Part shown: in pieces, positions 1 through 43,813 of the stretch | Layout: each line of letters opens with the position of its first letter | Numbering within the stretch: the stretch's first letter is position 1 | Source: Candidatus Rokuibacteriota bacterium | GTDB lineage: Bacteria; Methylomirabilota; Methylomirabilia; Rokubacteriales; CSP1-6 | NCBI GenBank assembly: GCA_016866775.1 | Contig: VGLJ01000040.1 | Span: 1-43,813, forward strand | DNA length: 43,813 bases | Direction of reading: 5' to 3' | Made by a program: the position numbers and the translations under genes | The notes under the pieces: generated by a model | Seen by the model: only the letters and a program-made list of their open reading frames with translations | Database searches by the model: none | What the model was told of the DNA's origin: nothing

Positions 1-43
1 CCGTGTCACGCCCGCGCCGGCGGCCGCGCTGCCCGCGTACCTC

Positions 44-1558
44 GTGCGCGCCGACGTGCCCGCGCCCGGGGCCGTGCTCGCGCGCGCCGACGGCGTCACC
101 AGGCGCTTCGACGACTTCACCGCGGTCGACCGCGTGACGCTCGACGTGCGTCACGGCCGCCTGCAGGCGCTCATCGGACCGAACGGCGCCGGCAAGACCA
201 CGCTCTTCAACCTGCTGTCCGGGCTGTACCCGCCCGACACCGGCCGCATCCTGCTCGACGGCCGGGACCTCACCGGCGCCTCGCCGGACCGTTACGCGGC
301 CCGCGGCATCGCGCGCTCCTTCCAGATCACGAACCTCTTCCAGGGCCTCAGCGTCTGGGAGAACATCCGGCTCGGCGTGCAGGCGACGGCGCCCGAGCGC
401 TTCGCTCTCTGGCGACGCGCCTCGGACCTCGCGGACGTGGCGCGCGACACACGGGCGCTCCTCGAATTCCTGGGCCTCGAGGACATCGAGGCCGCGCCGG
501 TGTCGAGCCTCTCCTACGGCGGCCAGCGACTGCTGGAGATCGGCCTGGCGCTGACGGCACGGCCGCGCGTGCTCCTGCTCGACGAGCCCCTGGCGGGGCT
601 GGCGCCGGCCGAGCGCCAGCGCATCGTCGGGCTGATCCGGCTGCTCGCGCGGCAGATGGGCGTCCTGCTCGTGGAGCACGACATCGACCGGGTCTTCGAG
701 TTCGCCGACGGCGTCACCGTGATGGCGAACGGGGCCGTGCTCGCCGACGGCACGGCCGCGGAGGTGGCGGCCGACCGCCGCGTCCGCGAGGTGTATCTCG
801 GCTCCGGCCGCAGGGTCACCGCGGCGCCGCGCGGGCCCGCGGCCGCCGGGCCGGTGCTGCTCGAACTGGAGGGCGTCAACACCTTCTACGGCAAGAGCCA
901 CATCCTCCACGATGTGTCGCTCGCGGCGCGTGCCGGTGAGGTCACCGCGCTCCTTGGCCGCAACGGGGCGGGGAAGTCGTCGACGCTCAAGAGTATCGTG
1001 GGGCTGGCGCCGCCGGCGAGCGGCGCGATCCGCTTCGAGGGCCGGCTGATCAGCGGGCGCACGCCGGAGTCGATCGCGCGCGCGGGCGTCGGTCTCGTGC
1101 CGCAGGGGCGGCGGCTGTTCCCGGGGCTGACGGTGCGCGAGAACCTGGCCCTCGGCCGCCTCGCCCGCTCGCGGGGCCCGGGCGTGCGCTGGGACGACGA
1201 CAAGATCTTCGTCTACTTCCCGGCGATCCGCGCGCGCCTCGACACCAAGGCCGACCAGCTCTCCGGCGGTGAGCAGCAGATGGTGGCCATCGCCCGCGCG
1301 CTCTGCGGCAACGTCAAGCTCCTGCTCCTCGACGAGCCGTTCGAGGGGCTGGCCCCGGCGGTCGTGGAGGACGTGTTCCGCTCGCTGGACCAGCTCCGCC
1401 GCGAGATCCCCGTGCTCATCATCGAGCACGACCTGGACCTCGTCCTGGCGCTGGCCGACCGCGTCTACGTGCTCGATCGCGGCCGCGTGTCCCACGAGGG
1501 GCCCGCCGGGCCGCTGCGGACCGACCTGGAATTCCGCCGCCGCGTCTTGTGGCGTTAG
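44..1558 (+). CDS. Fused LivG-LivF-type ABC transporter ATPase (5' end probably outside the window)
   Basis: Two complete ABC ATPase domains in one chain, resembling the two ATPases of branched-chain amino acid (HAAT family) importers, which energise uptake at the inner face of the cytoplasmic membrane. Counting from GTG 44, the first (LivG-like) half has Walker A GPNGAGKT at 45-52, signature LSYGGQ near 156 and Walker B LLLDE ending at 181. The second (LivF-like) half has Walker A GRNGAGKS at 305-312, signature LSGGEQ near 406 and Walker B LLLLDE ending at 431. An Ala/Pro/Gly-rich linker near 255-270 joins them. The frame stays open from GTG 44 back to base 2 without a stop, so the true start or an upstream fused domain (for example a LivM-type permease) is probably outside the window. 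The substrate cannot be read from the ATPases. Fold is certain; the HAAT assignment is likely. Confidence 0.88.
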   Translation: MRADVPAPGAVLARADGVTRRFDDFTAVDRVTLDVRHGRLQALIGPNGAGKTTLFNLLSGLYPPDTGRILLDGRDLTGASPDRYAARGIARSFQITNLFQGLSVWENIRLGVQATAPERFALWRRASDLADVARDTRALLEFLGLEDIEAAPVSSLSYGGQRLLEIGLALTARPRVLLLDEPLAGLAPAERQRIVGLIRLLARQMGVLLVEHDIDRVFEFADGVTVMANGAVLADGTAAEVAADRRVREVYLGSGRRVTAAPRGPAAAGPVLLELEGVNTFYGKSHILHDVSLAARAGEVTALLGRNGAGKSSTLKSIVGLAPPASGAIRFEGRLISGRTPESIARAGVGLVPQGRRLFPGLTVRENLALGRLARSRGPGVRWDDDKIFVYFPAIRARLDTKADQLSGGEQQMVAIARALCGNVKLLLLDEPFEGLAPAVVEDVFRSLDQLRREIPVLIIEHDLDLVLALADRVYVLDRGRVSHEGPAGPLRTDLEFRRRVLWR

Positions 1559-1601
1559 GCGCGACCGCGCCCCGGCGCGGCAGCTGTGTTACAACGCCGG
1601 C

Positions 1602-1808
1602 ATGGGCCCGGCGGATCTCCGGCGCTGGCGATTGCTCGTCACCGAGCCCGCCGACGGCGCGACCAACATGGCGGTCGACGAGGCGCTCTGGCGCGGGCGC
1701 CTCGCCGGCACCTCGCCGCCGACGGTCCGCTTCTTCGCCTGGCGCCCGCCGACGGTCTCGCTCGGCTACGGCCAGCCGCTGGATCGCCACGTCGACGTCG
1801 GCGCCTGT
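1602..1808 (+). pseudogene. Truncated lipoate/biotin-protein ligase remnant (N-terminal third)
   Basis: From ATG 1602 about 67 residues look like the start of an LplA/LipB-superfamily acyltransferase or ligase: WRLLVTEPADGATNMAVDEA, then RFFAWRPPTVSLGYGQ. These match the family's N-terminal helix (NMAxDEA) and the strand running into the lipoyl/biotinyl-AMP site. After VDVGAC, near base 1808, the expected RxTGGRA-type motif is missing and the frame continues into unrelated sequence. A functional enzyme needs about 250 residues, so I call this a 5' fragment left by a deletion or rearrangement. No good Shine-Dalgarno precedes the ATG. It lies 43 bases after the ABC ATPase gene, on the same strand. 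Confidence 0.7.
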
Positions 1809-1944
1809 ACCAAGGGCCAACATGAACGCGGACGGGGCACCGACGGTTGCCGAGCGCCGATAAGGGCCTTTCTACCTATCCGGTTGACTCAGCATCGCGC
1901 GATATGTTGTGGTGGCGCGCGAGGAAACCCTGTTGCCTCGGCCC

Positions 1945-2265
1945 GACTTCCCGAAGACCCTCGCCGAGGTGCCGTCCGGGTGCCGGACGAGGCGCACGAG
2001 ATCGAGGGTCCAGACGATGCGACCGTCGGCGGCGATCACCCGGTATTCGAGATCGTGATCGGAGGCGCTCGCCCGCGCCGCGCGGCTCTGGATCGCGGAG
2101 CGCTCCCGTCGCGACCGCGACGGGAGCGTCGAGCGAATCCGCGACGATCGTGCTGATGTCGGCGAGGAAGGCGGCGCGCTCGTGGTCGATACGCGCGCGC
2201 GACGATCGTGGCTCTGGCGCAGCTCGTCGGTCGTGCGAAGCAACGCGCGCGAGCGGCGCCAGCAT
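1945..2265 (-). pseudogene. Decayed PAS/GAF-type signalling sensor remnant downstream of a c-di-GMP riboswitch
   Basis: An ATG at 2265 with GGAGG just upstream starts an open frame that includes HERAAFLADISTIVADSLD, typical of the linker before a GAF domain in sensor kinases. A second frame holds LLRTTDELRQSH upstream of it and EYRVIAADGRIVW...VRLVRHPDGTSARVFGK downstream, the latter being the end of a PAS fold. Recognisable protein therefore switches frame at least twice, near 2200 and near 2110. A perfect 12-bp inverted repeat (2101-2128) lies at the second switch. Homology stops near 1945, with no kinase or GGDEF domain following. I read this as the 5' part of a sensor histidine kinase or similar signalling protein that has lost its output domain. 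The response regulator gene directly upstream on the same strand may have been its partner (inference). Confidence 0.6.
2101..2128. repeat. Perfect 12-bp inverted repeat inside the sensor remnant
   Basis: Left arm 2101-2112 (CGCTCCCGTCGC), loop GACC, right arm 2117-2128 (GCGACGGGAGCG). It sits where the recognisable protein changes frame. It has no T-run on either side, so it is not a typical intrinsic terminator. It could be a palindromic insertion that helped break the gene. Confidence 0.75.
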
Positions 2266-2275
2266 CGGACCTCCG

Positions 2276-2366
2276 TTTCTTCGGTAGCCCGGCTGTCAGG
2301 GGGTATTCCCTGACCCGTGGCTTTGCGTCCCAGCCTCGCGACTGGTTTGCCGTTGTCGGAAAGGAG
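2276..2366 (-). ncRNA. Cyclic-di-GMP-I (GEMM-I) riboswitch
   Basis: Read on the minus strand, the region carries the core of class I c-di-GMP riboswitches in the right order: GGCAAACC (complement of 2344-2351), a six-pair hairpin capped by the GNRA loop GCGA, GGGACGCAAAGCCACGGG, a second hairpin (GTCAGG/CCTGAC), and the closing AGCCGGGCTACC (complement of 2283-2294). The GNRA loop and second helix fit the tetraloop-receptor arrangement of this class. It starts just after the stop codon of the response regulator gene. A GGAGG and ATG 2265 follow it, so it would act on the downstream gene, which is now broken. A CTCC near 2363-2366 could pair with the GGAG ahead of the ATG, suggesting control of ribosome access; the sign of control is not established. 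Confidence 0.88.
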
Positions 2367-2369
2367 CGA

Positions 2370-3728
<1,359 letters not shown>

Positions 3729-3754
3729 CGTGGCCCGACTGTAGCACGAGGCGG

Positions 3755-3767
3755 TGTCAATATGACA
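3755..3767. promoter_or_regulatory. Possible operator palindrome between the response regulator and trxA
   Basis: TGTCA-ATA-TGACA is a perfect 5-3-5 dyad, 27 bp upstream of the response regulator start, in the 133-bp divergent spacer (3729-3861). A dyad here could be an autoregulatory or other factor's binding site. A 5-bp half-site can occur by chance, so this is tentative. I found no convincing -35/-10 pair or sigma-54 site in the spacer. Confidence 0.3.
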
Positions 3768-3861
3768 AGCAATACTGCTCGGTCGCCTGGACGTTCCTTG
3801 CGCCGTGCGGTGTGCCATGTTAGCGTAAGCGTTGACTTTTTCCACCGAGGGAGAACCCCGA

Positions 3862-4185
3862 ATGGCTGACGCCCTCCACCTGACCGAAAAGAATTTCGAT
3901 GAAGCTCTGGTCGCGAGCCAGGGTGTGCTCATGGTGGACTTCTGGGCGGAGTGGTGCGGCCCGTGTCGGGCCGTCGCGCCCGTCCTCGATGAGCTGGCGA
4001 AAGAATCCGGCGGCACGGTCACGCTGGCCAAGGTGAACGTGGACGAGAACCCGGGACTCGCCGCCCGCTACGGCATCCGGTCGATCCCCACGATCCTCTT
4101 CGTCAAGCAGGGCAAGGTCGCCGACCAGGTGATCGGCGCCGTGCCGAAGGTCCAGCTCAAGAAGAAGCTGGACGCGCTCGCCTGA
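3862..4185 (+). CDS. trxA: Thioredoxin
   Basis: A 107-residue cytoplasmic disulfide reductase of normal family length. The active site is WCGPC with C32 and C35, preceded by DFWAEW. The cis-proline is P76 in RSIPTILF, and the buried aspartate is D26. ATG 3862 is preferred over an in-frame TTG at 3832 because thioredoxins begin a few residues before the first strand, as here. A purine-rich GAGGGAGAA lies about 8-15 bases upstream. It has no signal peptide, so it should act in the cytosol with thioredoxin reductase, which is not in this window. It is the first gene of a plus-strand run that continues into thiL. Confidence 0.97.
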   Translation: MADALHLTEKNFDEALVASQGVLMVDFWAEWCGPCRAVAPVLDELAKESGGTVTLAKVNVDENPGLAARYGIRSIPTILFVKQGKVADQVIGAVPKVQLKKKLDALA

Positions 4186-4270
4186 GCGCGAGCCTCGCAT
4201 TAGTTCTCCCCTGTCAGAAGACGACCTAGTCCGGCGCATCAGGGCCGCCACCGCGCGCGATCGCGACGGT

Positions 4271-5209
4271 GTGCTCGTCGGCATCGGTGACGACTGCGCG
4301 GTCCTCGAGCCCTCGCCCGGCACGCGTCTCGTCGCAACGACGGACCTCCTGATCGAAGACGTCCACTTCCGGCGCCGCTACACCGAGGCCGCGGACATCG
4401 GCTGGAAGGCGCTCGCCGTCAACATCTCCGACATCGCGGCGATGGGGGGCCGGCCTCGGTGGGCGCTGGTCGCGCTCGCCTGCCCGGCGGGCACGACGCC
4501 GGGAGAGATCGACGCCTTCTACGAGGGGGTGCTCGCCCTCGCGCGGGAGCACGGCACCGCGGTGGTCGGTGGCGACACCTCGTCCTCGCCGCAGGGCTGG
4601 ATCGTGAACGTGACGCTGCTCGGGGAGGCGACGCGCGCGGTGCTGCGGGGCACGGCACATCCGGACGACGTGATCGCCGTGACGGGCACGCTCGGCCGCT
4701 CGGCCGCAGGGCTCACGATCCTGGAGCGCGATGCCGCGCCGCGCGATGTCGACCCCGATACGCTCGCTGAGATGACCGCCGCGCACCTCAGGCCGCGCCC
4801 GCGGGTCGCCGAGGGCCGCTGGCTCGGCGCCGCGGAGGGCGTGACCGCGATGATGGACCTCTCCGACGGGCTCGCGACCGACCTCGCGCGGCTCACCGCC
4901 GAGAGCGGCGCCGGCGCGACGGTGCGGGTCGACGCCGTGCCGATCGCGAACGGCACGCGACGCGTCGCCGGGGCGCTCGGGCGCAATGCGGTCGCCTGGG
5001 CCACGGGCGGCGGCGAGGACTACGAGCTGCTCGTCGCGTGCGCGCCCGACGCGTTCGGCGGGCTCGCGACGGGTCTCGCCCAGGCGACCGGGACCACGCT
5101 GACGCGCGTCGGGACGGTGGAGCGCGCCGAGGGCGTGCGCTTCGTCGACGATCACGGCCGCCCGGTCGAGGTCGCGCGCGGCTGGGAACACTTCGTCACG
5201 GGGCGCTAG
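4271..5209 (+). CDS. thiL: Thiamine-monophosphate kinase (start probably upstream, non-canonical)
   Basis: ThiL uses ATP to phosphorylate thiamine monophosphate to thiamine diphosphate, the last step of cofactor synthesis. Diagnostic motifs are GIGDDCAVL near the N-terminus (metal/ATP site), TTDLLIEDVHF, ALAVNISDIAAMGG, MDLSDGLATDL, and GGGEDYELL in the C-terminal AIRS-like domain. From GTG 4271 the protein is 312 residues. However, the same frame upstream encodes LSEDDLVRRIRAATARDRDG, the N-terminal helix normally present in ThiL. That stretch has no ATG, GTG or TTG; the only candidate starts are CTG 4211 and ATT 4199. The coordinates give the smallest conventional reading, but the real protein is probably 20-24 residues longer. 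It lies 85 bases after trxA, and the next gene starts three bases after its stop. Confidence 0.92.
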   Translation: MLVGIGDDCAVLEPSPGTRLVATTDLLIEDVHFRRRYTEAADIGWKALAVNISDIAAMGGRPRWALVALACPAGTTPGEIDAFYEGVLALAREHGTAVVGGDTSSSPQGWIVNVTLLGEATRAVLRGTAHPDDVIAVTGTLGRSAAGLTILERDAAPRDVDPDTLAEMTAAHLRPRPRVAEGRWLGAAEGVTAMMDLSDGLATDLARLTAESGAGATVRVDAVPIANGTRRVAGALGRNAVAWATGGGEDYELLVACAPDAFGGLATGLAQATGTTLTRVGTVERAEGVRFVDDHGRPVEVARGWEHFVTGR

Positions 5210-5212
5210 GTC

Positions 5213-6484
5213 ATGGATTCGATCGTGCTCGAGCTGCTGGTCCTCGCGTTTCTCGTCGGCTGCTCCGCGCTGCTGACGGGCGCGGAGGCCGCGTACTTCT
5301 CGCTCGGCCGCTCGCGGCTCAAGCACGTGCACGGCGAGGGCGCAGCGCGCAGCGTGCCGCTCATCGAGCGGCCCCACGACCTCCTGGTCACGCTGCTCAT
5401 CGGCATCACGCTCATCAACATCGGCGCCTCCGCGATCGCCGCGACCATCGCCGTGCAGCTTTTCGGCGAGCGCTTCGGGCTCATCGCGGAGATGATCGGC
5501 ATGATCATCGCGCTCACGACGTTCGGCGAAGTGCTGCCGATGACGATCGCGGTGAAGTATCCGGAGCAGTTCCTGCGCGTGGTGGGCCGGCCGGTGAGCT
5601 GGCTCGGCGCGGTCCTGAAGCCCGTGCGCGCGGTGCTCGCCGCCTTCACGACGCTGACCGTCAAGACGGTGGGCGGCGGCGGCAAGGCCGAGCAGCCGGA
5701 GCTCTCGGAGGAAGAGCTGCGCACGCTCGTGGACGTCGGCGCGAGCGAGGGCGTGGTCGAGCGCGACGAGCGCGAGATGATCCACAAGGTGTTCGAGTTC
5801 GAGGACACGCCGGTGCGCTCGGTCATGGTGCCGCGCACCGACATGTTCTGCCTCGACGTCGAGATGCCGGTCGACGAGATCCTGCCGGCGCTCCGCGAGA
5901 ACCTCCACTCGCGCGTGCCCGTCTACGAAGGGTCGATCGACGTCATCGTCGGCGTGCTCTACACGAAGGACCTCCTGCCCTACGTCGCGACCGGCCTGCC
6001 GCCCACCTTCGACCTGCGGGCGCACCTCCACCCGCCGTACTTCGTGCCCGAGTCGAAGCGCGCGGACGCGCTGCTGCAGGAGTTCCAGGCCAAGCGCCTG
6101 CACATGGCGATCGTGGTGGACGAGTACGGCGGCACCGCGGGGCTCGTCTCGCTCGAAGACCTGCTCGAAGAGCTCGTGGGCGAGATCGCGGACGAATACG
6201 ACGAGCCCGAGCGGCTGATCCAGCGGGTCGACGAGACGACGTACCGGGTCTCGGGCAAGCTCCCGATCGACGAGCTGAACACGGTCGCCGGGCTCGCGAT
6301 CTCGAGCCAGGATTACGAGACGGTGGGCGGCTGGGTCCTCGACCTGTTCGGCCGCGTCCCGCGGAAGGCCGAGCGCGTGGAGACGCCCGAGGTCGTGGTG
6401 ACGGTCGAGAAGATCGAGCGGACGCGGATCGTGGAGGTGCTCATCGCCCTCCGCAAGCCCGCGACGAGCCAGGCCGCCGCATGA
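5213..6484 (+). CDS. CNNM/CorC-type membrane protein with DUF21 and CBS domains (first tandem copy)
   Basis: A 423-residue protein of the CNNM/HlyC-CorC family, linked to Mg2+ or other divalent cation efflux and sometimes annotated as hemolysin. Order of parts: an N-terminal DUF21 transmembrane domain (about 1-180) with hydrophobic segments and GITLINIGASAIAATIA; a CBS pair (about 200-330) with VMVPRTDMF and the conserved VVDEYGGTAGLVSLEDLLEE; and a C-terminal CorC/HlyC cation-linked domain (about 340-420). ATG 5213 follows the thiL stop by three bases. Its 3' end overlaps the next paralogue by four bases (ATGA), so the two are translationally coupled. The transported ion is not shown by the sequence. 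Confidence 0.93.
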   Translation: MDSIVLELLVLAFLVGCSALLTGAEAAYFSLGRSRLKHVHGEGAARSVPLIERPHDLLVTLLIGITLINIGASAIAATIAVQLFGERFGLIAEMIGMIIALTTFGEVLPMTIAVKYPEQFLRVVGRPVSWLGAVLKPVRAVLAAFTTLTVKTVGGGGKAEQPELSEEELRTLVDVGASEGVVERDEREMIHKVFEFEDTPVRSVMVPRTDMFCLDVEMPVDEILPALRENLHSRVPVYEGSIDVIVGVLYTKDLLPYVATGLPPTFDLRAHLHPPYFVPESKRADALLQEFQAKRLHMAIVVDEYGGTAGLVSLEDLLEELVGEIADEYDEPERLIQRVDETTYRVSGKLPIDELNTVAGLAISSQDYETVGGWVLDLFGRVPRKAERVETPEVVVTVEKIERTRIVEVLIALRKPATSQAAA

Positions 6485-7734
6485 CGCTCGTCTGGCTCGC
6501 GGTGTTCTGCCTCGCCGCCACGATGTTCTTCTCGGCGGCGGAGATGGCCTTCATCGCGGCCAACCGGCTGCGCCTGCGCCACCTCGCCGAGGAAGGCAAC
6601 CGCACCGCGGCCGCGTACCTCGAGGCCTTCCGCAATCCCGCGCGCGTGCTCTCGACCGCGATGATGGGCGTGACGATCGCCCACATCGTCGCGTCGTCCG
6701 CGGTGACGTTCGCGCTGTTGCCGAGGTACGGCGGCGCGGCGGCGCTGGTGGCGACGGCGGTGCTGACGCCGGCGATGCTCGTGTTCGGCGAGATCATCCC
6801 CAAGGCGGTCGCGCGCGAGTGGGCCACGCGGCTCATCTTGACACTCTACCGGCCGCTCGCGTGGGCGTCGATGCTGCTCGCGCCGTTCGTGGCGTTCGCC
6901 CAGTCCGTGGTGACCCTCCTCATGCGGGCCTTCGGCGGCGAGCAGGCGGACATCCGGCACTTCGTCTCACGCGAGGAGCTGAAGAACCTCCTGCAGATGG
7001 AGCCCGGCGAAGCGAACGTGACGACGCAGGAAGCCGAGATGATCGACGCCATCTTCGACCTCGGCGAGACGACCGTGCGCGAGGTGATGGTGCCGCTCGT
7101 CGACGTGGTGATGCTGCCGGAGACCGCGGCCGTCATGGACGGTGTGGCCCTCGTCCAGCAGAAGGGCTTCTCGCGGCTGCCCGTCTACGGCGAGCGCGAG
7201 ACGAACCTCACCGGCGTGATCACGGCGATGGATCTCCTGCGCGGCGGCGCGACGGCGCGCACGCTGCGCGAGCTCATGCGCCAGCCCCTGTACGTGCCGG
7301 AGGCGAAGCTCCTCGACGAGCTGTTGCGCGAGATGCAGAAGGCGCGGGTCCACCTGGCCGTGGTCGTCGACGAGTACGGCGGCGCGACGGGCATCGTCAC
7401 GCTCGAGGACGTCGTCGAGGAGATCGTGGGCGAGATCGAGGACGAGCACGACCGCACGCCGGCGTCGGTCTCGCGGCTCCCCGACGGCAGCTACTGGGCC
7501 GCGGCGCGCACGAACATCGACGAGCTGAACGAAGCGCTCGACTGGACGCTGCCGAAGCGCGACTACGAGACGATCGCCGGGCTGGTCCTCTCGACGCTCG
7601 GCCGCATCCCCAGAACGGGCGAGGAGTTCCAGGTCCCCGGCTATACCATTACGGTCCTGGAGGCGGACAACCGGCGGGTCATCGCGGTGAAGATCGCCGC
7701 GACGAAGCCGCTCCTTCCCGAGCACGCGACATAG
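6481..7734 (+). CDS. CNNM/CorC-type membrane protein with DUF21 and CBS domains (second tandem copy)
   Basis: A 417-residue paralogue of the preceding gene with the same layout: an N-terminal DUF21 membrane domain beginning LVWLAVFCLAATMFFSAAEM, a CBS pair containing REVMVPLVDVVML and VVVDEYGGATGIVTLEDVVE, and a CorC/HlyC domain near the end. The frame is open far upstream of ATG 6481, but only from this ATG does family homology begin, and the ATGA overlap with the preceding stop fixes the start. The two copies are well diverged. Tandem CNNM pairs are common in bacteria, and the coupling suggests that they may form a heteromer (inference). A 29-base gap separates it from the next gene. Confidence 0.93.
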   Translation: MTLVWLAVFCLAATMFFSAAEMAFIAANRLRLRHLAEEGNRTAAAYLEAFRNPARVLSTAMMGVTIAHIVASSAVTFALLPRYGGAAALVATAVLTPAMLVFGEIIPKAVAREWATRLILTLYRPLAWASMLLAPFVAFAQSVVTLLMRAFGGEQADIRHFVSREELKNLLQMEPGEANVTTQEAEMIDAIFDLGETTVREVMVPLVDVVMLPETAAVMDGVALVQQKGFSRLPVYGERETNLTGVITAMDLLRGGATARTLRELMRQPLYVPEAKLLDELLREMQKARVHLAVVVDEYGGATGIVTLEDVVEEIVGEIEDEHDRTPASVSRLPDGSYWAAARTNIDELNEALDWTLPKRDYETIAGLVLSTLGRIPRTGEEFQVPGYTITVLEADNRRVIAVKIAATKPLLPEHAT

Positions 7735-7763
7735 GACGAGGGGTTCGTCCAAGGAGGCTTGAC

Positions 7764-8438
7764 ATGGCAGGCACGATGGTGAAGTTCGCCGCGAACGGCG
7801 GCCAGACCGACGGATATCTCGCGACGCCGGCCTCGAGCAAGGGCCCGGGCGTCCTCGTCATCCAGGAGTGGTGGGGCCTCGTCGGGCACATCAAGAACGT
7901 GGCCGATCGCTTCGCCGCCGAGGGGTTCACCGCGCTCGCGCCGGATCTCTATCACGGCAAGACGGCGAACGAGCCCGACACGGCGGGCAAGCTCTTCATG
8001 GCGCTGAACATCGCGCAGGCGGAGAAGGACCTGAAGGGCGCGATCGCCCACCTCGCGCAGCACTCGTCCACGCCGAAGCTCGGCGCCGTCGGCTTCTGCA
8101 TGGGCGGCCAGCTCGCGCTGTTCTCGGCGACGCTGAACCCCTCGATCGCCGCCACCGTGAACTTCTACGGCGTGCACCCGAACGTGAAGCCGGACTACTC
8201 GAAGCTGGCGGGCCCGGTGCTCGGCCTCTTCGCGGAGAAGGACGCGTTCGTGACGCCGGACGTCGCCCGGCAGGTCGACGCGGACATCAAGAAGGCCGGC
8301 AAGCAGATCGAGACGCACATCTACCCGAACGTCGACCACGCGTTCTTCAACGACGAGAACAAGGGCGCGTACAACAAGGCATCCGCCGACGACGCCTGGC
8401 GCCGCACCCTCGCGTTCTTTCGAACGAACCTGAAGTAG
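7764..8438 (+). CDS. Dienelactone hydrolase family protein
   Basis: A 224-residue alpha/beta-hydrolase of the dienelactone hydrolase family, the usual length. Visible catalytic features are E35 in VIQEWWG, the nucleophile C112 in GFCMGG, D160 in AEKDAFV and H192 in VDHAF, together the Cys-Asp-His triad plus the activating glutamate of true DLH enzymes. These hydrolyse 4-carboxymethylenebut-2-en-4-olides in chlorocatechol breakdown, but many family members act on other esters or lactones, and no other catechol-pathway gene is nearby, so the substrate is open. It is cytoplasmic, with no signal peptide. The start ATG 7764 has a strong AAGGAGG seven bases upstream. A perfect hairpin follows the stop. 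Confidence 0.93.
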   Translation: MAGTMVKFAANGGQTDGYLATPASSKGPGVLVIQEWWGLVGHIKNVADRFAAEGFTALAPDLYHGKTANEPDTAGKLFMALNIAQAEKDLKGAIAHLAQHSSTPKLGAVGFCMGGQLALFSATLNPSIAATVNFYGVHPNVKPDYSKLAGPVLGLFAEKDAFVTPDVARQVDADIKKAGKQIETHIYPNVDHAFFNDENKGAYNKASADDAWRRTLAFFRTNLK

Positions 8439-8446
8439 CGGCCGCC

Positions 8447-8477
8447 GGAGAGGGGACGGCCGGGCCGTCCCCTCTCC
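8447..8477. terminator. Bidirectional hairpin between convergent genes
   Basis: A perfect 14-bp stem (8447-8460 with 8464-8477) closed by a CGG loop sits between the convergent stops of the hydrolase (8438) and the GMC oxidoreductase (8481). Its position and stability fit a transcription terminator serving both strands. No clear T-run follows, which is common in high-GC genomes. Confidence 0.75.
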
Positions 8478-8480
8478 CGC

Positions 8481-10064
8481 TCACCCCGCGAGGATCATCG
8501 ACGCCGCTGTCTCCGCGATCATGATGGTCGGCGCGTTGGTGTTGCCGCCGATCAGCGTCGGCATGATCGACGCGTCCACGACACGGAGCCCCTCGAGGCC
8601 GCGCACGCGCAGCGACGGATCGACGACGGCGTTCGCATCGCTTCCCATGCGGCACGTGCCGACCGGATGGAAGACCGTGCCCGAGCCGCGCTCGCGCACG
8701 TAGGTGCCGATCGCCTCGTCCGTCTCGGTGTCGGGGCCGGGACCGAGCTCGCGCCCGAGGATCTCGCCGAGCGGCTTCTTCGCCAGGACCTCGCGCATCT
8801 GACGAATGCCCGCGATGAACTGCGGGAGATCGGCGGGGTCGCTGAGGTAATTCGGATCGATCGCCGGCTGCGCGAGCGGATCGGCCGAGGCGAGCGTGAT
8901 GCGGCCGCGGCTCGCGGGGCGCGTGACGTAGAACGCGTAGGTCACGCCGTGAGACGTCGGCCGCCACGACTCCGACGGCGCCTCGGTGAGCAGGTACGGC
9001 ACGAAGAACCCCTGGAGATTCGCGCGCGCCATCGACGGATCCGTCTTGAGGAACGCGCCCGTCTCGGCGACGTTGGACGTGAGCGGGCCCTGCCGGGAGC
9101 GGTCGTAGAGCTCCTGCACCATCTGCCGCAGCTCCGGCGTGACGCCGTAGAGCGACAGCGGCTGCGTGATCTCGTAACGCAGCGCCGCGCCGAGGTGGTC
9201 CTGCAGATTCGCGCCGACGTCGGCGTGCGCAAGCACGACGTCGATGCCGTGCGCCCTCAGGTGATCGGCGGGCCCGACGCCGGAGAGCATGAGCAGCTGC
9301 GGCGAGTTGATCGCGCCCCCGCAGAGGACGATCTCGCCGCCCTCGGCCGACTCGGCCTTCCCGTGCCTGACGTAGTCCACCGCGACGGCACGTCGCGTGT
9401 CGAACCTCACGCGGCACGCGAGCGCGTTCGTGACCACCGTGAGGTTCGGGCGGCCGAGCGCGGGGCGGAGGTACGCGGCGGCCGTGCTGCACCGCTCGCC
9501 GTTCTTCTGGGTCACCTGGTAGACACCGCACCCGTCCTGCGTCGCGCCGTTGAAGTCGTCGTTCCGCGCGATGCCGGCGCTCTCGGCCGACTGCAGGAAC
9601 ATCACCGAGAGCGGATGCTGGAAGCGGAGATCCGCCACGTTCAGCGGGCCGCCGCGTCCGTGGAACGGCTCGCCGAGACGCTCGTTCGTCTCGGCCTTCT
9701 TGAAGTACGGGAGAACGTCCTGCCAGCCCCAGCCCGGGCACCCGGCGTCGCGCCACTCGTCGTAGTCCCGCGCGTCGCCGCGGATGTAGACCATGTAGTT
9801 GATCGAGCTCGAGCCGCCGAGCGTGCGGCCGCGCGGCCAGAAGAACCGCCGCAGGTTGCAGTGGACCTGCGGGGTGGTGCGGTAGCGCCAGTCGAAGACG
9901 GAGTCCGAGAGAAATCCCATCATCGCGGGCGTGCTGATGAGCGGCGAGTCGTCCGGCCCTCCGGCTTCGAGGAGCAGCACCCGCGCCGGGGATCGTTCCG
10001 AAAGACGGTGGGCGAGCACGCAGCCGGCCGAGCCCGCTCCGACGATCACGTAGTCGTACGTCAT
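8481..10064 (-). CDS. GMC-family FAD-dependent oxidoreductase (choline dehydrogenase-like)
   Basis: A 527-residue flavoprotein of the glucose-methanol-choline family. The N-terminal FAD-binding beta-alpha-beta motif is VIVGAGSAG (G9-x-G11-x2-G14), followed by the ADP-binding acid in LLLEAGGPD. The first GMC signature region reads RGRTLGGSSSINYMVYIRG. The C-terminal block has HPVGTCRMG, carrying the catalytic histidine region, and GNTNAPTIMIAE. These enzymes oxidise alcohols; the substrate (choline, long-chain alcohol or polyethylene glycol-like) cannot be told from sequence alone. No signal peptide or membrane anchor is evident. ATG 10064 has GGAGG about six bases upstream. It is convergent with the dienelactone hydrolase and follows the glycosyltransferase gene on the same strand, with a 43-bp gap. 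Confidence 0.93.
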   Translation of the reverse strand: MTYDYVIVGAGSAGCVLAHRLSERSPARVLLLEAGGPDDSPLISTPAMMGFLSDSVFDWRYRTTPQVHCNLRRFFWPRGRTLGGSSSINYMVYIRGDARDYDEWRDAGCPGWGWQDVLPYFKKAETNERLGEPFHGRGGPLNVADLRFQHPLSVMFLQSAESAGIARNDDFNGATQDGCGVYQVTQKNGERCSTAAAYLRPALGRPNLTVVTNALACRVRFDTRRAVAVDYVRHGKAESAEGGEIVLCGGAINSPQLLMLSGVGPADHLRAHGIDVVLAHADVGANLQDHLGAALRYEITQPLSLYGVTPELRQMVQELYDRSRQGPLTSNVAETGAFLKTDPSMARANLQGFFVPYLLTEAPSESWRPTSHGVTYAFYVTRPASRGRITLASADPLAQPAIDPNYLSDPADLPQFIAGIRQMREVLAKKPLGEILGRELGPGPDTETDEAIGTYVRERGSGTVFHPVGTCRMGSDANAVVDPSLRVRGLEGLRVVDASIMPTLIGGNTNAPTIMIAETAASMILAG

Positions 10065-10107
10065 GGGCCACCTCCGAGTCCGGATCGTGCTCCGGGAGCG
10101 TAGCCCA

Positions 10108-12069
10108 TCAGGGCAGCGCGACGAGAAGGAACTTCCGGTCGCCGCCGAGCACGCGCGTGCCGTCGAGCAGGAAATCGCGCACGCGTCCGAGGCGGGCGAC
10201 GTTCTCGGCGTGCGGCAGGCGGTCGTCCACGAGCACCGAGCGCGCGGGGTCGAACAGGATGTCGTGCCGCACGAAGACGTGCGTGATCCCCTCGCGGCGC
10301 GCCCATCGGCGCAACGCCACGTCGTCGAACCCGTTCCGGAGGTGCTCCCGCAGCGTGTAGTCCTCGAAGAGATAGTCGCCGCGATACGACCGCGTGAGGT
10401 GATACGTGTCCCGCCGCACGTCGATCAGCCACACGCGCGCGTCGCGCGGGAGCTGCTCGTCGATGATCCGGTAGTAGGGGTAGTAATCGAGACGCCGCGA
10501 CAGGTACTCCGCGCGGGACTCGGCGCCCGTCACCGCGAACATCGGCGCGTCGGCCAGGAACCACGTGACGCCGACGAGCATGGCCGCCGCTGCCGGGAGC
10601 AGCATCGCCGCGCGGAGCCAGCGTCCGGCCGACGATGCTTCGCGAGACGAGGCGGTCTCTCCGGCCAGCGCGGCCGCGGCGCGGACCGCGACGACCGCTG
10701 CCAGCGGGAGGACCGGAACGAGGTAGCGCATCACCTGCGCGCTCGCCGCCCACCAGACGAACATCACGGCCGCGACGGCCGTGACGACGGCCGTCTCGGC
10801 GCCCGCCCGCCGGCGCCACAGCGCCCACACGACCGCCGGCACGGCGGCCAGGAACGCCACGCCGAGCACGTTCTCGTAGTACGCGGCGACCTCGCGCTGT
10901 CCCATGAGCGACACGCGGAACGGCAGCACGGCGAGCGCGAGCGGATCCTTGCCGCCGCCGTACGCGTCGTTGAACGCGCGGACCATCGCCGAGCGTGCGA
11001 CGTCCCACCCCGGCGCGTGCCCGGGCCAGAGGTCGAGGTAGTACGGAAAGAAGGGGCTGCCGGTCAGCGCCCAGGTGCGCACGTACCACGGGGCGCCGAC
11101 GACGACGGCGCCGGCGAGGGCCAGCAGCGTGACGCCGACGCGCGCGCCCGCGCGCCGCGCGCCGAGCAAGGCCACGAGCGCGAGCGTCGCGAACGGGAAG
11201 ATCGCGAGGACCTTCACGCCCAGCGCGAAGCCCGACGCGAGCGCGAGCGTGGCGAGCGCTCGCGGCGCGCCGCTCGTCCACCAGCGCGCGGCGGCGCGGA
11301 CGGCCACCGCGAGCAGCAGCGCGAGCGCGAGGTCGACGTAACCGCTGCTCGCGACGTCGATCACGACGGGCACCGTCGCGACGAGCGCCGCGGCGATCAG
11401 CGGCCAGGAGCGCGACTCGGCAGCCCACCCGTGGACGAACGCGAGCAGCAGCGGAAGGAAGGCGAACATCGTCGCGCCGAACGCCGCTTCGCCGACCCGC
11501 GGGCTGACGACGCGGCCGACGAGCATCGCCCAGAGTCCGTGCATCTCGGCACCGAGGGGCGAATACGCGACGATGCTCTCGCCGACGACGGTCAGCCGGC
11601 CCGCCTCGATGAACGCCTGCGGCAGGGCGAGGTGATACTGCAGCGTGTCCTTCGCCGTCGGCGGCGCGAGCGCCGCGACCCCGGCGATCACCAGCGCCAC
11701 GACGAGGAGCACGGCGGCCGCGATCGCCGTGGCCTGCCATCGGGCTGTGGGTGCGCCGGCGTCCGCGGCGGTCGCTCGGGGAGTCGCACGCGCCACCGCG
11801 AGGCCCGCGAGCACGAGGCCGAGCACGAGCGTCGCGAGCGCGACGCGCGTCACGTAGCCGCCCGCGACGCCGATGAAGAACCACGCGAGCGACCATGCGC
11901 CGGCGCCGAGCGCGCACGTGATGGCGACCTCCAGCGGCGCGCGGCGCGCGGGCCAGCGGCCGTCGATCAGGCGACGGAGCGGCGCGCCCGCGCCGTACCA
12001 CGCGACGACGATCAGCGCGGCGACGACGAGACCCGCGGCGCTCTCCACGAGCGCGGGGCCGCGGACCAC
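10108..12069 (-). CDS. Polytopic membrane glycosyltransferase, GT-C fold (PMT/ArnT-like)
   Basis: A 653-residue protein with at least ten hydrophobic segments through its first 500 residues and a soluble C-terminal part. APPTAKDTLQYHLALPQAF, with D141 and H146, sits in the first large extracytoplasmic loop after the second or third helix. This matches the Asp/His-containing loop of GT-C transferases that use polyprenyl-phosphate sugars. It may glycosylate an envelope lipid or protein; donor and acceptor are unknown. GTG 12069 is the only conventional start in this stretch, but the frame is open upstream into the rplQ coding region and encodes another probable helix (ALVGLSAAASLALTAAFLSF), so the real protein may be 45 or more residues longer. 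It follows rplQ and may be read from the ribosomal transcript. Confidence 0.7.
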   Translation of the reverse strand: MVRGPALVESAAGLVVAALIVVAWYGAGAPLRRLIDGRWPARRAPLEVAITCALGAGAWSLAWFFIGVAGGYVTRVALATLVLGLVLAGLAVARATPRATAADAGAPTARWQATAIAAAVLLVVALVIAGVAALAPPTAKDTLQYHLALPQAFIEAGRLTVVGESIVAYSPLGAEMHGLWAMLVGRVVSPRVGEAAFGATMFAFLPLLLAFVHGWAAESRSWPLIAAALVATVPVVIDVASSGYVDLALALLLAVAVRAAARWWTSGAPRALATLALASGFALGVKVLAIFPFATLALVALLGARRAGARVGVTLLALAGAVVVGAPWYVRTWALTGSPFFPYYLDLWPGHAPGWDVARSAMVRAFNDAYGGGKDPLALAVLPFRVSLMGQREVAAYYENVLGVAFLAAVPAVVWALWRRRAGAETAVVTAVAAVMFVWWAASAQVMRYLVPVLPLAAVVAVRAAAALAGETASSREASSAGRWLRAAMLLPAAAAMLVGVTWFLADAPMFAVTGAESRAEYLSRRLDYYPYYRIIDEQLPRDARVWLIDVRRDTYHLTRSYRGDYLFEDYTLREHLRNGFDDVALRRWARREGITHVFVRHDILFDPARSVLVDDRLPHAENVARLGRVRDFLLDGTRVLGGDRKFLLVALP

Positions 12070-12211
12070 TCCGCGCGCGCGGACGAACGCGGCGACGGCG
12101 CCCAGCGCGGGCGTGATGAGCGACAGCTCGGCGCGGTGGAACGACAGAAACGCCGCCGTCAGCGCGAGGCTGGCGGCGGCGGAGAGTCCGACGAGGGCGC
12201 GGGCGCCCAGG

Positions 12212-12688
12212 TTACGCGGAGGCGGCGGCCGCCTTCTCCTTCTTCCTGCGGCGCGACGGCGCGGCGGCCTCGCCCTTCGGCGGCTTCTCCTTCTTTTCCT
12301 TGCCCTTCGGCTTGTCGCCGTCCGTCGTCTCCGCGCGGTCGACGAGCTCCAGGTACACCATGGGCGCGGCGTCGCCCGGGCGCGGGCCCACGCGCACGAT
12401 CCGCGTGTAGCCGCCGGGCCGGTCGGCGAAGCGGGCCGCGATCGTGTCGAACAGCCGCCCGACGACGACCGTGTCGTTCACCATCGACAGCACCTGCCGG
12501 CGCGCGTGCAGGCTCTCGCGCTTGGCGAGCGTGACCATCTCGTCGGCCGTCGGACGGATCGCCTTCGCCTTCGCCTCGGTGGTCAGCACGCGCTCGTGCC
12601 GGAACAGCGACGTGAGGAGGTTGCGGAACATGGCGAGGCGGTGGTCGCTCCGCCGGCCGAGCTTGTAGTTGCCCCTGCGGTGCCTCAT
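12212..12688 (-). CDS. rplQ: 50S ribosomal protein L17 with basic C-terminal tail
   Basis: L17 binds 23S rRNA near the peptide exit tunnel. The core (about 1-117) has the family start [24 protein letters not shown] (shown here only as a landmark: [12 protein letters not shown]) and ends with PMVYLELVD. It is followed by a Lys/Glu/Ala-rich tail of about 40 residues ([17 protein letters not shown] and on), making 158 residues against roughly 120 in compact homologues. The ATG overlaps the rpoA stop by four bases, the usual alpha-operon arrangement. It is the last gene of the ribosomal super-cluster. The glycosyltransferase frame begins at or before its 3' end. Confidence 0.97.
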
Positions 12689-13656
12689 TTCGTCGTGGCT
12701 CCCCTGCCGAGCGCGCCCAGCAGATTCGGATCGATGCGCATGCCGAGCGAGAGGCCGAGGCCCGCGAGGGCGGCCTTGATCTCGTCGATGGTCTTCTCGC
12801 CGAGGTTCTTCACGCCGACGAGGTCGCTTTCCGTCTTCTGCGCGAGGTCCGCGACGAGCGTGATGTCGGCGGCCTTCAGCGCGTTGACGGCGCGCGCGGG
12901 CAGGTCGAGCTCCTCGAGCGTCTTGCCGAGCGCGTCGCGCAGATACGCGCCGTCGGCGTCCTCGCTCTCGTCGTCGTCGGGCGGCGCCGCGCGCAGCGGC
13001 GAGAAGTGATCGCGCAGGAACGTCGCCGAGCGCTCGAGGGCCTCCTCGGGGCTCACCGCGCCGTTGGTCCAGATCTCGACCACGAGCTTCTCGTAGTCGG
13101 TGATCTTGCCGAGCCGCGACATCTCCACGTTGTACGACACGCGCGTGATCGGCGAGAACGCCGAGTCCAGCGCGAGCGTGCCGGCGGGGATGTTCGTCTT
13201 CCGGTCCGCCGCTTCATAGCCCCGGCCGATGCCGACGCCGAGCTCGATCGACACGCGCCCGCTCTCGAGCGTGAAGAGATGCACCTCGGGATTGATCACC
13301 TCGAGGTCGGTCTCCGGCACGTCCGCGCCGGTCACGATCTTCGGGCCCGACACGTCGACGCGCACGGTGCGCGGCTCGCCGGACGGCACCTGGATCGACA
13401 GCTTCTTGAGGTTGAGGAGCACGTCGGCCGTGCTCTCCTTCACGCCGGGGATCGGCGTCTCGACCGAGCGGACGCCGTCGATCTTCACCCACGTGACGGC
13501 CGCGCCGGGGACGATGGAGAGGAGCGTGCGCCTGAGCGAGTTGCCGACCGTCAGCGCGTAGCCCTTCTCGAAGGGCTCCGCCACGAGCCGGCCGTACCGC
13601 TCGCTCGCGATCTCCCACTCGACCTTCTTCGGCTTCTGAAATGGAATGCGTGGCAT
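12685..13656 (-). CDS. rpoA: DNA-directed RNA polymerase subunit alpha
   Basis: The alpha subunit dimerises to nucleate RNA polymerase assembly, and its C-terminal domain contacts UP elements and activators. It is 323 residues, normal for the family. The N-terminal domain (about 1-230) has [22 protein letters not shown], the dimerisation segment (cited as [17 protein letters not shown]). An acidic linker ([10 protein letters not shown]) leads to the C-terminal domain with [19 protein letters not shown], the helix-hairpin-helix that binds DNA. ATG 13656 is chosen because [15 protein letters not shown] begins the conserved fold; the frame upstream has no homology. It lies 14 bases after rpsD and overlaps rplQ by four. 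Confidence 0.98.
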
Positions 13657-13670
13657 GGCGCCTCTGTGTC

Positions 13671-14291
13671 CTACTTGCTGTACAGCTCGACGATGAGCTG
13701 CTCGCTGACCGGGATCTGGATGTCTTCGCGCAGCGGGAGGCCGCGGACGACGCCGCGCCGGCCCGCCGGGTCCACCTCGAGCCACTGCGGGACCGCCCCG
13801 CGGCCCGCGTTCATGTTGTCGTCCAGGCGCGCCTCGTACTTGGTGCCGCGGAGCGCGACCGCGTCGCCGACCTTCACGAGATACGACGGCACGGTGACCT
13901 TGCGGCCGTTCACCGCGTAGTGGCCGTGCGCCACCATCTGCCGCGACTCGCGGCGGGAGGCCGCGAAGCCCAGCCGGTAGACGACGTTGTCGAGCCGGAG
14001 CTCGAGCAGGCGCAGCAGGTTCTCGCCGGTGACGCCCTTCTCACGCTCGGCCGCGTGGAAGTAGCGCCGGAACTGGTTCTCGAGCACGCCGTAGATCCGC
14101 TTGGCCTTCTGCTTCTCCCGGAGCTGCACGCCGTACGGTGTCAACTTGCCGCGGTTCAGACCGTGCTGGCCGGGCGGGTAGTTACGGCGCTCGATCGCGC
14201 ACTTGTCGGTGAAGCAGCGGGCGCCCTTCAGGAAGAGCTTCATGCCTTCACGGCGGCACAGCCGGCACTTCGCATCCGCGTAACGCGCCAT
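13671..14291 (-). CDS. rpsD: 30S ribosomal protein S4 (zinc-type)
   Basis: S4 is a primary 16S rRNA binder that starts assembly of the 30S body. In many bacteria it also represses the alpha operon. It is 206 residues with the C+ N-terminus: CRLC near residue 9, then CFTDKC, so four cysteines that can hold zinc. The S4 RNA-binding domain follows ([20 protein letters not shown]). The C-terminal half ends [12 protein letters not shown], as in typical S4. ATG 14291 gives the conserved [12 protein letters not shown] start. It lies between rpsK and rpoA. Confidence 0.98.
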
Positions 14292-14300
14292 GCCGGCCTC

Positions 14301-14711
14301 CTACACCCGCCGCCGCTTGGGCGGGCGGCAGCCGTCGTGCGGGATCGGCGTGACGTCGCGGATGGCGGTGATCTCGAGCCCCACGGCCTGCAGCGAGCGG
14401 ATGGCCGCCTCGCGGCCGGCGCCCGGCCCCTTCACGAAGACCTCCACCTGCTTCAGCCCGAACTCCATCGCCTTGCGCGCCGCGATCTCCGCGGCCGTCT
14501 GCGCGGCGAACGGCGTGCTCTTGCGCGAGCCCTTGAACCCGGCGCTGCCCGCGCTCGACCACGAGACCACGTTGCCGGTCTTGTCGGTGAGGGTCACGAT
14601 CGTGTTGTTGAAGGACGCCTGCACGTGCGCGACCCCGGTGCGGACTTCGCGCCGTTCGCGCCGCTTGCCGCCCTTCTTCCTGGGGGCTGGCTTTGCCTTT
14701 TCGTCTGCCAT
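14301..14711 (-). CDS. rpsK: 30S ribosomal protein S11
   Basis: S11 lies on the 30S platform near the mRNA exit and helps shape the E site. It is 136 residues, with the family core [19 protein letters not shown], then [20 protein letters not shown], and the C-terminal [18 protein letters not shown]. The N-terminus has a basic extension ([18 protein letters not shown]) of about 20 residues, common in bacteria. It is in the alpha gene set, 12 bases after rpsM and 9 bases before rpsD. Confidence 0.98.
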
Positions 14712-14723
14712 CGAGTCGGTCTC

Positions 14724-15158
14724 CTACGCTTTCTTGGCCGCGGCGGCTGCGGGGGCGGCCGGCGCGGCCGCGGGGGCGGCGGCGGCCACGGGCTTCTTCT
14801 TGATCATCACGCCGCGCGACTTGCCCTTGCGCGTGCGCGCGTTGGTGTGGGTGCGCTGGCCGCGCACGGGCAGGCCGCGGCGATGCCGGATGCCGCGGTA
14901 CGAGCCGATGTCCATCAGGCGCTTGACGTTCATGGAGATCTCGCGGCGCAGGTCGCCTTCCACCTTGATCTCGCGCTCGATCAGGTCGCGCACGCGCGCG
15001 GTCTCGGCCTCGTCCCACGCCTTGACCCGCTTGTTGGCGTCGACGCGCGCCTGCGCCAGCACGGTGCGCGCGGTCTGCGTCCCGATGCCGTAGATGTACG
15101 TGAGCGCCACTTCACCGCGCTTTTCCCTCGGAAGGTCCACCCCCGCCACTCGTGCCAT
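14724..15158 (-). CDS. rpsM: 30S ribosomal protein S13 with Ala/Pro-rich tail
   Basis: S13 sits in the 30S head and makes intersubunit and P-site tRNA contacts through its basic C-terminus. The core reads [28 protein letters not shown], then [20 protein letters not shown]. After the normal end ([13 protein letters not shown]), the chain continues with about 20 alanines and prolines and KKA. The protein is 144 residues against about 118-126 usually. The tail is unlike the rest and low in complexity. It lies 13 bases after rpmJ. Confidence 0.97.
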
Positions 15159-15171
15159 GTCTCGTCTCCGT

Positions 15172-15285
15172 CTAACCCTGGCGTTGCTTGTGCCGCGGGT
15201 TCTTGCAGATGATGCGGATCACCCGGTTGCGCCGCACGACCTTGCAGTGCTCGCAGCGCGCCTTGACGCTCGGTCTCACTTTCAT
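15172..15285 (-). CDS. rpmJ: 50S ribosomal protein L36 (zinc-type)
   Basis: The smallest ribosomal protein, 37 residues, which stabilises 23S rRNA helices near L6. It starts at ATG 15285 with [19 protein letters not shown] and ends NPRHKQRQG. The zinc ribbon ligands are C11, C14, C27 and H32 (C+ form). The frame is open upstream, but only this start matches the family. It lies between infA and rpsM, its usual place in bacteria. Confidence 0.97.
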
Positions 15286-15293
15286 GGGAATCC

Positions 15294-15512
15294 CTACTTG
15301 AACCTGTAAGTGATTCGGCCCCTGGTGAGGTCGTACGGCGACAGCTCCACCTTCACGCGGTCGCCCGGCAGGATGCGGATGAAGTTCATGCGCATCTTGC
15401 CGCTCACGTGCGCCAGCACCCGGTGGCCGTTCTCCAGCTCCACCCGGAACATCGCGTTCGGCAGCGGCTCCACCACCGTGCCCTCGACCTCGATCGCGTC
15501 TTCTTTCGCCAT
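15294..15512 (-). CDS. infA: Translation initiation factor IF-1
   Basis: IF-1 occupies the ribosomal A site during initiation and assists IF-2 and IF-3. It is 72 residues, the standard length, and consists of one OB fold. The beginning [20 protein letters not shown] and the end [15 protein letters not shown] are typical. Its ATG overlaps the map stop by one base (TAATG), implying translational coupling to methionine aminopeptidase, with which it shares a role at the protein N-terminus. rpmJ follows after eight bases. Confidence 0.98.
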
Positions 15513-16357
15513 TACGGTTGTCTCGTCCCCGTTCGAGCGCCGGCAAAGCCGGCGCAATCCCTCCTGGGGGAGGCCTCGGAGGGGGCCGTCGAGGCCCCCT
15601 CCGAGTGGTTCTTGCTGGTCAGCACTTCCGGCCCGTTTTCGGTCACCGCCACCGTGTGCTCGAAGTGCGCCGCGAGGCTTCCGTCGCGCGTCACCGCGGT
15701 CCAGCCGTCGTCGAGGATCTTCACGTCGTGGCTGCCCAGCGTGACCATCGGCTCGATCGCGAGCACCATCCCCGGCTTGAGCTGCGGGCCCCGCCCCGGG
15801 TCGCCGAAGTTCGGCACCTGCGGCTCCTCGTGCAGCGCGCGGCCGATCCCATGGCCCACGAACGTGCGCACGATGCCGAAGCCGTGGGGGTCGACGTGCC
15901 GCTGCACGGCGTGGGAGACGTCGGAGAGTCGACGGCCCGGCCGGCACTCGGCGATCGCCCGCTCGAGACTCTCGCGGGTGACGTCGAGCAATTCCTGCAC
16001 GCGCGGCGGGATCTCGCCCAGGGGCAGCGTGACCGCGCAGTCGGCGTAATACCCTTCCACGATACAGCCGAGGTCAAACCCGACGATGTCGCCTTCCTTC
16101 ATGCGCCGGTGCGCGGAGGGGATGCCGTGCACGACCTCTTCGTTGATCGAGATGCAGACCGTCGCCGGAAAGCCGCGATAGCCCTTGAACGCCGGCAGTG
16201 CGCCGCACTCGCGGATGAAGGCTTCGACCGCGTCGTCGACCTCGAGCGTCGACATGCCGGGCTTGACCATGTCGCGGATGAGCTGGACGACATCCGCGAG
16301 GATGTGACCGCTGCGACGCATCAGGCCGATCTCGCGCTCGGACTTGAGCACGATCAC
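15512..16357 (-). CDS. map: Methionine aminopeptidase type I with a hairpin-encoded C-terminal tail
   Basis: Removes the initiator methionine from nascent proteins; a cytosolic dinuclear metallo-enzyme of the pita-bread fold. Metal ligands fit D95, D106, H169, E202 and E233; H78 in VVHGIP is the conserved auxiliary histidine. The family sequence ends near residue 250 at [11 protein letters not shown], where most type I enzymes end. Here it continues for about 30 more residues, for 281 in all. That tail is encoded by DNA holding two perfect inverted repeats (15575-15605 and 15537-15555), suggesting that a palindromic element entered just before the stop. The catalytic core is intact. It lies 19 bases after adk and overlaps infA by one base. 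Confidence 0.97.
15537..15555. repeat. Perfect 8-bp inverted repeat in the 3' end of map
   Basis: GCGCCGGC (15537-15544), AAA, GCCGGCGC (15548-15555). It encodes residues near 268-274 of the Map tail, about 25 bases from the stop. With the larger repeat at 15575-15605 it makes a two-hairpin cassette. Confidence 0.75.
15575..15605. repeat. Perfect 13-bp inverted repeat in the 3' end of map
   Basis: CTCGGAGGGGGCC (15575-15587), loop GTCGA, GGCCCCCTCCGAG (15593-15605). It encodes residues near 251-261 of Map, exactly where the family's homology stops. It resembles a terminator stem or a REP-like palindrome but lies inside an intact frame. Confidence 0.8.
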
Positions 16358-16376
16358 AGGGCCACTCCGGTGGCCC

Positions 16377-17027
16377 TCACCGGTGCGCCCCGGCGAGCTC
16401 GCGCAGCGTCTGGCGGATCTTGTCGACCGCGCCCTCGGCCGCGATCGTCTTCAGCACGCCGCGCTTGCGGTAGTAGTCGAGCAGCGGCGCGGTTTGCCGC
16501 TCGTACACCTGCAGCCGGTTCAGCACCGTGGCCTCGTCGTCGTCCTTCCGCTGGTAGAGCTCGCCGCCGCACTTGTCGCAGACGCCCGCCTTGCGCGGCG
16601 GCGCCGACACGAGGTGGTACGGCGTCTGGCACTGCCGGCAGAGACGCCGGCCGGTGAGCCGCCGCACGAGCTCCGGCTGCGCGACGTCGAAGTAGATGAC
16701 GCTGTCGAGCTTCTGCCCGAGCTGCTGGAGCATCTTCGCGAGGCCGTCCGCCTGCGCGTTCGTGCGCGGAAAGCCGTCGAGGATGAAGCCCTTCGCCGCG
16801 TCCGGGCGGCGAAAGCGCTCGCCGACCATGCGCAGGATGACGTCGTCGGGCACGAGGTCGCCCTTGTCGTAGTACTGCTTGGCCTCGATCCCGAGCGGCG
16901 TCCCCGCGGCCATCTCCTCGCGCAGCATGTCGCCCGTCGCCACCTGCGGGATCCCCCACTCGCGCGCGAGCTCGCTCGCCTGCGTGCCCTTGCCGGCGCC
17001 GGGAGGCCCGAGGAACAGCAGACGCAC
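16377..17027 (-). CDS. adk: Adenylate kinase with zinc-binding LID
   Basis: Interconverts ATP + AMP and 2 ADP in the cytosol. It is 216 residues, a standard long-type enzyme. The P-loop is GPPGAGKGT at 7-15; the AMP-binding motif is FILDGFPRT near 81-89. The LID domain carries C130-x2-C133 and C150-x2-C153, the four-cysteine zinc site seen in many thermotolerant and Gram-positive enzymes. The start is GTG 17027, chosen because MRLLFLGPPG begins exactly there and GGAG stands about nine bases before it. It follows the secY stop by two bases, the conserved spc-operon order. Confidence 0.98.
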   Translation of the reverse strand: MRLLFLGPPGAGKGTQASELAREWGIPQVATGDMLREEMAAGTPLGIEAKQYYDKGDLVPDDVILRMVGERFRRPDAAKGFILDGFPRTNAQADGLAKMLQQLGQKLDSVIYFDVAQPELVRRLTGRRLCRQCQTPYHLVSAPPRKAGVCDKCGGELYQRKDDDEATVLNRLQVYERQTAPLLDYYRKRGVLKTIAAEGAVDKIRQTLRELAGAHR

Positions 17028-17029
17028 CG

Positions 17030-18364
17030 TCAGGTTCTCCGCCCGAACGCGCTCGCGGGACGCGTGCGCGACTTCTTGAGGAACCCCTCGTAGTTGCGCA
17101 TCAGCAGGTGCGACTCCATCTGGCGCACGGTGTCGAGCGCGACGCCGACCACGATCAGCAGGCTCGTGCCGCCGAAGTAGAAGGGCACGTTGAACCACTG
17201 GATCAGGAAGTCGGGCAAGACGGAGATCAACGCCAGGAAGAGCGCCCCGGGGAGCGTGATGCGGGTCAGGGTCCGGTCGATGTACTCGGCGGTCTTCTTG
17301 CCCGGTCTCACACCCGGGATGAAGCCGCCGTACTTCTTCATGTTGTCGGCGAGGTCGACCGGGTTGAAGACGATCGCCGTGTAGAAGTAGGCGAAGAAGA
17401 CGATCAGGCCCATGTAGAGCACGGTGTAGGTCATGCGGCCCGGGGAGAGCGCGTCCGAGATCGCCTGCATCCACGGGTGCGGCACGAAGCGCGTCAGCGT
17501 GGCCGGGAACAGGATCAGCGACGACGCGAAGATCACCGGGATGACGCCCGCGGTGTTGATGCGCAGCGGGATGTGCGTCGACTGGCCGCCGTAGACGCGG
17601 CGCCCGACCACGCGCTTGGCGTACTGGACCGGAATCTTCCGCTGGCCCTCCTGCATCAGGACGACCGCCGCGGTCACCGCGATCATCATCGCCACGAGCG
17701 CGCCGAAGACGAAGAGCTTGAGCTCGCCGGTGGTGATCAGCGTGTAGGACGCGACGATGGCCGACGGCAGGCGCACGACGATGCCCGCCATGATGATCAG
17801 CGAGATGCCGTTGCCGATGCCCTTCTCCGAGATCTGCTCGCCGATCCACATGATCAGCGCGGTACCGGCGGTGAGCGTGATCATGCAGAGCAGCCGGAAG
17901 CCCCAGCCCGGGTTCGGGACGATGAGCGCGCCCGTCGGGCTGTTCATCCCCTCGAGCCCGTAGGCGATGCCCATCGACTGCACGAGCGCCAGCACGATCG
18001 TGCCGTAGCGCGTGTACTGCGTGATCTTCTTGCGCCCGGCCTCGCCTTCCTTGGCGAGCCGCTCGAGGGCCGGGATCACGACCGTGAGCAGCTGCAGGAT
18101 GATCGACGCCGAGATGTACGGCATGATCCCGAGCGCGAAGATCGACAGCCGTCTGAGATTGCCGCCCGAGAACAGGTCGACCATGCCGAGCAGCGTGCCC
18201 TGGACCTGGTCGAAGAACTGCGCGAGTGCCGCACCGTCGATGCCCGGCGTCGGCACGTGGGCGCCGATGCGATACGCGATGAGCAGCACCGCCGTCATGA
18301 GGACGCGGCGCTTCAACTCGGGGATCTTGAAGACGTTGCCGAAGCTGTGCAGGCCTTCGATCAC
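17030..18364 (-). CDS. secY: Protein translocase subunit SecY
   Basis: Forms the protein-conducting channel in the cytoplasmic membrane with SecE (also in this window). It is 444 residues with ten predicted transmembrane helices. Diagnostic pieces are RIGAHVPTPGID after the first helix, the loop with ALGIMPYISASIILQLL, VGRRVYGGQSTHIPLRIN in the cytosolic loop that contacts the ribosome and SecA, and GGFIPGVRPGKKTAEYI. ATG 18364 overlaps the rplO stop by four bases. This is the usual position at the end of the spc block. Confidence 0.98.
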   Translation of the reverse strand: MIEGLHSFGNVFKIPELKRRVLMTAVLLIAYRIGAHVPTPGIDGAALAQFFDQVQGTLLGMVDLFSGGNLRRLSIFALGIMPYISASIILQLLTVVIPALERLAKEGEAGRKKITQYTRYGTIVLALVQSMGIAYGLEGMNSPTGALIVPNPGWGFRLLCMITLTAGTALIMWIGEQISEKGIGNGISLIIMAGIVVRLPSAIVASYTLITTGELKLFVFGALVAMMIAVTAAVVLMQEGQRKIPVQYAKRVVGRRVYGGQSTHIPLRINTAGVIPVIFASSLILFPATLTRFVPHPWMQAISDALSPGRMTYTVLYMGLIVFFAYFYTAIVFNPVDLADNMKKYGGFIPGVRPGKKTAEYIDRTLTRITLPGALFLALISVLPDFLIQWFNVPFYFGGTSLLIVVGVALDTVRQMESHLLMRNYEGFLKKSRTRPASAFGRRT

Positions 18365-18831
18365 GAAGCGGCGTCCTGCGCGGCGCCGAGCAATTCGACC
18401 CGGCCGCCCTTGCCTTCGATCTTCGCGCGCGCCGATTCACTGACCGCGTGCACCCTCAGGGTCAGCGCGTGCGGCACTTCACCCGACCCGAGGACCTTCA
18501 CGCGGTCGCGGCCGCTGCGCCGGATGAGGCGCGCCTCCGCGAGCGCGTCGGGATCGACGGTGCTGTTGGCCGCGAAGCGCTCGAGCGACTTGAGATTGAC
18601 GATCGCGTACTCGGTCTTGCCGCCGTGGGGCAGGAAGCCGCGCTTCGGGATCCGCCGGTAGAGCGGCATCTGCCCGCCCTCGAAGCCGGGGCGCGTGCCG
18701 CCGCCCGAGCGGGATTTCAGCCCCTTCTGGCCCTTCGTCGACGTCTTGCCGTGCCCGGAGCCGGGCCCGCGGCCCACGCGCTTGCGACGCTTGACCGACC
18801 CGGGAGCCGGACGGAGATCTTCAAGCCTCAT
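18361..18831 (-). CDS. rplO: 50S ribosomal protein L15
   Basis: A late-assembling 50S protein that spans several 23S rRNA domains. It is 156 residues. The glycine- and arginine-rich N-terminal extension is typical: RKRVGRGPGSGHGKTSTKGQ, then RPGFEGGQMPLYRRIPKRGF. The globular C-terminal domain ends with VRVEL-like sequence (GGRVELLGAA). Its start overlaps the 3' end of rpmD by 11 bases, and its stop overlaps secY by four, so translation of the three is probably coupled. Confidence 0.98.
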   Translation of the reverse strand: MRLEDLRPAPGSVKRRKRVGRGPGSGHGKTSTKGQKGLKSRSGGGTRPGFEGGQMPLYRRIPKRGFLPHGGKTEYAIVNLKSLERFAANSTVDPDALAEARLIRRSGRDRVKVLGSGEVPHALTLRVHAVSESARAKIEGKGGRVELLGAAQDAAS

Positions 18832-19027
18832 CGGACACCTGCACCGCGTGCTGGACGTGATGGATCATCCAGCGAATGGTCGGCGTGTCGTCGTGGACCG
18901 CCGACTGGTTGATCCGGCGCAGCCCGAGCGACTTCACCGTCGCCTCCTGCTTCGGGCTCATGCCGATGATGCTCTTCCTGAGCGTGACCTTAAGCTTCTT
19001 GCCGGGCACCCGCCGCCTCCGCTCCAT
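18821..19027 (-). CDS. rpmD: 50S ribosomal protein L30
   Basis: A small 50S protein; here 68 residues from ATG 19027. The family core is [13 protein letters not shown], then [20 protein letters not shown], with a basic loop typical of L30. The start is uncertain. ATG 19027 overlaps rpsE by 38 bases and adds ERRRR before the core, while GTG 19009 begins six residues later and has GGAGG only three bases upstream. I kept the ATG. Either way the gene begins inside the end of rpsE and runs 11 bases into rplO. Confidence 0.93.
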
Positions 19028-19520
19028 CGCCGTCGGCGCGCCGCCGCACGGCGTGCAGGTCTTGCAGCCGCTTGATGCGCCGGAGCGCGTCGATCGTCGC
19101 CTTGAGGACGTTGTGAGGATTGTTCGTGCCGAGCGTCTTCGTGAGGATGTCCTGCACGCCCGCCGCCTCGAGGACGGGCCGCACCGCGCCGCCCGCGATG
19201 ACGCCCGTGCCGGGGACCGCGGGCTTGAGGAACACGCGACCCGCGCCGAAGTGGCCGGTGATCTCGCACGGAATCGTGGTGTCGCGCAGCGGGACGAAGA
19301 TCAGGTCCTTCTTCGCGTGCTCGACCGCCTTGCGGATCGCCTCCGGCACCTCGTGCGCCTTGCCGAGTCCGACTCCCACGTGCCCGCGTCCATCTCCGAC
19401 GACGACCAGCGCGGTGAAGGAGAACCGCCGGCCGCCCTTCACGACCTTGGCGACACGGTTGATGGCGACGACGCGATCGTTCAGCTCGAGCGCACTGGGA
19501 TCGATCTTGGCTTCCGCCAC
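18990..19520 (-). CDS. rpsE: 30S ribosomal protein S5
   Basis: S5 lies on the back of the 30S near the mRNA entrance and affects decoding accuracy. It is 176 residues from GTG 19520. The N-terminal double-stranded-RNA-binding-like domain has [20 protein letters not shown] and the fidelity loop [12 protein letters not shown]. The C-terminal domain has [18 protein letters not shown]. The last 20 or so residues ([18 protein letters not shown]) are read from DNA shared with rpmD and are not conserved. AGAGGAG precedes the GTG. Confidence 0.97.
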
Positions 19521-19538
19521 TAGGCTCCTCTTTTCCCC

Positions 19539-19904
19539 TTAAAACGTGAGGCCGCCGGCGCGCGCGGCGTCGGCGAGGGCTTTCACACGTCCGTGGTACT
19601 TGTAGCCGCCGCGGTCGAAGACGACGATCTGCACGCCCGCGGCCTTGGCCTTCTGCGCCAGCAGCTCGCCCACGGCCTTCGCCGCCGCGACGTTGCCGCC
19701 GCTCTTGTGGCCCTCGCGAAACGCCTTGCTGCGGCTGTCCACCGCGAGCACGGTCTTGCCGGCGTCGTCGTCCACGAGCTGCGCGTAGATGTGGTTGATG
19801 GAGCGGAACACCGCCAGCCGCGGACGCGCCGCGGAGCCGCGCACCTTCTCGCGCAGCCGGATGTGGCGGATGTCGCGCGGACCGCGCCGATCGCGCAGGA
19901 TCAT
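19539..19904 (-). CDS. rplR: 50S ribosomal protein L18
   Basis: Binds 5S rRNA and anchors it to the 50S central protuberance with L5. It is 121 residues with the arginine-rich N-terminus ([18 protein letters not shown]), then [20 protein letters not shown] and the C-terminal [20 protein letters not shown] signature (cited as [17 protein letters not shown]). Its ATG overlaps the rplF stop by one base (TAATG). rpsE follows after 18 bases. Confidence 0.98.
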
Positions 19905-20446
19905 TACTTGGCCCCCGCCTTCTTGCCGACCTTGCGGCGGATGAACTCGTCGGCGTACTTGATGCCCTTGCCCTTGTACGGATCCGGCTTCCGGAGCGCG
20001 CGGAGCTTCGCCGCCGTCTGGCCGAGCAGCGCCTTGTCCGCGCCTTTCAACGTCACCGCCACCTGCTTCTCGATCTCGGCGGTGATGCCCTCGGGCAGCG
20101 GGAAGATCACCGGGTGCGAGTAGCCGAGTGCCAGCTGGATGTTCTTGCCCTGCATCTGCGCGCGATAGCCGATGCCGACGATCTCGAGCTTCTTCTCGTA
20201 GCCGTCCTTCACGCCGTGGACCATGTTGGCCACGAGCGAGCGGCAGAGACCGTGGAGCGCGCGCGCCGTGCGGCTGTCGTCGCCGCGGGCGATCGTGAGC
20301 ACCTTCCCGTCCACCTTCGCCGTCATCCCGACCGAGAGCGGCTGCGCGAGCTTCCCCTTGGGGCCTTCCGCGCGGACGAGGTTGCCGTCCACGGAGACCT
20401 TCACCCCGTCGGGAATCGGAATGGGCTTCTTGCCGATCCGGGACAT
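19904..20446 (-). CDS. rplF: 50S ribosomal protein L6
   Basis: L6 sits near the sarcin-ricin loop and factor-binding site of the 50S. It is 180 residues made of two similar alpha/beta repeats. It starts [17 protein letters not shown], has [11 protein letters not shown] in the first repeat, and closes with the conserved [16 protein letters not shown] and [11 protein letters not shown]. The gap to rpsH is 10 bases. Confidence 0.98.
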
Positions 20447-20456
20447 GAGTGGCTCC

Positions 20457-20852
20457 CTACCACACGTAGGCGAGGACTTCCCCGCCCACCTTCTGCTGCC
20501 GCGCGGTGCGGTCGGTCACCACACCGCGCGAGGTCGAGACGATGGCCACGCCCATCCCCGCGAGGATGGACGGCACCTTGTCGTGGGTGACGTAGACGCG
20601 CCGCCCGGGCTTCGACACGCGCACGAGGCCGGAGATCACCTTCTCGTTGCCGGGCCCGTACTTCATGTAGACGCGCAGCACGTTTTGCTTCTGGTCCTCG
20701 AGGACGCGGAAGTTCTTGATGAACCCCTCGTCCTTCAGGATCTCGCAGACGCGCACCTTCAGCTTGGAGCTGGGGATGTCGCACTTCTCGTGCTCGGCGC
20801 GGCTGGCGTTACGGATGCGGGTCAGGAGGTCGGCGACGGGATCGCTCTTCAT
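20457..20852 (-). CDS. rpsH: 30S ribosomal protein S8
   Basis: Primary binder of 16S rRNA helix 21 and, in some bacteria, a translational repressor of the spc operon through the rplE leader. It is 131 residues. The N-terminus reads [16 protein letters not shown]. The C-terminal domain has the invariant [20 protein letters not shown], with the serine-rich loop that contacts RNA. It follows rpsN after four bases. Confidence 0.98.
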
Positions 20853-20856
20853 GCCG

Positions 20857-21042
20857 CTACCAGCTCGCCTTCACGATGCCGGGTATCTCGCCCTTGAGCG
20901 CGAGCTCCCGGAAGCACAGGCGGCACAGCTCGAACTTGCGGATGTAGCCGCGCGGCCGGCCGCAGAGCTTGCAGCGGTGGTACTTCCGCGTGGGAAACTT
21001 GGGCGGACGCTGCGACTTCGCGATGAGCGAGGTCTTCGCCAT
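20857..21042 (-). CDS. rpsN: 30S ribosomal protein S14, zinc type
   Basis: A 61-residue short-form S14 that packs against 16S rRNA in the 30S head. It starts at ATG 21042 with [16 protein letters not shown]. The zinc site is CKLC and CRLC separated by 12 residues. It ends [13 protein letters not shown]. The frame is open far upstream through the overlapping ribosomal genes, but homology begins only at this ATG. It sits five bases after the rplE stop, in the expected spc order. Confidence 0.98.
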
Positions 21043-21047
21043 GGTGC

Positions 21048-21746
21048 TTACGACTCCCTGAACGGCATGCCGAGATGCGTGAGGAGCGCCTTGGCGTCCT
21101 CGTCCGTCCGCGCCGTCGTGACGATGTTGATGTCCATGCCCCGCACCTTGTCGATCTTGTCGTAGACGATCTCGGGGAAGATCAGCTGCTCGCGGAGGCC
21201 CATGGCGTAGTTGCCCCGCCCGTCGAAGCCCTTCGGCGGCACGCCCTTGAAGTCGCGCACGCGGGGGAGCGCCACGTTCACGAGCCGGTCGAAGAACTCG
21301 TACATCCGGGCGCCGCGCAGGGTGACCTTCGCGCCGATCGGCACGTTCTCGCGCAGCTTGAAGTTCGCGATCGACTTCTTCGCCTTGGTGATGAGCGGCT
21401 TCTGGCCGGTGATCGTCTGCAGGTCCGTCACCGCGAAGTCCATGATCTTCGCGTTGTCGCGCGCCTCGCCCACGCCCATGCTCACCACGATCTTGTTGAG
21501 CCGCGGCGTCGCCCACGGGTTCGTGTAGCCGCGCTCCTTCATGAGCGCGGGCAGGATCGTGGTGCTGAAGCGGTCCTTCAGCCGCGCGGGGACGGCGCCG
21601 GTCGGCTTCGGCCGTGCCTGCGGCGCGGCGGGCGCCGCGTCTTTCTTGCCGCCGCCGCGCCGGGGCTGCGGCGGCTGTCCCTTGCCGGCCGGAGCCTTGC
21701 CGCCGCCGGCCTGCGGTTTCTGCGGAGCCGCGGGTGCTTTCGCCAT
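21048..21746 (-). CDS. rplE: 50S ribosomal protein L5 with long Pro/Gly/Ala-rich N-terminal extension
   Basis: L5 binds 5S rRNA and contacts P-site tRNA and the 30S head. The conserved protein begins near residue 53 with [17 protein letters not shown] and includes [32 protein letters not shown]-like (here [12 protein letters not shown]) and [18 protein letters not shown]. Ahead of it are about 50 residues rich in Pro, Gly, Ala, Lys and Gln. The total is 232 residues, against about 180 normally. No start codon closer to the core is better placed, and ATG 21746 stands three bases after the rplX stop, so the extension is probably real. It is the clearest N-terminal addition in the cluster. Confidence 0.96.
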
Positions 21747-21749
21747 GGC

Positions 21750-22076
21750 TTATCCCTTGTCGACCGACTCGCCGCAGCGCTTGCACACGCGGGCCTTGCG
21801 GCCGTCGGCGAGAAGCTTGATGCCCGTGCGCACCGGGCGGTCGCAGCGGTTGCAGACCAGGAGCACGTTCGAGAGAGCGAGCGCGCCCTCCCGCTCGATG
21901 ATCCCGCCCTGGCGGACCTTCTGCGTCGGCCGCTGGTGCTTCTTGATCATGTTGATCTTCTCGACGAGGACGCGGCTCTTGTCGGGGATCACGCGCAGGA
22001 CCCTGCCCCGCTTGCCGCGCTCGCGGCCCGCGATGACGCCCACGGTGTCGCCCCGTCGCACGTGACTGCCTGCCAT
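21750..22076 (-). CDS. rplX: 50S ribosomal protein L24
   Basis: An early assembly initiator of the 50S near the exit tunnel. It is 108 residues. The N-terminal KOW motif is [20 protein letters not shown]. The middle has [15 protein letters not shown]. The C-terminal part holds CNRCDRPVR and CKRCGE, a pair of CxxC motifs found in many bacterial L24 and possibly binding zinc. The gene lies between rplN and rplE with three-base gaps on both sides. Confidence 0.98.
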
Positions 22077-22079
22077 GAC

Positions 22080-22448
22080 CTAGATGACCTCCGGAGCGAG
22101 AGAGATGATCTTGGTGAACTGCCGCTCGCGCAGCTCGCGCGCGACCGGGCCGAAGATGCGCGTGCCGACCGGGTTCTCGTCGGGCCTGATGAGCACGACG
22201 GCGTTGCGGTCGAAGCGGATATACGAGCCGTCCTTGCGACGGACTTCCTTCACCGTGCGGACGACGACGGCGCGCGCCACCTCGCCCTTCTTCACGGTGC
22301 CGTCCGGGACCGCTTCCTTGACCGCGACGATCACGGTGTCGCCGAGGGAGGCGTAGCGCTTGTTCGCGCCGCCCATCACGCGGATGCACTGCACCTTCTT
22401 GGCGCCGGAGTTGTCGGCCACGTCGAGCATGGAGCGCGGCTGGATCAT
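22080..22448 (-). CDS. rplN: 50S ribosomal protein L14
   Basis: Lies at the subunit interface, where it forms intersubunit bridges with 16S rRNA and is the docking site of the silencing factor RsfS. It is 122 residues, the universal length. It starts [20 protein letters not shown] and includes [15 protein letters not shown], then [20 protein letters not shown]. The start overlaps the rpsQ stop by four bases. Confidence 0.98.
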
Positions 22449-22696
22449 CGCGCGGGGCTGCCGAGGATCTCGCGGATCCTCCAGCGCTTCTCCTTGGAGA
22501 GCGGCCGCGTCTCCTCGATGAGGACCCGGTCGCCCACCTTGCTCGCGTTCGCCTCGTCGTGCGCCTTCAGCTTCTTCGACATGCGGATCACGCGCTGGTA
22601 CTGGGGATGGCGGTACACCCGCTCGATCCGCACCACCCGCGTCTTCTGCATGGCGTCGCTGACGACCACGCCTTCCTTCGTCTTGCGCTCACCCAC
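22445..22696 (-). CDS. rpsQ: 30S ribosomal protein S17
   Basis: A small OB-fold protein that binds 16S rRNA helix 11 early in 30S assembly. It is 83 residues, with [20 protein letters not shown] at the start and [20 protein letters not shown] near the end, both family marks. It starts six bases after the rpmC stop. Confidence 0.98.
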
Positions 22697-22702
22697 GGCC
22701 GT

Positions 22703-22906
22703 CTATCCTTTCGTCGCCTTCGCCGCGCGCTCGCCCTGCACGGTCTTGGCGCGCGCCAGATCCCGCCGGGCCAGACCGATGCGCGAGGGGTTCTTCGCGA
22801 CCCCCATGGAGAGCTGGAAGCGGAGGTTGAAGATCTCCTCGGACAGCTCGCGCACCTTCTGGTCCAGCTCGTCGTCCGACAGGTCCCGCCACTTGGCCGG
22901 CTTCAT
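22703..22906 (-). CDS. rpmC: 50S ribosomal protein L29
   Basis: A 67-residue two-helix protein near the exit tunnel that forms part of the docking site for trigger factor and SRP. From ATG 22906 it reads [18 protein letters not shown], then [13 protein letters not shown] and [15 protein letters not shown], the conserved coiled coil. The ATG overlaps the rplP stop by four bases. The frame upstream is open but not homologous. Confidence 0.97.
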
Positions 22907-23319
22907 AGCGCTCTCGTGCGCGTGATGAACTTGGTCGTGATGCCGATCTTCTGCGCGGCCGTGCGGAAGGCTTCCTTGGCCACGTCCTGGGAGACCCCTT
23001 CCATCTCGTAGAGGATCCGGCCGGGCTTCACCACCGCGACCCATTCCTCGGGGTTGCCCTTGCCCTTCCCCATGCGGGTCTCGGCCGGCTTCTTCGTCAC
23101 GGGCTTGTCCGGGAAGATCCGGATCCACACCTTGCCGCCGCGCTTCAAGCTGCGCGTGAGCGCCACGCGCGCGGCCTCGATCTGCCGGTTGGTCACCCAG
23201 CCGGGCTCGAGCGCCTTCAGACCGAATTCGCCGTACGCCAGCGTGGAGCCGCGATACGCCTTGCCGCGCATGTTGCCCCGCTGCGCCTTCCGGTACTTGA
23301 CCCGCTTGGGCATCAGCAT
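22903..23319 (-). CDS. rplP: 50S ribosomal protein L16
   Basis: A late-joining 50S protein that organises the A-site tRNA pocket. It is 138 residues with [35 protein letters not shown], then [20 protein letters not shown], where the conserved arginine after DKP lies. Two ATGs (23319 and 23313) lie six bases apart; GGAG stands seven bases before the first, so I take that one. The gap to rpsC is 10 bases. Confidence 0.98.
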
Positions 23320-23329
23320 GGTCGGACTC

Positions 23330-23977
<648 letters not shown>

Positions 23978-23981
23978 AGGT

Positions 23982-24524
23982 CTACCTGCTCCCCTTGCCC
24001 TTGCCTTTGCCCTTGCCGCCGGCGGCGCTGCGGCCGCGCGCGGCGGGCGCCCGGCGGGCGCGTGGCTTCGTCTCGGCCTTCTCGGCATCGCGCGCGGGCG
24101 CGGCGGCCGGCGCGGTCGCGCGCTCGGCCTCGGGCCGGCGCTCCGGCCGGCGCATGTGGCGCGGCGGCGCGAGCGGTACCACACCGTTGACCTCGTCGCT
24201 CACGCCGATCGTCAGGTGGCTCGTCCGGTGCTTGATGAAGAACGCGCGGCCCATCGCGCGCGGCTGCACGCGCTTGAGCGACGGCCCGCCGTCGGCGATC
24301 GCGTAGTGGACGCGGAGCGCGTCGAGATCGCGCACCTGGTGGTTGTGCTCGGCGTTGGCGACGGCGGAGCGCAGCACCTTCTCCACGAGGCGCGCCGCCG
24401 AGCGCGGCGTGTACTGGAGCGTCGCGAGCGCCTCCCCCACCGAGCGGCCGCGAATCTGGTCGAGGACCAGGCGCGCCTTGCGGGCGGACACGCGGACGAA
24501 GCGGGCGGTGGCGACGGTGCGCAT
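23982..24524 (-). CDS. rplV: 50S ribosomal protein L22 with long basic C-terminal tail
   Basis: Its beta-hairpin lines the constriction of the exit tunnel; mutations there give macrolide resistance in other bacteria. The core (about 1-112) reads [36 protein letters not shown] and [18 protein letters not shown] tail of about 65 residues rich in Arg, Ala, Pro and Glu follows, ending in four near-exact Gly-Lys units. The total is 180 residues, against about 110-120. The tail lies on the outside of the ribosome if the core fold is kept (inference). It follows rpsS with a one-base gap. Confidence 0.96.
23994..24017 (-). repeat. Four-unit hexanucleotide repeat (GGCAAG) at the end of rplV
   Basis: Four consecutive 6-base units of GGCAAG, one with a single change, encode GKGKGKGK at the L22 C-terminus. 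A repeat of this sort could vary in copy number by slippage without breaking the frame. Confidence 0.7.
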
Positions 24525-24525
24525 G

Positions 24526-24819
24526 CTACGACTTGCCCGTCGGCGACGCGGCGCTCTTCTCGGCCTGGCCGTGGGCCTTGAACGTCCGCGTGAGCGCGAA
24601 CTCGCCGAGCCGGTGACCGACCATGTTCTCCGTCACGTACACCGGGATGAATTTCTTGCCGTTGTGGACGGCGAGCGTATGGCCGACGAACTCCGGCGAG
24701 ATCGTCGAGCGCCGCGCCCAGGTCTTGAGGACCTTCTTCTGGCGGGTGCGGTTGAGCTCCTCGATCCGCTCCATGAGCTTCTCGTCGATGAACGGGCCCT
24801 TCTTCAGCGAACGTCCCAT
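24526..24819 (-). CDS. rpsS: 30S ribosomal protein S19
   Basis: A 30S head protein that pairs with S13 and contacts the A-site finger. It is 97 residues from ATG 24819: [15 protein letters not shown], then [20 protein letters not shown] and the invariant [19 protein letters not shown]. The last dozen residues ([10 protein letters not shown]) are non-conserved. It is eight bases after rplB and one base before rplV. Confidence 0.98.
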
Positions 24820-24827
24820 GAGGGCTC

Positions 24828-25652
24828 CTACTTCTTCCGCCGGGTGATGATGTCGCGGTCCGACGGCCTCGCGCCGCGACGTGTCTTGTACCCCTTGGTG
24901 GGCTTGCCCCACGGGGTCATCGGATGGTTGCCCTTGCCCTTGCCCTCGCCGCCGCCCATCGGGTGGTCGACGGGGTTCATGACGGTGCCGCGCACCGTCG
25001 GGCGGAAGCCCTTCCAGCGCACGCGCCCGGCCTTGCCGACCGAGACGTTCTCGTGATCGAGGTTGCCGACCTGGCCGACGGTGGCCATGCACTCGATGTT
25101 CACGAACCGCACCTCGCCCGACGGCAGCTTCAGCGTCGCGCGGTCGCCTTCCTTCGCGAGGAGCTGCGCCTGCGCGCCGGCGCTGCGGCACATCTGCGCG
25201 CCGCGTCCACGCTGCAGCTCGATGTTGTGGACGAGCGTGCCCATCGGGATGTTGCGGATCGGCAGCGCGTTGCCGGGGAGGATGTCCGCCTGCGGACCCG
25301 ACATCACGGAGTCGCCGACCTTGAGGCCGTGCGGCGCGATGATGTAGCGCTTCTCGCCGTCGGCGTAGAACAGGAGCGCGAGGTGCGCCGACCGGTTCGG
25401 GTCGTACTCGATCGCGGCGACGCGCGCGGGGATGCCGAACTTCTCGCGGCGGAAGTCGACCGTGCGGAGCATCCGCTTGTGGCCGCGACCGCGGTGCCGG
25501 ACGGTGATGCGGCCCATGTTGTTGCGGCCGTTCGTCCGCGTCTTCGGCGAGAGCAGACCCTTTTCCGGCTCGGTCTTGGTGATCTCGTCGTACGTGACGT
25601 ACGTGAGGTAGCGGCGCGCGGGGGACGTCGGCTTGACGGTCCGGATCGGCAT
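24828..25652 (-). CDS. rplB: 50S ribosomal protein L2
   Basis: One of the largest and most conserved 50S proteins, needed for subunit joining and peptidyl transferase function. It is 274 residues. Marks are [12 protein letters not shown] at the start, [14 protein letters not shown], and the C-terminal [20 protein letters not shown], where the essential histidine next to the peptidyl transferase centre lies. It ends [19 protein letters not shown], normal for bacteria. It is three bases after rplW and followed by rpsS. Confidence 0.98.
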
Positions 25653-25655
25653 GCT

Positions 25656-25949
25656 CTACGCCCCTTCCACGAGCTCGATCTTGTGACCCTCAGCGAGCGT
25701 CACGATCGCCTTCTTCCAGTTCGCCCGGCGGCCGACGTGGCGTCCCATGCGCTTCAGCTTCCCCTCGAACGACGCGGTGCGGACGTCCGTCACCTTGACG
25801 TTGAAGACCTGCTCCACCGCGTTGCGGATCTCCACCTTGTTGGCGTCGGGCGTCACGCGGAACGTCACCTGGTTCTGCTCTTCCTTCTGCCGCATGCTCT
25901 TCTCGGTCATCAGCGGGCGGACGATGATCTCGCGCGGGGTCCGGCTCAT
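25656..25949 (-). CDS. rplW: 50S ribosomal protein L23
   Basis: Surrounds the exit tunnel and is the main dock for trigger factor, SRP and SecY. It is 97 residues from ATG 25949: [20 protein letters not shown], then [19 protein letters not shown] and [19 protein letters not shown]. The ATG overlaps the rplD stop by four bases. Trigger-factor-binding E18 equivalent is in the TEKS region. Confidence 0.98.
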
Positions 25950-26572
25950 CGCGACAGCGCCTCCTCGAGGGCCAGCAGCGCCGGGCGCTCGAAGACCACC
26001 TGCCGGGCCTGCATGAGCTGGTACGTGGACACGTGGCCGGGCGTCGTCACCGTGAGCCACGACACGTTGCGCGCGGCGCGCCGCAGCGGGTCGCCGAGCG
26101 CGTTCGCGACGACGAGCGTGCGCTGCTCGGGCGTCACGCCGATCGCGGCCAGCGCGGTCACGAGCGACTTCGTCTTGCCGTCGGCGGCGGACAGCGCCTC
26201 GACGACGGTCACGCCGTCGGTCACACGCGCGGCCACCGCGGAGCGCAGCGCTTCGCGGCGCATCTCGCGCGGCATGTCCTTGTCGTAGCTGCGCGGCGTC
26301 GGACCGAACGGCTTGCCGCCGCCCTTCCACTGCGTCGCGCGGATCGAGCCCTGCCGCGCGCGCCCCGTGCCCTTCTGCTTCCACGGCTTCTTGCCGCCGC
26401 CGGACACCTCGCTGCGGCCCTTGGTGTCGTGGGTGCCGACGCGGCGATCGGCGAGCTCGCGCACCACGGCCTGATGCAGGACGGGCGCGTTGACGGCGTC
26501 GAAGACGTCCGACTTCAGCTCGAGGCTGCCGGTCTGCTTGCCCTTCGCGTCCACCACCTTGAGGCTGGCCAT
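25946..26572 (-). CDS. rplD: 50S ribosomal protein L4
   Basis: Its extended loop helps form the exit tunnel constriction with L22. In Gammaproteobacteria it also represses the S10 operon. It is 208 residues from ATG 26572. Marks are HQAVVRELADRRVGTHDTKG and the tunnel loop KKPWKQKGTGRARQGSIRAT. The C-terminal part is more variable. The ATG overlaps the rplC stop by one base (TAATG), and the 3' end overlaps rplW by four. Confidence 0.98.
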   Translation of the reverse strand: MASLKVVDAKGKQTGSLELKSDVFDAVNAPVLHQAVVRELADRRVGTHDTKGRSEVSGGGKKPWKQKGTGRARQGSIRATQWKGGGKPFGPTPRSYDKDMPREMRREALRSAVAARVTDGVTVVEALSAADGKTKSLVTALAAIGVTPEQRTLVVANALGDPLRRAARNVSWLTVTTPGHVSTYQLMQARQVVFERPALLALEEALSR

Positions 26573-27252
26573 TATTTCCTGTCCGCGCCCTTCTGCGTCA
26601 CCTTGGTCGTCTTGACGCTCTTGCGCACCACGACGAGCGAGCCGTTGGCGCCGGGCACCGCGCCGCGCACGAGGACCAGGTTCTGCTCGGACAGCACGCG
26701 GACCACGCTGATGTTCAGCACCGTGCGCCGATCGCCGCCCATGCGTCCCGGCAGCTTGTGGCCCGGCCACACGCGCGAGGGATCCGACGAGGCGCCGATC
26801 GAGCCCGGGGCGCGATGGAACATCGATCCGTGGGTCGCCTCGCCGCCTTTCCAGTTATGGCGCTTCACGCCGCCCTGGAAGCCCTTGCCCTTGGTGACGC
26901 CGACGACGTCGACGAGCTCGCCGGGCGTGAAGATGTCGACGCCGATGTTCTGGCCGACGGTGTAGTTGCCGAGGCTCTCGGCCGCTTTCTTGTCGAGGCG
27001 CAGCTCGCGGACGACGCCGACCGCGCCGACGCCGAGCTTCTTGAAGTGCCCCTGCATCGGCTTCGTCACGTTCTTCTTCTTCGCCTCGAAGCCGAGCTGG
27101 AGCGCGTCGTAGCCGTCCGTCGCCTTCGTGCGGACCGCGGTCACCGTGCACGGCCCGGCCTGGATGACGGTGACCGGGACGTGACTGCCGTCGTCGCCGA
27201 AGACCTGCGTCATCCCGACCTTGCGGCCGATCAATCCTTCCTTGCGCGCCAT
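26572..27252 (-). CDS. rplC: 50S ribosomal protein L3
   Basis: An early assembly protein that reaches the peptidyl transferase centre; its glutamine in the central loop is methylated in many bacteria. It is 226 residues: [19 protein letters not shown] at the start, [20 protein letters not shown] and [20 protein letters not shown] in the loop. It follows rpsJ after 10 bases. Confidence 0.98.
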
Positions 27253-27262
27253 TCTCTTGTCC

Positions 27263-27583
27263 CTAGAGCTTGATCTCGACGTCCACGCCGGCGGGCAGGT
27301 CGAGCTTCATCAGCGAGTCGACGGTTTGGGGGGTCGGGTCGACGATGTCGAGGAGGCGCTTGTGCGTGCGCATCTCGAACTGCTCGCGCGACGTCTTGTC
27401 CACGTGCGGGGAGCGGAGCACCGTCCACCGATTGATGATCGTCGGCAGCAGCACCGGGCCGGACACCCTGGCACCGGTCCCGCGCACGTTCTCCACGATC
27501 TCCTTCACCGAACGATCGAGGAGGTGGTGGTCGTACGCCTTCAGGCGGATGCGAATCTTCTGATCGGTGACGACGGTGGCCAT
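27263..27583 (-). CDS. rpsJ: 30S ribosomal protein S10 (NusE)
   Basis: A 30S head protein that also acts as NusE, binding the KOW domain of NusG to link RNA polymerase with the ribosome. That role is of interest here because an extra NusG-like KOW protein is encoded in the same window. It is 106 residues with [40 protein letters not shown] and [20 protein letters not shown]. It is three bases after the tuf stop, so no S10-type leader precedes it and the str and S10 sets are one transcription unit. Confidence 0.98.
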
Positions 27584-27586
27584 GTC

Positions 27587-28783
<1,197 letters not shown>

Positions 28784-28803
28784 GGGCCGCTCCTGTTTTC
28801 CTG

Positions 28804-30912
28804 TTAACGAGTGCTGCCGCGCGACACGGGCTTGCCGGCCGCCTTGGCGGTGATCTCTTCCGCCACGGCCGTCGGCACCTCTTCGTAGCGCGCGAACTGC
28901 ATGGTGTACGTGGCGCGGCCCTGTGTCATCGACCGCACATCCGTCGCATAGCCGAACATCTGACCAAGGGGAACGTTGGCGCGCACCACTTCGGAGGTGC
29001 CGCGCACCTCCTGCGAGATGATGCGGCCGCGCCGGCTGTTGAGGTTGCCGATCACCGCGCCGACGTAGTCACGCGGCGTGACCACCTCGACGTCCATCAC
29101 CGGCTCCAGCAGCACCGGCTTCGCGCGGCGCACGGCCTCCTTGAAGCCCATGGAGGCCGCGATCTTGAACGCCATCTCGGACGAGTCGACGTCGTGGTAC
29201 GAGCCGTCCGTCAGCCGCACCTTCACGTCGACGATCGGGTAGCCGGCGAGCACGCCCGTGTCGAGCGCTTCCTTCACGCCCTTCTCGACCGCGGGGATGA
29301 ACTCCTTCGGGATGGCGCCGCCGACGATCTTGTTCTCGAACACGAAGCCCTCGCCGGCGTTCGGCTCGACCTCGAGGTAAACGTCGCCGTACTGGCCGCG
29401 GCCGCCGCTCTGGCGGACGAACTTGCCCTGCGCCTCGGCGGGCTTGCGAATCGTCTCGCGGTACGCGACCTGCGGCTTGCCGACGTTCGCCTCGACCTTG
29501 AACTCGCGCAGCAGGCGGTCGACGATGATCTCGAGGTGCAGCTCGCCCATCCCGTGGATGAGCGTCTGCGAGGTCTCGGTCTCCGTCGTCACCCGGAACG
29601 TCGGATCCTCGAGCGCCAGCCGCGACAGCGATAGACCCAGCTTTTCTTCGTCGGCTTTTGTCTTTGGTTCTATGGCGACCGCGATCACGGGCTCGGGGAA
29701 CGTCATCGCCTCGAGCACGATCGGGTCGGCGGCGTCACAGAGGGTGTCGCCCGTGATCGTCGACTTCAGCCCGATCGCGGCCGCGATGTCACCCGCCTGG
29801 ATCTCCTCGATCTCCTCGCGCTTGTTGGCGTGCATGCGGAGGAGGCGGCCGACGCGCTCCTTCTTGTCCTTGGTGGAGTTGAACACGCCCGAGCCGGCCT
29901 TCAGCGTGCCGGAGTACACGCGCAGGAACACGAGCTGCCCGACGTGCTGGTCGTTCATGATCTTGAACGCGAGCGCCGCGAAGGGCTGGTCGTCCGACGC
30001 CTTCCGCTCTTCCGTGTCGTTGGTCTCGGGGTTGATGCCCTGCACCGGCGGGATGTCGAGCGGCGACGGCAGGAAGTCGATCACGCAGTCGAGCAGCGGC
30101 TGCACGCCCTTGTTCTTGAACGACGAGCCGCAGATGACCGGGAACAGCTTCATCTGCGTGGCGCCCTTGCGGACCGCCGCCTTGATCTCGTCCGGCGTCG
30201 GCGTCTCGCCGCCGACGAACTTCTCCATGAGGTGGTCGTCGACCTCGGCGAGGCCCTCGATCATCTTCTCGCGGTACTCGCGGACCTGGTCGGCCATGCC
30301 CGCCGGGATCGCGACCTTCTTGTACTCCTTGCCGAGCGTCTCGTCGTTCTCGTCCCACACGAGCGCGACCTGGTCGATGAGGTCGACGAGGCCCTGGTAC
30401 TTGTCCTCGGAGCCGATCGGCAGCTGGATCGGCACGGCGTGCGCGCCGAGGCGGTCACGGAGCATGTCGAGGCAGCGGAAGAAGTCCGCGCCGACACGGT
30501 CCATCTTGTTGACGTAGACGAGGCGCGGCACGCGGTACTTGTCGGCCTGCCGCCACACGGTCTCGGTCTGCGGCTCCACGCCGGACACGGCGTCGAGCAC
30601 GGTCACGGCGCCATCGAGCACGCGGAGCGAGCGCTCCACCTCCACGGTGAAGTCGACGTGGCCCGGAGTGTCGATGATGTTGATGCGGTGGTCGCGCCAG
30701 AAGCACGTCGTCGCGGCGGAGGTGATGGTGATGCCGCGCTCCTGCTCCTGCACCATCCAGTCCATCGTCGCGGTGCCTTCGTGCACCTCGCCGATCTTGT
30801 AGGAACGGCCGGTGTAGTAGAGCACCCGCTCGGTGGTCGTGGTCTTGCCCGCATCGATGTGGGCCATGATGCCGATGTTTCGAGTGCGCTCTAGCGAGTA
30901 CTGCCGCTCCAC
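28804..30912 (-). CDS. fusA: Elongation factor G
   Basis: A GTPase that drives translocation of tRNA and mRNA on the ribosome. It is 702 residues, the normal length. The G1 loop is AHIDAGKT at 17-24, G2 is in [15 protein letters not shown]3 is DTPGH and G4 is NKMD. Domain IV, which enters the decoding site, includes the [17 protein letters not shown] stretch and [15 protein letters not shown] 30912 follows a purine-rich leader. It is one of two GTPases in the str block. A 96-bp gap with a hairpin separates it from rpsG. Confidence 0.99.
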
Positions 30913-30961
30913 GTCCGTCCTCTTTTCTCTCAGCCCCGCCCTGTGCCCGTTGCTACAGAAG

Positions 30962-30995
30962 CGAAGAGGGAGGCCAGGCTGCGCCCCCCTCTTCG
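30962..30995 (-). other. Hairpin in the rpsG-fusA spacer
   Basis: CGAAGAGGG (30962-30970) pairs with CCCTCTTCG (30987-30995), nine perfect pairs around a 16-base loop, in the 96-bp spacer 30913-31008. It could attenuate transcription or mark an mRNA processing site. It lacks a T-run on the minus strand. In enterobacteria the rpsL-rpsG spacer region carries the S7 repression site, but I cannot show that here. Confidence 0.5.
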
Positions 30996-31008
30996 TGGGG
31001 AAACTCCG

Positions 31009-31476
31009 TTACCAGCGATAGTGTGCGAACGCCTTGTTGGCCTCCGCCATCTTGTGCGTGTCCTCGCGCTTCTTCACCGCCGTGCCCCGATTGTTCGCCG
31101 CGTCCAGCAGCTCGGCGGAGAGCTTCTCCGCCATGCTCCGCTCTGGACGACGGCGCGCGGCGCCGATCACCCAGCGCATCGCGAGCGACGTCCGGCGGTC
31201 CGGCCGCACCTCGACCGGGACCTGATACGTCGAGCCGCCCACGCGGCGCGACTTCACCTCGACGGCCGGCTTCACGTTGTCGATGGCCGTCTTGAACATC
31301 TTCAGCGCTTCCTGCTTCGACCGGTCCTCGACCGTCGCGAGCGCGTCGTACATGATCCGCTCCGCGGTCGACTTCTTGCCGCGGATCATCATGATGTTGA
31401 CGAACTTCGCGACCAGCCGGCTGCCGTACTTCGGGTCCGGCAGCACTTCGCGCTTCGCCGCGCCCGCGCGCCGCAT
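31009..31476 (-). CDS. rpsG: 30S ribosomal protein S7
   Basis: Primary binder of the 16S 3' major domain; it nucleates the 30S head and sits at the E site. It is 155 residues: [20 protein letters not shown], then [19 protein letters not shown] and [15 protein letters not shown], ending FAHYRW. It follows rpsL after three bases. Known as a repressor of the str operon in Escherichia coli; here the sequence does not show a site. Confidence 0.98.
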
Positions 31477-31479
31477 GGC

Positions 31480-31863
31480 CTACGCTCCTCCGGCCTTCGG
31501 CGCCTTGGCGCCGTACTTCGAGCGACTCTGCTTGCGTCCCACCACGCCCGCGGTGTCGAGGCTGCCGCGGATGATGTGGTAGCGGATGCCGGGAAGGTCC
31601 TTCACGCGGCCGCCGCGGATCATCACGATCGAGTGCTCCTGCAGGTTGTGGCCGACCCCGGGGATGTAGGAGGTCACCTCCAGCCCGTTCGTCAGCCGCA
31701 CGCGCGCGACTTTCCGGAGCGCCGAGTTCGGCTTCTTCGGCGTGGTCGTGTACACGCGGATGCAGACCCCGCGCTTCTGCGGACACCCCTGCATGTGCGG
31801 CGTCTTCGACTTCACGCGCACCGCTTGTCGGCCCTGTCGCACCAGCTGGTTAATGGTCGGCAT
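31480..31863 (-). CDS. rpsL: 30S ribosomal protein S12
   Basis: Sits at the decoding centre and governs accuracy. It is 127 residues: [40 protein letters not shown] and [21 protein letters not shown]43 in PKKPNS and the lysine of VKDLPG, the two positions where streptomycin resistance changes arise in other bacteria, are both lysine. It is the first gene after the promoter at 31901-31929. The leader has a small hairpin and GGAG seven bases before the ATG. Confidence 0.98.
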
Positions 31864-31873
31864 GACTCTCCAT

Positions 31874-31887
31874 CGCCGAAAACGGCG
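31874..31887 (-). promoter_or_regulatory. Small leader hairpin ahead of rpsL
   Basis: CGCCG-AAAA-CGGCG, five pairs with a four-base loop, just downstream of the expected transcription start and just before the GGAG of rpsL. It may affect mRNA stability or ribosome access. It is short, so this is a description more than a claim of function. Confidence 0.4.
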
Positions 31888-31900
31888 ACAAAACTCTCAC

Positions 31901-31929
31901 TTTATAGCCGAGAGGCCCTTGCATGTCAA
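31901..31929 (-). promoter_or_regulatory. Housekeeping-type promoter of the str-S10-spc-alpha block
   Basis: Read on the minus strand: -35 TTGACA (complement of 31924-31929), a 17-bp spacer, and -10 TATAAA (complement of 31901-31906). The -35 is perfect and the -10 differs from TATAAT by one base. The expected start is near 31894, giving a leader of about 30 bases to the rpsL ATG at 31863. It lies in one of the few non-coding gaps and in the most AT-rich stretch of the region. It is by far the best sigma-70-like promoter I see in the window. Confidence 0.85.
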
Positions 31930-31963
31930 GCATTTAGGCCCTATTGCGCCGGCGCCATAGAGA

Positions 31964-31999
31964 TGGGGGCCCCACAACTGGAGAACCCCCAAGCCCCCA
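31964..31999 (-). terminator. Possible terminator after rpoC
   Basis: TGGGGGC (31964-31970) pairs with GCCCCCA (31993-31999), seven pairs around a 22-base loop that can fold further. It starts four bases past the rpoC stop and precedes the str promoter. With no T-run it is only a candidate; transcription from rpoBC may continue into rpsL. Confidence 0.35.
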
Positions 32000-32002
32000 C
32001 GG

Positions 32003-36184
<4,182 letters not shown>

Positions 36185-36234
36185 TCAGCTCTTCTCCTTG
36201 TCGTTGAGGGCTGGCCGGTCCATCCCACGGGCCA

Positions 36235-40242
<4,008 letters not shown>

Positions 40243-40261
40243 CTATCTCGTCTCCTCGAGA

Positions 40262-40276
40262 GCGATCTGCGATCGC
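40262..40276 (-). promoter_or_regulatory. Leader hairpin directly upstream of rpoB
   Basis: GCGATC-TGC-GATCGC, six perfect pairs, 20 bases before the rpoB ATG. Between it and the ATG, CTCG and CGAG flank AGGAGA, so the Shine-Dalgarno can sit in a second small loop. This could tune beta translation. Six pairs alone is weak evidence. Confidence 0.4.
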
Positions 40277-40332
40277 CCTCACACACTGCTGTCGCCCTTT
40301 TGAGCCCTCACCGCGCTGAACGACCGTCGGAC

Positions 40333-40347
40333 GGGGACGCCGTCCCC
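40333..40347 (-). terminator. Hairpin just after rplL (possible rpoBC attenuator)
   Basis: GGGGAC-GCC-GTCCCC, eight bases past the rplL stop in the 112-bp rplL-rpoB spacer. In Escherichia coli a partial terminator in this spacer sets the ratio of ribosomal protein to polymerase synthesis. The same location suggests the same job here, by analogy. No T-run is present. Confidence 0.45.
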
Positions 40348-40354
40348 CTCCCGG

Positions 40355-40741
40355 TTACTTGACCTGAACCTGAGCGCCCTGCTCCTCGAGCTTCTTCTTC
40401 ATGTCCTCCGCCTCCGCCTTGGTGACCTTCTCCTTCACCGGCTTCGGCGCGCCGTCCACGAGGTCCTTCGCCTCCTTGAGGCCGAGGCCCGTCAGCTCGC
40501 GGACGACCTTGATGACCTGGATCTTCTTGTCGCCGGCCGCGGAGAGGACGACGTCGAACTCGGTCTTCTCCTCCGGGGCCGCGGCGCCGCCGCCCGCAGC
40601 CGCACCCGGGGCCGCGGCGACCGCGACGGGCGCGGCGGCGGACACGCCCCACTTCTCCTGCAGGAGCTTCGAGAGCTGCGCCGCCTGGAGCAGCGGCAGC
40701 TTGTCGAGCTCTTCCGCGATCTGTTCGATGGTCATCGCCAT
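40355..40741 (-). CDS. rplL: 50S ribosomal protein L7/L12
   Basis: Forms the multicopy stalk that recruits translational GTPases. It is 128 residues: an N-terminal dimerisation helix region ([20 protein letters not shown]), an Ala/Gly-rich hinge near 35-55, and the C-terminal factor-binding domain with [20 protein letters not shown] and [20 protein letters not shown]. It follows rplJ after 12 bases. Confidence 0.98.
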
Positions 40742-40753
40742 GACTTGCTCTCC

Positions 40754-41326
40754 TTAGTTGGCTTCTGAGGCATTTCCGGTCATTTCACCGCTCGCCTCGC
40801 CGGAGGCACCGGCTCGGCTCGCACTGCCACGTTCGGACAGGACGAATGCGAGCTCGCGCGGCGCGGCCTGCAACAGGCTCGCGATCTGCACGAGCGGACC
40901 TTGAATCGCGCCGATGATCTGCGCGCGGATGGTTTCCTTGCTGGGCAGCTCGGACAGCGCCTTCAGCTCGGAGGCCGGGAGCACCTGACCGTCGACGAAG
41001 CCGGCCTTGATCGCGAGCGCCTGGTTCGTGCGCGCGAACGTGTGCAGGGCCTTCGCGACGGCGACGGGATCCTCCTTCGAGATCACCATCCCGGTCGGCC
41101 CCTTGAGGTGCGGACCGAGCTTGGCGAGATCCGTGTCGGTCATCGCGAGCTTCGCGAGCCGGTTCTTCATCACCTTGTATTGCGCCGACACGCCGCGCAG
41201 CTGCTTGCGGAGGTCGGAGAGCTGCTGGACGGTCAGGCCGCGATACTCGGTGACGAGCACCGTCTTCGCGCCGTCCAGGCGGCTCTTGAACTCCTCGACC
41301 GTCTCGACCTTCTCTTGCGTGGGCAC
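40754..41326 (-). CDS. rplJ: 50S ribosomal protein L10
   Basis: The stalk base that binds 23S rRNA and holds the L7/L12 dimers. It is 190 residues, with [20 protein letters not shown] at the N-terminus and [17 protein letters not shown] in the RNA-binding domain. The C-terminal end is longer than the usual 165-178 and is Ser/Gly/Glu-rich ([20 protein letters not shown]). Only 10 bases separate it from rplA, so the long L10-binding leader known from other bacteria is absent unless it lies inside rplA. Confidence 0.97.
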
Positions 41327-41336
41327 GTGGCGCTCC

Positions 41337-42050
41337 TTACACAGCCTTCTTGAACAGGTTCGCGAGCGCGGCCGCGTCGATCGTCACGCCCGGCCCCATC
41401 GTGGTGGACATGGTCACCGTGCGGAGATACGTCCCCTTCGCGGCGGACGGCTTCGCGCGCACGATCGCCTCGATCACGGCCATCGCGTTCGCCTGGATGT
41501 TCTCGGGCGTGAACGACTTCTTGCCGACCGGCGTGTGGATGTTGCCCGCCTTGTCGACGCGGAACTCCACCTTGCCCGCCTTCGCCTCGCGTACGGCCTT
41601 GCTGACGTCGAACGTCACGGTGCCGAGCTTCGGGTTCGGCATGAGACCGCGCGGGCCGAGCACCTTGCCGAGCCGGCCGACCTGGCCCATGAGGTCCGGC
41701 GTCGCGATGGCGGTGTCGAAGTCCGTCCAGCCGCCCTGGACCTTCTCGACGAGGTCCTCGGCGCCGACCGTGTCCGCGCCCGCCTCGCGCGCCTCGCGGT
41801 CCTTGTCGCCCTTCGCGAACACCGCCACGCGCACCGTCTTGCCGATGCCGTGCGGGAGCACGACGGCGCCGCGGACCATCTGGTCCGCGTGCTTGGGATC
41901 GACGCCGAGACGGAACGAGATGTCGACGGACTCGTCGAACTTCGCGCCCGGCATGTCCTTGATCAGCCGCACGGCCTCGTCGAGCGTGTAGTGCTTCTCG
42001 GGCTCGAGCTTCTTCGTCGCCGCGTCGTAGCGCTTGTTGAGCTTTGCCAT
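41337..42050 (-). CDS. rplA: 50S ribosomal protein L1
   Basis: Forms the mobile L1 stalk that guides deacylated tRNA out of the E site, and represses its own operon in many bacteria. It is 237 residues. Marks are [40 protein letters not shown] and [18 protein letters not shown], the last being the RNA-binding signature. Its ATG overlaps the rplK stop by one base, the normal coupled pair. Confidence 0.98.
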
Positions 42051-42472
42051 CAGACCACCTCGATGCCCATGCTGCGGGCGGTGCCCTCGATGATCCGCAT
42101 CGCGGAGTCGATCGAATCCGTGTTGAGGTCGACGAGCTTGGTCTGCGCGATCTCGCGGACCTGCTGCGACGTGACCTTGCCGATCTTGTCCTTGTGGGGG
42201 ACGGCGGAGGCCTTCGCGATGCCCGCGGCGCGCTTGAGCAGCACGGCCGCCGGCGGCGTCTTCACGATGAACGTGAACGACCGGTCCTGGTAGATCGTCA
42301 CCACCACCGGAAGGATCAGCCCTTCCTGAGTGTTCGTCTGCGCGTTGAAGCCCTTGCAGAACTCCATGATGTTGACGCCGTGCTGACCGAGCGCGGGGCC
42401 CACCGGCGGCGAGGGGTTCGCCTTGCCCGCCGGGATCTGCAGCTTCACCCTCGCCTGAACTTTCTTCGCCAT
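42050..42472 (-). CDS. rplK: 50S ribosomal protein L11
   Basis: Part of the GTPase-associated centre and target of thiostrepton; also the sensor arm for RelA activation. It is 140 residues: [20 protein letters not shown], with the proline-rich N-terminal segment, and [20 protein letters not shown] in the RNA-binding C-terminal domain. It follows the small KOW gene after 10 bases; normally L11 follows nusG directly. Confidence 0.98.
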
Positions 42473-42482
42473 GGCCTTTCCG

Positions 42483-42665
42483 TTAGAGCGGGCGGACCTG
42501 GCGCGAGGCCAGCTCCAGCCGCGTATGACGTCCGAACACCGGCACGACGACGTGCAGCCGGCCGTCGGCGGCCGCCGCCTCGTCGATCACGCCCTCGAAG
42601 CCGCGGTAGGGACCTTCGAGGATCCGCACCTTGTCACCACGCTCGAATGTCCAGCGCCCGTTCAT
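42483..42665 (-). CDS. Stand-alone KOW-domain protein (extra copy of the NusG C-terminal domain)
   Basis: A 60-residue protein that is almost entirely one KOW domain. It aligns throughout with the end of NusG next door: [16 protein letters not shown] here against GDKIRVIEGPFQNFQG there, and [11 protein letters not shown] against PVFGRPTPVEL, both followed by a short xxQVxxL end. Its ATG stands directly after the nusG TAG with no base between and in the same frame, so readthrough of one stop would give a NusG with two KOW domains. GGTGGAG about 10-16 bases upstream, inside nusG, could serve as its own ribosome site. NusG's KOW domain binds S10 and Rho, so this protein could compete for or add to those contacts (inference). 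Confidence 0.9.
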
Positions 42666-43196
42666 CTAGAGCCGCTCCACCTGGTAGTACTCGAGCTCGA
42701 CGGGCGTCGGCCGCCCGAAGACGGGCACGATCACCTTCATCCGTCCGCGCTCGGGGTTCGTGTCCTCGACCGTGCCCTGGAAGTTCTGGAACGGGCCCTC
42801 GATCACCCGGATCTTGTCGCCCTGCTGGAACACCGACTTCGGCTTCGGCTTCTCGGCGCCCGTCGCCATCTGCCGCTGGATGTCGTCGACCTGGTCCTGC
42901 GACAGCGCGACCGGCTTCTGGCCCGAGCCGACGAAGCCCGTCACCTTCGGCGTCGAGCGCACGAGGTGCCACGTGTCGTCGGTGAGCTCCATCTCCACGA
43001 GCACGTACCCGGGGAAGAACTTCTGCTCGGTCTCGCGCTTCTGCTTGTTGCGGACCTCGACGACCTTCTCCGTCGGCACGAGCACCTGGCTGATCTTCTC
43101 GCCCATGCCGAAGATCTTGGCGCGCGACTGGATCGCCTCGGCCACCTTGTTCTCGAAGCCCGAGTACGTGTGGACGACGAACCATTGCTTGCTCAA
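42666..43196 (-). CDS. nusG: Transcription termination/antitermination protein NusG
   Basis: Binds the RNA polymerase clamp through its NGN domain and S10 or Rho through its KOW domain, linking transcription with translation. It is 176 residues, the normal length. The NGN domain covers about 1-110 (WFVVHTYSGFENKVAEAI; FFPGYVLVEMELTDDTWHLV) and the KOW domain 122-176 (GDKIRVIEGPFQNFQG). All expected parts are present, so the following small KOW gene is an addition and not a piece split off. Its ATG overlaps the secE stop by four bases. Confidence 0.98.
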   Translation of the reverse strand: MSKQWFVVHTYSGFENKVAEAIQSRAKIFGMGEKISQVLVPTEKVVEVRNKQKRETEQKFFPGYVLVEMELTDDTWHLVRSTPKVTGFVGSGQKPVALSQDQVDDIQRQMATGAEKPKPKSVFQQGDKIRVIEGPFQNFQGTVEDTNPERGRMKVIVPVFGRPTPVELEYYQVERL

Positions 43197-43384
43197 CGGA
43201 GGATCCTTTCCACCGCGCGCGCGAGCACGATGTCCACACCGCCGAGGAAGAACGCGAGCGCGACGGCGACGACGATCACCACCACCGTCGAGTTCACGAG
43301 CTCGGCGCGGCTCGGCCAGGTGACCTTGCGGAACTCCGCGAGGACCTCCTGCACGAATTCCTGGATGCGCGCCACGAAGCCCAT
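43193..43384 (-). CDS. secE: Protein translocase subunit SecE
   Basis: The small clamp subunit of the SecYEG channel. It is 63 residues with an amphipathic N-terminal helix (ARIQEFVQEVLAEFRKVTWP, holding the invariant KVTWPSR-type motif) and a single transmembrane helix near 31-52 (VVVIVVAVALAFFLGGVDIV). It overlaps nusG by four bases in the conserved secE-nusG pair. The 56 bases between it and the tRNA gene show no convincing promoter. Confidence 0.97.
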   Translation of the reverse strand: MGFVARIQEFVQEVLAEFRKVTWPSRAELVNSTVVVIVVAVALAFFLGGVDIVLARAVERILR

Positions 43385-43440
43385 GTCGTCGTCTACCTTC
43401 TTCCTTCTTGTTCTCTTGTCACCGCGCCGTCCGTTGTAAA

Positions 43441-43517
43441 TGGCAGGGGTGGAGGGATTCGAACCCCCATCCCCCGGATTTGGAGTCCGGTGCTCTAGCC
43501 GTTAGAGCTACACCCCT
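43441..43517 (-). tRNA. tRNA-Trp (anticodon CCA)
   Basis: On the minus strand a full cloverleaf can be drawn: acceptor AGGGGTG with CACCCCT, D arm GCTC...GAGC, anticodon stem CCGGA/TCCGG with loop CTCCAAA (anticodon CCA), and T arm with GGTTCGAATCC. The 3' CCA is encoded. This tRNA next to secE-nusG and rpmG is a common bacterial arrangement. Confidence 0.96.
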
Positions 43518-43532
43518 ACATTCACAGCGCCG

Positions 43533-43682
43533 CTACCTCGTTTCCTTGTGCGGCTGATGCTTGCGGCACCACTTGCAGTACTTCTTCAGCTCCATCCGGT
43601 CCGGATGCGTGCGCTTGTTCTTCGTCGTCGAGTAGTTCCGGCGCTGACACGAGCTGCACGCGAGCGAGACGATTTCGCGCAT
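43533..43682 (-). CDS. rpmG: 50S ribosomal protein L33 (zinc-type)
   Basis: A 49-residue 50S protein near the E site. It reads MREIVSLACSSCQRRNYST and TKNKRTHPDRMELKKYCKWC, ending CRKHQPHKETR. The two CxxC pairs (CSSC and CKWC) form the zinc ribbon of the C+ type. ATG 43682 lies four bases after the stop of the second tuf gene. It precedes the tRNA-Trp gene in the classic tuf-rpmG-tRNA-secE-nusG order. Confidence 0.97.
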   Translation of the reverse strand: MREIVSLACSSCQRRNYSTTKNKRTHPDRMELKKYCKWCRKHQPHKETR

Positions 43683-43686
43683 GGCG

Positions 43687-43813
43687 CTAGCCCTCGATCT
43701 CGGTGACGACGCCGGCGCCGACCGTCCGCCCGCCCTCCCGGATCGCGAACCGCAGCTCCTTCTCCATCGCGATCGGCGTGATCAGCTCGATCGCCATCGT
43801 CACGTTGTCCCCC
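43687..43813 (-). CDS. tuf: Elongation factor Tu, second copy (3' end only; continues past the window)
   Basis: The last 41 codons and stop of a tuf gene; the rest lies beyond base 43813. From 43687 to the window edge it is identical, base for base, to 27587-27713, the end of the complete copy. That includes all synonymous positions, while the sequence outside the stop codons differs. Such identity points to gene conversion between two copies, as known for tufA and tufB in other bacteria. Its position upstream of rpmG matches tufB. Confidence 0.97.

Follow-up and report, generated by a model that had tools for sequence, protein, structure and literature searches.

Results

A second KOW gene between nusG and rplK

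A free KOW gene beside nusG is a real, protein-coding gene of a small number of Rokubacteria from soil and groundwater, with a single origin, within Rokubacteria, in a duplication of the KOW domain of NusG. We refer to it as KOW2 and describe it from the window, by which we mean the whole stretch of 43,813 nucleotides that was analysed (contig VGLJ01000040.1, from a Rokubacterium of the Methylomirabilota). The gene order on the minus strand is secE – nusG – KOW2 – rplK – rplA – rplJ – rplL – rpoB – rpoC (Table 1), with the ribosomal and polymerase genes named from sequence and order and nusG from family search. An earlier note on this DNA had described a complete NusG, with NGN and KOW domains, that ends in TAG and is followed at once, in the same frame, by a 60-residue KOW protein. 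The open reading frames agree with this description, the KOW2 ATG abutting the nusG TAG with no gap, as do the matches of NusG to Pfam NGN (2.4e-32) and KOW (3.9e-6) and to NCBIfam TIGR00922 (nusG; 1.7e-63). KOW2 also lies between nusG and rplK in two MAGs of two other genera (VBPC01000223 and JACPDG010000032), and its presence in independently assembled relatives means that it is neither a chance occurrence nor an assembly slip.

Table 1. Coordinates of the nusG–KOW2–rplK locus in the window.
Feature	Coordinates	Strand	Description
secE	43193..43384	-	Upstream gene of the cluster; named from position and sequence character
nusG	43196..42666	-	176 aa, NGN + KOW; TTG start overlaps the secE stop; TAG stop
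GGTGGAG, Shine-Dalgarno-like	42675..42681	-	9 nt ahead of the KOW2 ATG, within the final nusG codons (QVERL)
KOW2	42665..42483	-	Stand-alone NusG-type KOW protein, 60 aa; ATG start, TAA stop
KOW2 residues 43-47 (VFGRH)	42525..42539	-	Aligned to E. coli NusG I164-F165-G166-R167, the Rho-contact loop, which lies in the S10-binding region
rplK (L11)	42050..42472	-	Starts 10 bases past the KOW2 TAA; directly after nusG in most relatives

The 60-residue product passes the gathering score of Pfam KOW (PF00467; 26.9 bits versus 22.3; E 3.8e-6) and aligns to TIGR00922 only over positions 117-170 of 172, the KOW part (1.9e-13), with a score of 50.6 against a cut-off of 135.7, the NGN domain being absent. 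Its matches to the RfaH, LoaP and UpxY families (19.6-24 bits) lie far below their cut-offs (100-144.5). It is 45% identical to the KOW domain of its own NusG. The proposal that it is a separate protein derived from a NusG KOW domain is supported. No named family for the arrangement was found, as the earlier note had supposed, and no stand-alone bacterial NusG KOW appears in the literature searched, subscription papers being mostly outside its scope.

The nusG–KOW2 junction

The frame shared by nusG and KOW2 is local to the window. In both of the other carriers (G009 and G033) nusG ends in CTCTAG, and KOW2 begins with the GTG of TAGTG, which overlaps the stop codon in a different frame. It had been suggested that readthrough of the TAG could yield a two-KOW NusG, or that the TAG is a sequencing error and such a fusion the true product, as the position of KOW2 in the window, in the nusG frame and straight after the stop, would allow. 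The out-of-frame, overlapping GTG in the two relatives, where fusion is impossible, effectively rules out both alternatives; a TAG followed by a start is seen in three independent assemblies, nusG stops at this codon in many KOW2-less relatives too, and we regard a two-KOW NusG as exceedingly improbable. The CTCTAGTG junction is also present in many of these KOW2-less relatives, where rplK starts there, and KOW2 thus occupies the site of rplK reinitiation. The GGTGGAG ahead of KOW2 lies inside conserved nusG codons (those of the QVERL region are kept ahead of rplK in relatives without KOW2) and is therefore not independent evidence.

Distribution of KOW2

A search of 57 family genomes and 95 phylum genomes recovered a second KOW beside nusG in three: the window genome, G009 (62 aa), and G033 (two copies, 58 aa). 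KOW2 is thus present at 3 of the 39 readable nusG-rplK junctions of the family, several of which were read from tblastn spacing alone; at the other 36, rplK lies approximately 0-70 bases from nusG. Genomes that gave no match at all most likely lack the nusG contig, and G080 was excluded from the count, its NusG being merely 43% identical to that of the window and its contig (C74, locus L077) foreign-looking and probably a MAG contaminant. The nearest sequenced relative of every carrier has no KOW2, and with KOW2 at so few junctions the gene is dispensable.

When KOW2 peptide patterns were scanned against 84,980 species genomes, their only matches were the two relatives within Rokubacteria, an ordinary NusG from Syntrophobacterales (L088) and another from Fimbriiglobus (L089); both NusG proteins were rejected as candidates. 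Because such a scan misses unrelated cases, restriction to Rokubacteria can be stated for this protein family but not for free KOW domains as such. Viral contigs gave no KOW2 matches; those in phages and plasmids were less than 60% identical, and the annotated ones are labelled NusG or antitermination protein.

In G033 two KOW2 genes lie in tandem (L086:330-682) as a 176-base repeat whose copies differ only near the 3' end, with all of the 16 differences over 177 positions confined to the final 37 bases, in which the first copy ends like a NusG KOW. The pair looks like the outcome of unequal recombination via TCGAGCTCGA, which both copies share, or else an artefact of assembly.

We note several further KOW genes at other loci. 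Another type of free-standing KOW protein, 59-61 aa long, is encoded in G023, G030 and G068, with neighbours named by eye from their translations: between genes for a CoxM/FAD-type subunit and an XRE-cupin-type regulator in G023 (L037:1688-1867) and G030 (L038, about 1463-1645), and after an ABC substrate-binding-type gene in G068 (L076:1403-1588). In G035:C32 (L078, about 1500-1640) a KOW match next to this CoxM-type gene has an apparently broken frame, through either decay of the copy or misassembly. The contig G003:C11 carries a lone 59-aa KOW with the KOW2 signature GPYRG..EG at a different locus (L036:2116-2295), near transposase-like and RelE-like frames, and this is perhaps a relocated relative of KOW2. 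Finally, an open reading frame in G066:C146 (L075:1042-1686) resembles, by eye, a fusion of a Clp N-terminal repeat domain with a NusG-type KOW.

Origin of KOW2

In a tree of KOW domains the three KOW2 proteins form one clade (99/99) inside the Rokubacterial NusG-KOW group, on an alignment of few columns (56) with bootstrap not fully settled; this cleaner tree was used because long branches had distorted an earlier one in which the other stand-alone KOWs were included. An independent duplication in each lineage was rejected: constraining each KOW2 to group with the KOW of its own NusG gives p-AU values of 0.0068, 0.0087 and 0.00015. Seven residues (E8, Y20, R21, G22, E24, R49 and R58) are found in all KOW2s and in none of the sixteen Rokubacterial NusG KOWs compared.

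The three carriers are nevertheless scattered in the tree of RplK, RplA, RplJ, RplL, RpoB and RpoC, within a clade of 21 genomes in which each adjoins genomes without KOW2. One gain and about five losses, or exchange at the locus, would explain this pattern. Third codon positions are 56-58% identical among KOW2s, versus 69-71% for the NusG KOW in the same genome pairs, a difference that NusG codon bias may widen; this greater divergence disfavours recent transfer between lineages.

Selection on KOW2

Over 57 shared codons the KOW2 copies have a mean nucleotide identity of 0.667 and an amino-acid identity of 0.585, versus 0.407 in a neutral simulation at the same nucleotide identity (star tree, no codon bias), and none of 5000 simulations reaches the observed value. 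Invariant codons number 27 of 57 (13.9 under neutrality) and the longest invariant run is 9 (2.6 under neutrality), each again reached in 0 of 5000 simulations. The four KOW2 copies have no stops and no frameshifts, and their indels are whole codons; all copies are free of stops in 21% of neutral simulations. The excess of amino-acid identity establishes that KOW2 is under purifying selection.

Crude dN/dS is 0.46-0.86 for KOW2 versus 0.18-0.28 for NusG, ratios that are rough because third positions are GC-rich, and at the amino-acid level KOW2 evolves about 3-4 times faster than NusG. The lower third-position GC of KOW2 is a hint that it is less strongly expressed. Its fast evolution, its patchiness and the ease with which it has been re-duplicated in G033 would fit a nearly neutral, dispensable by-product, one that folds and is made but is weakly constrained and has no important regulatory role. 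We consider this explanation credible but unlikely, for the invariant codons shared over three genera, with their run of nine, lie far beyond neutral simulation, and the reading frames of all four copies are intact.

Predicted fold and the S10/Rho contact surface

AlphaFold2 models for four sequences (pLDDT 87) predict the five-stranded barrel of a NusG CTD, and the best PDB matches of the KOW2 model are the NusG CTDs of Aquifex, E. coli, M. tuberculosis and Thermotoga (against 2jvv, TM 0.87-0.89 and rmsd 0.8). In NusG a single region of the KOW domain binds both S10 and Rho (PMC7819879), and a five-residue loop with I164, F165 and G166 is key for Rho (PMC7593976). By sequence alignment, on which our statements about the KOW2 surface rest, this loop is VFGR in the window, intact and identical to that of its own NusG, VYGR in G033 and LHGR in G009; the residue aligned with E. 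coli F144 is F, H or F in the three proteins. The genome from which the window comes has genes for both Rho and S10. The NusG proteins of G009 and G010 themselves have VFSR in place of VFGR, a change at the glycine of the Rho/S10 loop.

The net charge of KOW2 is near neutral in G009 and +1.7 and +2.7 in the other two carriers, whose NusG KOWs have -1.5 and -0.5. This higher charge and the three arginines among the clade-specific residues (R21, R49 and R58) could reflect another partner, such as RNA. KOW2 would then have shifted to RNA or to some other ribosomal site, as a small accessory protein that binds the ribosome or mRNA and perhaps tunes the rplK-rplA-rpoBC genes of its own operon. The drift of the contact loop in G009 and G033, the full set of seven residues and the position of KOW2 where relatives start rplK are consistent with such a shift. 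We think it on the whole improbable, as the fold and profile are nearest to NusG CTDs and distant from the ribosomal KOW protein uL24, and the window copy retains VFGR and the aromatic positions.

Discussion

It is the KOW domain of NusG that determines whether RNA polymerase is coupled to a ribosome or passed on to Rho. The reading that we tentatively prefer, and would call possible short of probable, is that KOW2 is a translationally coupled, free NusG CTD whose site of action, in trans, is S10/30S or Rho. Placed ahead of rplK after duplication of the NusG KOW domain, it would probably be translated through reinitiation where nusG stops, yielding a predicted beta-barrel of the NusG-CTD type with no domain for binding RNA polymerase; this barrel may act at the sites of NusG's own KOW, the 30S protein S10 (NusE), Rho, or both. 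Its occurrence in three genera at one locus, with a start codon at the nusG stop or overlapping it, favours action as a trans NusG CTD, as do its single clade, the purifying selection, the predicted fold, the VFGR of the window copy and the presence of Rho and S10. The drifting loop, the variable F144 position, the clade-specific arginines and higher charge, the many junctions without KOW2, the fast amino-acid change and the lower third-position GC count against this reading.

KOW2 might further compete for S10 or Rho, as the earlier note had proposed, and behave as a weak decoy that sets the share of NusG tied to ribosomes or Rho versus free. That a lineage-specific free NusG CTD, reinitiated from the nusG message, sequesters S10 or Rho and thereby adjusts transcription-translation coupling in proportion to NusG synthesis seems to us a doubtful extension, which if true would make KOW2 a natural anti-coupling factor. 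A natural free KOW from the nusG message, if made, would be a ready reagent and a natural experiment on competition in trans, and would show how multi-KOW arrangements can begin.

Among known systems, KOW2 is closest to the NusG CTD (TIGR00922; PDB 2jvv, 2kvq and 6duq), which it resembles in sequence family, in its predicted five-strand barrel, in its origin from a Rokubacterial NusG KOW and, in the window, in the VFGR loop. It differs in being encoded alone, with no NGN domain or linker, in its seven clade-specific residues, and in being more basic in two of three copies. RfaH, LoaP and UpxY likewise arose by duplication of NusG with divergence of the KOW domain, but they retain the NGN domain that binds RNA polymerase; lacking it, KOW2 cannot ride polymerase as they do. 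The ribosomal protein uL24 and MutS2 also have a KOW or SH3-like barrel that touches the ribosome, although uL24 has only distant sequence similarity to KOW2, and MutS2 carries its KOW within a large protein. Spt5 shares with the KOW2 locus the presence of more than one KOW, yet its KOWs lie in one polypeptide, whereas the second KOW at nusG is a separate protein.
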